From Chaetoceros tenuissimus (Eukaryota > Bacillariophyta > Thalassiosirophyceae > Chaetocerotales > Chaetocerotaceae): 64,000 bases of DNA. Position numbers and translations under genes: made by a program. The stretch is taken from contig BLLK01000064.1 in the NCBI GenBank assembly GCA_021927905.1, forward strand, positions 58,440 to 122,439, given 5' to 3'. Positions 1-64,000 of this stretch are shown piece after piece. How positions within the stretch are numbered: the first letter of the stretch is position 1; the number at the start of each line of letters is the position of its first letter. The notes beneath the pieces were generated by a model that saw only the letters and a program-made list of their open reading frames with translations, searched no databases and was not told the DNA's origin.

Positions 1-648
1 GGTCCATTTCTCACTGACCAATTGATGAATCTATCAGAGAGTGAGAAAACACATTCGATCCGCGACTGGAAAGCTGGCGCTATGCAGAGTCAAAGCTTTG
101 CTCAATACTTGTATGAATCTCGCATTGCAAGCCTTCAAAGATTTGTAGCCATGTGTGTCATGTTCCACCAAATGGGGGATCGAGTTGAAAAGTTCTTTTC
201 TAACAACACATTTGGTCTACTCGGATATCGCAAAGATAGAACTCATAGTATCATGCGAATTGCAACAACTGCTTCCCCCATCAGCGGTGCTGAAATTAGA
301 GACCGAAAGAGAGAACTGCTACTCAAACAAAAGCTTCATCGCTCCATTGAGGTAATTTCAAATGCATGGATTCATTATTCCATGAAAACTGGTAGGATCG
401 AAGAAGATGCAAAGCGATTAATCACTTCTCGAAGATCCTTACTCGTCAGCACTAACTCCCGCAAATCTCTGCGCAGTAGTACCCGCTCTCTTTCTTCAAA
501 CTCTGTACACAATAATACGGATACTTCTTCTCAAAGATCCTTTATTGATAAGATACTTGCAAAGAAGATGACTGTAAAAGAGATACGCGAAGAAAGAGAG
601 AAAGGCACAACTCCTCCTATCGAAGAGGAGGTGAAGAAGAATTCGTAG
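1..648 (+). CDS. C-terminal part of an unidentified protein (truncated by window edge)
   Basis: The frame is open from base 1 to the TAG/A stop region at 648, so the N-terminus lies outside the window. An internal ATG stands at 25, but the frame runs through it from the edge. The visible 215 residues are mostly helical and rich in charged residues, with a Ser/Arg-rich stretch (roughly residues 140-180) and a Glu/Lys-rich end. I see no catalytic motif, signal peptide or membrane segment and do not recognise the family. The ordered first half and disordered tail suggest the end of a larger soluble or peripheral protein. It could also be a last exon. Confidence 0.6.
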   Translation, partial: GPFLTDQLMNLSESEKTHSIRDWKAGAMQSQSFAQYLYESRIASLQRFVAMCVMFHQMGDRVEKFFSNNTFGLLGYRKDRTHSIMRIATTASPISGAEIRDRKRELLLKQKLHRSIEVISNAWIHYSMKTGRIEEDAKRLITSRRSLLVSTNSRKSLRSSTRSLSSNSVHNNTDTSSQRSFIDKILAKKMTVKEIREEREKGTTPPIEEEVKKNS

Positions 649-817
649 AAGAGCCTATATGACTGGTACTATTTTGAGGGAAGGCAATGTATAATAAGTC
701 TTGTCGTTGTGATTAAGAAAGTAAGGGGTAAAATATCATCAATATCATTTCATGAATCTTCTTCTATTCTTACATTTCTCAAAACTACGACCAAGTTCAC
801 ATAGTCTATTTCATGTA

Positions 818-1624
818 TCAAAAGTTATTTTCCTTGAGCCAAGTCACCATAACAGCCAAAGCCTCTCCATTGATGATTCCTTCTACAGGTCTAGTGATGC
901 ATTTATCTTTTGTCTTGAGTTGTAGAGTCTTTCCAATCCTTTCATAAAAGTCAAGTCCACAACCTCCAAATATTTTTCGATAGCTCTCCTTCATCAAAAA
1001 GTCATGTTTGCATGAAATAATATCGGCAAATGTAATTTTCATAATAGCTACATTCTTTTTACGGAATATTAAATCGGCACGATTTTGATTTGTTTCAATG
1101 TGTACACCATCTGTAGTAACTGCAATATGTCGAATTAGTTCCAACTTTGAATTATATCTCGCACGTCGTATCACAGACACGGCAAGAACGACCAGACAGA
1201 TATCGAAACACTTTGTATAAATCAAGTAGCCGGGTATAGGATTCCCATATCGAATAAGCTTGGTATATATTGCATAAATGGAATACACATTGCCGATGAT
1301 AATAAGAGCAGTCCCAATTTTCAACCCCTTTTGAATTCTAATGAGCATGTCTGCATAAAAGTTTTCTAATCTTTCATAGTCCGTGTCAAATACAGCAATT
1401 ACATTGTCTTGACTTTGAAAGTGACAGTCATTCCATCGTAAAGATGCAAAAGTGGCTCGAAGATGCGAAGGGAAAAGATTTAGATTTCTTTCCGAGATTG
1501 AAAATGAGCCGACATGCTGTTGAGAAGGATCTACAAATATTGGCTCTTCTTCATCAGTCCTTCTTGGTTCTTCTACAGAGTTCAGCAGCGGTTCATTCAT
1601 TTCATGGATCAGGCTCTCTGACAT
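818..1624 (-). CDS. Hypothetical protein with two membrane helices
   Basis: Single-exon frame of 268 codons beginning at the ATG at 1624. The first 70 residues are acidic and probably disordered. Two hydrophobic segments follow at about residues 99-122 and 132-152, separated by a short loop, so the protein likely makes a hairpin in a membrane. The last 110 residues are a soluble mixed alpha/beta region with a pattern loosely like a PH-type domain, which is only a guess. It is convergent with the gene ending at 648. No known family was recognised. Confidence 0.7.
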   Translation of the reverse strand: MSESLIHEMNEPLLNSVEEPRRTDEEEPIFVDPSQQHVGSFSISERNLNLFPSHLRATFASLRWNDCHFQSQDNVIAVFDTDYERLENFYADMLIRIQKGLKIGTALIIIGNVYSIYAIYTKLIRYGNPIPGYLIYTKCFDICLVVLAVSVIRRARYNSKLELIRHIAVTTDGVHIETNQNRADLIFRKKNVAIMKITFADIISCKHDFLMKESYRKIFGGCGLDFYERIGKTLQLKTKDKCITRPVEGIINGEALAVMVTWLKENNF

Positions 1625-2009
1625 TATAGAATCTACCGTAGAGTAGAGTAATGATTATATTTTGAATGGCTGTGATGTTGATTGTTCTCTTCTGTTCTCA
1701 TAATAGGTACATACAACGAGTATCTTTTTTCTGTTCTTTTTTTCCATGTTTGATACGTACGTCATTGTTGAAAACAAAATTACGTACGTAGCTAAAATAG
1801 GTCGAAATTGACATGGGCTCAGAACCATTGAAAAAGACAACACATTTTCATTTATTTCTACTTCGTACACTTTACACTTCACACTCGTAAGTAATCACGT
1901 TGTAGATTCGAGTACTGCCATTATCTCTTATTTCAGCATCTCTAACTACATCAAGCTGCATTAGCTACTTCTCAAAAATAGAGCCGAAGCGATCTAGGCG
2001 AAAGAGAGA
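1625..2009. other. Intergenic region between divergent genes
   Basis: Shared upstream DNA of the hairpin-membrane gene (minus) and TRM13 (plus). It holds ACGTACGT palindromes near 1755 and 1782 and one copy of the CAATGACGT motif (minus strand, 1759-1767) that recurs in other gene-free stretches of this window. No ORF with coding character was seen. Confidence 0.6.
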
Positions 2010-3800
2010 ATGACCAATTCAAAATCTACAAAACGAAAAATGTCTCTAGAAAATCAGGAGATTCCAAATCAAAGCGAAGAAGGGAGATGTACATTCTACA
2101 ACGCAAAGAAGAAACGACACTGTCGTCAATTACTTTCTCCGCATATACCATATCCATTCTCACTCGAGCCAGATTTTAAACCTCTTTATTGCGGCAATCA
2201 TGGAAGTATGTACTCTACCCTCATGAAAGATCGCAAACGGACCAAGTTTCAACATGATGCACAATCGAAAACAAATGATGTGTCTTCCAATTCAAGGAAA
2301 AAGGGAAAGAGAATTCCATGCCCTGTTGATCCTAGTCATTATATTTATGAATCAAATGTAGATGCTCATGTCAAGAAATGTCCAATGGCTGTCAAAGCTA
2401 ATGAAGAAAAGAGTAGAGGTTACTATACTGAAAATATAAATGCTGGGGGTTGTGGACATTTTCTATTTGAATTTGGTAAAGAACCTTTCATGAAAAAGGA
2501 AAGTGTAAAGCGAAGTGTAGATGCAAAAGATTTGGTGCTGAGAATACTTGGAGCGTATGTAAAGACATTTATGAAGGATCGGGTTGAGGAATTTGATAAT
2601 GATGATGCATTAATCTCATCATTGACTTTTGAAGATATGTACAATGCTATAGAATGCCATGATCTATACCAAGAGGAAGAAGAAGGTATGAATTCCATGG
2701 TTTCCAAGCATAGAGTGAAAATTGGAGGTCCTAAGCATATGAGACAAATTGGAAGTATTGTTGGACACGTCCGAAGGAATAATTTGCTAGATTCATCCAT
2801 TGTTTTGGAGATGGGAGCAGGAAGAGCAACCACAGGATTTGCTGTAGCTGGTGTTTGTGCATCAACAAAGACGTTTCACCCGTCAAAATTTTTAATCAAT
2901 GATACTTTGGATCGATCTGGTATGGTGAAATTAGTTGTCGTGGAGAAAGGTGGATCTAGATCGAAAGCAGATGCTGCTTTCCGACGTATACAAGAAGATG
3001 CAGCTCGTGCCAAGAATTCTGATGCAGACAGTGATGTTGCAAAAATTGATGGTCCTTCCTCATCACCGCTTCAAGATTATTTTCAGCCAGAGTATGTAGA
3101 CTTTCATCGCATCAAATGTGATCTTGCACATGTAAGTATACCAAATGCGATGAAAGAAGTAGAGAAAAAGTCCAATTCTATTCCTCTCTGCCAAGAAGTT
3201 TCGAAATCTACTATGGATCAAGATAGAAATATTCTTTTGATTGCAAAACATTTATGTGGAGCTGGAACAGACCTTGCTTTGAAGTCTGCAGAACCCATTC
3301 GAGATCAAGTGAAGGGGTTTGTATTAGCTACCTGCTGTCATGGGATCTGTGTTTGGAATCTGTACGTAGGTCGAGACTTTCTAGGAAATATCATGTGTGT
3401 AAAGGATAATGATGTCTTTGGAGAATCAGAATTCAACTATCTGAGAAAATGGGCCACAGGAACAGTTATCGGGGATCCTAACAAGACCTCCTCTTCTGGT
3501 GCGGATGAAGTGATGCAAGAGTCAAGTGAAGAGGAGACGAAAGATCAAGAACACAAAATCCTATTGGATGATGACACTAACTTTCAAATAGGTGTATCTC
3601 AAATTGCAAAACAATTGAATTTAAAGTGCGGCCCAGAAGGACTCGGAAGAGCTTGTCAGCGATTAATAGACTTTGGACGAACTCAATATATGCAAAAAAG
3701 TCTCATGACTACACAAGGAAGCACAAAGCTATTTCATTATGTTGATAAATCAGTAACTCCACAAAATGCCATGCTATTGGGAATAAATTCAAATTTTTAA
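2010..3800 (+). CDS. TRM13: tRNA:m4X 2'-O-methyltransferase TRM13
   Basis: Uninterrupted frame of 596 codons. TRM13 methylates the ribose 2'-OH of position 4 in the tRNA acceptor stem using S-adenosylmethionine. The order of parts fits the family: a CCCH-type zinc knuckle (Cys27, Cys38, then YCGNH near 60), a CHHC finger of the U11-48K type (CPVDPSHYIYES onwards, about 104-130), then the methyltransferase domain with the SAM-binding loop LEMGAGRATTGF near 270. The hallmark KHLCGAGTDLALK and the following ATCCHGICVW are present. The family usually has CCHHRC where this protein has CCHGIC, a small departure at a conserved spot. An acidic insertion sits near 490-520. The ATG at 2010 is the first in frame and follows a purine-rich leader. 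Confidence 0.93.
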   Translation: MTNSKSTKRKMSLENQEIPNQSEEGRCTFYNAKKKRHCRQLLSPHIPYPFSLEPDFKPLYCGNHGSMYSTLMKDRKRTKFQHDAQSKTNDVSSNSRKKGKRIPCPVDPSHYIYESNVDAHVKKCPMAVKANEEKSRGYYTENINAGGCGHFLFEFGKEPFMKKESVKRSVDAKDLVLRILGAYVKTFMKDRVEEFDNDDALISSLTFEDMYNAIECHDLYQEEEEGMNSMVSKHRVKIGGPKHMRQIGSIVGHVRRNNLLDSSIVLEMGAGRATTGFAVAGVCASTKTFHPSKFLINDTLDRSGMVKLVVVEKGGSRSKADAAFRRIQEDAARAKNSDADSDVAKIDGPSSSPLQDYFQPEYVDFHRIKCDLAHVSIPNAMKEVEKKSNSIPLCQEVSKSTMDQDRNILLIAKHLCGAGTDLALKSAEPIRDQVKGFVLATCCHGICVWNLYVGRDFLGNIMCVKDNDVFGESEFNYLRKWATGTVIGDPNKTSSSGADEVMQESSEEETKDQEHKILLDDDTNFQIGVSQIAKQLNLKCGPEGLGRACQRLIDFGRTQYMQKSLMTTQGSTKLFHYVDKSVTPQNAMLLGINSNF

Positions 3801-3872
3801 TTATTCTTAAAAACTGATAACCTTTTCAAAACAAACTTCACTATTGCACACAGTAAAAAAAGACATACATAT

Positions 3873-5528
3873 CTATTTTCTTGCGCAACAAAACCAATAA
3901 ACACGTGGGACATCATATTCTTCATCAGCATCCTTGGAGATCTCAGCGAAACTAATACCATCATGGAAAGGACCATAGAAGCTTGCAAACTCACTCATAT
4001 CCGGATCATAGTAGTATCTAGCACATGCTGTACCAAACTCCTTCAAGTCCAATGATCCATCACCATTGATATCACAAGTCTCGAATGCACTCTTGCCTTC
4101 TTCTTCTGTCACACCAAGAGGCTCAATCCAGCACCAAAACTCCTTCCAGCTTATTACACCATCGCCATTGGCATCAACTACTTCCATGAGTTTCTTGTTG
4201 AACTCTGCACTGATCTCGACTACGGTATCAGGGTTGCTGTTGACAAAGTCTGCCATATGTTGGATCCAAGCTTCCTTAGTTACATCTTCACCAAAGTATG
4301 CTTGATGAGCGGATCTCCAAGCTTGTTCTAGGTCTGCAGTGTATTCAATGCCAGCGTTTTCTGCAGCCTTACGTCCCCAAGCCACAAAGTCTTGCTCTTC
4401 AACTTTGCCAACACCCCTGAAGTCCTTCATATTGAAGACACGGCTCCACTTCTTGCGCATGAAAGGTGTCACAGCAGCATTATAAGCACCATAGAAGCTT
4501 GCAAACTCACTCATATCCGGATCATAGTAGTATCTAGCACATGCTGTACCAAACTCCTTCAAGTCCAATGATCCATCACCATTGATATCACAAGTCTCGA
4601 ATGCACTCTTGCCTTCTTCTTCTGTCACACCAAGAGGCTCAATCCAGCACCAAAACTCCTTCCAGCTTATTACACCATCGCCATTGGTATCAACTACTTC
4701 CATGAGTTTCTTGTTGAACTCTGCACTGATCTCGACTACGGTATCAGGGTTGCTGTTGACAAAGTCTGCCATATGTTGGATCCAAGCTTCCTTAGTTACA
4801 TCTTCACCAAAGTATGCTTGATGAGCGGATCTCCAAGCTTGTTCTAGGTCTGCAGTGTATTCAATGCCAGCGTTTTCTGCAGCCTTACGTCCCCAAGCCA
4901 CAAAGTCTTGCTCTTCAACTTTGCCAACACCCCTGAAGTCCTTCATATTGAAGACACGGCTCCACTTCTTGCGCATGAAAGGTGTCACAGCAGCATTATA
5001 AGCACCATAGAAGCTTGCAAACTCACTCATATCCGGATCATAGTAGTATCTAGCACATGCTGTACCAAACTCCTTCAAGTCCAATGATCCATCACCATTG
5101 ATATCACAAGTCTCGAATGCACTCTTGCCTTCTTCTTCTGTCACACCAAGAGGCTCAATCCAGCACCAAAACTCCTTCCAGCTTATTACACCATCGCCAT
5201 TGGCATCAACTACTTCCATGAGTTTCTTGTTGAACTCTGCACTGATCTCGACTACAGTGTCAGGGTTGCTGTTGACAAAGTCCGCCATATGTTGGATCCA
5301 AGCTTCCTTAGTTACATCTTCACCAAAGTATGCTTGATGAGCGGATCTCCAAGCTTGTTCTAGGTCTGCAGTGTTTTCAATGCCAGCGTTTTCTGCAGCC
5401 TTACGTCCCCAAGCCACAAAGTCTTGCTCTTCTACTTTGCCAACACCTCTGAAGTCCTTCATATCGAAGACACGGCTCCACTTCTTGCGCATGAAGTCTG
5501 TTACATTGTCTTTTTTGAAAGAAAACAT
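3873..5528 (-). CDS. EF-hand calcium-binding protein of three tandem modules
   Basis: A 551-residue single-exon protein made of three copies of a 172-residue module that begin near residues 12, 184 and 356, followed by a unique 30-residue tail ending in two Cys. Each module carries two canonical EF-hand loops (DANGDGVISWKE, with T for A in the middle module, and DINGDGSLDLKE) and degenerate loops in its first half. The module length, the paired EF-hands and the FASFYG(P) end resemble sarcoplasmic calcium-binding protein or calexcitin-type proteins, which are normally single modules of this size. Likely a cytosolic Ca buffer or sensor with six active Ca sites. The family assignment is inference; calcium binding is well supported. 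Confidence 0.9.
   Translation of the reverse strand: MFSFKKDNVTDFMRKKWSRVFDMKDFRGVGKVEEQDFVAWGRKAAENAGIENTADLEQAWRSAHQAYFGEDVTKEAWIQHMADFVNSNPDTVVEISAEFNKKLMEVVDANGDGVISWKEFWCWIEPLGVTEEEGKSAFETCDINGDGSLDLKEFGTACARYYYDPDMSEFASFYGAYNAAVTPFMRKKWSRVFNMKDFRGVGKVEEQDFVAWGRKAAENAGIEYTADLEQAWRSAHQAYFGEDVTKEAWIQHMADFVNSNPDTVVEISAEFNKKLMEVVDTNGDGVISWKEFWCWIEPLGVTEEEGKSAFETCDINGDGSLDLKEFGTACARYYYDPDMSEFASFYGAYNAAVTPFMRKKWSRVFNMKDFRGVGKVEEQDFVAWGRKAAENAGIEYTADLEQAWRSAHQAYFGEDVTKEAWIQHMADFVNSNPDTVVEISAEFNKKLMEVVDANGDGVISWKEFWCWIEPLGVTEEEGKSAFETCDINGDGSLDLKEFGTACARYYYDPDMSEFASFYGPFHDGISFAEISKDADEEYDVPRVYWFCCARK
3972..5495 (-). repeat. Three 516-bp tandem repeats inside the EF-hand gene
   Basis: Units at 3972-4487, 4488-5003 and 5004-5495 (the last lacks the linker) repeat with an exact 516-bp period. 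By eye they differ at only a handful of bases, including synonymous ones (for example tacggt versus tacagt near 4738 and 5254), so the similarity is at DNA level and not only selection on protein. The period is 172 codons and keeps the frame. Confidence 0.95.
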
Positions 5529-6702
5529 GATACTTTTATACTATGCTTTGCTTTTCACTCTTTAATGAATGATTGTCAATGTTGCTTTTTTCAATTATCC
5601 TCTATTGAAACTCTTCCCTCTTCAAATAAATTTTCTCTTGTACGTGGCGAACTATCCTGCACGAGTACTTGTTAATGAAGGAATAAACGTACTCACTTCA
5701 TCTTTGCACATCTAAATTGTTGAGCTTCCTCTGGCAGCTAGTTTTCTTTGGACTAAAAACTACTACCGTTACGTCAATCTGTCAATGACAATGTTCGTCC
5801 TAGAAATCACTATACTTTTCTTTCACTTGTACGTCATCATTGTCGATCTGATACAATGACGTTTCATTTTCAAAATAGTCAGTCTGAGTCTTCACATCTC
5901 TACCATACAATTCAATCATTCTATTTTGACTGTTGTAAGCACCATGCACTGCTTTGTTTAGAAAATAATGTTCTAAAATTCGAAGTTTAATAGTACCCTT
6001 TGTGTTCATGTTGCTTATAACAGAGCTCATAGACCTCGAGTTATTTCTTGTCTAATTGAAAGCCTACTACGCGCTTTTTGGTTCCTCAAACGTCAAGAAA
6101 GGTAACAAAAATACGGTCAAATTCTTTGAGCTGCAACACATTTTCAGCTTTCATTCATGTAGAAATGTGGACCTTTTTTCATCTTCAAAAGATAAATATG
6201 AAAGCATAAAGTGCTACTAACTTTGAAGAAATTCTTTGCGGTTTGATTACAAATTATGGCGGTCAACTGCCAGACAATCGAGTAGCGAGAGCTACTATTA
6301 GCTATGTATTGTCATGTCATCTTCTTGCATTTCTCTTTAGTTAAAATTGAAGAAGTTGAGTTCCTGCAATTTCAATTGTTCAACCGATGTTGAATGCTCG
6401 CCCATAGATACCGAGCAGTTTTATAAGAAATCAGATTTGCTTTGTCATAACTAGAAAATTGTCTAAACAAAATATGCCTTCTCCACTTTTACAATAGCTT
6501 GTGTAAAATTTGTATCTGCGTATTTATGATTTCGATCTTCTACAAAATTTCACTTTGCTCCGATCCTCTTCTTTTTCTTCCCGATTGTGCAATTCGATGA
6601 ACTTTTTTTTTCACTCCCTCACAAAGTATACATGCTTCAAAATAAAAACAGATTGAAATACAAATCATATTAGAGTCAGTTTTTTTATTTATACTTAATA
6701 AT
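5529..6702. other. Long intergenic region
   Basis: Upstream of the EF-hand gene and downstream of the eL32 gene. It contains the weak small ORF at 5800-6030 and a CAATGACGT motif at 5854-5862, with a further ACGTCA at 5831. The rest is AT-rich with homopolymer runs. No RNA gene or mobile element was recognised. Confidence 0.5.
5800..6030 (-). CDS. Small ORF of doubtful coding status
   Basis: Frame of 76 codons from an ATG at 6030, with an in-frame stop 21 bases upstream. The composition is balanced (no low complexity), but there is no similarity that I recognise, and it overlaps the recurring CAATGACGT motif at 5854-5862, which argues for noncoding DNA. It sits about 270 bp upstream of the EF-hand gene on the same strand and could be a leader ORF or chance. 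Confidence 0.2.
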   Translation of the reverse strand: MSSVISNMNTKGTIKLRILEHYFLNKAVHGAYNSQNRMIELYGRDVKTQTDYFENETSLYQIDNDDVQVKEKYSDF

Positions 6703-7110
6703 CTAAGCATCGTCCTCAGCTCTCAACTTAGCTGCAGCATTAGTAACACGGATAGCCAATTGCTCAGCACGGTTTACGATAGCCTGTCTTCCTCTGGTAC
6801 TAACAGAGTGTCCGATAGTAGCAGCGTAAGTACGGTTGTGCATCATAAGCATCTCAAGCTCGTCTACATTATTAACAACAACAGATTGGAATCCATTTGG
6901 GTGTACGTTACGGGTCTTCTTATCACTTCCGTATCCGATAGATGGCATAGGAAGAGCTCCCTTGAAACGACGGCGAACACGTCCATCAATACCCTTTGGC
7001 TTACGCCAAGAAGAGCGTGCGATACGCTTGAATTGGTCAGCCTGATGGCGAGCGAACTTCTTGGTGCGCTTCTTGACAATAGTCTTTGTGTTCAGAGGTT
7101 TGGTAGCCAT
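6703..7110 (-). CDS. RPL32: 60S ribosomal protein eL32
   Basis: A 135-residue protein matching eL32 over its full length: the basic N-terminus with [11 protein letters not shown], the core [18 protein letters not shown], and the family motif [19 protein letters not shown]. eL32 is a structural protein of the large cytosolic ribosomal subunit. The start is the ATG at 7110. A splice acceptor (TTCCTTACAG) ends 16 bases upstream of the ATG, suggesting an intron in the 5' UTR, common in ribosomal protein genes. The coding part is intronless and of normal family length. Confidence 0.97.
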
Positions 7111-7126
7111 GTTTGATTATTTGCGA

Positions 7127-7498
7127 CTGTAAGGAAAGAAAAAGGCGTTAGAGGTTCTGTTCGTAATGAATAGTTTTTGATTGTACAGATTATAGATCTG
7201 TTCCTTTCTTGAATATATGCTTCTTTGCTGAATCAATATTTTCCCATTCATGCATTTGTCTTGTATTCTCAACCACTCATTTGATTTTCGTTTCTCTGTA
7301 TTTCTCGCATTCATCACTTGTGTACGTAGGACTCATGACCCATATGAAGAACAACTGCACATGTATTTCTCGAACTCTACTCTCTCTACTCATTCTGCTT
7401 TCACACACTCCAATCCCCATCTCTCATTCATTTATTCTTTCTATTGATTCTGGTGGTGGTGGTATTGATGTTCATTCAGCATAGCATAGGTATCTCAC
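7127..7498 (-). other. Probable 5' UTR intron of the eL32 gene
   Basis: On the minus strand a donor AAGAG/GTGAGATA begins at 7498 and an acceptor TTTCCTTACAG/ ends at 7127, giving a 372-nt intron that would place the first noncoding exon above 7499. The interval has no coding frame on the minus strand and is C/T- and A/C-rich. This is inferred from splice-site form and position only. Confidence 0.45.
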
Positions 7499-7826
7499 CT
7501 CTTGGACTGGAATAACAGTGTTGCTAACAAAGAGAGCTACAAAAAGGCTTGGCAAACACAACACAACAAAATTGAGTTACCTCGTTACTGAAACTGTTCA
7601 GCCCCTATCCGACAGAGATACGGGATTTTAGCTTTGAAAGAAGGAGAGAAGGAGAAAGGAAGAAAATATTTTTTGCTTTATTTGACACGAGCCCTAGCTA
7701 CAGAAGTGAAGCAAGGATTTTATACATTTTTAAAAATTTTAAAATACATTTCAAATTGTTTTGTTGTCTGTATGTAAGAATATGTTCATCTAGTATTAGA
7801 TTCAGAGGAAGGCAAGACCTGTTTAG
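7499..7826. other. Gene-free stretch, promoter side of the eL32 gene
   Basis: Holds the putative first noncoding exon of eL32 next to 7499 and the 3' end of the convergent side of the membrane-protein gene. AT-rich near 7720-7760. No other signal was seen. Confidence 0.4.
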
Positions 7827-9038
7827 TTAAATAACTTCTGCATCATCTACTGTCTGTGTTGGCATATATTTACCACCTGCTGCATTCATCTCAACTGCAT
7901 GCGCAACAGGAATCGAGCTTCCAATCTCATTTCCAAATTCTTCCTGTGTAAGGCCTTCTTTTCGTACTCGCATGGTCATGTATAGAACGAATGATAGACT
8001 ATGAGAAGAAAATAGTGAATTCGGTGAATATAAGATTTCAGAAACAATTGTCGGAACTTTACACATTACTTACATTGGGTGAATGGTCCAACTCAATACC
8101 TTCAATGTGAGGGTTGCAATCGTGACAAGGAATGCTGATAATGATCCAAAGATCAATCGGACAATCCAAGCTGTAACATGCTGTAAAAGGAAAAAGACAA
8201 ACATTGTCAAAAAGATCAAACATAGATTTTCTTTGCATAGCTCAAAAGACCTTTTGAATGATGCAATGATTGGTTTATTCTCAATCATGATGGCTGGTAC
8301 TGCCGCAGTCAATAAAATGACAATGATACCAATGACAATGGCACTGAAAATTCCTGCAATAATAATTGGAAAGAAAACCTCACTTTGTTTTATTGACCCT
8401 GTTTCCTCCATCTCAGTTTCAAGATGTCTAAAGTCAATATACAAAGGTAGGAAGAAAGTTACCAGCAGAACGAGAAAATCCAAAAGACCAAGTAAAACAT
8501 GATAGCTAAATACACTCCATTTTCTCATCCACCCACGCTGTAGAGAATTCTTTACAACTGGTGTATTACCCGCATATATTTCTCCAACTGCATGTACAAA
8601 TGCACCACCGAAAACACTTGTGATGAATGATAACACGAGAGCCACACTGAGTAAAATCAAAACCATGGAGATGACCATTGCCCCAATATTTATGCCGTAA
8701 TAAGGATCATACTTTGGATAGTAACCTTCGGAAAGCATACGTAAAGATTTTTCGTAATACTCTACAGCTAAATTTCTCAAGTTACCACCAGCTGAAGCCA
8801 TTCCAAGTCCACCGGATTTCAATTGATTGGCCATGGTAACCAAGTAAGACATTTCACCAAGAAAGAGAGCAGCTGCAATAACTTCGACGACGACCGCAAC
8901 ACCAACATAGGTCAGTAGGAAGAGAGACGCTAGACCTGTCAATGGTTTCCACTCAGCTCCATATATCTTGAAAACTAGAGATAAAACTTCGATGAAATTC
9001 TGAGGCCCATTGGAAAAGAGTTCAGAGCTTTGCAACAT
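7827..9038 (-). CDS. Multi-span membrane protein (two exons)
   Basis: Exons 9038-8074 and 7998-7827 join across a 75-nt intron (donor AAT/GTAAGT, acceptor CTCATAG/T) to give 378 residues. About six hydrophobic segments are visible (near 25-50, 110-140, 175-200, 225-255, 280-310 and 320-345), the last crossing the exon junction. The end of the last helix reads VLYMTMRVRKEG, the pattern that closes the DUF975/YciC-like and GPDPase membrane-domain families, so distant kinship to those is possible. The C-terminal tail is soluble. No catalytic residues are evident; transport or scaffolding are both open. Without splicing the frame would stop at 8070. Confidence 0.8.
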
Positions 9039-9445
9039 TTTTATTCAGTTTAATTCTTGAATCACTTTAAAAATTCTTTCAGCAAATGCAGATAGTGTTT
9101 TGTTCTTTTATTAGATACTGCAATAGTTCGTTAGTTGAGTTCGTTTCGAACTGCTTTCTTGTAGTCACATAGACGCGCGTCAATATTGAAATTAGTCAGA
9201 TTTAGTCTTGCTTGACATCTTCCTACAATGACTTTCCTTGATTCATGATGCGACATTAAAGAACATATTAGTGTCTTCTTCTTCAATCATGGATTGAAAC
9301 AGAACCCCAGGTGTCAGGATCATAAGTTCATCAATCAAAAATGAAATCGAAGGTGCCATGCTGATGGATTTGATCGTGAAATCGCATGCTAAATAAAGAT
9401 ACTCATCACATATTATAATACTACTATAACAAGGATTTAAGCATC
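9039..9445. other. Intergenic region between divergent genes
   Basis: Common upstream DNA of the membrane-protein gene (minus) and the next plus-strand gene. A first exon of the latter could lie here, because that protein lacks a visible signal peptide, but no convincing exon with ATG and donor was found. Confidence 0.4.
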
Positions 9446-11167
9446 ATGACCGTCGTATCAACTGAATGCAGTGAAAAGGACGTAGTGTTTAAAAAAGAAT
9501 CAAACAATACTGTCTACTGTTTGGCAAAAAGTATACTCGAGACCGCCTTAGAAAAGGTAGGAACGGGAGGGCTGACCACAACAGATAGCAGCGCTGAGCT
9601 TGAATCCTTTTTAGATATTTCTTCTATGAAGGTGATGGATCAGACTGGTTCTATTGTTGATAGCGACAATGACTTACCTTACTTGACGAGCTTTTTGGCA
9701 AAAGATTGGCTCCAATATGAAGACATTGGCAAGAACTTGCGTACAAAAATTAGTTGGACACAGACAGCTTGTGTTTGTAACGATGCAACATGTACTGCAC
9801 CTTATGCTGTGGATTTTATTGGTATATTTGATGTCAAGAAAGGGCAAGCTAGAGGTAGATCCATGATTGTCTTCCTTGGAGAGGATGGAAATCCTTTACC
9901 ATGCTTGACTCATGTGGACTTGCCTCCTATTCAAAATCTTACTATATCAGGATCTTGTGAGTCCACCGTGGAAAGTAGGAATAAGTGTAAAGAATTTGTT
10001 GGCATGGACCCGACTCCTAATAGCTGGAGGTGCGTCGAGTGTGAAGAGGGGAACTCAGGTGACGGATCAGGTGGTATCGATGGATTAGAAATATTGCTAG
10101 ATGGGAAAATTGTGGCTCGATCTCTTAACGCCACCGAAACAACTGGGTTGAGATATCCAAACAACACAATCGATGATGAGTTAGACGCTCTGAAGTTCCC
10201 GCCTGTCATTTTACCTGGAATAGATTTGGATGTAAAAATAGTGGGATTGAAGGTAGTGGATTCTAGTACAGGACCTATTGATATGACTGAAGCAGCCGAA
10301 GACTTTGTACATGGTGGGGTGAAAGCCATGACTGACTTCATTGTTGGGAACACATTTGGAGATGACTTTAATGAAGACAATCCTGCTTCAGAGGCAACAC
10401 TTGCCGATATCATTCGCTCCTACGATATTCTTTCTCACACAGCTCTTGTAAATTTTGCGAGATTAAATAGAGGAAATAAAACAGTCATCGATAAGGTAGC
10501 ATCACTACCCATTTATAAAACAATGGAAACACAGCATCCAGATCCGCTGCCATTACAAGAGATTTTGAGTGGTATAACATTGCTTCTAATTTCTATCTGT
10601 GCTTTAGGGACTGTGTTAGGTTCTTCTGCTAGGAAAATCAAGAACTCGAAGAAGGAAAAGGTGAAGAGAAATTTCATATTCAAGGAGACAATTGCTTGCT
10701 TGAAGTCAGGATTTCATCTTTCCTTGCCGATCATTGCCTCTCTAGTAATAGTTGCCCTTGAAACATCCGCATATGCACTGAACTGGAAAGAAGAGAATGA
10801 GCTACTCAGCTTCAAGAAATCCATTGCATATACTGAGGTGAAGGGCGCAGATCGCCTTCCACTTACGACAGGGAGTATGATGTTAGGTGCCTTAAATGGA
10901 ACTGCTTTCATAGTTAATACTTATGTTACTGAGATTAGCGACGCAAGTGCTGATAGGGGATCGGTCTTTGTTGCTGGTGCTGTAGTCTCAGTGGTAGGAT
11001 TAGTCCTATCAATTTGGTATGGTTATTTCATTGAAGCTGAGGATGAGGGAAAGGAGAGTGAAAGAAACGAGATTGAGGGTAATGAAGAATATGATGAAGA
11101 GAAGGGGTCTACTGCAGTAGAAAACCCTAATGCGATAAAGAATAGTACTCGTAAGAAAACTAGCTAA
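9446..11167 (+). CDS. Hypothetical membrane protein with Cys-containing ectodomain
   Basis: A 573-residue frame; an in-frame stop at 9416 and no earlier Met make the ATG at 9446 the start unless an upstream exon exists. The first 360 residues look like an extracytoplasmic domain, with Cys clusters (ACVCNDATC near 111, CVECEE near 195) and several N-glycosylation sequons. Four hydrophobic segments follow at about 372-392, 417-440, 472-490 and 497-518, then an acidic tail ending in basic residues. An ectodomain without a signal sequence is odd and hints at a missing 5' exon. The family is not recognised. Confidence 0.75.
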   Translation: MTVVSTECSEKDVVFKKESNNTVYCLAKSILETALEKVGTGGLTTTDSSAELESFLDISSMKVMDQTGSIVDSDNDLPYLTSFLAKDWLQYEDIGKNLRTKISWTQTACVCNDATCTAPYAVDFIGIFDVKKGQARGRSMIVFLGEDGNPLPCLTHVDLPPIQNLTISGSCESTVESRNKCKEFVGMDPTPNSWRCVECEEGNSGDGSGGIDGLEILLDGKIVARSLNATETTGLRYPNNTIDDELDALKFPPVILPGIDLDVKIVGLKVVDSSTGPIDMTEAAEDFVHGGVKAMTDFIVGNTFGDDFNEDNPASEATLADIIRSYDILSHTALVNFARLNRGNKTVIDKVASLPIYKTMETQHPDPLPLQEILSGITLLLISICALGTVLGSSARKIKNSKKEKVKRNFIFKETIACLKSGFHLSLPIIASLVIVALETSAYALNWKEENELLSFKKSIAYTEVKGADRLPLTTGSMMLGALNGTAFIVNTYVTEISDASADRGSVFVAGAVVSVVGLVLSIWYGYFIEAEDEGKESERNEIEGNEEYDEEKGSTAVENPNAIKNSTRKKTS

Positions 11168-11545
11168 AGGAGGGAACTCTAGACGAACTTAAATTTCGAA
11201 TATTCTTCGAAGTCAAAAGCTAGAAACATGCATATGACCCGCAGCAATACATGAAATGAAATACCTAAGTAGCAAGTAATTAGATCTAATACTAGTAAGG
11301 TATTGTTTATATTGATTAGTGGTTCCATACTATTCGATTTCCAAGAGACACTTTTCCCTCATCATTCATTGGGTGCAGATCATTTCTCTAATTACACACA
11401 TATTCTCTCTTCTGCTTTCATTCTTTCACCCTACATACACTAACTAGCGTCAATCGCATCTCTTAGCTAAAGTCTAATGCTTAGTTTTAAACATGTTATA
11501 ATTCATTCCAATATCTTTTCCTCACAAACACCATTCAAAGAAGGA
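11168..11545. other. Intergenic region between convergent genes
   Basis: 3' flanks of the membrane-protein gene and ERO1. AT- and CT-rich; no ORF, RNA gene or repeat seen. Confidence 0.5.
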
Positions 11546-12781
11546 TTATGCCTTCATCTTGTTGCAAAATTCGACTGCAGTTGAGAACTTGGAAAGTGTA
11601 GTCATGAGTGCAGCCAATTCCACTCTATGGATTCTATTGACATCTCCACCTTCTCCAGTACGACCTAACAAAACTTGGAACGCAGTACTAAGTCCCATTG
11701 CACCAATCTTTCCATGCAAGCGACACTTGTTACACTGAACACAATTCATGATACGAAACAAGTCTCTAGTTCTCAATCTAGCTTCCCATAGGGCCTGAGA
11801 AGACTCTTCATCTTTCAAGGCATGATCATGCAACTTTTTATAAGCCACAGAGATGTTATCATCATGTAAAAGAGGCGAATCCAAAACATCCTTGAGTGGA
11901 GCAGCCGCTTCCTCATCAATTTTTCCCGATTCACAATCTTTCAACAATCTCTCTTTAGCCTGTCCAGCAGCCGAAAGCAAAAGCATGTAACCAAAGTAAA
12001 GATTTTCAATAGCTTGTGGCGTCTCACCCTTTTCACTTAACCTTCTATCAAATTCAGCCTGTGGATCCGTCCATTGACAATCTTCATCAAATTCCTCCTC
12101 CTCCTCAATCTTTTTCTCAATACCCTTGATGATATGACAAGAAATACACGAATGCAAACCACTCACAGCCTTGTTAAAGTCCGCTTTCCAATTATCCGCA
12201 TCGTATTCATCCATGGTATCATCATCATGGAATGCGATACGGTTATGAATAAAGTGCCATATTTCAGCCCCATCGTATCCTGTAAATTCTTCTGGGAATT
12301 GTGAGATATCGTAATAGTCTTCTGATGGCATATCCCATCTTGCCCATCCGTCTAGTTCAAAGTCATGTTCGTCAAAGTCTACTGTTCGGATGGAATCAGG
12401 TACCTACAGACACAGTCAAGATAAAGAAAGATATGAGAAAAAGAGTGTCACGATCAAGAGAGCAAACTGTTTCTACTGACTCACCTCCTCTTCATCGACA
12501 GGATAAATTTCACAAGTTTCTGAATAACATTCAAACAACTCCTGAGGCATATATTCACAACTTCCCAGCATATCAACGGAATAAAGTCTAAAATAAGGCT
12601 TTTCCCTCAACATTTCCAACTTGGGTTCAATCTCTCCATTCAATTCATTAATGACGTTGATACCCGGTGTCAATGCTTCTGTTGATGCTGATAAGTTGAG
12701 ACGTGTCGATGTCGTCTTGAGGGTTGGCATCTGGAATGCTTGAGTTTGGGAAACGAGGAGTAGCAGGGATACGATTTTCAT
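11546..12781 (-). CDS. ERO1: Endoplasmic reticulum oxidoreductin ERO1 (two exons)
   Basis: Exons 12781-12485 and 12403-11546 (81-nt intron, donor GAG/GTGAGT, acceptor TGTAG/G) encode 384 residues. ERO1 is the FAD-dependent thiol oxidase that reoxidises protein disulfide isomerase in the ER. A signal peptide covers residues 1-15. The outer shuttle pair is Cys85/Cys90 (CYSETC) and the inner active site is CVQCNKC with Cys320, Cys323 and Cys326; the order (flexible CxxxxC first, CxxCxxC late) is that of ERO1. Family signatures KPYFRLYSVD, YDGAEIWHFIH and SGLHSCISCH lie between. It is at the short end for the family. No KDEL-type end is present, as is usual for ERO1. Confidence 0.95.
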
Positions 12782-13344
12782 TTTGAACTTCTTGAAATGA
12801 GATGTGTGATGTCAATCTTTATCAGGCTGATTTTCAATTGTCTTTTGAATAAGTAAAGCAAGTAAGTCTTTTGTCAAGCTTTTTGAATAGCTAATCTCAA
12901 AGGTAATTTCAAAAAAGGGTTCTTTGCCTTGACACAATAAGAAAGCTTCATTCAGTTTGATGCAAATATCTTTTGATGTGTGTTTTCGGCACGAGAAGAT
13001 TGAAGATTGGAAGCGTTGTGTGTCTTTATCTTTTCTTCTTTCCCTTTGTTTTTCTTTTGCTTTGTTGTCCACCAACCAATGTGTAAATCTGACTTCACAT
13101 TTCTATTTTGTACATGATGGATCTTTTCCTCTCTTTTTTTTGGAAGAACAGAGAATAGACAAGACACATCAACAAGAGTTTCGACTACGTTTACATTTAC
13201 TTTTGATAATACTTGCTTTAAGATATACTCTAGAAGCAGTACATTAGCAACACCTTATACTCTGACATTTGATAGAGTGATCACAAAACACAGATACCAG
13301 ATACTTCTACTATTGACTGCCTCTTCTATCTGAAAAGCTCTGTG
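12782..13344. other. Divergent promoter region
   Basis: Shared upstream DNA of ERO1 (minus) and the large plastid-targeted protein (plus). Small ORFs on both strands are compositional shadows of CT/AG-rich tracts near 13020-13150. No known motif was recognised. Confidence 0.45.
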
Positions 13345-16300
13345 ATGAAATTCTCAAATGAAATCTTGACACTCTCGGCAGTACTTTTAAAAGTATTATC
13401 CATCCATGCGTTTCAAACAAATCTTCAGCCATTAAGCCAGTCATCATCTATAACTCATCGACAACCTGTACATTTACCACGAAAATCAACAAGACTACAT
13501 GCCAACACACGAAATGCAAACCCAATCATTTTATTTCAAAAAGTAGTGAGAGCACCTACCAAAACTCAATCACAGATATTCCTTCCATCTTTAATTGAAT
13601 ACATTCAAAATCAATTTGAATTACCGAAACAACTTCCAATGATTTATGAATCTTTTATACCGCAGGATATAGGAGAAAATGATAAATATTCTATATTGGA
13701 ATGGAATAGTAGTCTAAGTTCTAACCCTGATGAAACGAGAATGGAAGTGGAAATTGTAGGGATTTATACGGAACAAGATGAAATCTCAAAAGCTTTGACA
13801 CCGTCCATGGCCATGGTGGTTGTCAAGAAAATGAATGTAGATGCTGCAATAGATGTCATGATGAAACGCATGTTTGAGGATTCCGAACAGAAAATTGTCA
13901 AGGCTTTGGAACATGGGTTGGATGATTTTATAGATGGAAAAATTGATTTGAAAGGCTCAAAGAGTGTATTGAATAATGGAATTGAAATGGATATGGGTGA
14001 TTGGAAGGCTTTGGAGACCATGAATGATTTTGAGGGTATGGAAGATACTTCCTTGGAAGATTTGTTGGTGGCTTCTTCTGGGAAATCTGTCATGGATGTA
14101 GATGCAGTCGATGTTGTAGATTCGAATAAGAATAATGACGTTGGAAAGGACAAGCAAGGCGTTATTGATGCGGAAATTAGGATAGAAAAGGATGCGGAAC
14201 CAGATTTTGCAGTACAAGCTGCCAAAGCAGCTGCAGCTAGAAGAAAAGAAGAACAGGCAAAACAAGTCTCAACTGGAGGAGACTTTGCAGTTCAAGCTGC
14301 AAAGGCTGCGGCGAAAAAGCTAAAGAAAAAGGTCAAGAGGAAAAAGGCTGTCAAAACTAGAGTGAAAAAGGAAGCTTCTACGGAAGTGAAAAGGACTTCA
14401 ACACCAGTAGCAAGTCAAACAATGTCTGACATGCCGCAAGGTGTTTCCATGGGCGAACCAATGCCTATGGAACTACCCACCATTGGAAGATCACCCATGC
14501 TTGATAACTTGAGCAAACGAAAAGGAAGTCAGTCATTCCAAGTGAAAATATCAAACTCGGAAACATTCAGGAAGCGAGACAAGGCCTTTGAGAAAACCAT
14601 ACAGCGTAAAATGAAGGCTGATCAAGACAAAGACTCAAAAGAAAGTAAATCACTCAATATTGTAAAAGACGAATCTATCGATGCAAGCAATATGACAGAA
14701 GAGGAGCGTCAAAAGAGTTTAGATGACTTGATGATGAAGCAGCTACAGACTTCTGACGAGGTAGAGGCATCTCCAACTATTGAAAACGGAAAAATCACCA
14801 AAACAGATGCAGAAATTGAAAGAGATATACTGAAAGCTGCCATGGATATTATGCCAGGTACAATCACGGATGAACCAAGTGATGATGATATGTCTGCCGA
14901 GGAACTTCTGAAAAGTATATTAAAATTTGGAGACGAAAAGGAAAAAGAAGAAGCAGACGGAAGTGGGTTTGTGAAGGGAGCATTTTCGAAAGCGAAAGAA
15001 TTGAGTCAGCAGGAGAAAAAGATGGAAGTAGGTGTGAAGGAAAGGGAGCCAACAAATCCTATACTTGAGAATATCAAGTATCCCGATGAACCGAAAAGTG
15101 CAGAAGATGAATTAAAGGATATTTTTGCTGCTGGTGAAAAGATTGCAGAGAGTAGAATGACTACTGTCAAGAGGGATGACGATGCAAACGCTTTGGGAAC
15201 TCCAAAAAGTATTGTAACGGAGGAATATGTCCACGATCTCATTGCAGGTGATAAAACAATTGGTGCTGCAAGAAGTTTGGACGATGAACTTGCCCAGCTT
15301 GAGGTTAGAATCTCAAAGACTGTAGGTGAAGATACAGATGCATATGGACCAAATCCTGTCTTTGATGTATTTTCCGGACCAGAGGTTTACAATCCAAATG
15401 TAGACCCTCTTACTTCGGTGAACTGGCCAGGTGCATTACCAAACACTAGAACTGATATCAAATTGCCACCTGAACTTGAAGCAGCTGTAAAAAGCGCTGA
15501 TTTTGCAGCAAAGTTACTTTCCAAAATGGTGGAAGAGGAGCAAGACGATGAGACGAAAGAGTTCTACATTGACGGAAAGAAGATTAACGACGAGCAAGTT
15601 CAACGTCTAAGAAAAGCTGTAGAAGATGGAGTACAGATTGGCCTCATTGATGATCCTATTGAATACATGAAGGAGAGATCTAGATTGCAAATGTTAGTAA
15701 ATGAATTAGTGAACCAACCAGATGAGAGATTTTCCGAAATTGCAGAGTTCTATAAAGATCTTCTCTTGTCTGATAACTTTGCGACGTTATTGAAAGAGAA
15801 CTTGAAGTCAATGGCTGACAAACACTTGGGAGCTAAACGAAGTGGTGAAGACACTTCTGATCTTGACGAGAGGTTGGCTCGTGAAAGAGACATCTTAGGA
15901 AAGTTGGTCCAATATGCGCAGTTACTTTTGAAAGAGGTACAGGCATTGGGTGCTGAACTGGAAACGACTCAAATGGAAGTTATTAGATCTATTTGTAATG
16001 TTGCAATGGATCCTAACCATAAAACTGAAGAAGAAACTGCAGAAGCTTTGACCGATGCTGTACGAGATATGAAACCTCTTCTCGATGAGAACTTTGTTGC
16101 CTACTTGAAATACGCAATTGCTGAAGAAGAGGGGAGATTGGCAAGATCTGGTCTGCTTGACGATCCAGAACATAACCGATGGCTTTTTGTTTTGAAGATT
16201 GTACAAGAAGGTGTATACAATGAGCTTGCTGTTGGAGTTCAACGTTACATTGATCATATTGGATACATTCTTCGAATGAATACAAAGCAAGAACGCAAAG

Positions 16301-16653
16301 AATTATTGTCCAAAATAATTGATGCCATGCCTTCTCTTGATATTCGACCATTTGTCAAAGTAGTTGATAACATTGCAGCTTCGCTTGGACAAGGAAGAAA
16401 AGGTGAATTTGATGCTTCTGTTTTAGGTGGAATGACAAATAAGATTCTTCAATTACGGCGCGATGTTCACGATCTTCTTCCTCCAGAAAGAATAAAGGAG
16501 ATGAGCAAGGAAGCTGATGAATGGGCAGCTAGACGTCAAAAGCAACTAATGGAACAAAGAGGCGTTTCTCAACAACGACTCAAGGCAGCAAGGGAATCTA
16601 TCAATATGGAGGATGAAGTAGGCCGAAGAGGAGAAGTAGAAAGATTCACATAG
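13345..16653 (+). CDS. Large plastid-targeted protein of unknown function
   Basis: A 1102-residue single-exon protein. The first in-frame ATG is at 13345. The N-terminus has a hydrophobic signal peptide ending SIHAF/QTN, followed by a Ser/Arg/His-rich transit region: the bipartite presequence of secondary plastids with Phe at the cleavage site. Residues 60-260 look folded. A Lys/Ala-rich linker holds two copies of DFAVQAAKAAA (residues 287 and 313). A long acidic, probably disordered middle (400-650) precedes a helical C-terminal half (680-1090) without membrane segments. I recognise no enzyme motif. Likely a stromal structural or complex-assembly protein, by inference only. Confidence 0.85.
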   Translation: MKFSNEILTLSAVLLKVLSIHAFQTNLQPLSQSSSITHRQPVHLPRKSTRLHANTRNANPIILFQKVVRAPTKTQSQIFLPSLIEYIQNQFELPKQLPMIYESFIPQDIGENDKYSILEWNSSLSSNPDETRMEVEIVGIYTEQDEISKALTPSMAMVVVKKMNVDAAIDVMMKRMFEDSEQKIVKALEHGLDDFIDGKIDLKGSKSVLNNGIEMDMGDWKALETMNDFEGMEDTSLEDLLVASSGKSVMDVDAVDVVDSNKNNDVGKDKQGVIDAEIRIEKDAEPDFAVQAAKAAAARRKEEQAKQVSTGGDFAVQAAKAAAKKLKKKVKRKKAVKTRVKKEASTEVKRTSTPVASQTMSDMPQGVSMGEPMPMELPTIGRSPMLDNLSKRKGSQSFQVKISNSETFRKRDKAFEKTIQRKMKADQDKDSKESKSLNIVKDESIDASNMTEEERQKSLDDLMMKQLQTSDEVEASPTIENGKITKTDAEIERDILKAAMDIMPGTITDEPSDDDMSAEELLKSILKFGDEKEKEEADGSGFVKGAFSKAKELSQQEKKMEVGVKEREPTNPILENIKYPDEPKSAEDELKDIFAAGEKIAESRMTTVKRDDDANALGTPKSIVTEEYVHDLIAGDKTIGAARSLDDELAQLEVRISKTVGEDTDAYGPNPVFDVFSGPEVYNPNVDPLTSVNWPGALPNTRTDIKLPPELEAAVKSADFAAKLLSKMVEEEQDDETKEFYIDGKKINDEQVQRLRKAVEDGVQIGLIDDPIEYMKERSRLQMLVNELVNQPDERFSEIAEFYKDLLLSDNFATLLKENLKSMADKHLGAKRSGEDTSDLDERLARERDILGKLVQYAQLLLKEVQALGAELETTQMEVIRSICNVAMDPNHKTEEETAEALTDAVRDMKPLLDENFVAYLKYAIAEEEGRLARSGLLDDPEHNRWLFVLKIVQEGVYNELAVGVQRYIDHIGYILRMNTKQERKELLSKIIDAMPSLDIRPFVKVVDNIAASLGQGRKGEFDASVLGGMTNKILQLRRDVHDLLPPERIKEMSKEADEWAARRQKQLMEQRGVSQQRLKAARESINMEDEVGRRGEVERFT

Positions 16654-16766
16654 GAACAACAATAATGTAATTTGCTTTTTTAACTGTACGAATCTTACAA
16701 TGGCAGCAATACTATATATATTATTTTAATTTAGCTAGCAACTTCAGCGACACTTTCAAGGGCAAT

Positions 16767-18008
16767 TTAGGAGTCAGTCGACACTTCAACGGGTCGAACT
16801 TGCTTATCAGGATCTTCACCACGATCGATGGATTCTCCTCCAAATCCTAGTTGACCATTGTCATTTTGTCCAAACACAAATGTTTTCCCGGACTTACTGC
16901 TCAAGACAGTATGTGCATAACCAGCACTGATATGAATGATTTCACCAGCATCTTTTGGTAGATCTACTTTCTTTGGTAGATATACGGGACCTTCTCCATC
17001 ATCCTCTTCGTCGTCATCGTCGTCATCAAATACTCTTGGATCACTTTGAACTCCGCATTGACCAACATCATTAGCACCAAATGCATAGACATGTCCGTCT
17101 TTGCCCAAAATGACACTATGATTTGCCCCAGCTGCAACTTGCTTTGCTTCTGTCGGCAATGTTACTTGTGCAGCAACTTGATCAACGTCTTTGATCCCTC
17201 TTTGTCCATCATCTCCACAACCAAATGAAAACACTTTGCCACTCAAAGTTTTCACCAACGTGTGACAATATCCACCTTCCACCTGTTGAACGACTTCATT
17301 ATTCATCTCTTTGACTTGAGTCATGGAATTCAAATTTTTTGGCCCTGCCCCACACTGTTTATTTTGATTCTCTCCAGTACAAAACAACTTTCCTTCACTA
17401 CTGATTGCAAATGTGTTATAAAACCCAGAACCAAGCTTTTCAATCTTTTGCTTCATTCCGTTTACCAGTGGCACTTCTGCTTCTCTTGGTTCAGGATCCA
17501 CAGGTAAGTTTGATGCATCTGCTCCATCTTTACCAATTTTTCTCCCAAGTTGACCAAGCTGTCCTGCGCCAAATGTCAATATTCGTCCAGTATTTAGTAA
17601 TACTGCCGAATGATATGCTCCACCAGTGATATCCACCACTTTTTCCATGTTTCCGTTCATATCTTTCTTCAAAGGCAATTGGACCTCTATTGGAGATTTC
17701 CCGACGTCAGATGCAAATCTACCTTGACCCAGAGCTGGAATGACACCATCTAAATTGCCTTCTGTAAAAGTTCCACATCCCCACGAATACAATTTACCTG
17801 ATTCTCCAAGTGCTAAATTATGATAATAGGATGCATACACAAACTTCACATGTGCTGGGATATGTACTGGACGAAATTTGAATAAAGATGAATCCAGTGG
17901 AAGTTGCCGACACCAACCGAGGCCACAAGCTCCTGCTGACCATATCTGGCCACTACTTGTTTTATGTAGCGTATGCTCTCCACCTGCGTAGGATGTAGGA
18001 TGGGGCAT
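16767..18008 (-). CDS. RCC1-type beta-propeller protein
   Basis: A 413-residue protein composed almost wholly of RCC1 repeats. The family pattern (a hydrophobic strand, then FGxGxxGQLG and a His-containing turn such as AAGANHSV or SAGYAHTV) recurs about seven times, for example FGAGQLGQLG, FGANDVGQCG and FGQNDNGQLG. RCC1 propellers act as guanine nucleotide exchange factors or as binding platforms in trafficking and ubiquitin ligases; this one has no additional domain, so its partner cannot be told. An acidic Asp/Glu run lies in the loop near residue 340. The start is the ATG at 18008 and the gene has no introns. Confidence 0.9.
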   Translation of the reverse strand: MPHPTSYAGGEHTLHKTSSGQIWSAGACGLGWCRQLPLDSSLFKFRPVHIPAHVKFVYASYYHNLALGESGKLYSWGCGTFTEGNLDGVIPALGQGRFASDVGKSPIEVQLPLKKDMNGNMEKVVDITGGAYHSAVLLNTGRILTFGAGQLGQLGRKIGKDGADASNLPVDPEPREAEVPLVNGMKQKIEKLGSGFYNTFAISSEGKLFCTGENQNKQCGAGPKNLNSMTQVKEMNNEVVQQVEGGYCHTLVKTLSGKVFSFGCGDDGQRGIKDVDQVAAQVTLPTEAKQVAAGANHSVILGKDGHVYAFGANDVGQCGVQSDPRVFDDDDDDEEDDGEGPVYLPKKVDLPKDAGEIIHISAGYAHTVLSSKSGKTFVFGQNDNGQLGFGGESIDRGEDPDKQVRPVEVSTDS

Positions 18009-19202
18009 TTTATTGAAATCCTTAGCTATTCCAGATGTTGTTTATGAGGAAGCATAGAAGCATAAGATGTAAAATATTTTGGATTTGGAGCTCTGACTAT
18101 GACGCTGTTCGTCAGTCTCATCAATTCGAGAATGTTCCGAGATATTTTACACTGATTTAGAAATTGACAGCGACCTCCTACCTATCGGAGACCTACTTTA
18201 ATCATCTACGATTAGGCATCAAGTCTTCATTCTTGTTAAAGTATATAGGCCAAGTCGGACAGCGAGATCTTATTCCAGAAAAAGATAAAAAAATGAAATG
18301 AAAATACCGGGCATTAATCCATCAATTAGCTATTTTTATTATGAAATTGAAATTATTTCATAATTATATTCGAATAGGATGATACATATTAATATATCTT
18401 CAAAGTAATGATGACGTATTCTGTACTATAATGGAAAGAATAGGGGTGCTACAATCTATAATAAGTCGAGTACTTCGCATTAGTTGTAATGCTCAAATCA
18501 TGACCTCTCCAAGATCAGCTTTTCTTTCTCATCCATCAATAGCATATGTGTTAAAAATGAAAGCAGATAAAAAGTATTCATCTGCGAAGTTCAGGGGGTT
18601 AATACTAGCACTAATGTAATGTGCTTTTCTATTTTGACGAAACAAAAATCATCTTGAAAGCTCTTATCTTGTCACCTTCAAGAACCAAATATTCAAATAG
18701 AAATCAGAGATCTATACATAAATAAAGTAGCTCTTGCAATTAGATTTACTCTCAAATTTCTTATTGAATACAACGAGGTAGGAAAGACAGCTAAATTGTA
18801 GTTTATCAAAAACCCGGAAATGCAATGTCGGCTCCATTTATCTTTTATGGGATTCACGTCAACGTTGCCTCATTCTTGTTTAAGATTCGGACATCCTACA
18901 ATCATAGTCGGTCCTCTTTTCCAACAATGACGTATTTGTTTATTTGACACCACTATGACGTCAGACATGATGAGAACAATGACGCATAGGATCTTAAGTG
19001 AATGACGTCATAGACTTATTTTCTCAATGAAAACAATGACGTTACTAGTGTAAATACAAGAAAGAGAAAAAAGCTTTTCAAAAATGCTTTCCCAGGTGAT
19101 ATTTTGGATACATGATTTATTTGAATAAATGTATTGGTCATGATAAGTCTATAACTTATTCAGGTACCCGAAAAATTTGTTTACTCTTTCGATCATCGAT
19201 TT
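18009..19202. other. Long intergenic region
   Basis: About 1.2 kb upstream of the RCC1 gene and downstream of the Ser/Lys-rich gene. A 62-codon plus-strand ORF at 18431 has no coding character. The notable content is the motif cluster at 18925-19042, described separately. Confidence 0.5.
18925..19042. promoter_or_regulatory. Cluster of CRE-like TGACGT motifs
   Basis: Within 118 bp stand CAATGACGT (18925 and 19034), CAATGACGC (18977) and two full palindromes TGACGTCA (18956 and 19003). TGACGT/ACGTCA elements are known in the diatom Phaeodactylum as CO2/cAMP-responsive sites bound by bZIP factors. The cluster is about 0.9 kb from the RCC1 start and on the 3' side of the gene at 19203, so its target is unclear. 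Function is inferred from motif form only. Confidence 0.4.
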
Positions 19203-20420
19203 TCAGATCTTGAATACTGTGTCAGTAAAGTTCATAATATCTTTTGAAAGGTCCAACTCTCTTCTCAACTCCTGAATCCATTCAGACCTAGCTTTGACTT
19301 TTGCTTCGTATGAATCAGGGCTTTCTTCCTCATCCTCACAGTCATTCAGACAATCCAAGTCTGTACTTGTTCGACTAGATTCAAGGTCATTTTCTTCAAA
19401 TTCAATTCGAAAAGAATCAGAATCAAGAGCAGATGATTGATCTTTAATAGTAGAAATATCTTTACTTGTCATTGTGTGTGACGAAGGAGCAGACTTTGCC
19501 TGGGCAACTTCTGATAGGTAAGTATTTTCGAATTCTTGCTGTATACTTGGAAAGGAATAAGTTGTCTTACAATCCAGGGACACCATATCATCATTTTCAT
19601 ATGTATTGTTTCCAAGCGATTTACACTCAGATTTGTAAGTCTCTCCATAGGACGTATAACTTTCCTCTTGAGGTAAAGTTTCAATGCTAACAAATGATGG
19701 CACTGGAGTACAAAATGAAGATTCATCGTCCTCACAAAATAGATTCAGCCTATTCATCTCTCTGACCAGAGGCTCTTTATTCTCATCAATGACATGAAGT
19801 GGCTGCTTCGTTGCTTTTATTTTGTATGATTTAGAAGATCCTTTCTTTTGAACTCTAGACTTTTGCTCACATTCGAAACTCTTGTCACAAACTTTGGACG
19901 AAACGTTTTTCACTTTGTATTCACTGTTGGTTTCATCTTCCACGAGGTGACGACAAGGTGAGACTCCCTTCTCTACTACTTTTCTTCGTCGATTTGATTT
20001 AGTAAGCTTTGGTATTGTAGTTTTTGCCCGAATCGATTTATTGCCCTTGGTGCCCGTTTGAACTCCTTGAGTTGGTGTCTTGACTTTAGCATCTATACTT
20101 CTTAGATTGGATTTCTTTGGAAAGCTTGTCATGACAGATGCATTTTTCTGTTGAACCACTTTCGTGTTCGATTCACTAGCTCCCACGTCTGTAGTCGAAT
20201 CTACACCCACTACACTGCTCTTCTTCTTTTCAAAAGTTGCAACACTGTATTCATCGTCAATCTCCTGACGATTCAGTGAAATCGTTTCTTGATTCGAAAC
20301 CGTGAGTGGATTCTTGGTTATATTGGGTGAGAGAGCCGCAGCTAGTTTGGATTCATACTCGGATACTTCATATATTTCATTATAAACGCTTTCTGTCCAA
20401 TGCTGAGTATTACTTGACAT
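19203..20420 (-). CDS. Ser/Lys-rich hypothetical protein
   Basis: A 405-residue frame from the ATG at 20420 (the frame runs a little further upstream without ATG). The sequence is dominated by Ser, Lys, Glu and Asp, with a basic cluster (KSNRRRKVVEKGV) near residue 145 that could act as a nuclear localisation signal, and a short helical end rich in Arg and Glu. No folded domain was recognised. It lies 180 bp downstream of the CRAL-TRIO gene on the same strand, as a separate unit. Confidence 0.65.
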   Translation of the reverse strand: MSSNTQHWTESVYNEIYEVSEYESKLAAALSPNITKNPLTVSNQETISLNRQEIDDEYSVATFEKKKSSVVGVDSTTDVGASESNTKVVQQKNASVMTSFPKKSNLRSIDAKVKTPTQGVQTGTKGNKSIRAKTTIPKLTKSNRRRKVVEKGVSPCRHLVEDETNSEYKVKNVSSKVCDKSFECEQKSRVQKKGSSKSYKIKATKQPLHVIDENKEPLVREMNRLNLFCEDDESSFCTPVPSFVSIETLPQEESYTSYGETYKSECKSLGNNTYENDDMVSLDCKTTYSFPSIQQEFENTYLSEVAQAKSAPSSHTMTSKDISTIKDQSSALDSDSFRIEFEENDLESSRTSTDLDCLNDCEDEEESPDSYEAKVKARSEWIQELRRELDLSKDIMNFTDTVFKI

Positions 20421-20601
20421 AGTTTCTCTTGAATCGTTTGGGTTGATATTAAAAGTTTTATGCAAGGATTTTATTTGGAAAAAGAGTTGAACAATTCAAT
20501 TTGGAAAATTAAAATTTAGCTATAGTAAATTACGTTGTAAGAACAATGGTTTACCAAAGTCTTCAACTAGCTCGCTGACAAGAATTTGATCCTTAAATTT
20601 C

Positions 20602-21702
20602 TTAGAACTTTCCTTTACAAATAAACTTGGCATCGCTATCCGTGATGGAAGAGTCAGAATCACCATCCGTGATAGACGAGTCATTCGCATGCATCCCCTT
20701 CTCAATTTCTTTCATCATGCGCGCATAGTTCTTGACTATGTCTTCATCCTGGATGTGCTCACCTCCCATAAAAGTAGGAATTTCATCCGCGCATAAAACA
20801 CCATTTCGTTGAAGGAGATCAGCTGCTTCTTCCCGAGATTTACATTTCGTGGTTTTATTCATGAGAGTAGCTGGAGCTACTTTCTTGGCTATATCATACA
20901 AGACACTTCCACCTCGTGATGTAATGATACATGCAGACTTTAGCCGATCGGGACTTACTTTCATGAGAGTTTTTACAAAGTTTGGAATTAGACTAGGCTT
21001 TTTCATGGCCTTGAAGAAATTGAATTCATCGAAGAAAGCAATCACATTAAAGTTGTAGACATCTGCTGGCATCTTATCTATTGCAGCTTGCATAATCAGT
21101 GCAATAGATTTTGACGATTTCTTGACTTCCACTTTATCAAAGTCTGTCATTTCCGCTCTGTACCATAGGTTAGGACATCCATCTTTATCTACACCATACC
21201 AATACATACAATTGCCTCCAGTGAGATGAACCTCTGTGAATTCCTTACCATCTTCAAGTGAAAGATAATGCTCGATTTCCTCTGTGATGTTATTCTTGCA
21301 TCTCCAGTCAAGATAATCAACAAGTTTTTTCTTTGCATATTCAAATGGTCGAGGACGCATCTTTTTATTCTTAATCATTGGCTGGGACATGACAGCCTTG
21401 ACCCAAGATCTCGACACATATTTTAGTTCATCTTTCCATGGTGCATCTTCTTGGCTAAGAGCATTTAACATTTTATCACAATCTTGCTCTGTTACATCAA
21501 AAGCTAGTGCAGATTCCTGAAAAATCTGCTTCCTAGTTGTAGGAGTATCACTCTGTGTCTGACCAACCGAGCTGATCTTCACGCTATTGCCATTAGTATC
21601 TTCTGCGTTGCCATTTGCAGTCATTCTTTCAAATTTATAAGTACTTCTTCTTGTTTCTATTGCTTGTACGAGTAAGCATATGACCTGACATATAAAATAC
21701 AT
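20602..21702 (-). CDS. CRAL-TRIO (Sec14-like) domain protein
   Basis: A 366-residue frame. The helical KxLVDYLDWR region near 127 followed by TGGNCMYWYGVDKDGCPNLW, an alternating beta/alpha core and SACIITSRGGSVLYDIAKK (about 270) follow the CRAL-TRIO N-terminal helices and lipid-binding fold, which carries hydrophobic ligands such as phospholipids or retinoids between membranes. The ATG at 21702 gives a short hydrophobic lead; the ATG at 21624 (ERMTANGN) is an equally good start. Near the C-terminus an SSITDGDSD repeat precedes the stop; the +1 frame stays open to 20520 with coding-like composition, so the end may be altered. Relics similar to this coding sequence occur near 25.6 kb. Confidence 0.7.
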   Translation of the reverse strand: MYFICQVICLLVQAIETRRSTYKFERMTANGNAEDTNGNSVKISSVGQTQSDTPTTRKQIFQESALAFDVTEQDCDKMLNALSQEDAPWKDELKYVSRSWVKAVMSQPMIKNKKMRPRPFEYAKKKLVDYLDWRCKNNITEEIEHYLSLEDGKEFTEVHLTGGNCMYWYGVDKDGCPNLWYRAEMTDFDKVEVKKSSKSIALIMQAAIDKMPADVYNFNVIAFFDEFNFFKAMKKPSLIPNFVKTLMKVSPDRLKSACIITSRGGSVLYDIAKKVAPATLMNKTTKCKSREEAADLLQRNGVLCADEIPTFMGGEHIQDEDIVKNYARMMKEIEKGMHANDSSITDGDSDSSITDSDAKFICKGKF

Positions 21703-22038
21703 CTTGTGGTCTCATTTCATCTCTCACGAAGCAGCAGGCTCGGAAGAAAGTGCCTTTTCGGCTTTTTCCACTTTCCTCCCACGATTGACATGATGGCGCG
21801 ACGATCCGACAATAGAGATAATCATCAGACGTCCGACCAATGATGGCCTCAACGGTTTACAGCCGTTATAGTATGAGAACCCAAATTGAAAATGTGATGT
21901 ATTTAATGAAATTCTGTGATGGGGAAGTGTCAAGCAAAGAGTGAAAAGTGCTGGTACTTCTTTCTCACCACTTTGAGTAAATCACTAACTCTTTCCTATC
22001 TCCGGTGTTAATATTTTCAATACAAAGTCTACTTCATC
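21703..22038. other. Intergenic region between divergent genes
   Basis: Shared upstream DNA of the CRAL-TRIO gene and the plastid-targeted gene at 22039. A 69-codon minus-strand ORF shows no coding features. Nothing else seen. Confidence 0.4.
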
Positions 22039-23398
22039 ATGATTTCGAAAGTCTTTCGGAATCTCTGGTTCCTAGGGTGGCTTGCACTTATCAACATATC
22101 AAATTACTCCTGCGATGCATTCCTTGTTCCAAAGCCAAGAAGACAGCAGCCAATTTCTAAAAGCAACTTGAAAAAGAATGATCAGGGCCATCCATCACTG
22201 TCATACGAGAAAAATACAAACTTGTTCATCCTAAGAGCTACAGCAGATGAAAATGATGCTTTTTTCCACAATCTCAAACGAACCTGCATCAAACAATTCA
22301 TGTCCCAAAGAGCATTCCAAACGTTCATGTTCCTCCTTACTGATTTTCGTGACCCTCATACTTCCGATTGGTTAGAGAGATTTTTGAACGCACCTTCTCT
22401 GATTGACTTTCATGGAACAGGAGCGTTGAACATGACCCGATTCGAAAAATGGGATTCTTACTTTATGGAATTAATACATATGCCCAAGGAAGAAATTATA
22501 GTGACGGCTAGAAAATCTCATGCATCAGGAAGGAGATTGTTCAATAGCGGTAGTAAGAATAATCCATTTTTGCAACAACAAGAGCATTTGGTGGAGATTT
22601 CAATTGATATTGATCCTCCTTCCCTCGTCCCAAGGATTATGGCAGTAAGGGAACAGATCGGAAGGGAAGTCGTATCTGATTTGGATTTGATATTGATACA
22701 CAATGAACAAAGTAAGTATTTTGAATATCATGTATAAATACTATCTACGAAAATCCATTTCAATTTCTCAACCTTTTTCATCGTCATCCATAAATTCAGT
22801 ACTTCCATCTTATCACAAAAGACTAAAGGATGAGGTTGAATACGGTACCAAAAAGGAAGGGAAATTTGACCGAGAGGCTATGCAACTCCTAGCAAATACC
22901 ATCTACGTCCATGATATTGAAAATCAACCAATCATGTCTCACACCCGCAAGAGCACATTCGATTTATTACAAGTGCTTTCTCTACACGAATCCATTCACA
23001 GAGTGCTGAGGAAGTATAAGGAGAGTGGAGGAAGTCATGAGTTGGAATACAAATATCTACGCGATTTTTTTTCATCGAGGGTGAGGAAGTATTTTGATGG
23101 TCCTGGACCATATGACAGAGCAGATGATTTTATTGAGGAGTTACTAGGAGCTGTAGCTGATTCAAAACCGGTATCATTGAATCAGAGCATTGTGGGAGAG
23201 GTTAGAGTGTTACAAATTGTTGGAGATATCTTGAACATGAGAAAAGAAGTTTGTACGGAATGGAAATATATTGTTGATAAAACCAATTATGATCATGTAG
23301 ACCTTCGAAAAAGCCTGCTGACCAAGTCTTGGCAGGAAACAAATGATGAAAATATTTTGGAAGATCGGAATCAAGCAGAACTTGAAGCATGGCAATAA
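22039..23398 (+). CDS. Plastid-targeted hypothetical protein (two exons)
   Basis: Exons 22039-22711 and 22800-23398 join across an 88-nt intron (donor CAAA/GTAAGT, acceptor ATTCAG/T) to give 423 residues. A signal peptide (1-26) ends CDAF/LVP, the Phe-type cleavage motif of diatom plastid proteins, and is followed by a Lys/Arg-rich transit stretch. The mature protein is largely helical, with the conserved-looking segment FHGTGALNMTRFEKW near 125 and charged helices to the end. No known domain was recognised. Both exons alone contain short overlapping frames at the junction, but only the spliced form continues. Confidence 0.8.
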
Positions 23399-23995
23399 AT
23401 TTATAAGATGTCAGTAGTCTACCGGTACCTTCATTTACACATTTGCACTGCTTCTATTCATATTAAAAAGGATTGCTTGAAAATCAACACTATCACATAT
23501 TCTTGAAAAGCACTAATTAATCACTTGTCGCTCTCCGTCATCCTTGTTCATCTTCAGGGAGAGGCTTCTTTGGATTTAACAACAAGAGGGATATCAGAAA
23601 GAGGAAGCTCCCACGATGCTATGCAACTTACAAAGAATATTCATATCCTTTCCCATCTGCTAACAAATTTGTATTCTTATTATCAAAAAGATTCCAAACA
23701 TAGTGCTTTTTGTAAGTAGTTTTATGACATGGAACCAAGTATGACATTGTAGACAGCTGTCAAGAATAGCTAAGCGACATAAATACGTATTATATGGAAG
23801 TATGGAAGCCGGAGTTTCGTAGCATGTTGTTGGGACAACATTCACATGCAACATGAAAGTTCCACTTTGTTCATTACTTTTTCACTTAGTCATACCTTCT
23901 ATGTTAGATTACTCTAGCATTTTTCCATTCATGAAGGATACCAAGACCTCGACGAGAAGATAGAAGAATAGAGAATAGTCAATTTCGAAGAGAAG
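23399..23995. other. Intergenic region
   Basis: 3' flank of the plastid-protein gene and promoter of the acyltransferase-like gene. A segment around 23727-23775 resembles one at 25710-25760 (shared GACATGG, TGACAT..GTAGACA.CTGTCAA). No ORF with coding character. Confidence 0.45.
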
Positions 23996-25348
23996 ATGAC
24001 TGAAGAGGTCCCAGCCAGTGTTCTTGATAGTGCTGTGGTTCATCATTCTTCTTCTTCAACTCCTACAGGAGGAGGACCATCTAGTAACATTGGTGCCGAC
24101 TTTACTGTGAGCAACATCGATGGTCTCATCGAACCGCTTCACGTGAACAGCATTGAGTTAATGTCGGCTCCTGTGGATTACTACACGCTTATCTCAGCAC
24201 TCCTAGCTATTTCGCCATCTATCATCTATACGTGTTTTAAAATGAGTTTTGCTGCACTTCCTTACTTCCTGCTTTTACTCTTATCGCTACCTGCTGCAAT
24301 TAGACTTCAAGGTATGAATAGTTGGATACGTTGGCTTGTTGGTTTCATAGTTGTAGCATTCATGAGTGGGATCAAAACTGCAATGCTCATGACAGTCTTT
24401 CAGAATGAATCCATTCTAATCAAGGGATTGTTTTATGCCCACACAGCTCTTTGGGAATGCAGTAATTGTTCTTTAATTTTTGGGGGAAGAGCAGCTTTGG
24501 AAAAATTCAATATCGATTCATATTTGAAAGGAATTGTGGCTGCTCTCTGTCCATCACAAGTGAGGTTTGTAAGCCCTAACTATGATGCGAGTAATAGTAC
24601 GTTGCACTGTCATGATTCCAACACTTTGTGGAACAAATGGAAACAGAATTCAATGCATTTGTCATTTTATGCGGCTGCATTTATGGTCATTCGTTTTGGT
24701 CTCAAGGATATTGTTCCAGATGAAATTCCAGCCCGGTATGCAATTTTAGAAGCTGAAGGAATTGTAATTTATGTTGCAACCTTTGTGAATATATGGAACG
24801 TACCCGTACACCTATATCAACTGATGATGCTAGTATGCAATCATTGCCGATCTGATTCTACATCTTTATCTGTGACTTCAACCACTGTCAGTCAGGTGCA
24901 AGTGCAAGTGATTTATCCATACGGAGCTATTTACTTCTCAAAGTCATCAAGGGAGTTCTGGAGTAGATGGAGTCGTCCTGCTTCATCCATGATTCGGTAT
25001 ATGTTTTACTATCCTGTAGGAGGAAGTGCAAGAGCTTGGCTTTCTATTCCTATTATGTTTTTGCTAAATGCTTCGAGTCATTACACTGTGAGTGAATCTA
25101 TCATGGGAGATAGGAGTGAGAATGGCTGGAATGCCGTGTTTGGCATGTTGGGAATTGCTGTGACTTTCGAAGTTTTGGGAAATAAGTTTGTTACGTGGAG
25201 ATCTGTAGATGAAGAAGGTGCGAGAATAGAAAATGAACCAAAGTGGTGGAAATGGATCAAGTTCATAGTGGCAGCCACTTCTCTGAGGTTTGCAGCATAC
25301 TGGCTTGTCCATGGCTGTTTTGACTCTACATTGGCGGATCTTTTGTGA
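23996..25348 (+). CDS. Wax synthase-like membrane-bound O-acyltransferase
   Basis: A 450-residue integral membrane protein with about eight hydrophobic segments. The stretch SSREFWSRWSRPASSMIRYM near residue 321 with NASSHY some 40 residues later matches the plant-type wax synthase/MBOAT-like pattern (SLRDFWGRRW, then a conserved His near a membrane segment). Such enzymes esterify fatty alcohols or diacylglycerol with acyl-CoA in the ER. The overall length and the position of the motif in the C-terminal third fit. The first 45 residues are Ser-rich and cytosolic. Substrate cannot be told. It ends with TGA directly followed by TAA. Confidence 0.6.
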   Translation: MTEEVPASVLDSAVVHHSSSSTPTGGGPSSNIGADFTVSNIDGLIEPLHVNSIELMSAPVDYYTLISALLAISPSIIYTCFKMSFAALPYFLLLLLSLPAAIRLQGMNSWIRWLVGFIVVAFMSGIKTAMLMTVFQNESILIKGLFYAHTALWECSNCSLIFGGRAALEKFNIDSYLKGIVAALCPSQVRFVSPNYDASNSTLHCHDSNTLWNKWKQNSMHLSFYAAAFMVIRFGLKDIVPDEIPARYAILEAEGIVIYVATFVNIWNVPVHLYQLMMLVCNHCRSDSTSLSVTSTTVSQVQVQVIYPYGAIYFSKSSREFWSRWSRPASSMIRYMFYYPVGGSARAWLSIPIMFLLNASSHYTVSESIMGDRSENGWNAVFGMLGIAVTFEVLGNKFVTWRSVDEEGARIENEPKWWKWIKFIVAATSLRFAAYWLVHGCFDSTLADLL

Positions 25349-25920
25349 TAAGTCTATGCGTGTGTGCGTGAGTTTTTGTCACATCTACCTCGATAGAATG
25401 GGTTATTTAAATTAAAATTTACTACTGAGTCATAAAATTAAATTTCCCATCACCTCTGCAGATGAACGCCTTGCTTGCAACTTTTGTCAAACGAGAAAGG
25501 ATTTTCTTTTCATGCATCAATGCATGATAAATTTCTTTAGAACATCTCTCAATACTTACATGTTGTAGCCTTATTCATACAAGTTGTCGGAGCTACTTTC
25601 TTGGATATACCATAGCAGGCATTTATACGTCGTGATTGTGTTCAAACAATGGATCTGATGTATAGAAGATGATGTTGGTCGATCGAGACCAAAGAATCAT
25701 TCTTCAAAGACATGGCTTCCAACAATGTATGACATCATAGACATCTGTCAATAAAAGCTAGTCATTAGAATGACGCACAAACGCACAAACATGATGACGA
25801 AGCCTTTCGTGATGTGAGACGAAAGCAACATGATTTCGTACACAACATAGGTGTACCATAGCTGCTTGTTACTATATAATACACCTTTTAGTATTTGCTG
25901 CAGTTTACATCATCATCAAA
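25349..25920. other. Intergenic region with gene relic
   Basis: Between the acyltransferase-like gene and the carotenoid oxygenase gene. Contains a minus-strand relic of a CRAL-TRIO coding sequence (listed separately) and the TGACATCATAGAC motif at 25730. The last 100 bp before 25921 are the likely core promoter. Confidence 0.5.
25560..25645 (-). pseudogene. Decayed fragment of a CRAL-TRIO gene
   Basis: On the minus strand this stretch aligns by eye with the coding strand of the CRAL-TRIO gene around 20930-20850: both contain AAGAAAGTAGCTCC and ATGAATAA at matching distances, and the translation YGISKKVAPTTCMNK parallels YDIAKKVAPATLMNK. A stop codon soon follows and the frame is lost on the other side, so this is a nonfunctional relic of a paralogue. 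Confidence 0.6.
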
Positions 25921-27711
25921 ATGAGATTCAGCTCCTCTACAGCCATTGTCGTGGCTCTTTCATCTTTCTTGCAATGCAATCATGTGATTGATGCTTTCTC
26001 ACTGCCTACTTCAACAACAACTACTACTGTCACTCAATCACCTTCTTCTTCTTCTCGGCCATCTCCAAAAGAAATTCAGCAACGACAAGAAGCCGCTGAA
26101 TCTGTAGCTCGCTCTATTCATGACAACCATGCAATGAATGCTCTCTTTGTCAACATTGAAGAAAAGCCAAAACCAGTTCCATGTACAATTTCATCCAATA
26201 GTCGGACATCAAATCTTCCATCTGATTTACCACCTGGATGTATATTACGAATCGGACCAAATGGGGCTTCCACAAATGAAGGATTCTTGGATGGTGATGG
26301 TCTCGTACATTGTATTACTCTACCACCACATGATTCTGAATATGATATCATGTATTCGGCTACCTATGTACAAACAAAGGGACGGAAACTGGAACGAGCC
26401 AAACGAATCAAATCAAAAGATAAAAATAATGAAAGTACTTATTTGGGAACATTGGGAGCTGCACCGAATGGATTGCCAATGCTAGCTTCTCTGATTCAAA
26501 ATGGAGTCAATTTTGCAACGATTGATGTACAAAAGGATACATGTAATACAGCCATGGCAATCAGTGGTGATCGAGTTTTGGCACTGATGGAACAGTCTCC
26601 ACCTACTGAAATTGAATTTTATAAAAGTGGTCAAATGAAGACTGTGGATAGTTGTACGAGATTAGATGGTGCTATTCCTTGGGCACCTGTGAATGGTGGG
26701 AGTTTTGGTGCTCATGGACGGACTGATCCAGAAACTAAAGAGAGAATTCATGTTTCGTATAATTCCAATGAAGCACCTTTTGTCAGAGTGGATACGTTTG
26801 AGGAAGGGTGGAAATTGACTAGTTCCAAGGGAGTGGATGTTGCAGCACCAATAATGGTACATGATGCTTGTTTGACAAAGGAATATGTAGTCATTTTGGA
26901 TTTCCCATTGACGATTCGTCCCAAACGGTTTTTACAAAATTTGTTTCCGGTAGAATATGAACCAGAACATGGAGCTAGAATTGGTTTGGCTCGTAGAGGG
27001 ACTACTGCAGATGATACGATTTGGTTCGAGGTGGAATCGGGTGTAGTTTTGCACGCTGCAAATGCATATGAACGTGAAGATGGAAACATAGTTATACATG
27101 GATTCAAATCTGTTCCAAAAGGTTCATCTAGCTATATTTTAGATTACACTCCTGCATTTTTGTATGAATGGGTATTGGATCCATCTACTGGAAAGACTGT
27201 AGATGAAAGATGTATGAATCCAGATGTACTGGTGGAATTTCCAATGATTGAAGATGAATCTGTTGGACGAAGAGCAAAGGCTACATATGGATTGGTAACG
27301 TCAAGTATCGGCGGGCCCATGGCACAATTTAAAACTCCACAAGTAGGTGTTCTTTTGGATGGAGTCGTCAAGTTTGCGCTTGAGGATGATGAAGAAAAAG
27401 TATTTGCTGCCGGTGATGTGATTGGTAGATTTGATTTGCCGAATAATTGGCACTCCGTGTCTGAACCAACAGTTGTATCAAAATCTGGAGGAGATGGCCA
27501 TTATATATTACTCATGGCAACCTACGTCCCACCAAACGATGGAATCAAGTCTCATATTGAAGTTGCAAGTGACGGAAACTCATTAAAGTCACAACTCTTG
27601 ATTTTGGATGGCGACGAACTATCTGATGGACCGGTGACGACAATTGAATTGCCAACGCATGTCAACTACGGTTTACATAGTCTATTCGTTGATTGGGATA
27701 AAATGAAGTAA
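25921..27711 (+). CDS. Carotenoid cleavage oxygenase (CCD/RPE65 family)
   Basis: A 596-residue intronless protein. It starts with a signal peptide ending IDAF/SLP and a Ser/Thr-rich transit region, so it should enter the plastid. The family core is clear: RIGPNG and FLDGDGLVH near 115-130, then the four His that bind the catalytic Fe(II) of the seven-bladed propeller: His265 (FGAHGRTDP), His314 (MVHDACLT), His378 (LHAANAYE) and His586 (YGLHSLFVDW). These enzymes split carotenoid double bonds with O2 to make apocarotenoids. The substrate cannot be read from the sequence. All key residues are present, so the enzyme should be active. Confidence 0.93.
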   Translation: MRFSSSTAIVVALSSFLQCNHVIDAFSLPTSTTTTTVTQSPSSSSRPSPKEIQQRQEAAESVARSIHDNHAMNALFVNIEEKPKPVPCTISSNSRTSNLPSDLPPGCILRIGPNGASTNEGFLDGDGLVHCITLPPHDSEYDIMYSATYVQTKGRKLERAKRIKSKDKNNESTYLGTLGAAPNGLPMLASLIQNGVNFATIDVQKDTCNTAMAISGDRVLALMEQSPPTEIEFYKSGQMKTVDSCTRLDGAIPWAPVNGGSFGAHGRTDPETKERIHVSYNSNEAPFVRVDTFEEGWKLTSSKGVDVAAPIMVHDACLTKEYVVILDFPLTIRPKRFLQNLFPVEYEPEHGARIGLARRGTTADDTIWFEVESGVVLHAANAYEREDGNIVIHGFKSVPKGSSSYILDYTPAFLYEWVLDPSTGKTVDERCMNPDVLVEFPMIEDESVGRRAKATYGLVTSSIGGPMAQFKTPQVGVLLDGVVKFALEDDEEKVFAAGDVIGRFDLPNNWHSVSEPTVVSKSGGDGHYILLMATYVPPNDGIKSHIEVASDGNSLKSQLLILDGDELSDGPVTTIELPTHVNYGLHSLFVDWDKMK

Positions 27712-27807
27712 AGGGTCTTCTATAAATTTTATATTATAACAAATTTCTCTACGGTCTAATTACTGAAATTTCTTCAACCTTCACTATTTCTACTACTTGA
27801 ACTTGAA

Positions 27808-29381
27808 TTACTTTCTCACGACACTTTTCACTTCGTCACAACACTCCATAGACTCTAGATTTGGACAATTCAAATCTAAATTGTGTCTCTCCCCTTCACC
27901 ATCGAAGGAAAATGCCTTCAAGCTCTCGGATGATAGAGAAAGTGTAGCTTCATTATCTCTATCGCTGAACCATCCCCAGTATTCAGAAAGGATACTCAAT
28001 GAGTTCAATTTGTTGAACTCATTGAGTTTGTCATTGAATTCAGCATGTTTGAAATATTGATCGTACCACATTTTCAAACTCAAGTCGATGATTCCATCAG
28101 GAAGTTTTTCAAAGGTCTCAATAGTGTCATCTTGGTGTAGAGTCCCTAGCTTGACAGTTTTCAAAGCTGGACAATTCACCTGTCCTTTAACTACAAGTGA
28201 AATGCATTCATTACCAACAATTAGAGTTTCAAGTCTAGGAAGGCTGAGGTCATTTAGAATAAGATAATTCTCACTATCATCATAAATAGAGTGTGAGTTT
28301 CTTTTCGTATATTTATCTATTCAAAATAAAGTTCTACTTACTTGCACGATGTATGGCTGTCGATCCAGTCCACTTCCAAAGTTTTGAGCTCCGGCATTTT
28401 CTTTAGAGCACAAGAAAGCATCTTCGCCTTATATGGTTCAACCTCAAGTTCTACAACTCTAGCGACAATGAAACCTCTACCTATTGCAGGTCTTCGTTTC
28501 GGCAACATCACCTTGATATGCTCCAGCTTTGACAAGAAGGGTAGCTTGAAACCAAGAAACTCGATTGGTAACTCTACATGTTTCAGTTCAGTCCATTTAT
28601 ATCCATCTTTATTCTTCCCGAAATAATCAACGATGCTATTCTTTTTACTGTTATTAGAAATGGATCGAACAGCTTTCATGGCCTTCAAGCAAAAGTCATA
28701 ATACTTTTCATCCGCAGTATCATCATCTGTGATTTGAAATTTGTCAAATCTCAAATAGCGGAGTTTGGACAGATTGCAGCATTGAAACACATAGAGGATG
28801 ACCTTTACATCATTTTTATGAATCGATACATTTTGACCCCAGTCGAATTCAATTTCAACGAGTTTCAATTTGTACGTTGCGAAAAAGGCCAACTTTCCAA
28901 CGTCTAATTCTTCCTCCAAGACAAGTGACACCTCGATAGTGTCAAGGAATGCTTTGTACACTTGATAAAGGTCTTGAGAGCACATGCCGAGATTTGAAAT
29001 ATCTTGAATACAGGAAGGCTCGAAGTCCTCTTGTTCATTCGGATCCTTGTAGAGAAAACTACAAATATGAAGAAGAGAATCTTCAGTGAGGGCATTCAAA
29101 GACGATCTCGAGTTGCGAGCGAAATCTGTCAAATCGTGTTCGTCTCGCTTTCGCTTGAGACCGCTGCTGGTGCAATGTTCCTTGAAAATTTGAATCAGTT
29201 CTTCAAGCTCCTTTCGAGTGTAGTCCTCCTCGTCGCCATCATCATATTCGACCCGCCAGTACCTTCCATTTTTTCTACTGACTTGTCCTTGATAGAGTTT
29301 GTCGTCAAAGTATTTGGCAACCTTTACTCCAATGAAATCGAGTGACTGACGAGGTTTCTTTGATCTTCTCTTGACGGGCAT
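27808..29381 (-). CDS. Tudor-like plus leucine-rich repeat protein (two exons)
   Basis: Exons 29381-28342 and 28273-27808 (68-nt intron, donor GCAA/GTAAGT, acceptor GATGATAG/T) give 501 residues. Residues 12-60 (GVKVAKYFDD, then WRVEYDDGDEEDYT) form a PTM/DIR17-type Tudor domain, which in related proteins reads chromatin marks. Next comes an F-box-like helix (ALTEDSLLHICSFL, about 95), then degenerate leucine-rich repeats that continue over the exon junction (LPRLETLIVGN and LNKLNSLSIL style). Possibly a substrate adaptor or chromatin-linked factor; the function is inferred. An alternative acceptor at CTCAG, some 35 nt downstream, would also keep the frame. Confidence 0.75.
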
Positions 29382-30155
29382 GATAGAATGTAACGAATGT
29401 AAGTGATGAGATGATAGAATTGGTTCGATTACTGTTTTTGATTCTTCACTGAATTCAGTCTGCGTTTCAAAAGTGCAACTTGTATTTTATGAGGAGAACA
29501 AGTTGCTGCTGGCTGCTTCTTCTTTTGATTTGATGGCGGTTCATCCTTCACAGTTTGTGTCAAATCAGTCTAGGCCATTTCATGTTTGATCTTCAACCGA
29601 TCATCTCACTTCTTTTTTTCAAAATTTAGCTTTGATGCTAAATAAAAACAGTTTGCGATGCATCTATGCGAAATAGTTAATTGAATTCATGTCATATCAC
29701 ATAGATAGTCTAGTTTTGATTGTGAAGAGATAAGAGTGAGTGAAAATGTTGTTGGCCGTTTTGGTACCGCAGTTTCGAGGAGTCTTGTTGACTTGTCAAT
29801 GACGTGAAAAGGCCTTTACTTGACACCACCTTACCAATGACGTTTTAGAGATTACTTTCAATTAGAAATATATTCTACAGGCGGCTACGGGGTAATTACG
29901 TTTAATCTAATTGATTACAATGGTCTTACTCTTGAAATAGAAGAAGAAGAACATTGCAATTAGTTGGTCTGATTTCTCTTTAAATCCACATTCGGATGCC
30001 AATGCGATATGTATTTGCACCATCATCTTCAAAAAAAGTTAAAGAACTCGTATATTTCTTTGCTGGCAAATATAATTTTATTTTTATTTTGGTTTTCGAG
30101 TCATCAGATTCTCACTGATTGGAACTCACAGTTTTTATTTGAGAAAATTCTCTCT
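29382..30155. other. Intergenic region with CAATGACGT motifs
   Basis: Upstream of the Tudor/LRR gene and downstream of the MACPF gene. Two CAATGACGT copies lie at 29797 and 29835 with TTGACACCAC at 29820 between them; the same TTGACACCAC accompanies the motif at 18944. No coding sequence. Confidence 0.5.
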
Positions 30156-33100
30156 CTACCAAATCTCTTTCGACTTTTCTTGATTTTTATCTATGGATTC
30201 GCAATTAAAATTGAATCGGATGCCATTCAATTGAATGTAACCGACATCCCACTCTGGATCTCTACCAAAAATCCAGGCATCTCCACCACCTTCGTTCCTC
30301 AAAGTAACTTTGTAGATATCACCAATGTTCTCTTTATACCCCGGATTCAAGCTCTCTCTATCACCATCGTTCAAGCTCAAATCCTCCCCTTTACCTGTCG
30401 CATCCCCATGAAATCGATGTGTGAAATGTTTCAGTTCAAAGCTTCCGTCGACCAACCTCATTCTACCATATACAGTCATTAAAATGTCTGCGTCTGTACC
30501 ATCGCCGCAAGTCTTCACCTCACCTCTGTAACTGACCAACCTTGAATTAAAAAGTTCAGTGAAAATGGCAGGAGACTCCACATAAGTTGTATTGTTGTTG
30601 TCAGGGTATTCTTCACTAAGCGTAAGATTTTTATTGAAGACAGCTACAACTTGTTGAGAGCCATTCTGGAGCACCACATCTTCAACATATACAGTCGTGT
30701 TCTCGTCTTCGACCTTGAAATCAATGTATTCTGCCTTGGACAAGTCTGGGAGAGACTTTTCTAGAACTTGTTCAATTTGTTGACCCTTGGGAATGTCTGT
30801 TTTATTCAGAAGAATCCACTCTTTCTCAACAGCTTTGTTTTCAGCCGTTCTAATTCTGAAGTACACTGTGGAATTTTCACCACTATATTCTTTATTTCCA
30901 ATGTCCACAAGCATTTTTGTAGTAAAAGCGGGGTTTGGAGGGGTGTTAACAGGTGTTGGAGATGGAGCAGTAGTAGAGGGACTAACTGATGGAAATTCGG
31001 TTGGACTTAGTGTCGGACTTGTGTAGATTTGAAGAGGGCTAGGACGAACAACAATGGAATTCCACAAATTGTCTGTCGAGCCAATATCCTTTTCGACGTC
31101 AATTTCTACCCAGATATCATCAATGAGAGCTTCTACTCTCACATCTTTTGGGTGGTTAGAGCCTGAAAAGTTTTTGAACAACATTTTTGTAACTTTCTCT
31201 GCATTCTTGAATTCAAATCCAATAAAGATGCTTCCTCCTCTTGAATCCGTACCTTTCCAGTAAAGCTCTTCCTTGGCCACATTACATGGAAAAGTTCCAT
31301 CTGTGTAATTCGAAGCAAACACATGTTTGGGCTCTAGTACTTTGGAATGGCTAAACATTTGGAGTGTCGACATGTCCCACTCTTTCGCATCTTCGCTAAC
31401 TAAACGCCACTTCTTTGCTTTCATCGCCTTTTCATCGTCATCAGGCCCAGTGGCAATGAAATTAAAAGGAATATTCTTGTATTCAAATCGCGACTTTCCT
31501 GACTTAGAAGTCAAGCAACCACACTTTGCAGCGAATGAGTGCTTTTCAATTGTGTCTACAATGCAATGTGGAATCGATAGATCTTCTCTAAAATTTCCAT
31601 TACCCGACCCAAAACCTTCCTCTAAGGACCTACACTCGTTAAAGTCCGATAGCACTGGAGTAAGAATTACAGTTGGGATTGCATCAAAGGCCTCAGAGAA
31701 CGTAACTCGAGTCATTTCGAAATCTGCAGTGACTGAAACATCATTATCTTTCTCGCAGCCATTAAACAAGATATCGCAATACTCGATTGACTTGATTTTA
31801 CTAGGACTTTCAACTGGAATCCAATCAACGTCAAAGGACTTGTTTCCAATCTGACATTGGCCATTATCCCTAGCCAAACATGAATCTCCATTCCAATAGC
31901 AGCAGTTGTCATTGAAACCTATTGAATGACACTGCGACTCGGAATAATTATGACCTTCACAAACTGAACCTTTACTCATAGTCGTAATTTTTGCTTTATT
32001 TCTTGCAACGTGGCCAACTTTGATATTTTTATGGTTAAGATTAGCATCTATTGCCAAAAAGTTGAAGCCTATGTACTGTTTCTTAGATGAAGATGATGAG
32101 CCTAGGGCAATGTGAAAGCCGTTGTCCCACTCTCTACTCTGTACAACTGCTATCGAAACCTGTCCAACTCCAGTTGGGAAACTGGATTTCGACTTTGTGT
32201 ACCATTGTGGAGAAGCAATGATAATTGGGTCCAATGGTCGCTCTCTTTGAGCACCGAGAAAGTGAACAGAGAAAGTTGTTTTGCCAACTTTGCTAACTTC
32301 AACATCAATGTCATCATTGAGAAGTAAAGTTCTATCGCTAACAAGACCTGTCGTTAAAAGTCTACGATTGACTGGAAAGTCATCAACTGATAAAAAGTTG
32401 AAGCTTCGGAGTGATTTTGCAGCCTTGACGCTGGTGTTAGAAATTTCTCCTTTCTAATTTGAAATATGTAATTCTAGGCATTACTTACTCTATTGAAACT
32501 CGTCATTGCAAGGACTCCAGAAGAGAAATAGGAATCAGATATTCCATAAGGGATACCATTCAGGATATCTGTGGAGAGATTCTCAGCATCCATGAACCCT
32601 AATCTGCTTTCTTCGTAGGCATCTCTTCCAATCGAGTTTCCAAATATTGGTGTTGCGAAAATAGCGGTGGGAATATCTTGCTTTCCCTTCCAGAATGCAC
32701 TGTATGTTCTTGCGCCGTTTTCAAGAGAAGATCCTTTCACAGGCAATGCCTTGTAATATAATGTCAGCTGGTGAATATCCCTGTAGTATCTTCGGTTTTG
32801 GTTGTTGTGCTCGGGGGTCTCTGAATGAATGAAGTCAACATAATGCAACGCAGCTGGTTCATGAGAAATTGACACAATACCAAATCTAGTATTGTTTTCA
32901 TTATCTATTTCAGGTAAGCGCTTCCATTCTTGCCACATATCATCTTTATCTTTTAGTTCAAAAACTTTCATTTCTTGTGTGCCTCTTCCGTCTAATGTCT
33001 TACATTCAAATTTTAGGCCGTAAAGCATTTCTTGACTAAGTAGATTTGTATTCTCTGCTTCAAATCTCCATTTTGTACCATCGCGATCGAGTTCCATTGT

Positions 33101-36100
33101 TTCACCCTTCAGTCTTTCTTGCAGTGTCATCGATTGGATACTGAAACCATTGATGAACCTATTTCTTGGACAAGTTGTTCGTGTGGAAAGAGAATTTCCT
33201 AGAAGTCTAGTATCGCTGAAGTTGTTGATATTACAAAGAACGGTTGACATAGTAAATCCAAGCCGACTGTCTGGACTGCGCCCGTCATACTCCAAATCAT
33301 ATTCAATACCACAAGCAACATAGTCTCCTTGATCTGTATCTATAACATCAGAAGAAGTACCCAGTACATCTAACGTGTTTATTTCTACCGTTTTCTGGTC
33401 AATTTCCTCTGTTCTTAGTATTGCACGGAAATCAACATTTGGATCCAATGAGTATGAGCTAAGAGGTTCCCCTAAACCGTTACTAACACCAAAATGCATT
33501 GCATCGAGCAGTGGATCTGCTTCTTTCGGTTTAATATCTACATTCTCAATGTCCTTGAAAGCTTCGAAAAAGGCCTCAGCTTTTTTATCACTCATTAAAT
33601 TCCATAATCCTACCAATTCGTATTGAATAGGCATTGGCTTTTCTTTCACACTTTCAGCCCATTCTCTCCAGTTGCTTTTAGGCAATCCTCCGATATTCAC
33701 TTCGGTAGTTCGAGATCTTTTCTCGGAAATCCTTGAGGCAGATTCTGATTGCTGTTTATTTCTGGCAAATGAAGAAAAGTTTTCAGCTCTACTAGACGAG
33801 CTACTGCTTGAGTTCTCAGTAGTGAAGGCCGCTTGGTTAGAAGCTTCCACTTTGGGGCCTTCCTTTTCTTCCTCTTTCTTATCGTCACCTTGACATGAAC
33901 CGCAATTGACAGTCACTGGAGGTGGGCTATCATCTCCTCCACCAACACTAAGTCCTTCTGATCCATCACTGAATTTCAATTGAGGTACATTAGCCCCCTT
34001 TGGAACAGCTGAAAGAGTTGCTGCTACTGAAGCCCCAAATCTCTCAGATGAGGTCTTGGACATTGCTTCCTAATGTTGAGTGAGAAGAGATACGTGTTAG
34101 TTTGTATTTGAAAATGATTTCAGTTGAATCATCTTAGATCTTACCTGCATCTGCACCGACAATGTAGATGCAATATCAACAGATTGTCTGTTCAACTCGG
34201 CAACTGCATTACTGCTCATTGTCGTTGTCAATATACGTTTGGCACCTAGAACCACCTTTCTTGTATAATGAGTACCGTAATTTGCTATAAATTTGGTAAA
34301 CTTTGCCTTGGTAGCGAGGTTCTCTGGCTCGTATTTATCAGGCAAGCAGTTCATTGCTTCTTCAAATCGAGGATCAAGGGTCTGAGAATCGTACTCGTTG
34401 AATTGGATTTCGAATTCGGAGCAAATCGCTTTGGACTCAAAGGATATACTCTATATATAATACAAGCTGATGAGATAAAATGAAGCGATTTCAACACTTT
34501 GCAATTCCTTGTTTCACTTACACTTTCGGCGCGTGAAAGAGATGAAAACGAAGAAAACTTTTCACTCTTTTGAAATGCTTGACTTTGAGATTCCGAAGAC
34601 GCTTCACTGCCGCTTTTACCATAAGATAGACTACCACCAATACCTACAAATAATGCCTTTACAGGAAATATGGCAGAAAAGCCAAAGTCAAAGCTTCGAT
34701 TATATGTTTCTGTTTTCGAGGAGGAAGAACTGCTTCCAGAAGAAAGATCAGCCTCATTAGAAAGCATTCTCGAGTAATCCTGCTCAGAAGAAATCTCTAC
34801 TGATCTATCATCGTAATGACAAGAAGATGTATACTTGAAATCAGTGCCAAGTGGAATAGTATATTCTGCGTCGATAGAGGTTTTATCCTGAGATTGAAGC
34901 AGAGCAAATACTCTTGAACGAAAGCCTGGATCAATTTCTGAAGAAAATGAACCGCGAGGATTGCCTCTGAGCCCGTCATAGCCAAGGCCTAAGAACTCAA
35001 GATTTGGAATTCCTGGGCTATCCCCAAGGTCTGAATGGTAATGATAATCGTATCTATTGTAGTTGTCATAATTCTCTGAGCTTAGCTTTCTTCCTTCACT
35101 TTCTGAGGAGCATTGATCTGACGTTTCTTCAGCAGCAAAACTAGGTCTGAAACCTCCACCGCAAATACAGCTATGAAAAAGTGTTGGTATAATTTCAATC
35201 TTGACTTGACTGGAAAAATGTAGCTGAATACATACCATGCGTCCAATGCAGTTTGTCCAGCGAGGCCTTTGTGCATTTTGATTCTATTACAAAAGGATGC
35301 AGAATCCTTTACATCTTCTTCGATAAATTTACAATTTACGATATTATCTGCAGAACTTGGATCCATTGACCAATCCTGGAAGTCCTCGCAGGGAGTTTCA
35401 ACATGTTTCCCACCACCACTGAAAATTAGAACGGGTTGGATAAAAACCGATGTGAGTTTCTTTTGGGTTTGTTCAGCAGCAAAGTTTGATGACAATACTT
35501 ACCAGAAACAGCATGCTTCAAATGCCGATTTCCCTTCTTTCGTACCAACTCGATGAAAGTTACACCAGTTTTCATATTTATCCTTTTCAATCTCATTCTC
35601 GAGTTCCGCGCAGGACATACCTTCAAAAGGTTTGAGTCCCGAGTCTTCAATAATTCCAGAAACAATCCAGTTAAGCTCATCTTCGCATTGAAATGGAGGA
35701 TTACTACCCTTCCCTTTGCTTGGTGTTGATGGAGTTTTTCCTTTTCCAGGTGAAGTATTAGTTGCACCTGTCTTGGGTGCAGAAGCTGGCGAATTTTTAC
35801 CGTCTACCGTGTTTTGATCAATAGCACCATTGTCTTGAACATTCACAGTACTCGTTGGAAATGCGGATGGCTGTGGAAAAGGTTGCTTTGTAGGCTATAT
35901 TTAGCGGTTTGGAAGAGTTAGAAACGAAAGGTGTACATTCTTCTAGGAGATATAATAATATATGAACTCACTGTTGCTGTTGGATTCGAAGTCGGACTAA
36001 ATGTCGGTAACACAGATGGCTTATTTGTAGGCTAGAATTGTTTTAGAAATATGTAAATAAATTTTCAGTCATCATATCTACCTACTTGGTATTGATGTAC

Positions 36101-37163
36101 TTACAATCGAGGTTGGTAAAGCTGTTGGGGAAGAAGTCGGTGTATTCGTATTTGCTTCCGACGGCTACAGATATTTAGTTCCTTATTTGCTCACTTTGAA
36201 GTATCAAAAATAAACCACTTGATATTACGTACCTGAGCTGTTGGATTAGAAACAGGAGTTCTAGAAATAGGTGCAAGGGTAGGTGGTGGTGAGTTTGAGT
36301 CTTTTCCATCCTTCTCACTAGGTCCTGATTCCGAATCATCACACATGTTACAAGTTTTAGGACACATGATTTGAGCCTCTACAATTGTACATCTACTCTC
36401 CTTTGCAGCACTAACCCACCCGCAACCTTTTGTTTGACCCACACTCTCAAAGTTGTGTTTTCCTTTCTCATCTTTGCAATCATTCTAGAATTAAGGAAAT
36501 CATATTCCATGAGCATTTGAATAGAAATAATTTGATGTCATCAAGTGATAAATATAATCCTTACCAACTTTCTGGAATTCACTTGTACAGGCAAATCAAC
36601 GACTTCATTTGGATTATGAAGTGCTCCATTCTCATCAACCGCCAACTCATTTTCATGAGCTAATGCAGAACAGGTTCTTCCTCCAAGAAAAAAGAAGATA
36701 CAAATCAAGTAAAAGAATGATTTCTTCAAGGTGGCAGTTTGTACCTTTGCATGAATGACATGGTCGTCACTGGTTTTCTCATATGATGATTCATCTTTCA
36801 TTTCTCCAAACATATCCTACGAGTTTCAGAATGATTTATAAGTTTCAATATCCAGTATTTCTCATGTTATATCTCCATCTTTACTCCTTGACTTACCTCG
36901 CGATCTTCATCAGACTTCCCTTTCTTGAAACTCCATAATCCTTCCTTCTCCTCCCCCTCTTGCTGCTTTCCGATAGAATCTTGAGCAAATGCTCTATCCT
37001 CGTTGTTGATAGAAATATCAGCAACATATCCTGGACCATTCCAGTAATCCTGACCTTCCTCCGCATCACTAATTCCACCAGGGATCATTCCTCCCTTGGA
37101 ATCAGCTGGATCTTTATCTTTTGTCTTGAACTTCATGGTTTTGTAAACAAAAAGTGTGCACAT
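30156..37163 (-). CDS. Large modular MACPF-domain surface protein (11 exons)
   Basis: Exons: 37163-36897, 36816-36565, 36484-36233, 36164-36105, 36031-35972, 35894-35503, 35418-35236, 35170-34522, 34450-34145, 34069-32489, 32453-30156; about 2,099 residues. In order: a cytosolic head, a short signal-anchor-like hydrophobic segment (about 122-135), a ShKT-type six-Cys domain (ending CPKTCNMC), Pro-Thr spacers, two Cys modules ending ACCFCGGG and ACCICGGG, then a MACPF (membrane attack complex/perforin) domain with the signature NYGTHYTRKVVLGAK and the closing helix NWREWAESVKEKP. After it come beta-rich regions, a discoidin-like part, another Pro-Thr spacer and a beta-rich end. MACPF domains can form pores or act in adhesion; which applies here is open. 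The start may be the second ATG at 37136. The last intron (35 nt) is unusually short. Confidence 0.8.
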
Positions 37164-37850
37164 GTAAAAAGGTACAATCTACTTTTTGTAAGATATGTTG
37201 AGCATGGGCTGCCAAAATCAAGCCAAGTCTTGAGAACGAAGAAAAGATCCAAAATACATTTGAAAAAAGAAAAATGTCTAACATGATTCTTTTGACATCA
37301 TACACAGATGGTTTCCCAACATTTTAGTCTTTGATTTGGCGGACTGTTTGAAGAATGTGTCGGGTTGGGAGATACCATCTAGCTGAAAGAAGAGGTTGGA
37401 TGTTGAAAGTCACTTCTTCGTGATTTTTTTTTTTGCTTTTTGTTGTTTTCGCCGTCTATGATATTCCTAGATGTGAAATAGGTACACCTAAGTATTCAGA
37501 ATACTCCAACTCTCTTGAATAAGAGTTAGACTATGTCGACATGAAATTTCAACTGCATTGATCCAAAAGGGAGAGTCCATTTGTGCTGAGTGAAACATGA
37601 TTTGTACTTCAAATGCAGATAGAAACTATGTGGAAGATGTCGGCTAGTCATGCTTGCTGTGAATATGTGAAAAGAGGTGCCTAGCATTTACTATTGGCTG
37701 TCTTCTTGATGTGTTCGGTGATGAAAGACGTCATGAATATTGACCTTTCTCAGTTCCCGCTTCTCAAAAAAGAAGAAAAAAAGAAACACGTTTCCCCTTG
37801 CAGCGTTTTAAGAAGGAAGCTTTTTCCAACCATTATCAATTTACGAATGA
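37164..37850. other. Intergenic region between divergent genes
   Basis: Upstream of the MACPF gene (minus) and the ankyrin-RING gene (plus). It has a GACGTCAT element at 37727-37734, about 120 bp before the ankyrin-RING start, and poly-T/A tracts. No ORF of note. Confidence 0.45.
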
Positions 37851-38975
37851 ATGTATCATAACCTCGTCCAAAGTCATTTAGACAGATACAAAGCTTCTTT
37901 CCTTTCTGCAACTGCCAAAAGTGGCAGAATCACAGAACTCGCATCTTTATTGGAAATATCATCGCCATCATTGACGGAATTACAACATGCACTTCATGAA
38001 GCAATTCATGCATCTCATGCAAATGTCGTGAGTCTTTTATTGGCCAATGGCGCTGATCCAAATTTACGTGATTCGACAGGAAATAATGCTTTGCATGTAG
38101 CTGCTCTTTTGGGCAATTTAGAAGTTTGTTCGCTGTTTCTCAAGCATGAATCTGCAAGAGATCTTTTGAATGCCTTGAATGATGATGGGTTTACTCCTTT
38201 TGATGTATCTTTTGAGAATGGACATTTTGCAATTGCGCAGCAAATTAAAAATGTTATGGACAATGCTAATTTCAATTTGAGCGATGATGGTTTTGAAGAG
38301 GAGTTGCAAGAGCTTCAAGATGAACTTGAACTGGAAGAGCAAGTAACAGTGTCTAGAGGTGGAGAATCACCGCCTTGTTTTCAAAATGATGATGGTGATT
38401 GCGACAGTTTACTTTCTCACTCCGAGCAAGATAGTTTATATTCTCAGTCTGAGCATGAAGCTGTGGAAACTAGTAAAGGACGCAATCTGTCCAAAGAACG
38501 AGAGAGCGAAAGGATTCATGAGACATTGCTTCTTCTCAATGCTCTACAGGAAGAGAACTTTTCTCTCAAGGAGAAGCTGAGGACCCAAGAAGTTCGAACT
38601 GCAAATGCTCAAAATGCTCTCATTGTGATGGAGAAGCAACTGGCTGAAAAAGAGGAAACTATTCAGCGCTTTGAAACGATTGTCAATGGGGAGAATCTAA
38701 ATCAACTCAGCTTGGATAACCTTAACAATGCCGAAGAGCAACTTCTAGAGTCAATTGAAAGGATACGGAAGCAAAAGCAAATTATGATCGAGTCTAAATT
38801 GTCTGCTCAAGAAGAAAAGTCTTGCTGTGTTATTTGCCAATGCGAAGCAAAGTCTATTCTATTACTTCCGTGTCGCCATCTTTGTGTCTGTGATGGCTGT
38901 AGTAAAAGGGAAGAGCTCGTGAATTGCCCCCTATGTCGAACGTTTATTAGCGAAAGGATTTCAACCTACATGTAA
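37851..38975 (+). CDS. Ankyrin-repeat RING-finger protein (probable E3 ubiquitin ligase)
   Basis: 374 residues, intronless. Three ankyrin repeats lie at about 40-135 (LHEAIHASHANVVSLLL, then GNNALHVAALLGNLEVCSLFL and GFTPFDVSFENGHFAIA). An acidic linker and a Leu/Glu-rich coiled coil (about 220-310) lead to a C-terminal C3HC4 RING: CCVICQCEAKSILLLPCRHLC, then CDGCS and CPLC. The layout (substrate-binding ankyrins, dimerising coil, terminal RING as in XIAP/Mdm2-type ends) indicates a ubiquitin ligase. All eight zinc ligands are present. The substrate is unknown. Confidence 0.9.
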   Translation: MYHNLVQSHLDRYKASFLSATAKSGRITELASLLEISSPSLTELQHALHEAIHASHANVVSLLLANGADPNLRDSTGNNALHVAALLGNLEVCSLFLKHESARDLLNALNDDGFTPFDVSFENGHFAIAQQIKNVMDNANFNLSDDGFEEELQELQDELELEEQVTVSRGGESPPCFQNDDGDCDSLLSHSEQDSLYSQSEHEAVETSKGRNLSKERESERIHETLLLLNALQEENFSLKEKLRTQEVRTANAQNALIVMEKQLAEKEETIQRFETIVNGENLNQLSLDNLNNAEEQLLESIERIRKQKQIMIESKLSAQEEKSCCVICQCEAKSILLLPCRHLCVCDGCSKREELVNCPLCRTFISERISTYM

Positions 38976-39070
38976 TCTTAAGTTGTCATTAAAGCTTACC
39001 CCCTGCATTCTTAGAATTATCGGACCACTCTTGCTATTAAAAATATGTGTACTATTTGCATTCGTCTCGT

Positions 39071-42000
39071 TTACCTCATAAAGCCTCCCTGTGGAGACGA
39101 TGGTCCACGACTTAGACTATTTCCAGAAATATCATTCAATTCTTGAGGTTCCACAGCTTCTCGATTGGATGAGTGTGCATTATCAGTCGCCCAACTCGGT
39201 CTTCCAACGACAACATTTCTTTGACGAGCAGAAACTAAATTGTATGCATTTGTAAGAGCCTTTTGTCTACGCTTCCTTCTAGGGGTACCAAATACTTCTT
39301 TCTCGACTATCTCGTTGTCTTTCTCTTTCTCCATGGCAAGTAGATTTTTCTGATAAAGAGGTGATAGTTTGATTCGACCCAACATTCTCTTTGCGAGTTG
39401 TAATCCAGTCTTTCGACAAAGATCTTCGTGAAAGTTAATACATGGAACACTTTGAATACATCCTGGACACCCTCCTTTATACGATCCGCCGTCGCATCCG
39501 GAAGGGCATTCCGACAAAAGTTCGATAGCTGCTTCAAGTACTCCCTGTGGTTTGAAGAAATGTTTCCAGAGTTGAGCACTTGTTCCTGCTCCACCAGCTC
39601 TAACATCAAATAAAGTTATTCTTGTACATTCGTAATGAGAATGATCACAATCTAGATCAGATGGGGTGCAAGGAACAAACAGCGGAGCAACGCAAAGAAT
39701 AGCATGAGAAAGTGCATGAACACCTTTGGCTAAATCGGGTATGTATTCATTCAAAGTAGATGCCTCGACATCTATCCACATTGCATTCGTATCATATTCC
39801 ATAGGAGGAAGACTTATTTCACTTCGTGATAGCTTTCCAAAGAATCAGTAAGAATTTTACTCTTTCAAGAACAAGGGACTAGAAAGTTTGTGCTCTTACC
39901 TCTTCTCTATTCACCAATGATAATTTCTTATACCCGTGTACAGTACGCTTTACATTGACAACGCCATTTCCCGCTAATGTACCTCTAGATAGTCTGGGAA
40001 CGAATTCTTCCTCCAAATCAGCTACTCCTTCCCCTTGCTTACAGACTGTACCTTCTTCTTGATTGTCTTGAGATGAAGCATCTGCGATAACATTAGAATT
40101 CTCAGATTGCTTTCCATTCGAGGCCTCTTCTAAAGATGAAGGCCCCTTTTCACTTTCTATCCTCGAAATATCATTGCTCAAATCATCGGAACCTTTTTCT
40201 TTTGGTGCGCTTTTCTTCAATGGTTCAATTTCAACTCGATCGAATTGCTTTACGATGGTAATCAATGTGATACTTAAAGCTCTAGTTGAATAATTTGCCG
40301 AACTAGGCTTGGCATAGGCGCCCAAGTTGCAACTGTTATTTCTATACACTCCTTTCGCAGATGCAAAGGGAGGTGGTGCATTCATACTATGAATTTTATA
40401 TCGTCTTCCTCTGTGCATTATTATCGCGCCAGGATATGCATGGTAGAAGACTCTTTGTGGCGAAAAATAGTTTTATTTAGAAAGCAATTCAAATAAAGAA
40501 AATTTGAAGTCGTTAAAGATCACCTTACCTCGAATAGGGAATGGAGTCCATCACGGCCGATTCATCCTGAATACCATCGGTTCTTCCATCTTGCTTTGGA
40601 TGAGAGAGGTCAACAATGCTATATTGAATTGACTCTATAGATCTTAAACTGACTCGCAAGAAAGGTCTATCAACAGCCTATTCGTGAAATATGTTGAGGA
40701 AAGCTCGGATTTATTTGTGTTTGATTGGGTAAAGTTACTTACTGGATGCTTGCTATAAGTTTTAAACTTAACCATGCCATTCACTTGTGATATTTGTATT
40801 TGCTTTTCGTCAATGAGGTTTTCGAGAGATTCCTTATAAACTTCTTCTCCTCCAAATAGTTCATTATCAGAAATACTAAAACGTTCATCGCAGTGCAAGA
40901 CATCTGTAACTACTCGATCCCCGCAGAGAGGAAATTCTTCTGACGCACAAAGAAGGTGCCCCATGACAATATTTGAAGTAAGAGGAATAGAGGGAGGTGC
41001 ATCGAGTCCTCTTCCTAATAATCCTTTCGGATGTTTCCAAATGTGCTTTAAGCAAAAAGGGTTGTTAGGCACAAGGAAAAATAGGAAAGAGATTGAAGCC
41101 AAAGTTGAAAGAACTTACTTGTTCCGATGGAGAGCTAAAGCAAACCATGATTGCAAATGAAGCTCCTTTTGCAGATGCTCCACGTCCTGCTCTCCCTGCT
41201 TGCTGCATGAGAGAAGCGATGCTCCCAGGATAGCCACAGTGAAGAGTTAGTTCAATATTACCCAAGTCGATCCCAAGCTCTAATGCAGATGTCCCCACAA
41301 CTCCAAATAATTCATTCTGGAATAGTTTCCTCTCAATTTTTCTTCTAATATTTGCACTATAGCCTCCGCGATAAATCTCTACTTTGGCAGCCAAGTCTAA
41401 GTTTGCATCATTATCTTTCAATATAGCCACAGCTCTTTCGTAAACCCATTCTGCCAACATTCTTGTCTTGCAAAATGCAATACTTCTAATTCCCTGCCGA
41501 ACAGCATGTGCTAGTAAACGAGCAGTTTCATCTGCTGCATGTGATCGCTTTATGAAACCATTGAATTCTGCTGGATCAGTTTCTGAAGCATCGGTGATAC
41601 TAGCCTTTTCCGATCCTCTCGATCTTGCCGATAACTTATACAACCGACTTCGTTTTCTTGAACCATTCTTAAATCTTACTGCTCTCTTCGTTTTATTTTC
41701 TGGAACTACAACGCGTCCAATGTCACCACCTGAATCATTTAGAAGGGGAGGATTCCATACGAAAAAATACTAACAAAAAACGGTTCAGCTAAAACTTTTG
41801 CATGTACTTCAAGAAATACTTTATAGAGCTCACCTTTGCTGAGCATGGCGAGCCATCCTCTTCCGGAGAAATAACTTTGATGCTCTCTGTCTTCGCAATA
41901 GGACAAATCAATCTAAAGTGATCTTCTGGATGACCGATAGTAGCTGAACAACCTATGAATGTAAGCTTCTTACTTGGTAACTTGATATTGGAAGAGATAT

Positions 42001-43640
42001 TCGATACTTTCGTAAGTCGGATTAGTCTAGAGAATACCAATGAGACGTGTGCGCCAAAAGCACCTTCATACTAACAATCTACGGTTAATATCACTTCGAC
42101 AAATTATATGCATACCCTTTTAGGAGGAGAACTTACCGTATGCAGCTCATCAATAACTACAAAGTGAAGTCTAGCTAGAAAGGTTTTGTATAGGACTTTC
42201 CAACCAGGTAAAAACGCGGCATGTAGAGTATCTGGATTCGTCAGCAAAATATTGCACTTCTTCGCAATTTCTTCTCGATATTGATGAGGAGTATCCCCAT
42301 CAATGATTCCCGCCCGTATATGTTTTTCCATCAGAGGGTGCTTCTTGATAATTTCATTTAGTTTTGTAAGTTGATCTTGAGCTAGTGCTTTTGTAGGAAA
42401 TATTAGTAATGCTGCGGATGAAGTAAGACATTCTCCATCTTCATTCGAAGCATTGCTCTTTGCAGCTTCCATATCGGATTTCATCACATCTGAAAGTATA
42501 GGGAGTAAGAAACATAAACTCTTGCCGGAACCAGTCCCTGTACATACTAAACAATGCTTATCGTCAAGTGCAGCTTCAATTGCTGCCGCTTGGTGCGAAT
42601 ATAGCTTTCGTCGAGCATATGAACCTTTATGTGCATCTAAAGCTTGATACGCTAGCGACGACTCTTCTTCAAGTCCATCTTCAGTTAATTGCAACCCAAA
42701 TGCATCTCTTATTTGCGATGGAATTAAATCAACGTGTCGCCTACTCAGATACTGATATTGACTTTGTCGTTTCTCTTTACTTCCAGCATATGCAGCTTGC
42801 TTCGGAAGAATGAAATCACTTTCTTCCTTTGAAGTATTCAAATTATCAAGATCCTTCTTGCCACTTCTATTGAAAAACTTTCTTAGCTCTCCCATTGCAT
42901 CACGAGCATCTTTCGATATTTCCTCTTGTTGCTGTTTACTCTTTTCAAGTTGCTCTTTTACAGAATAGCCTTGATACTTTTCATTATGAACCATGCCATC
43001 CATCAAGTTAGGATCCAATCCTCTACTTGTAGCCAAAGCATTTGCATCACTATCTTTGCTCTCTTCAGAAATATTATCTACTACTGTTTTATCTTTTTCG
43101 GTAGTTTTCTTTTCTTTCCCTTTTGAACTTCCTTTGACAACCTTGAATGATTTCTTCAAAGCAGCAAGTCTCCTCTTCGCAGCTGCCTTTGTACTCCCAT
43201 GCAAACCAGTTGCAGCCTTTTTCTTTTTATCAGCTTTACCAATATCCCCAAAGTGATCCGAAGGAAGGGGAAAACCTATCAAAACTTTTTGTATCTTGTC
43301 AGCATCACTTCCTTTCAATATATCTTCTAATTCATCTTCAAGTTCATCAGGTGCTTCTATATGCAATACATTTCTCTGATACAATTGGGAAATATGAACG
43401 AGCACAGACTGCTTTTCTGCAGGTATGATCTTTTTCAAAGATTGCAAAGGTATTTTAGTCCGTCCTGTTGCCTTTGTTAGGAATTGAAGTAGTGGATCTA
43501 TCGGATGCAAATTTTGTAAGAAAAAGATCAGTGAGAGATATGGACATTTTGAAGGAGATCTTACCAATCAGTTGCAAAGCCTTTAGAAGCTCATCTTGCT
43601 CGCTCTCGGCTTCTTTCTTCGTTATATCGACAGAAGACAT
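39071..43640 (-). CDS. HRQ1: HRQ1-type DEAD/H-box helicase (8 exons)
   Basis: Exons: 43640-43565, 43497-42137, 42070-41834, 41769-41119, 41045-40743, 40677-40529, 40452-39900, 39832-39071; 1,363 residues, all junctions GT-AG and frame-consistent. HRQ1 is a RecQ4-like 3'-5' DNA helicase linked to crosslink repair and telomere upkeep. The Walker A motif is CTGTGSGKS (Lys351); motif II is DELH (475-478) followed by YEGAFGAHV over an exon junction; motif III is SAT; FVWNPPL, GTSALELGIDLG and QQAGRAGR (motif VI) follow. The C-terminal Cys-rich part (GCPGCIQSVPC, then LCRKTG) is the DUF1998/MZB zinc region. The N-terminal 250 residues are lineage-specific and basic. The start lies 172 bp from the mobile element. 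Confidence 0.92.
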
Positions 43641-43812
43641 GGACCAAGTATAGTAACCAAAAGTTGGAATAGTTTACCTCATACGAACGAATCAACTCAT
43701 AGGGAAAGAAGGTAAAAAAAGAATGAAAGCCAAAAGAATTTTATCTCTTTTCTTGTGATGTGTTTTCTTCTTTCTCTCTTTTCTTCCCTTTCTTTTACAA
43801 CATGATGAGTAC

Positions 43813-44038
43813 ACCACCTACTACCAAGTTTATTAGGGATAAGACTTTGAGAAGACGATATACGTCGGAACGGATTCAAGTTGAAGCCAATGAATGAAGA
43901 AGCCAATGAGTCATCTTTTGCCAAAGGACATACGCTACAACAAAACTACATCAAAAGGTTTTGTCATAAAGTGAAACTGTCAGACTGCTTGATCCAAATA
44001 AGGTACCCTCCGATCACAGTCTACTACTTTTTTGCTTT
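43813..44038. repeat. Left block, first copy
   Basis: Direct repeat with 46448-46673. The two copies differ at G/C in GAGAAGACG and at A/G in the CCAAATAAGG segment, so the duplication is recent. Confidence 0.95.
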
Positions 44039-44055
44039 ATTCTATTATCTTTAAT

Positions 44056-45585
44056 ATGGGGGGTGATTTGCTTACACCGTCCGAAACTAGCGAACGGGTT
44101 CTTCGCAAAGAAGTGAACTTTTGGTGGCTGAATGACGAAACCTGGAAACGTTCAGATGATTTTTTTACATGGACAGACGAGTGCTATGCCTGTGGGAAAA
44201 GAACGGAAGCTCCAAAAGACCTTTTCTGTGGGAATTACTGGTGCAAGAGAGAGTCGCATCAAGTCTGTAAGAGGAGTTGGCACCCACAATGCTACAAGGA
44301 TTCTACAGATATGTTTCCTATTCATGAACCAGAGAAAGATAAGGATGGTCTGATTTGGGAGCAGAAGAAAACAGGCACTAGATTTATTCAGGCCAGAAAA
44401 GGAGATATGCTTTCAGCCCAATTCCAATGCGAATTCTGCTGGTTTGTAAATATTAACAAAAGGCATGGATCAGAATTTAGTGCGGGCGACAATGAGCAGT
44501 TGAAATTATTTAGACGAGCCATATTCTGGTCAAGAGAACCGAAAACTGTTAGCGATATACTGAAATATTGCGGTTATGCTCGCAAAAATTGCAGAGCTCT
44601 TGGTCTGGAATCTCCACTCCCCTTGCAAGGACCTTATCCAGTAGACGATTACTGTGGCATGACGATAGCCATGTCGATTTTAATTCATTCTCTGAGAGAA
44701 GGAAAGAATTCTAAATCTCATTTGCAATATGGCACTTTGGCAAAGATGCGGTCAGACTTCGTTACTGGTTACGATGCTGCATATCAACGTAATATTGTGA
44801 AGTTTGGAGTTGTGGAATATCGAGGAGCTCGATTGACAGATAGCTTTAGTCCTACCAATTCGACATTGTTCGATGCATTTATGCTTGGAATGAAAAAACG
44901 TACAGGAAGAGTTATTAACCAAAATCTGGGTATCTCTGTTGAGGTTTTGCTTGAAATATTGAAGCGCTACGATCTTGAAATCACAGATGAGGATGATGAG
45001 TTGCCCTACAAGAGATTAAGGGATATAATAGTTTGTGGTGCGGCCTTCGTCATTCTGTTTGGAGCCTCCTTGAGAGGAAATGAAGTTTTGATGCTTGAAA
45101 GATCCGAATTTGTGAAAATCAGAAACGCTGGAAAGACTGGTAATGTTGAAACCGAACATGTGGCAATTCCACTCATGGGGAGGTTCAAGGGTGAAACTGG
45201 AGATCGAAATAGTTTACTTGTCGTAGCAAGGAAGTCAAAAAGTGGAATTGAGTTTGCTCGATGGATCGATCAGTTGTCTGCTGTTTTGGAGATTGAGGAT
45301 AAAAGCGAGAGCGTTGGTCCAGCAATCTGTTTCGAGAATGGCTCTCTCATGAATGCATCCTTTTTAAATGCAGAGTTACACGCTGTCCTATTGGACATTC
45401 AGTCTGAGTTGCCAAACCTTGTCGATCCTTCTATCGATGTGAAGAAGAAGTTTAGCATATCCCGTTCATTTAGAAGAGGAGCTACGACACGGGCTCGAGA
45501 GGCAGGAGTTTCAGACTCAGATATTGCTTTGATTAACAGGTGGCGCTCCGTTCAAAACAATGCAGGAGGTCTTCCAAATCTTTGA
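44056..45585 (+). CDS. Tyrosine recombinase-like protein, stop before the catalytic Tyr
   Basis: The ATG at 44056 opens a 509-codon frame. The N-terminal third is a Cys/His-rich zinc-binding region (CYACGK, CGNYWCK, VCKRSWHPQCYKD, CEFC). The C-terminal half has the recombinase pattern: Arg340 in ASLRGNEVLML (box I), Arg473 in RSFRRGATTRA (box II) and Trp496 in INRWRS. The usual His of box II is not obvious; Arg occupies that place. The TGA at 45583 ends the frame, but the same frame continues with MHELYTEV, whose Tyr (45598) sits where the nucleophile is expected, and then runs to a TAG at 45654. The gene thus looks inactivated by one nonsense change, or needs readthrough. Assignment to Crypton-like recombinases rests on motif spacing. 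Confidence 0.75.
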   Translation: MGGDLLTPSETSERVLRKEVNFWWLNDETWKRSDDFFTWTDECYACGKRTEAPKDLFCGNYWCKRESHQVCKRSWHPQCYKDSTDMFPIHEPEKDKDGLIWEQKKTGTRFIQARKGDMLSAQFQCEFCWFVNINKRHGSEFSAGDNEQLKLFRRAIFWSREPKTVSDILKYCGYARKNCRALGLESPLPLQGPYPVDDYCGMTIAMSILIHSLREGKNSKSHLQYGTLAKMRSDFVTGYDAAYQRNIVKFGVVEYRGARLTDSFSPTNSTLFDAFMLGMKKRTGRVINQNLGISVEVLLEILKRYDLEITDEDDELPYKRLRDIIVCGAAFVILFGASLRGNEVLMLERSEFVKIRNAGKTGNVETEHVAIPLMGRFKGETGDRNSLLVVARKSKSGIEFARWIDQLSAVLEIEDKSESVGPAICFENGSLMNASFLNAELHAVLLDIQSELPNLVDPSIDVKKKFSISRSFRRGATTRAREAGVSDSDIALINRWRSVQNNAGGLPNL

Positions 45586-45944
45586 ATGCATGAACTGTAT
45601 ACAGAGGTCTCGCAAACGCTCAGTTCGCGTCTTCGCTTTTCTCAATCATTATAGAATTGTTTGTTGTTTCTATCAAATATTTCTAACATTTCTTATTTCT
45701 TAATAAATCTACAACAGGTAGTTTTTCCCTCGTCACATCTTGTCAGGGTTTTTTTTTTAGGGTGCTACAATTAGCAATGAGCTTTCCCACTGTTTCTTAG
45801 CCTTGGATGCCTGTTGCCAGCGTATTACTCACTAGATCTAAAGTCTATGGACAAATTCGGATCTTGACTTTCAATGACATGATACTAAAGTTCAAGACAG
45901 TCCTCCGAAATTGTAGCATCTGAGAGATAGGGATAACAATGGGG

Positions 45945-46447
45945 GGTATGTCGTATCTAGATGAAGGAAGAAGGTTCATCTGCTACTCGTGAATTGAGCG
46001 CTCTCAAGTTTAACTTGACTAGTCGCATAGAAGGTAAAAGAATAGAGAAGGGGAAGTGGATAGTGCAATCCATGTTTGGCCTTGAGCCATGAACTGACAG
46101 TCTCTTATTCTAGTCGATGTTTGCAAGAACTTAGATTCTTGAACTCTATTGAGTTAAAAGTCGCATCTTCTCCTTTCAAGTGAGCAAAGATACCCGAATC
46201 TCGAGTCTAGCATACGAGTCTAGCATACGAATCTCCCGAGTTATTCACCATGAGATTTTGTTCCTTGAACACAACTTGCTTCTTGGACTATCTCATAGGT
46301 AGAGGGTGAGCCTTGCTCTCCCCCCTGCCTTAATGTATCTCTGATACATTTATTTTGGACTATCTCTTCGGATCCATCGGCTTAGAATTAGTGAGATAAA
46401 CTTAAACCCGTAACTACCGTTATCAAGTGATCATTCACCGACATCCC
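45945..46447. repeat. Right block, first copy
   Basis: Direct repeat with 46690-47179. This copy has a 13-bp tandem duplication (46203-46215 and 46216-46228, unit GAGTCTAGCATAC) missing from the other. It contains several small inverted repeats, including CAAGTTTAACTTG (46005) and AATGTATC-TCT-GATACATT (46332-46350). Confidence 0.95.
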
Positions 46448-47179
46448 ACCACCTACTACCAAGTTTATTAGGGATAAGACTTTGACAAGACGATATACGT
46501 CGGAACGGATTCAAGTTGAAGCCAATGAATGAAGAAGCCAATGAGTCATCTTTTGCCAAAGGACATACGCTACAACAAAACTACATCAAAAGGTTTTGTC
46601 ATAAAGTGAAACTGTCAGACTGCTTGATCCGAATAAGGTACCCTCCGATCACAGTCTACTACTTTTTTGCTTTCCCACCCTCGCCACCCGGTATGTCGTA
46701 TCTAGATGAAGGAAGAAGGTTCATCTGCTACTCGTGAATTGAGCGCTCTCAAGTTTAACTTGACTAGTCGCATAGAAGGTAAAAGAATAGAGAAGGGGAA
46801 GTGGATAGTGCAATCCATGTTTGGCCTTGAGCCATGAACTGACAGTCTCTTATTCTAGTCGATGTTTGCAAGAACTTAGATTCTTGAACTCTATTGAGTT
46901 AAAAGTCGCATCTTCTCCTTTCAAGTGAGCAAAGATACCCGAATCTCGAGTCTAGCATACGAATCTCCCGAGTTATTCACCATGAGATTTTGTTCCTTGA
47001 ACACAACTTGCTTCTTGGACTATCTCATAGGTAGAGGGTGAGCCTTGCTCTCCCCCCTGCCTTAATGTATCTCTGATACATTTATTTTGGACTATCTCTT
47101 CGGATCCATCGGCTTAGAATTAGTGAGATAAACTTAAACCCGTAACTACCGTTATCAAGTGATCATTCACCGACATCCC
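46448..47179 (+). mobile_element. Short non-autonomous copy of the recombinase element
   Basis: Left block 46448-46673 and right block 46690-47179 are joined by about 16 bp of C-rich filler (near 46674-46689) in place of the 1.9-kb recombinase segment. The copy starts at the base after the long copy ends, head to tail. With no coding capacity it would depend on a recombinase in trans. A deletion derivative is the simplest reading; the reverse (gene capture by a short element) cannot be excluded. Confidence 0.75.
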
Positions 47180-47287
47180 GTGCGTACTAACTGAAATACT
47201 ATCTAGTGTCAAAAATTGAAAACGTCTTAAGCAAGATTGATATCGTAAGCAACATTTATCTGACGGAAACCGAAGGCCCAGAAGAGG

Positions 47288-48936
47288 ATGAGAACAAGGG
47301 AATATGGAAGTCGGAAAACCTTCATACAGGTTTGTGGAAAAAAAAAACGGAGACGGATGAATTTCCTTCTTCGAAGCGAATTCTTTCGAAGCAAGTGTAT
47401 AGCTAGAAGGAAAAGGCTCTCAATAATAGCGGTTCGAAAAAGTATGGCTAATAGATGGAATTCCAGATTTATTGAAGAAAGCTCTTCTTCAACATCAGTT
47501 GAAAGGGCAGAGGATGATCTCGAAGGCGAACCATCTCTTTCCATCAATGAAGTTGCCCTAGTAGTCACATTTGGATGTCTGTCGTTCATTTCCACATTAC
47601 TAGTTGTCTCTACAATCGTTCGGTCTAGAAAAGAGAATAACTTTTATCACAGAATTGTATTGCTCAAGAGTATTTTCGGAGATTTGCTGTTCTCGGCAGC
47701 ATTAACTTTGACGGTAAGAATATCTTTTTTGTAGGGTTTAATTTTTGGTAGCTTAAAACTTATCATTTGCTTGTAATATCTACTGTACAGACCGTCCCAA
47801 TGCCGAGAGATGTTGGTAGTATATATAGCTATCCAACGAAATCTTTTGGAACAGTGGCAACGTGCAGTGCCCATTCATTTACTATTTTGTTTAGCCTTCT
47901 TTTCACTTGCTGTGGCACTGTACTTTTGTACATATACTACCTATTTACCATGCGATTCAACATTTCAGAAGAGTCTTTTCGAAAATATGCAGAGCCAACT
48001 TTTCTGCTCTTATCGATCCCTGCCTCTTTAACTCTTCCGCTAGTGCTTCTTCGGGCAGATTTGTTGAACCCTGTGTCCTCAGAAATTCCTTTTTGTGGTC
48101 CTGCTATCTTCCCAGCCGATTGCGACTTAACTGAAGGAAATACTTGCATACGAGGCTCATTTGCAGATTTTCCAAAATACACACTCTTTACAATTTCCTT
48201 TATAGAAACATTTTGCGGTACGCTTCTCATAACTCTAGTGATATCAATGGGTTTGATTGTAAGCCACGTAAATAGAGCAAGTGGCATACCCGAAGAAGTT
48301 GGTAGTAGATTCATTTCAGAAAAAAGAAAAAAATTCATTGGATGGCAAGCTCTTGGACATATTGTTGTCTGCCTTTCAACGTGGCTTGTTTTAGGAGCCT
48401 CGATCCTGTTGAAAGAGAGAGGGAACTTGTGGGTCATGTCGCTGCTTGGTTTTCTAAATATGGTCCTATTCGTATCAAACGAAATCTGTTCACACAGGGA
48501 TGTCACGACAGATTCGTTCTACAAGACCGTGAAACTTATAATTAATTCACCTGATAGACTAAAAGGACACGGTTTGATTGAAAATATGAATTTAGTGGAC
48601 ACAATAAATGCAATGGAAAGACTTCAAACAATGAGAGAAGCGAGTGAGAAAGAAAAGCAAGAGCAAATTGATAATTACTGCCAGTACTCTTCTATAGACT
48701 CAAAGGCTGACAGTGGCATCTCTGCTAATATTGGATCAAAAAATTCAATTTCTTTGCAGTCCAATAGTAAATTGAGCGTTATTTCTTCAGTTGGATCCAA
48801 GTTAGAATCAGATGAGGAGAAAAATGAGATGGGTGATGGTGTAGTTGATAGAATTGAATCTTGTGATTCCATCTCTATGCACACTAGCAATGAAATTAAC
48901 ATTCTACGAGCGCCACAACCTGATAATAGGGAGTAA
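47288..48936 (+). CDS. Seven-helix receptor-like membrane protein (two exons)
   Basis: Exons 47288-47713 and 47791-48936 (77-nt intron, donor ACG/GTAAGA, acceptor TGTACAG/A) give 523 residues. Seven hydrophobic helices are visible (about 95-118, 128-146, 155-185, 200-222, 255-280, 310-330 and 340-360). A Cys-containing loop lies between helices 4 and 5 (FCGPAIF, then CDLTEGNTC), and the C-terminal tail is a long Ser-rich cytosolic segment. This topology is that of a G-protein-coupled receptor; no subfamily motif was recognised. The N-terminal 50 residues before the first helix are basic if the first ATG is used; later ATGs at 47357 or 47444 would remove them. It starts 109 bp after the mobile element. 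Confidence 0.7.
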
Positions 48937-49068
48937 TAGCTTATCTCTTTGCAGTGTGAGTAATATTAATGAGGAAAATGGATGCAAAATGGGCTATGAA
49001 TTTTAAAATAAATGAATCATATAAAACTAGGTACAGTTGGTAAAAACACAATGCTTTCTTTGGGAGTT

Positions 49069-52000
49069 TTACACTAAACCAAAGTCATCATGCATATGCT
49101 TCAAAACATCCGTGAATACAGCAGCCAATATATCATAGTTTCTTGTGGTTTCCTTGTGTTCAACACCAACTGCTTCGATCACAGCTGTTGTGTACTCCAT
49201 ACCGGTCGTTCTACTTTTCCCTTCGCTTTGATAACGATACATTTCGGGCTTGTATTTTGTTCCATGAGGGTGTTCCACCCCAGTTTCTTCGTCATCTTCT
49301 TCATTGTACATATCATCCCTAGAATCTTTTGGTTTCCCGCCTTCGATCCAGTCACTGCCGCCAACAGGTCGATAACTAACCTTGATCGAATTCAAGGCGT
49401 TATCATCACTAATTCTATCCCCTTCTTTCAAGCCGAAATATCTAGAGTGTCTCATCGCTCTCGTTGCATGAAGTAGCCAAGCTGCAGACATCATGAATTA
49501 GAAGTGATGAAATTCATGAAAGAGAAGAAAAGGAATGCAAGCGAATTACTTACTATGAGACCAACTTAATGACAAGTATGGCACACTTGCGTCACCCGAT
49601 CGATGAAGACTACCTTTATTATTGCCCTCATTCAAAGGTCTTCTTTTAGGTTTCTTCTTTAACATGACTGACTCCTTTAAACTCTTTTGCTCCATAACCT
49701 TGATTTCTTCAAAATGATAAGACTCTGGCTCTTCCCAAATGACACTATAGAAACAGGGTGGTGATGAGTTTTGAATGGCAAAACATCATAAGCTATTATC
49801 AAATGTAACAAACCTTTTCAGTAGTGGTACGTCATCGAAATTTTCACTTGCCTCATTTTCATCTATTATCTCTGTCTTCTTGTACACATAACCTACTTCA
49901 GTTGGATGGTCTACCCCATAACTCATGATAACATGCTTGATATGTGGTCGATCCCAAGTTGAATTCAAAAGATTTGGAAATGGAGATTCCCACCAACTTT
50001 TTTGTAGCTGTTCCCTCTTCGTCTTTAGCGGTTCGTCTTTCTCCTTCCATAAGCTATTAAAAGCATCGAAGATCTCTCCATTTTGTACATCTTTAGGTTT
50101 GAAGGCCGTCTCCCCTTTGGTCTTACATGGTGGTTTAGCACTTGGGTTGCACTCCTCGAATTCGACACCTATTGGTTCGAAATCAGTATCCCAATCTACT
50201 CTATCCTTTAGCAATGCTTTGAGTGCTGGAAAATTTCTCCATGGATCTTCACCACCTGCTTTTTCTATACCTTCTATAAGTTCATCCAAACATGCCAAAT
50301 TACTTTTTGAACCTGCAGCTGTATCTACATTATCACAGAAACCAGTCGATGTTGAAATGGGATTCAGCGTATGTGTAGATCCAAAAGCTAATGCAACACA
50401 GTACAACTTTGCATAAGTGACAATGTCAAAAGTAATGTTAGGCAAAAAGAAAATACATTGTACTTACAAAGCTCCATAGTCCGGGCATTCTTTTCCGACA
50501 TTGGCAAACCCATATTTTCCCCACTAATGACTGCTCGCAAAGGATTGATAGCTCCTAGAAGTGGCGCTGAAAGTCCTACATACGTCCATATATGTTTGTC
50601 AATCCATTCCAACCACTCATCATCTCCCTCAACCTGTGCTAACTCCCACAGTGTCGGGTGCTTTCGCCTACCTTTGTCAGAATCTGATGTAGTATCATCA
50701 GATTCATCATCACTTTTTTCATTTTCCTTTGAAGAAATATCATCTTTTTCTAAACCATTCACGTATGAATTCCACATATCATCAATGGATTCTACAAAAG
50801 AATTTGCTAATTTGTACATTTGATCCGCCACACTATATTCAACTGCAGCCTCTGTAGTATCTGCAACGGTTTGAGTATTGATCCAACCAACACTTGGACT
50901 ATTTGCTACTTTATCTTTGGCCTGCTGCAATTTCATAGCCATTTCTCGACGTTCAGCTTGCTTGACTAATCTTTGATAAGCTTCTTCATGCATTTCATTC
51001 TTGAGCCATTCTAAAAAGTACCTAAATACAATATTCCCCATACTATGAGCAACCATGATCCCAGGTTCCCCATTACTCTTGACAGCCGCTTCAATTCTAC
51101 GACGCGTCAATGTTAAAAATCCATCTCTAGCTTCCATAACATCTGGAGAAAGCCTCCAGTCATATGGCAACCCAATGATGGAAGTCACATCATAACCTAA
51201 ATTATCAGCCAACCATTGAGTCAACCAAGCGTAAACAGTATTGGTACCACCCACTAAAGTATTGGAAGCAATAGTATTCGGGGCCAAAGACGAAATAGCA
51301 TCTAACCCTTCATCCGGTCTCAATTTACATCCTACATCTTGATCATTTGCATCAGTCTGATTCAAACCAAGTGTCATACATTCTAAAAAACACGAATCGT
51401 CAAGGGTAGCCATCTGCAACAACATGTTAATATTCATCCAGACATAATCTTGCACTTTGACATCACTCAACAATGGATTGGAACAGGCTTTAAATTTCCA
51501 AGAGACCAATCTCGTACTTGCCAATCCCGGCAACAGAAAAATAGGCGGTCGTTTATTCTCATGTGGATTTTGAGATGACTGTTCCCCTCGTCCCATGTTA
51601 CGTAATTTATCTCTCATTTTGAGTACAGTTGGATCTCTTCCCCAGTGTTTATCCATGATAATGGTTGTATCTTGTTCTTCGGTAGTAGATGAAGTTTGCG
51701 ATGGATCATCACCACCGTATATAGCTGTTGCATCAATTTTGACCGCTTCCGTTTCGACAGTGCTAGAGGGTGGATGCCAGCATTCTTCTTGTTCCGTTTG
51801 ACAGGAAGGATCGGAATGGAGTGGATGATAGAAACTATCGTCAATTTCATCTGGGATCGATTGCGAATCTGATTCTTGACATGATTCATCTTTAGATGTG
51901 TTTTGTGTATCATTCTTTGAATCCTTGTTTATTTCAAATGCATGTGCTAGAATCTTATTGGATGGTTGCTGTACAATTTTTACATCTTGCAATATAACAA

Positions 52001-52112
52001 ATGCAACAAGTACCAAGAACTTGATTTGCTTTCCAAGTACAGGCGATGATATTGTTTGTCTGTAGCTATTTGTTCTTTTTGTGGGTTGCTTCATCTTTGA
52101 AATCTTTTCCAT
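49069..52112 (-). CDS. PDAT: Phospholipid:diacylglycerol acyltransferase (4 exons)
   Basis: Exons: 52112-50468, 50387-49814, 49744-49554, 49481-49069; 940 residues. PDAT moves a fatty acyl chain from a phospholipid to diacylglycerol, making triacylglycerol. A single membrane anchor (about 30-47) is followed by a lumenal LCAT-fold domain: PIFLLPGLASTRL, the lid region GLPYDWRLSP, and the nucleophile Ser357 in AHSMGN. The catalytic Asp791 (GDASVPY) and His912 (GVEHKE) are both present, so all three residues of the triad can be named. An acidic insertion (about 440-480) interrupts the domain. The second exon might begin at 50406 instead. Its donor GTTTGT is weaker than the others. Diatoms use PDAT for oil build-up under stress. 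Confidence 0.92.
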
Positions 52113-52808
52113 CGAGTGTAAAATTTTAGAAGGGATGTGAACTAAAACTGTTCGCCGAAAATTTCAAGAAAAAAGATTTCCAACGAATCTATGATCCAAT
52201 GTAACTCTGTTTATAATCCCTCAACACTGGACTCTGCTCTATCTTTTCAATCTAGAAGAACTTTGTTCTATAAATGTCAATGAAAACTAGATCTTTACTA
52301 GCACGATGGCAAAGCTTGACTAGATATTAGCAAACGCATTTGATGTTTTTTCTTTCACTTTTTTCCAACCGAACAGACACGTTCGCAAAAAGATCTTCAA
52401 GAACGTCACTCAAACATGTATACAGTAGCAAGTATTAATAATAGGTTTTTGTAAACTAAGAATCAAAACCTAATCCATACTCTATGCCAATAAGTATTCT
52501 TACATCATGATGACGTAGGCAAAAACGTTATTCATGTCAGGGTTTCTTCTTTCATGTTTTCTTTACACATATTATCCTAGTAATCAAATAGAAATTGTTT
52601 TTCATTTGTACAAAATATTCATCAAACCAATACCCCTACAGAATTTCAAAATCAATCCGTCAAAGTCTCCAGCTGAAACTGTGAACACATCGACACGCAT
52701 CTTTTCTGTTCTTCTGCTTACACATAATTGGGAATCTTTTTCTTTCCTTCATTGATTCAATTCATTCATGGAAACAGTATCATATCACCTCATCACAAAA
52801 CTATAAAA
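52113..52808. other. Intergenic region between divergent genes
   Basis: Upstream DNA of PDAT (minus) and the aminotransferase (plus). A TGACGT element stands at 52510. ORFs here have no coding features. Confidence 0.45.
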
Positions 52809-54360
52809 ATGCTTACAACCTTTACAGCCACAGCAGTAAAAAGAGCCGCAAGGCAATCACTCTCAACTTTCAACCATCACTTGTGTAGAAGTTACCATAC
52901 CACTCTCCCCAAATCTTTGCAAAATGATAAACCTGTGTTGTATGATGTAGTACCCAAACAAGATTTCGGAGAGTTCAAAGAATATTCTGTGATTTTCACC
53001 AATCGTTCTTTGAATCTCATGTCGGATCCTTTTCAAAAGGTCATGAGGGATTTGAATACTCTTCTTTGTAAAACTTATAATGCTGATAAAGTTGCCATTA
53101 TCCCAGGGTAAGTAGAGTCAAGGGAAGAGAAAGAGATTCTGTATATACAATCTCGTTCTTGTTAATTCACTACTTTACTATAGCTAGCTAGCTACAGAGT
53201 TTGTATATCATAAACTCATCTCTGACACTTTTTTCTTTTATAAAAACAGTTCGGGAACATTTGGAATGGAAGCAGTCGCACGTCAATTCGCAACGGATCA
53301 ACATGCAATGGTGGTACGTAACGGATGGTTCTCCTTCCGCTGGACGGAAATATTCGATATGGGAGGTCCATCACACTCGATACCAAAATCACATACCGTC
53401 CTCAAAGCCAAACCTGTCAATAATCCCGACGAAAAAGATGGTCATGTACAATTTGCACCGTATCCTATTGAAGATGTGGTGAAGAAAATTCGAGAGGAAC
53501 GGCCTGCCGTGTTTTTTGCACCGCATGTGGAGACTAGTACAGGTATGATTCTTCCTGATGATTATATTCAACAGATTACCAGTGCGATGCATGAACATGG
53601 TGGTTTGTTTGTATTGGATTGTATTGCAAGTGGAACTGTTTGGGTGGATATGAAGAAACTTGGTATTGATGTTGTTATTTCTGCTCCGCAAAAGGGATGG
53701 ACTGGTCCAGCTTGTGCTGCATGTAAGTATTTATTGTATTTATACTTGTTTTCAATATTTACTTTATGTATATCTTTTGTCTCACACTCTACACTTTTTC
53801 CTTTAGTGGTGATGATGTCGGAAAAAGCGGTAGATATCATGAACAACAAAACAGAAGAAACTTCCTTTAGTATCTCACTCAAGAGATGGTCAGCCATCAT
53901 GGATATGTACACCAAGGGAGGATTTGGATATCATACCACCATGCCAACTGATGCACTTCGGGACTTTCATGAAATTAGTGTGGAGACTATGAAATTTGGG
54001 ATTCCGGAGTTGAAACAGGCACAATTGGATTTGGGTGCTCATGCAAGAAAGACTTTGGATTCCAAAGGGTTGACTTCGGTTGCTGCACCTGGATTTCAAG
54101 CGCCAGGTGTTCTTGTTTACTATTCACCTACTGGAGTGGAGAATCCAGCCATGATGACCAAATTCAAGTCTCAAGGTTTGCAAATTGCCATGGGCGTTCC
54201 ATGGAGAATTGATGAGCCGGAAGGACTCAAGACTTTCCGTATTGGATTGTTTGGACTTGATAAAATGGGAGACATTCCAGGTACTATCAAGGTTCTTGAG
54301 GATGCTTTGGATAATATTCTTGTTGAGACTTCTCGTCAAGCGCCAGAAGAAGTTGCATGA
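52809..54360 (+). CDS. Class V aminotransferase, alanine/serine-glyoxylate type (3 exons)
   Basis: Exons 52809-53107, 53250-53722 and 53807-54360 give 441 residues. The N-terminus (about 35 residues, rich in Arg, Ser and Thr, no acids) is a mitochondrial presequence. The fold-type I PLP enzyme features are GSGTFGMEAVARQ near 100, HVETSTGM near 190, DCIASG (PLP-binding Asp) and Lys248 in SAPQKGW, the Schiff-base lysine. Such enzymes convert glyoxylate to glycine in photorespiration, with alanine or serine as donor. The second intron is 84 nt, has no in-frame stop, and would add 28 hydrophobic residues inside the PLP domain if retained, so it is taken as a true intron because of its clean splice sites. 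Confidence 0.9.
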
Positions 54361-54735
54361 ATAAGGAAATGAATCTAAAATGAATGTAGGCATGCGAACT
54401 AGTAATGTGAGTATGTCAACTGTACATATCCCAAAATTTTGTAGCATTTTGAACTCGAAAAAAAACATACTTTTGTAAAATAAAAAAAGACACAATTTTA
54501 ATTTTGAGTTATATACATTCAATCTACTCGCTAGCTCGAGATCTAATCATTTAGACCTCAGCACAATCTCTTGCTGTTCCCGATCTTTATAATTATGTAG
54601 GTCATGTAGTTATTGTTTCACCTTCACCTCAGCATTATCCTTCCAGCTCCGTTCTTTGCACCATTTACCTACTGTAGAGTCATCCTTCAACTCCTTGTAA
54701 GGTATATCATCAAGAGTAACGAAATCATATCAAAC
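54361..54735. other. Intergenic region between convergent genes
   Basis: 3' flanks of the aminotransferase and the P450. A 39-codon minus-strand open segment ending at 54610 (starting after a TGA near 54735) has coding-like composition, with WCKERSWKDN, but no start; it may be a gene remnant. Confidence 0.4.
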
Positions 54736-56271
54736 TTATAGTACTTCACTTTTACGCTTGATTCGGATCCAAACAGAGGCGTCATTTTCATAAGAAGGAT
54801 GTAAAGACATGCAACCAAGACCAACACGAGTCATATTTGGAGGTGGAACTGGTGTTTCAGGCGCCTTTAACTCTACATCATAAGCAAGTAACAATGTTGC
54901 CACGACGCAGGTTGCCTCATGTAAAAAGAACTGTTTGCCAGGACACAAGTCCTTTCCCATTCCAAAGGAAAGGTTGGCTGAGCTCACTAGATTCCCAAAT
55001 TCATCTCGAAACAGGTTTCCATTTCGAATGAATCTATCAACTTTTGGTGTCATTGGCTCAGGGAATATATCGGAACGATGGTGCTGATTACATCCCATGA
55101 TAATGTCACCTTTGTAAAATTGGAATTTCTCGCCTGTTTTGAGTTCAACAAGGTGGTCTCTACTCATCTGACGCAATGCCATATATGAGGACTGAATGCG
55201 GATACAGTCAAGAATGTAAGAATGTACTCCTTTCATTTTCATCAGGGCAGATGCAGGCAGTGGAGGTAGTGTAGTACCAGCATTTGTATCTGCTACCCAT
55301 CCTGTCTCTTCTTTGACTACTGTTTCAGCTTCCTCTTTCAAAAGTTCCATTGCATGTGGATCTCTTAGAAGAAACATAAGGGTCCAGAATATTGCTGGCT
55401 GACTGTTGGCGTTAACAGCCCACAACATTAGAAACAGTAACTTTGGTCTGTAAACGTCCATATTTTCACAAACCCAATCTACAACTTCCATGAACTCCGA
55501 TTCCTTTTCCTCCGGAAGAGTTGCAAGGTAATTTGTTACGTAGGTCTGACTTTCTCGAATCGAAGAGAGGAAACATTCAGGGATCCCTGCAGAAATAAGG
55601 TGGATGTTATTGTCAAAATTATCAAAATGTCTTTTCAAGTCAGATGAAATAATGTTATCATCAAAGTCTCCGATTGCAGCTCGTGAGCTTCCAGCAAAGA
55701 CTAAATGATCAATAAACGTCTTTCCATTGATCTCCAACCATGTCCCTGTATTGTACGATGCGCTCATTATCTGTTGGAAGAAGAATACATATCGCTCACT
55801 CAAACGTTCCAATTTGTCACCTGATAAGTATTTGACGGCAGCACTATGAAAGCGAGGATGTAGATCAAAGGGACTTGACAATTGAAAAACCTTTTCTTTT
55901 AAGTCCATGAAGATCAAATCGAAGCGAAATACATTATTCTTCTGCATCATTTTGGTTAGCAAACGATGATCATTTACAAAAGTGAAGGACTTCATCGCAA
56001 TACGGCAACGGAATACGGAGCCATAAACTGATGAATATTTGTCAACAAATTTTCGCCAGTCCGTACCATATTCGACAGCATATCCTAATGGATGAAACAT
56101 TCTCCATGACAAAACACTCTTAGCAGCATGTTTTGCATTCTTTCTGTAGAGCTTCTTGATGGAGATGCTGGCAATTGTGACGAAAACAATAATCATCAAT
56201 GATCTTAGCGTTAGCACATAATTAACAAGCCTTGCTTTTTCGTTTGGTAGTAATGAGAAAGATCGCTCCAT
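54736..56271 (-). CDS. Cytochrome P450
   Basis: 511 residues, intronless. An N-terminal membrane anchor lies at about 17-42. The haem-binding loop FGMGKDLCPGKQ supplies the thiolate ligand Cys443. The I-helix reads LMLWAVNANSQPAIFW, where Asn stands at the usual acid/alcohol pair region, a pattern seen in the CYP7/CYP8/CYP51-like clan that acts on sterols or oxygenated lipids. The K-helix motif, almost always ExxR, is DCIR here (Asp355, Arg358). The PERF-like region is MTPKVDRF. Length and anchor indicate an ER enzyme. The substrate is unknown; a non-monooxygenase reaction such as isomerisation is possible given the I-helix. Confidence 0.9.
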   Translation of the reverse strand: MERSFSLLPNEKARLVNYVLTLRSLMIIVFVTIASISIKKLYRKNAKHAAKSVLSWRMFHPLGYAVEYGTDWRKFVDKYSSVYGSVFRCRIAMKSFTFVNDHRLLTKMMQKNNVFRFDLIFMDLKEKVFQLSSPFDLHPRFHSAAVKYLSGDKLERLSERYVFFFQQIMSASYNTGTWLEINGKTFIDHLVFAGSSRAAIGDFDDNIISSDLKRHFDNFDNNIHLISAGIPECFLSSIRESQTYVTNYLATLPEEKESEFMEVVDWVCENMDVYRPKLLFLMLWAVNANSQPAIFWTLMFLLRDPHAMELLKEEAETVVKEETGWVADTNAGTTLPPLPASALMKMKGVHSYILDCIRIQSSYMALRQMSRDHLVELKTGEKFQFYKGDIIMGCNQHHRSDIFPEPMTPKVDRFIRNGNLFRDEFGNLVSSANLSFGMGKDLCPGKQFFLHEATCVVATLLLAYDVELKAPETPVPPPNMTRVGLGCMSLHPSYENDASVWIRIKRKSEVL

Positions 56272-56947
56272 CGTAAAATTAAGTGCTTTGCTTCTATTCA
56301 GACAACTTACTAGTTAAATGATGAAAGGATATAGCAAACCTGATACATTGTGAGCTTCTAAACTGAACAAGGGTATTGGATGGCCCAATCAAAACTCGAC
56401 CGCTCACTTCTTGCCGGCAGCTGAGCCATGATTCTTCCGGTGAATCAAAGAGGCCTTTTTGCTACGTACATGAATCAGTTAATTATGGAAGAAAAGGAGG
56501 AAAGATAGTGATATTGAATCTTTTGAAGCAATGTTTGATTTCGAATTCACACTCTTTTGCCCTGGTAGAAATTTAAAAAGATTGAAAATGAGACAATTCA
56601 ACAAATGCTGGCAGAGCTTCTCAAGAAACTCGGGAAGAAAGACTGATTAGTACGTACCATAATGCTACGCTTGTCTATGGTATCGATCTTTAAGTCCCAT
56701 CTTCGATCAAAATTCGGATGATTCACTCGTATATAAAATGAGCTAAATTAGTGTGGTACAGATTTTATGCGACTTTTGCCTGTCCCATTAATATTTTGTT
56801 CCACTTTTCATCGCCAAATCTTAACTCGTGTTTTGATGATAGGTATTACTTATGTATTTTATTTGCATTTCACCTCAGTCCCTATCCAATCTTTTTCCAA
56901 TCCTGAATACAACCCACATACAATCTTCGCCAATTGATACTTTCATA
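56272..56947. other. Intergenic region between divergent genes
   Basis: Upstream of the P450 (minus) and the next plus-strand gene. A 66-codon plus-strand ORF at 56376 shows no coding features. No repeat or RNA gene seen. Confidence 0.4.
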
Positions 56948-58303
56948 ATGTTCTTGAAAAAGAAAAGGAGTTTTGAACCAACCTCAGTTGAAAAGATGGC
57001 TGCGGGTCAACATCAATTCGTAAACAAAGAGATCTCTGTATCGATACTTGGGTTGACAGGTATCTCTATGGAGAACAAGTCCAAGAAATCCAAAGCTTCA
57101 AATATAAAAACAAAGATATCGGCGTCTTCATCGTCTCTATCCTATGAAGGAGAAGCATATGTACCAGTCAAGGCTGTAGTATCGTTTTCAAAGAATGTAA
57201 ACAGCAGTCAGACATCGATTGCTAGTCATGTTCCTTCCTTGCCGTTGACACATCTTGACCATAGAAATACTTCCATCAAACGCTATGAAGCATCATGGCC
57301 GCATGATCATGGATCTGGCGATGATTTATCTACACTTCAGTTCACGAGAATGATGCAAGTTGATTCAGCGAGTGATTACCATCCTAACCAAAGAATGATT
57401 ATGATTCCAGAAAGAATCAAGTTGACCATTGGACTGACACGGGGAATTGAAATGATTACACTTGGTTCAGCGAATATTGTCATTACTGGCGATGAATCAC
57501 CTAATATGCAAGTCAATGTACCAATCAGCATTGACAAGTCTAAAAAAGGAGCAAAATCTGTTTCCTTTGAACAAGACAAAAAGAAGTTTTACACACTGCA
57601 AGATCATTCATGTTTAAAAGTTGTTTTGAATGTGAGAGATAAGCAGAATACAAGACAACAGCATCAAGGCACTAATTTCAATCAAATACCAGATGTAATG
57701 TACTTGGGAAGCAACAGTATCAGTAGAAGTGGAAGTTATAGTTATGACGGAGATGATATTCCAAAGTTCACTCACTCATTTCATCCTCCTGCTACAAAAC
57801 TGTATCAAGGTCCTTCGAAACCATTGCAAAATATTATCAACAGTCAGGTTTATGAGACATATGATTTTCAAAGACCTCGTCGTCATGCACATGGATCCAT
57901 CCCTGAAGAAGAAAGTACTATTGGAGAAACAACTGCGGATGACACAACATTAAATACAGCAGGCACAGATGATTCCACAGTTTTCTACAACACAAAAGAA
58001 ATGAAGAGAATAATGAAACGCATGTTCACAAGAGATAATGTGAAGGCATCTATAAGGAGAATGAGCGAGCGTTTCAATTGCGATACTCTCTGTGCAAGTT
58101 TACCAGATGTGCCTCGCAATAGGAGATGCGCTATGGTGGATGGAGCTTATGAAAGCGACGAGGAGCAGACAATGTCCTATGAAGAGTACAAGAAGAAGAT
58201 GATGAAAAAGAAATCTAAAAAGAGAGAGCCAAGACGTATCCGATCTGATTTCAGTGTCATGACCGAGAAAGTAGCAAATACTGGGAATACGTTCACTGTT
58301 TGA
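56948..58303 (+). CDS. Hypothetical protein with possible C2-like N-terminus
   Basis: The frame is open from 56852, but the ATG at 56948 (MFLKKKRSFEP) is the likely start, giving 451 residues. After a basic lead, a beta-rich region (ISVSILGLTGI, then IKLTIGLTRGIEMI and CLKVVLNVRD) spans about 20-260 and resembles an NT-C2 layout, though this is only a structural impression. The C-terminal third is Thr/Asp-rich, then basic (KKKMMKKKSKKREPRRIR), probably disordered. No catalytic motifs. Intronless; ends with TGA. Confidence 0.7.
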   Translation: MFLKKKRSFEPTSVEKMAAGQHQFVNKEISVSILGLTGISMENKSKKSKASNIKTKISASSSSLSYEGEAYVPVKAVVSFSKNVNSSQTSIASHVPSLPLTHLDHRNTSIKRYEASWPHDHGSGDDLSTLQFTRMMQVDSASDYHPNQRMIMIPERIKLTIGLTRGIEMITLGSANIVITGDESPNMQVNVPISIDKSKKGAKSVSFEQDKKKFYTLQDHSCLKVVLNVRDKQNTRQQHQGTNFNQIPDVMYLGSNSISRSGSYSYDGDDIPKFTHSFHPPATKLYQGPSKPLQNIINSQVYETYDFQRPRRHAHGSIPEEESTIGETTADDTTLNTAGTDDSTVFYNTKEMKRIMKRMFTRDNVKASIRRMSERFNCDTLCASLPDVPRNRRCAMVDGAYESDEEQTMSYEEYKKKMMKKKSKKREPRRIRSDFSVMTEKVANTGNTFTV

Positions 58304-58599
58304 ATAAGATATGAATATATGAGAAAAGCTGAGGGGTCAAATATTAAACATTATCGTAATTGGTCTATAATTCTATGTTTTCTATACTATTACTGTCGAC
58401 AAAAAGTAGAACACATTTTTGCATGCTTTATTTATGAAATTTTAAAACTTCTCAGCGGAGAAAATCTTTTGTTTACTTTCGAACTTATTATATAAATATG
58501 AACTATGAAAACCAGCCTGGACATGACTGTGTCTTTGTCTACTTTTGTACCCCCACTATGCATTCTTCAAGTGACAAGCAAAGGCTGCAGCAACATATT

Positions 58600-60022
58600 T
58601 TACACACTCACTTTCTCTACAAAATGTGAAGGCATCTTCTTCACCAATCCCTGGAGTTGTCGGAAGTATCCTTCTGCAGCTCTCTTGCATTTGTTGACTG
58701 TGCCTTTTCTAGAGTTATTCCAAGGAAGAAATACAGATTCAAGCGCAAACATGGAGGGCATGTTTATCTCTGTAAAAGAACTGTCACTAAAAGAAATGAC
58801 AATCATGACGTTATTGGGATCTCGTTTGCGAGACTCCAATAGACGTGGATTATTGCGGACATCAAATCCTCTCTTCAACTTCTGCTGTTCTTGTTTAGAT
58901 GTTAGTCTTGCAATGCGATCTCTAATATCTGAAATTGTTTTGACTTTGTACTCTACAATCTCTGCAATTTCTCCAGGTTCTTTTCCCAATTTCAGGTGGA
59001 ATTTGATTCCATGAGTCAAATGTTTAGGTTTCTCGCTGAAGAGATGTAAAGCATTTTGAAGAAATGTAGAAAGCAACGGTGACTGCTTCAAATGCTCAAT
59101 TTGTCTTTGAAAGTTGCGGTCCCGAATAGTTTTCCATACCTGAAATATATCTGATTTCAGAAGCGGTCCTTTCATCATACTATATAAAACTGTAGATCTA
59201 TCACATTTCCTTTCAAAATCTGAAGGATATACCACTGGATGGTAAAACGAACATATCTGTCCCAAGTCTTTACAAGTAACAAGGCCAAATTGAGCATTGA
59301 CCTTCTCCTCTGACATACGATTTCGATTGTCGACTTCTTGATACATTTCAAGGATTCTCTCATGATGAAAATAACTAGTTGGAAGGGTCTTTGGATCCTC
59401 CGCTAGTAAAAATGTCTGTAAATTATAATTGAATTCAACCTGTATGTGGGCAATTTTAGTTGGCGGCTGCTCTTCAATGTCTTCTTTTCGGAGAGCGAAA
59501 AGAACCAAGTCGGAAAGTACCAAGTCATTTTTGAATCTCCATTGACGCTCGAGAAGATTCCAAATCCTTGCCTCTGCAGGGGTCAAATCTTTTGCTACTT
59601 CTTCTCGATTCGCGACAACTGCTTTGCACGTCTCTTTGTGGCTTTGCCAATGTGCTACTTGGCATTCTCGGCTACAGTAGCGTGATAAATCGCATTTTGA
59701 GCAAACTCTCAATTTGTAACCTAATTCTTCACAGTTTTTCAAGCAATGCTCGCATCTGAATGAACTTTCATTGAACTTTCGCATACCTTGTCTGAATTCC
59801 CTTTCTCTTACGTTGCTGCTACTAGACAAGTCAACTATAATTGCAGATTTTCCACAGAAAGCTTTGTGAGTCTTCCAATGTTTTACTTGGCAGTCTCGGT
59901 TGCAGAAAAAGACATCAAGCAATGCCAACATCAAGGCAACCACGACAACGTTTAGAGGCCCCTTCCTTCTGACAAGCTGCACACGATCCAGCAGGATTCT
60001 CCATGAATTCAGAGGATGACAT
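58600..60022 (-). CDS. MYND zinc-finger protein with frameshift in first finger
   Basis: The intact main frame (59982 down to 58600) carries a MYND finger (CEHCLKNCEELGYKLRVCSKC, read as two ligand groups, then YCSRECQVAHWQSHKETC) and about 330 residues of helical, unrecognised sequence. Upstream, an ATG at 60022 opens a second finger (CAACQKEGASKRCRGCLDV) that hits TGA at 59917, while its second half (FFCNRDCQVKHWKTHKAFC) continues in the main frame. The break is an extra 16 bp created by a direct repeat of ACATCAAG (59912 and 59928). The residue runs are quoted in parts. The gene is either frameshifted in this allele, mis-assembled, or translated from an internal ATG without a full first finger. 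MYND fingers bind proline-rich partners. Confidence 0.75.
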
Positions 60023-60365
60023 GATAAAGAGAGCTATGATATAGAGAGAGCTATATATCGCTGTTAGTACTAGGTTTTGATTTAGTATACAATTTTGTTG
60101 CTTTATTCTTCTTGATGATGAATGATGGTGTGCTTATTTCCTCTGTTCGGGAGACAGGCCAAAAGCCTCTGCCCCCACCCTATACGGTTAGAGCTTGTTC
60201 TCATCTCGTGTTCTCATCTTGTGCTTGCTCTATCGTTCAGGTTCTCATTTTCAATTGAAAAAGGTACGAAAGTATCTTTATCCTTCCTTTTTTATCGGAT
60301 CTTTATAGTTTTCCTATCTACAAATAATAGAACATACATATTTCATATCACAGATAACGAATCAA
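60023..60365. other. Intergenic region between divergent genes
   Basis: Upstream of the MYND gene and of the disrupted secreted-protein gene. A frame open from 60122 is hydrophobic and lacks coding pattern. Nothing else seen. Confidence 0.4.
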
Positions 60366-61422
60366 ATGAAAATCATGAAGCTTGTAACACTCCCCAGCGC
60401 TGCTTTATACTCCTATTTTCATCTGTATTGAGCGGATCCTCCTCCGCAGCGAAGCCATTGGATAATCAGCAAGAACATGGTTCTTCTTTCCAGCATAATA
60501 AATAAGAAGCCTTAGAAAAATGGAATCCTGTAAGAGCTACATGCATCAAGAAAGGAATCAGAGCTACGCTCCCAAAGGCTTGCAAAGGAGTCAATACTAC
60601 ATTAACCACCAGAAATCATTCCTCCATCTGTCGATATTGAGGATCCAGTTTCCCTTGCAGCGGCAACTCATTGTGGCACAGCTCTCAAAGCATCTGGCTT
60701 CAACTTTTTTTACTTTGGCAACTATGATCAGTGGTTTGATGAAGATTCAATTCTATATTTGCCTGAAACAGGATACTACAAAGGTCCAGAAGATATCTCT
60801 GAATATGTTCAGTTCACCATCTCCGACATGTTTGAGTATTATTATGATTCTGTGCCTGGCTCGTCACTACCTCTTGTTGCCGATGGAGATACATGTGCAA
60901 ACTCCTTTGCTGTGACTAACTTGATGGCAGTGAAAGAAAAGTTCTCCTCTATAGAAGATGATCCCTCTGCTGATACCATTGTTGGCTACAGGATCTCTTT
61001 CAACATTACCTCACCTGATCTATCTACTATCACCATTGACAACATTTATATCCACTGTCCACCTGGTTTTCTTGAGTTTCTCTTTGATAGCGTACTTGGA
61101 GGTGAATCAGTGGCCAGAAGAAATTGTATGATTTTGGAGTCGGCATGTAGCAATACATTCTACAACAACAATGAATATGGTGAAGTAGAGGAATGCGTCA
61201 GTGATCTCATGGCAGCGCTTCCTAGTTCAGACGGTGACAAGCTTGATAGCAATACCTTGAAATGCCGCAATTTGCATGCTGATTTTGCAGCTAACAATGA
61301 CAAGCACTGCCCTCACATTCCTCCTCTTCCTGAGTATGATGAGAAGTGCTTTCTCAAGATGCTTTTCATCCTATGGAACTTGCGTTTTTCAAAAGTGTTG
61401 CTATGGCAGTAGGTTTGGGTGA
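60366..61422 (+). pseudogene. Disrupted gene for a secreted SnoaL-like protein
   Basis: An ATG at 60366 begins a plausible signal peptide, but its hydrophobic core and A-rich end (FILLFSSVLSGSSSAAK) lie in another frame. That frame meets TAA at 60503 and resumes with WNPVRATCIKKG. From about 60609 a third frame carries the main domain (FNFFYFGNYDQWF, LPETGYYKGPEDISEYVQF), which resembles the SnoaL/NTF2 fold, to a stop at 61410. A fourth shift is suggested near 61350, because the +1 frame then reads CFSSYGTCVFQKCCYGSRFG. Unseen introns could explain some breaks (a GTAAGA donor stands at 60530), but no set of junctions restored one frame. Decay or sequence errors are both possible. Confidence 0.45.
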
Positions 61423-62122
61423 AACTCAATTTCTAAGCCCAACCATTTTTGGTCCACCTTCATCGTAACTTACACAAAATTGGTTCAAGGTCAAACCTTG
61501 CAGGTCTGTTCATACTGGGTCAGTAACCAGCAAATGGTTTGATTGAGGAATAAAGAGTACCACTCTTGGTGTTATGCTCCTTTGATTTGAGTCATTTTAT
61601 TTATCATTTTACATTAATGCATTTTTCCATATCTCGTTACGATCAGTGAAAGTCTGATGACAAAAAAAAATTAAACAAAAAAGTATGTTGTGAAGAAACT
61701 TTTTGTTTGACGAGAATACACTTTTTAGTTCGATTTTACTGTGTTAGACTCCAAAGACATCTCAGCATGGAGACCATTAGCTAAGGTAAGGCACTATTTT
61801 TCATTTACTTCTGCATTCAATATTTTTTGAACTAGTAAACCAAATGAAGAAGACTATGGCGAGTAAATAATTCAATTGTATGTCTCATAGCTATAAGGGT
61901 GCGATTATTATTTGTACTCCATTTTATGAGTAAGTCTATGACAGTTACATGTGCTGTTATAAAGACCACGTCATTTAGTCATTCAGAAGAAAATTGAAAA
62001 TTCGCCATTGGCCCAACACAGATGCAACGTTGTAAAGTCAATCAAGCAGTAATATTCTTCATTCAGATGAAACAAAAGTTCTTGAATCTGCGGTGTTGGA
62101 GCAGGTTAGCACAAAGTGTGGG
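61423..62122. other. Intergenic region
   Basis: Between the disrupted gene and the VOC gene. The last 60 bp are open in the frame of the VOC gene, so a 5' exon of that gene may begin after the acceptor-like ATTCAG near 62065. An ATGAGTAAGT sequence near 61926 could be a tiny first exon with donor. Nothing else was recognised. Confidence 0.35.
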
Positions 62123-63128
62123 ATGACAAGTGGGAATGTTGATCTTCATTGGGATGCAACCGTGCCAAGAGAAGGATTAGGAGAAAATTTGAAATGAATT
62201 CAAAGAGCTACTTTTGCAGTGAAAGACATTGATAAATCTATTGAGTTTTACACAAAAATCATCAACTTAAAAGTTACATCACGCTTCGAATCTGTCTGTA
62301 TTTTGAATGCTAACTACACTGACCTTGAGTTGAAAACTGGAACTCCAAATATTTTTGGAGGAGAGAATTTGATAGTTAGTCATGTCTCCATTGACGTTCA
62401 AGATCACCAAGCTGCATTCCAGTACTTGACAGATATGAAGGTGAGATTTACTTTGTTCCAAACGGATCTATGTTTTAGTAAGAAGGAAGTATTCTTAGAA
62501 TCACATCTTTCGATAGGTTCCATTTGAGATAAATGTGAGTGTTCCAAAGGGCGAAGGAAAGGCTGAGTCCGAAGGTGGAAGTGCCAACAATACTGTCGGA
62601 CAAGCCTTTCTAAGGGATCCAGACGGCTACTACATTGAAATATGTAATTGTCATGTGCTTACAGACTTTGTGCTAGGTTCCTTGGCAGATGATAGTATTC
62701 TCGACAATTGTGTGGAAGGAGCAAAGGTAACAAACATTATGAGGACTATGATCCAATTAAAGATGAAGGCAAAACGTTCAAGTATGAACTTGATCAAGAG
62801 AAGAAGTTCAAATGAGATGACCGAGACAATCTTAGAATCAGATAGACCTAAGGACGCAGATACAACTATTCTAGCAAACTTTGTGAAACGTCGAGATGTT
62901 TATGGTGATATATGTCAAAGTTTTACACCTAATGAATTGGAGAGAATCTTGATTGAAGCTGGAAATCATGCTGGAAATGCAATTCTCTTGATGAAAGAGC
63001 AAATTGAAAGTGGTGAAGTCACCAAGGTATACCAACCACCAGCTTACTACGTTGGAGGAATGTATAGTGAGAATAAATTCAAACCATGCACTTTGACTGC
63101 CACAGGGTTGGAACTGTGCATCAACTGA
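62123..63128 (+). CDS. Glyoxalase-fold (VOC) protein with in-frame TGA (two exons)
   Basis: Exons up to 62440 and 62517-63128 (76-nt intron, donor AAG/GTGAGA, acceptor GATAG/G). The VOC domain is clear: RATFAVKDIDKSIEFYTKI, LELKTG, SHVSIDVQD and LRDPDGYYIEICN, the last with the Glu that binds metal in this superfamily. The C-terminal 140 residues are helical and not recognised. From the ATG at 62123 the frame reads 24 codons and then meets TGA at 62195, just before the VOC domain in the same frame. Either the gene is broken, or the true first exon is upstream and splices near 62205. Reaction unknown; the fold includes lyases, dioxygenases and resistance proteins. Confidence 0.6.
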
Positions 63129-63349
63129 TGAGCGTTAGCGAAACGGTTAAATTTGAGATTTTAGTGGGAATGAGCTCGCCGAAATTGAGTTTGTTTTTCT
63201 TCAACACTTTGCAAAATCTTTTGTCAGTCTTACTGTTTTGATAGCACCTAAATTAATACAGTCCTTCGGGATAAGTTTTGTTTACATTTACAGTTAATTC
63301 CTAGAATACTGTCTCATCACAAGGAAAAGCATTGTCCTCTGCACCAAAA

Positions 63350-63826
63350 ATGAGTGCAGGCATAGCAAAATTCCTTTCCTCTAAGAGTATTATATCGCAA
63401 GAAGAAAAGAAGGAGCCTGATGAACCTAACTCGTCAATCAATTTCTCAATTACATCTGTGAACCACATTGCATTTATAGTATCGGATGTAGGTAGATCTT
63501 CTGTTTTTTATTCCAACGTTCTTGGACTGCAGCAAGTGAAACGACCAAACTTTGATAGGCATGGCGCTTGGTTCACTGGAGGCAATATTGAAATTCACTT
63601 AATTCTTGGCAATCCAGTCGCTCCTTCAAGATCTGTGAAAGGTATTGAAGCAAGCGCTGTTTGGTTTGAAGTGAATGACTTTGAAAAAGCAAATAGTGAA
63701 TTGAAAGTATTAGAAGGAGCATATGGGGAAGATATCCAAATTGAAGTCGATGAGGATGTAGTAACTTTTCGTGATGTAGATGGCTATGTTTTTGGATTCC
63801 AACTTCAAAAAGAAGATGTCATCTAA
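63350..63826 (+). CDS. Glyoxalase-fold (VOC) protein
   Basis: A stop at 63302 and the ATG at 63350 set the start; 158 residues. After a Ser/Lys-rich lead the single VOC domain shows VNHIAFIVSDVGRSSVFYSN, EIHLILG, VWFEVND and FRDVDGYVFGFQL. His at NHIAF and HLIL are candidate metal ligands; the final Glu position reads Gly/Phe here. It is the tandem neighbour of the larger VOC gene, 220 bp away on the same strand, and may stem from its duplication. Length is typical of lactoylglutathione-lyase-like or fosfomycin-resistance-like single-domain proteins; substrate unknown. Confidence 0.8.
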   Translation: MSAGIAKFLSSKSIISQEEKKEPDEPNSSINFSITSVNHIAFIVSDVGRSSVFYSNVLGLQQVKRPNFDRHGAWFTGGNIEIHLILGNPVAPSRSVKGIEASAVWFEVNDFEKANSELKVLEGAYGEDIQIEVDEDVVTFRDVDGYVFGFQLQKEDVI

Positions 63827-64000
63827 AGGAGTCACATCATGTCTCATGATTTGGTTTCTATTCTTCAGTCGACTCGCCCCTAGTGATGAGAATTTTACAT
63901 AACTAGACTTAATAGAATTAAATTATATAATTACATTATATTTTAAATTAGTAAACAGTAACTCTTCTAATTGTTGTTCTTAGGATTTCATTATCAACCG

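Follow-up and report, generated by a model that had tools for sequence, protein, structure and literature searches.

Probable split-direct-repeat retrotransposon with a retained tyrosine recombinase and no reverse transcriptase in the diatom Chaetoceros tenuissimus

The closest described systems are elements that carry a tyrosine recombinase (YR). The Ngaro elements of Cafeteria have the arrangement A1-[ORFs]-B1A2B2 and Ngaro YRs contain a conserved His-X-X-Arg (PMC8547959), and 15 Ngaro families have been described in Ectocarpus (PMC12477816). Definitions of PAT, DIRS and Ngaro are given in PMC4157794. In Trypanosoma cruzi, the SIRE element corresponds to A2-B2 of VIPER, with an exclusive internal region of ~30 bp (PMC6681497, section 6; PMC12278014), and the earliest account of this A2-B2 part of VIPER presented it as a truncated version that was not autonomous (PMC6681497, section 6). 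Cryptons carry a YR and are bounded by short terminal direct repeats; in animals, non-autonomous ones are known as well (PMC3212892). No description of split-repeat elements that lack reverse transcriptase (RT) or that encode the YR only was found in the open-licence literature.

We analysed a stretch of 64,000 nucleotides of the C. tenuissimus genome (C50:58440-122439, hereafter the window) and searched the genome, 41 Mb in 68 contigs, for relatives of the element that it contains. We read positions 43812-47179 of the window as one insertion of a split-direct-repeat YR retrotransposon, whose family kept the recombinase and lost gag, RT and RNase H; we put the probability of this reading at roughly 0.8. 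The unusual trait of the element, read in this way, is that the recombinase was kept without reverse transcriptase in a split-repeat retrotransposon. The element was most likely mobilised in trans.

Anatomy of the repeats and state of the recombinase gene

The region 43812-47179 consists, in this order, of a left block, the recombinase segment, a right block, a second left block, a 16-bp C-rich stretch and a second right block. The left blocks (43812-44038 and 46447-46673, 227 bp) differ by two mismatches (225/227 identical), and the right blocks (45945-46446/7 and 46690-47179) show no mismatch across 489 aligned bases, the first of them having an additional 13-bp tandem unit at 46202-46234. 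A first-pass annotation of the window had reported two end blocks occurring twice in the order left-gene-right, left-right at near 99% identity, with no base between the copies and without terminal inverted repeats. All of this was borne out: the two units abut without a spacer and have a single C in common, and no inverted repeat of at least 20 bases was found in 43000-48200 (seed 12). Block repeats this long and this similar far exceed what chance would produce. The second unit lacks 44039-45944 (1906 bp) and has the 16-bp stretch CCCACCCTCGCCACCC at 46674-46689 instead. The element thereby displays split direct repeats of the form A1...B1-A2-B2, with A1 = A2 and B1 = B2, and its features are the following:

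43812-44038, + strand: A1 repeat, left terminus, 227 bp with 2 mismatches to A2
44039-44055, + strand: leader of 17 nt from A1 to the recombinase ATG, identical in C54 and C16
44056-45585, + strand: predicted tyrosine-recombinase ORF of 509 aa, with a TGA ahead of the conserved Tyr, aligned to the YR ORFs that RT-bearing elements encode
45586-45654, + strand: in-frame stretch after the stop, equivalent to the C-terminal end of the recombinase; codon of the conserved Tyr at 45598-45600
45941-45946, + strand: G-run resembling a polypurine tract and opening B1, a G-run before B1 being present in 19/19 loci
45945-46446, + strand: B1 repeat, 0 of 489 aligned bases unlike B2, with the extra 13-bp unit
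46447-46673, + strand: A2 repeat, adjoining B1 with one C in common
46674-46689, + strand: conserved C-rich 16-mer at the A2/B2 boundary, where the 19-mer TTTCCCACCCTCGCCACCC is found at A2-B2 junctions
46690-47179, + strand: B2 repeat, right terminus, its right end GACATCCC common to C54 and C16

The left end of A1 is the same at C54, C16 and C29, where the flanks differ, and the flanks beyond the right end GACATCCC also differ among the window, C54 and C16.

The ORF is predicted to be a tyrosine recombinase from its motifs and its RT-bearing relatives, since the protein had no significant match in Pfam or PHROGs and no sequence match in PDB. A weak match to DUF1168 (best E 0.0049, in 2 of 10 members) was under the cut-off where a cut-off is given, a single-sequence structure model (pLDDT 32) was unusable, and no relative of the YR or the RT was confirmed in IMG/VR. 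A tyrosine recombinase is expected to show the pattern R...RxxR...W...Y; the window ORF aligns with its relatives, yet the stop precedes the Tyr, as the TGA lies ahead of MHELY, the stretch bearing this conserved residue. The gene named as a recombinase in the first pass is one whose frame ends before the conserved Tyr. At C54 and C16 the recombinase frames are open through the Tyr stretch to the end. These two copies read SLKGNE, against LRG or LRD in the window copy and in the other families that cover this position, and they share a Lys at the position of the presumed catalytic Arg. In the H-x-x-R box, an Arg occupies the usual His position in the rows aligned there. The dN/dS ratios were 0.79 for window and C54, 0.64 for window and C16, and 0.34 for C54 and C16, the last being based on few (9) changes. 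Judging by the state of the recombinase, the YR-only family looks weakly constrained, and it probably depended on enzymes supplied by others.

RT-bearing relatives and the conserved A2-B2 junction

The window recombinase matched 31 places in the genome, and homology to the RT-RNase H of C32 was detected in 22 of the 30 loci taken from such places, the genome having been searched for RT with this one protein as query. The eight loci without RT homology are the window, C54 and C16 (L018-L020), L026 and L039, which derive from places where the RT match is further upstream, and L044, L046 and L047, which are partial recombinase matches. The C32 RT-RNase H protein had no match in the 64-kb window, and the window A1 is only 17 nt from the start of the YR, so that there is no room for an RT. 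RT-RNase H is present in C32 and C38 and absent from the window, and the window element is therefore a derivative and not a full member. Its long copy had been annotated as autonomous, a claim that does not hold for an element with no RT and a truncated recombinase.

The genome contains RT-bearing relatives of 9 kb that end in B1-A2-B2 like the window element. In C38 and C32, the frames encode a gag-like protein, an RT-RNase H (1275 or 1385 aa) and an overlapping recombinase; the YR lies downstream of RT-RNase H and the internal repeats follow the YR. Both have A1 at the far left and a B1-A2-C-rich-B2 end, with A repeats of 433 bp (100%) and B repeats of 478 bp (100%) in C38, and of 204 bp (99%) and 377 bp (100%), respectively, in C32. 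The first-ORF ATG follows A1 within about 16 nt and 43 nt in C32 and C38, and the 17-nt leader of the window element occupies the position where the gag-like ATG sits in these relatives. When aligned, the RT stretches of C32, C38 and C29 have FGDIDLG and YIDD or YVDD in common, which we take to be RT motifs. Pfam RVT_1 was matched weakly and below the cut-off in two of the three stretches (E 0.0036 and 0.0096) and not in C38; the lack of a methyltransferase domain would, together with the order of genes and repeats seen in C32 and C38, set Ngaro apart from DIRS/PAT, and the same scan gave no match to one, a negative of little weight as the scan caught the RT only weakly in 2/3.

A tree was built from 13 of the 17 aligned recombinases, with C29y, C21F5, C23 and C43 (fragments or near-duplicate) omitted. 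It is midpoint-rooted, contains the genome's own sequences only and includes one very long row (C13), and the tool warns of long branches for the pair C32 and C38. The window, C54 and C16 form a clade (100/100) within the RT-bearing rows, a nesting that fails if the root is placed on the branch leading to these three, and C37/C21 is their sister at 93/93, which is under the threshold of the tool. Because the YR-only family nests among RT-bearing families, its RT was probably lost from an RT-bearing ancestry. No RT-bearing member of the window family was found in the assembly, the next YR being 50% identical, with frames truncated at both its loci. BLAST of the window element against that of C32 (E 1e-5) aligned only 38 bp, around the C-rich 16-mer. 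The A-block starts of these two elements look similar by eye.

The right ends were tabulated for 19 loci of five families (F1, to which the window element belongs, 3; F2, 2; F4, 3; F5, 7; F8, 4), chosen for the availability of their right ends, the recombinase loci L022 and L034-L047 being outside the table. A G-run is present ahead of the first or only B in all 19. The order B1-A2-C-rich-B2 is seen in 12 of them and a single B in the other 7, and the C-rich stretch is found ahead of B2 in each of the 12 loci that have a B2, as CCCACCCTCGCCACCC in F1, F4 and F8 and as ACCCACCCACCCATCCC in F5. The 19-mer TTTCCCACCCTCGCCACCC occurs as seven exact copies in the 41-Mb genome, 7/7 between A2 and B2. 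Five extra places were found with up to three mismatches, against two for a reversed-pattern control; one of the five (C61:41159) follows an A-like end (77%, 66 bases), and the other four do not lie in a setting of this kind by eye. The first-pass annotation had correctly placed a C-rich stretch of about 16 bp where the recombinase segment is missing, but had taken it for filler. Being conserved at the A2-B2 junctions of other families, with 16/16 bases matching in two of them, the C-rich 16-mer is characteristic of this type of element rather than deletion debris. Ahead of B1, the G-run resembles a polypurine tract; for the C-rich stretch ahead of B2, a role as priming or joining signal, or as pairing partner of the G-run in the RNA, is conceivable. 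To our knowledge, cDNA priming or joining in YR retrotransposons is poorly understood, and a G-run at B1 versus a C-rich stretch at B2, both kept though the repeats of the families hardly align, constitute a candidate signal for it. A tRNA-like reading of the 16-mer was rejected, as ARAGORN detected no tRNA gene in the four F8 loci or the window.

Copies in the genome and history of the family

Among the matches listed, the left block was found in the window (twice), at C54, at C16 (in 3 pieces), at C29 (alone) and at C14 (a fragment), these counts being lower bounds. The right block was found in the window (twice), at C54 and C16 (97%) and at C37 and C21 (77%), and three further pieces of ~53 bases each were located at C29 (two) and C57. 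Such a genome search with the end blocks had been suggested in the first-pass annotation, which named solo copies with identical ends as support for the element. Same-ended copies were indeed obtained at C54 and C16, but no solo short unit: no free-standing A-C-rich-B of the window family is among the left-block matches listed. The YR-only family comprises the window element and these two other sites. The copies at C54 and C16 have the structure A-YR-B, the second A-B unit being absent, with ends as in the window element and flanks unlike each other's and the window's; they differ from one another at 8/1548 bases in the YR and at 0/490 in B. The A1-leader-ATG junction is identical in all three copies, and the loss of gag and RT is thus most simply a single event. 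By eye, the left block at C16 is interrupted by two inserts that have inverted ends and TA at their flanks. The A-only copy at C29 sits within a decayed element, copia-like by eye; no clean empty site was found for it, as 11 other loci matched one side of the insert only, within the flanks compared.

In family F8, paired A1 and A2 repeats were found at four sites, 4.5-5.3 kb from one another, and C44 has a lone A. The copy at C32:3290750, the only one read through, has no frame of at least 125 aa from A1 to B1, and tblastn with the C32 frames tested found no match in it. The right flanks of F8 are unlike at all four sites, and the presence of F8 at four differing sites indicates that gene-free split-repeat elements spread in this genome, presumably in trans. 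Copies without A2-B2 account for 2/3 in F1, 1/3 in F4, 2/7 in F5 and 0/4 in F8, and both F2 copies (2/2) have a single B. At C57, a single-B copy of an RT-bearing family, no permuted A2-B2 was found within 441 bp to the left of A1.

These structures suggest a mechanism in which the RNA of the element would be copied by the RT and RNase H of an RT-bearing family. The RNA copy would give rise to a circle, its ends being rejoined on the internal B1-A2 junction as template, and this circle would then be inserted by a recombinase into a short and mostly C-rich core, without duplication of a longer stretch of target. The YR-only family would use a borrowed RT and probably a borrowed recombinase as well. 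That an RT-bearing family such as that of C32 is the helper is a guess, since the window and C32 elements match over 38 bp only. Copies without A2-B2 might arise by recombination of B1 with B2, or of the B1-A2 junction with the right end. The bases common to both flank junctions are C in the window, CC at C54, C16 and C32, TCCCA at C38 and C57, and CA at C48; these 1-5 shared bases are partly within chance, and a longer target duplication was not seen at these sites. A2-B2 is present in just one of the three YR-only copies, and a retro route of this family after the loss of the RT is thus an indirect conclusion.

The exact abutment of two units with both ends in common would also fit a long element and a separate short non-autonomous derivative inserted at its end, as the first-pass annotation had proposed. 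We consider this very improbable, as the same order, with the C-rich stretch before B2, recurs at 11 other loci in three other families, A1 stands at the far left in the copies read that far (C32 and C38, read end to end), A1 and A2 are set 4.5-5.3 kb apart in F8, and the solo short unit is missing from the left-block matches listed. Neither unit has a closer relative than the other, which would suit a local segmental duplication with an internal deletion and random filler, or an assembly error, readings that we find scarcely credible. The supposed filler is identical to the A2-B2 junction stretch of other families and host flank is not included in the repeat; the units differ by 2 substitutions and the 13-bp unit, and are thus not one sequence assembled twice. 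A mobile element had been said to be refuted if the blocks occurred nowhere else, or always with host flank, and the copies at C54 and C16 lie in other flanks. The same ends in non-matching flanks therefore show that the element is mobile, of recombinase type and constant in its ends, as originally suggested, and no local segmental duplication.

The YR-only family might also move as DNA in a Crypton-like manner, A-YR-B being excised as a circle and reinserted, with the A2-B2 of the window as an ancestral remnant. C54 and C16 are close kin at unrelated sites, a pattern that one loss and later spread as DNA would explain most simply; the YR is the sole gene retained, and their ORFs are open, with the dN/dS of 0.34 between them (few changes). 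Because both lack A2-B2, we leave such a route a minor but real chance. Copies without A2-B2 are, however, also found in RT-bearing families (F5 2/7, F4 1/3, F2 2/2), which makes independent losses plausible, and the Lys common to C54 and C16 at the presumed catalytic Arg argues against self-mobilisation, as do, for the DNA route, the truncated window recombinase and its dN/dS of 0.64-0.79 against these two copies. A history in which the RT was shed and recombinase-only DNA spread followed, with one copy still of split-repeat structure and two without it, appears rather doubtful; if true, it would reverse the direction that has been proposed for Cryptons and YR retrotransposons.

Comparison with known systems

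Read as one insertion of a split-direct-repeat retrotransposon, the window element can be set beside several described types. TOC1-like and other non-autonomous elements have split repeats and an incomplete gene set. The window family differs from them in keeping its recombinase, and F8 is the closer parallel. Split repeats, the order ORF1, RT-RNase H and YR in the RT-bearing relatives, and presence in stramenopiles are likenesses to Ngaro as described in PMC8547959 and PMC12477816. Unlike Ngaro, the window family is without gag and RT-RNase H and has Arg at the His of H-x-x-R; the tree compares the recombinases of this genome with one another.

The likeness to VIPER and SIRE lies in the short exclusive stretch between A2 and B2, ~30 bp in the published descriptions of that system and 16 bp here. 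SIRE is described there as a short interspersed repeat, whereas here no free A-C-rich-B is found among the left-block matches listed. The view of a long element with a dependent short one is, by analogy, a repetition of the SIRE/VIPER misreading, and the window element corrects this natural misreading, for which SIRE/VIPER provides the precedent.

With Cryptons (CryptonS, of oomycetes and a diatom) the window family has in common, as far as these are treated in PMC3212892 and PMC4157794, coding for the YR only and no terminal inverted repeats. Cryptons are defined without split repeats of the retrotransposon type, and the window copy has these as well as the conserved insert between A2 and B2; it differs further by the polypurine-like G-run, by nesting in RT-bearing elements and by having no TATGG ends. 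These differences point to retrotransposon descent. The recombinase-only family bears on a possible reversion of YR retrotransposons to Crypton-like DNA elements, and in C. tenuissimus full split-repeat elements occur in one genome together with recombinase-only and gene-free ones.

Conservation and hairpins of the right block

The right block (B) is far more conserved than the recombinase region when the element of the window is compared with its recombinase-only relative on contig C54, as only 3 of 489 bases differ in B (window 45945-46446) against 55 of 1539 in the recombinase region (window 44047-45585). Either constraint or exchange between copies could account for this higher conservation. 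In each of three families, the B block contains a G/C-rich hairpin and, after it, another one, at these positions:

window 46995-47110, hairpin pair, window family
L023:4070-4180, hairpin pair, second family
L027:3430-3540, hairpin pair, third family

Folding was better than that of shuffled sequences in two of the three families (z -2.3 and -2.7) and was not in the remaining one (z -0.6). Diverged internal tandem repeats were also seen 5' of the first B block in gene-free elements of family F8 (L075 and the inner part of L072).

Left-block copies and neighbouring genes

One left block (A) stands alone, within a decayed element that is copia-like by eye:

C29:77914-78138, (-), lone A block (locus L004)

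It stops at precisely the base (GCTTT) where A stops in the split-repeat copies, yet is followed by neither a C-rich stretch nor B. This lone block may represent an aborted insertion. On contig C16 (L008, C16:3406677-3407841), the A block of the recombinase-only copy is interrupted by two MITE-like inserts, which, as read by eye, have inverted ends and TA on either side of each. Two host genes lie near the element of the window:

42104-43567, (-), DEAD-box helicase, directly left
50388-52112, (-), LCAT-family acyltransferase, to the right

The H-x-x-R box of the recombinases

The H-x-x-R box reads R-S-F/L-R in the recombinase families of this genome (e.g. residues 470-475 of the window ORF), and a single aligned row has R-S-F-Q. 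In those rows whose alignment covers the box, its usual histidine is an arginine.
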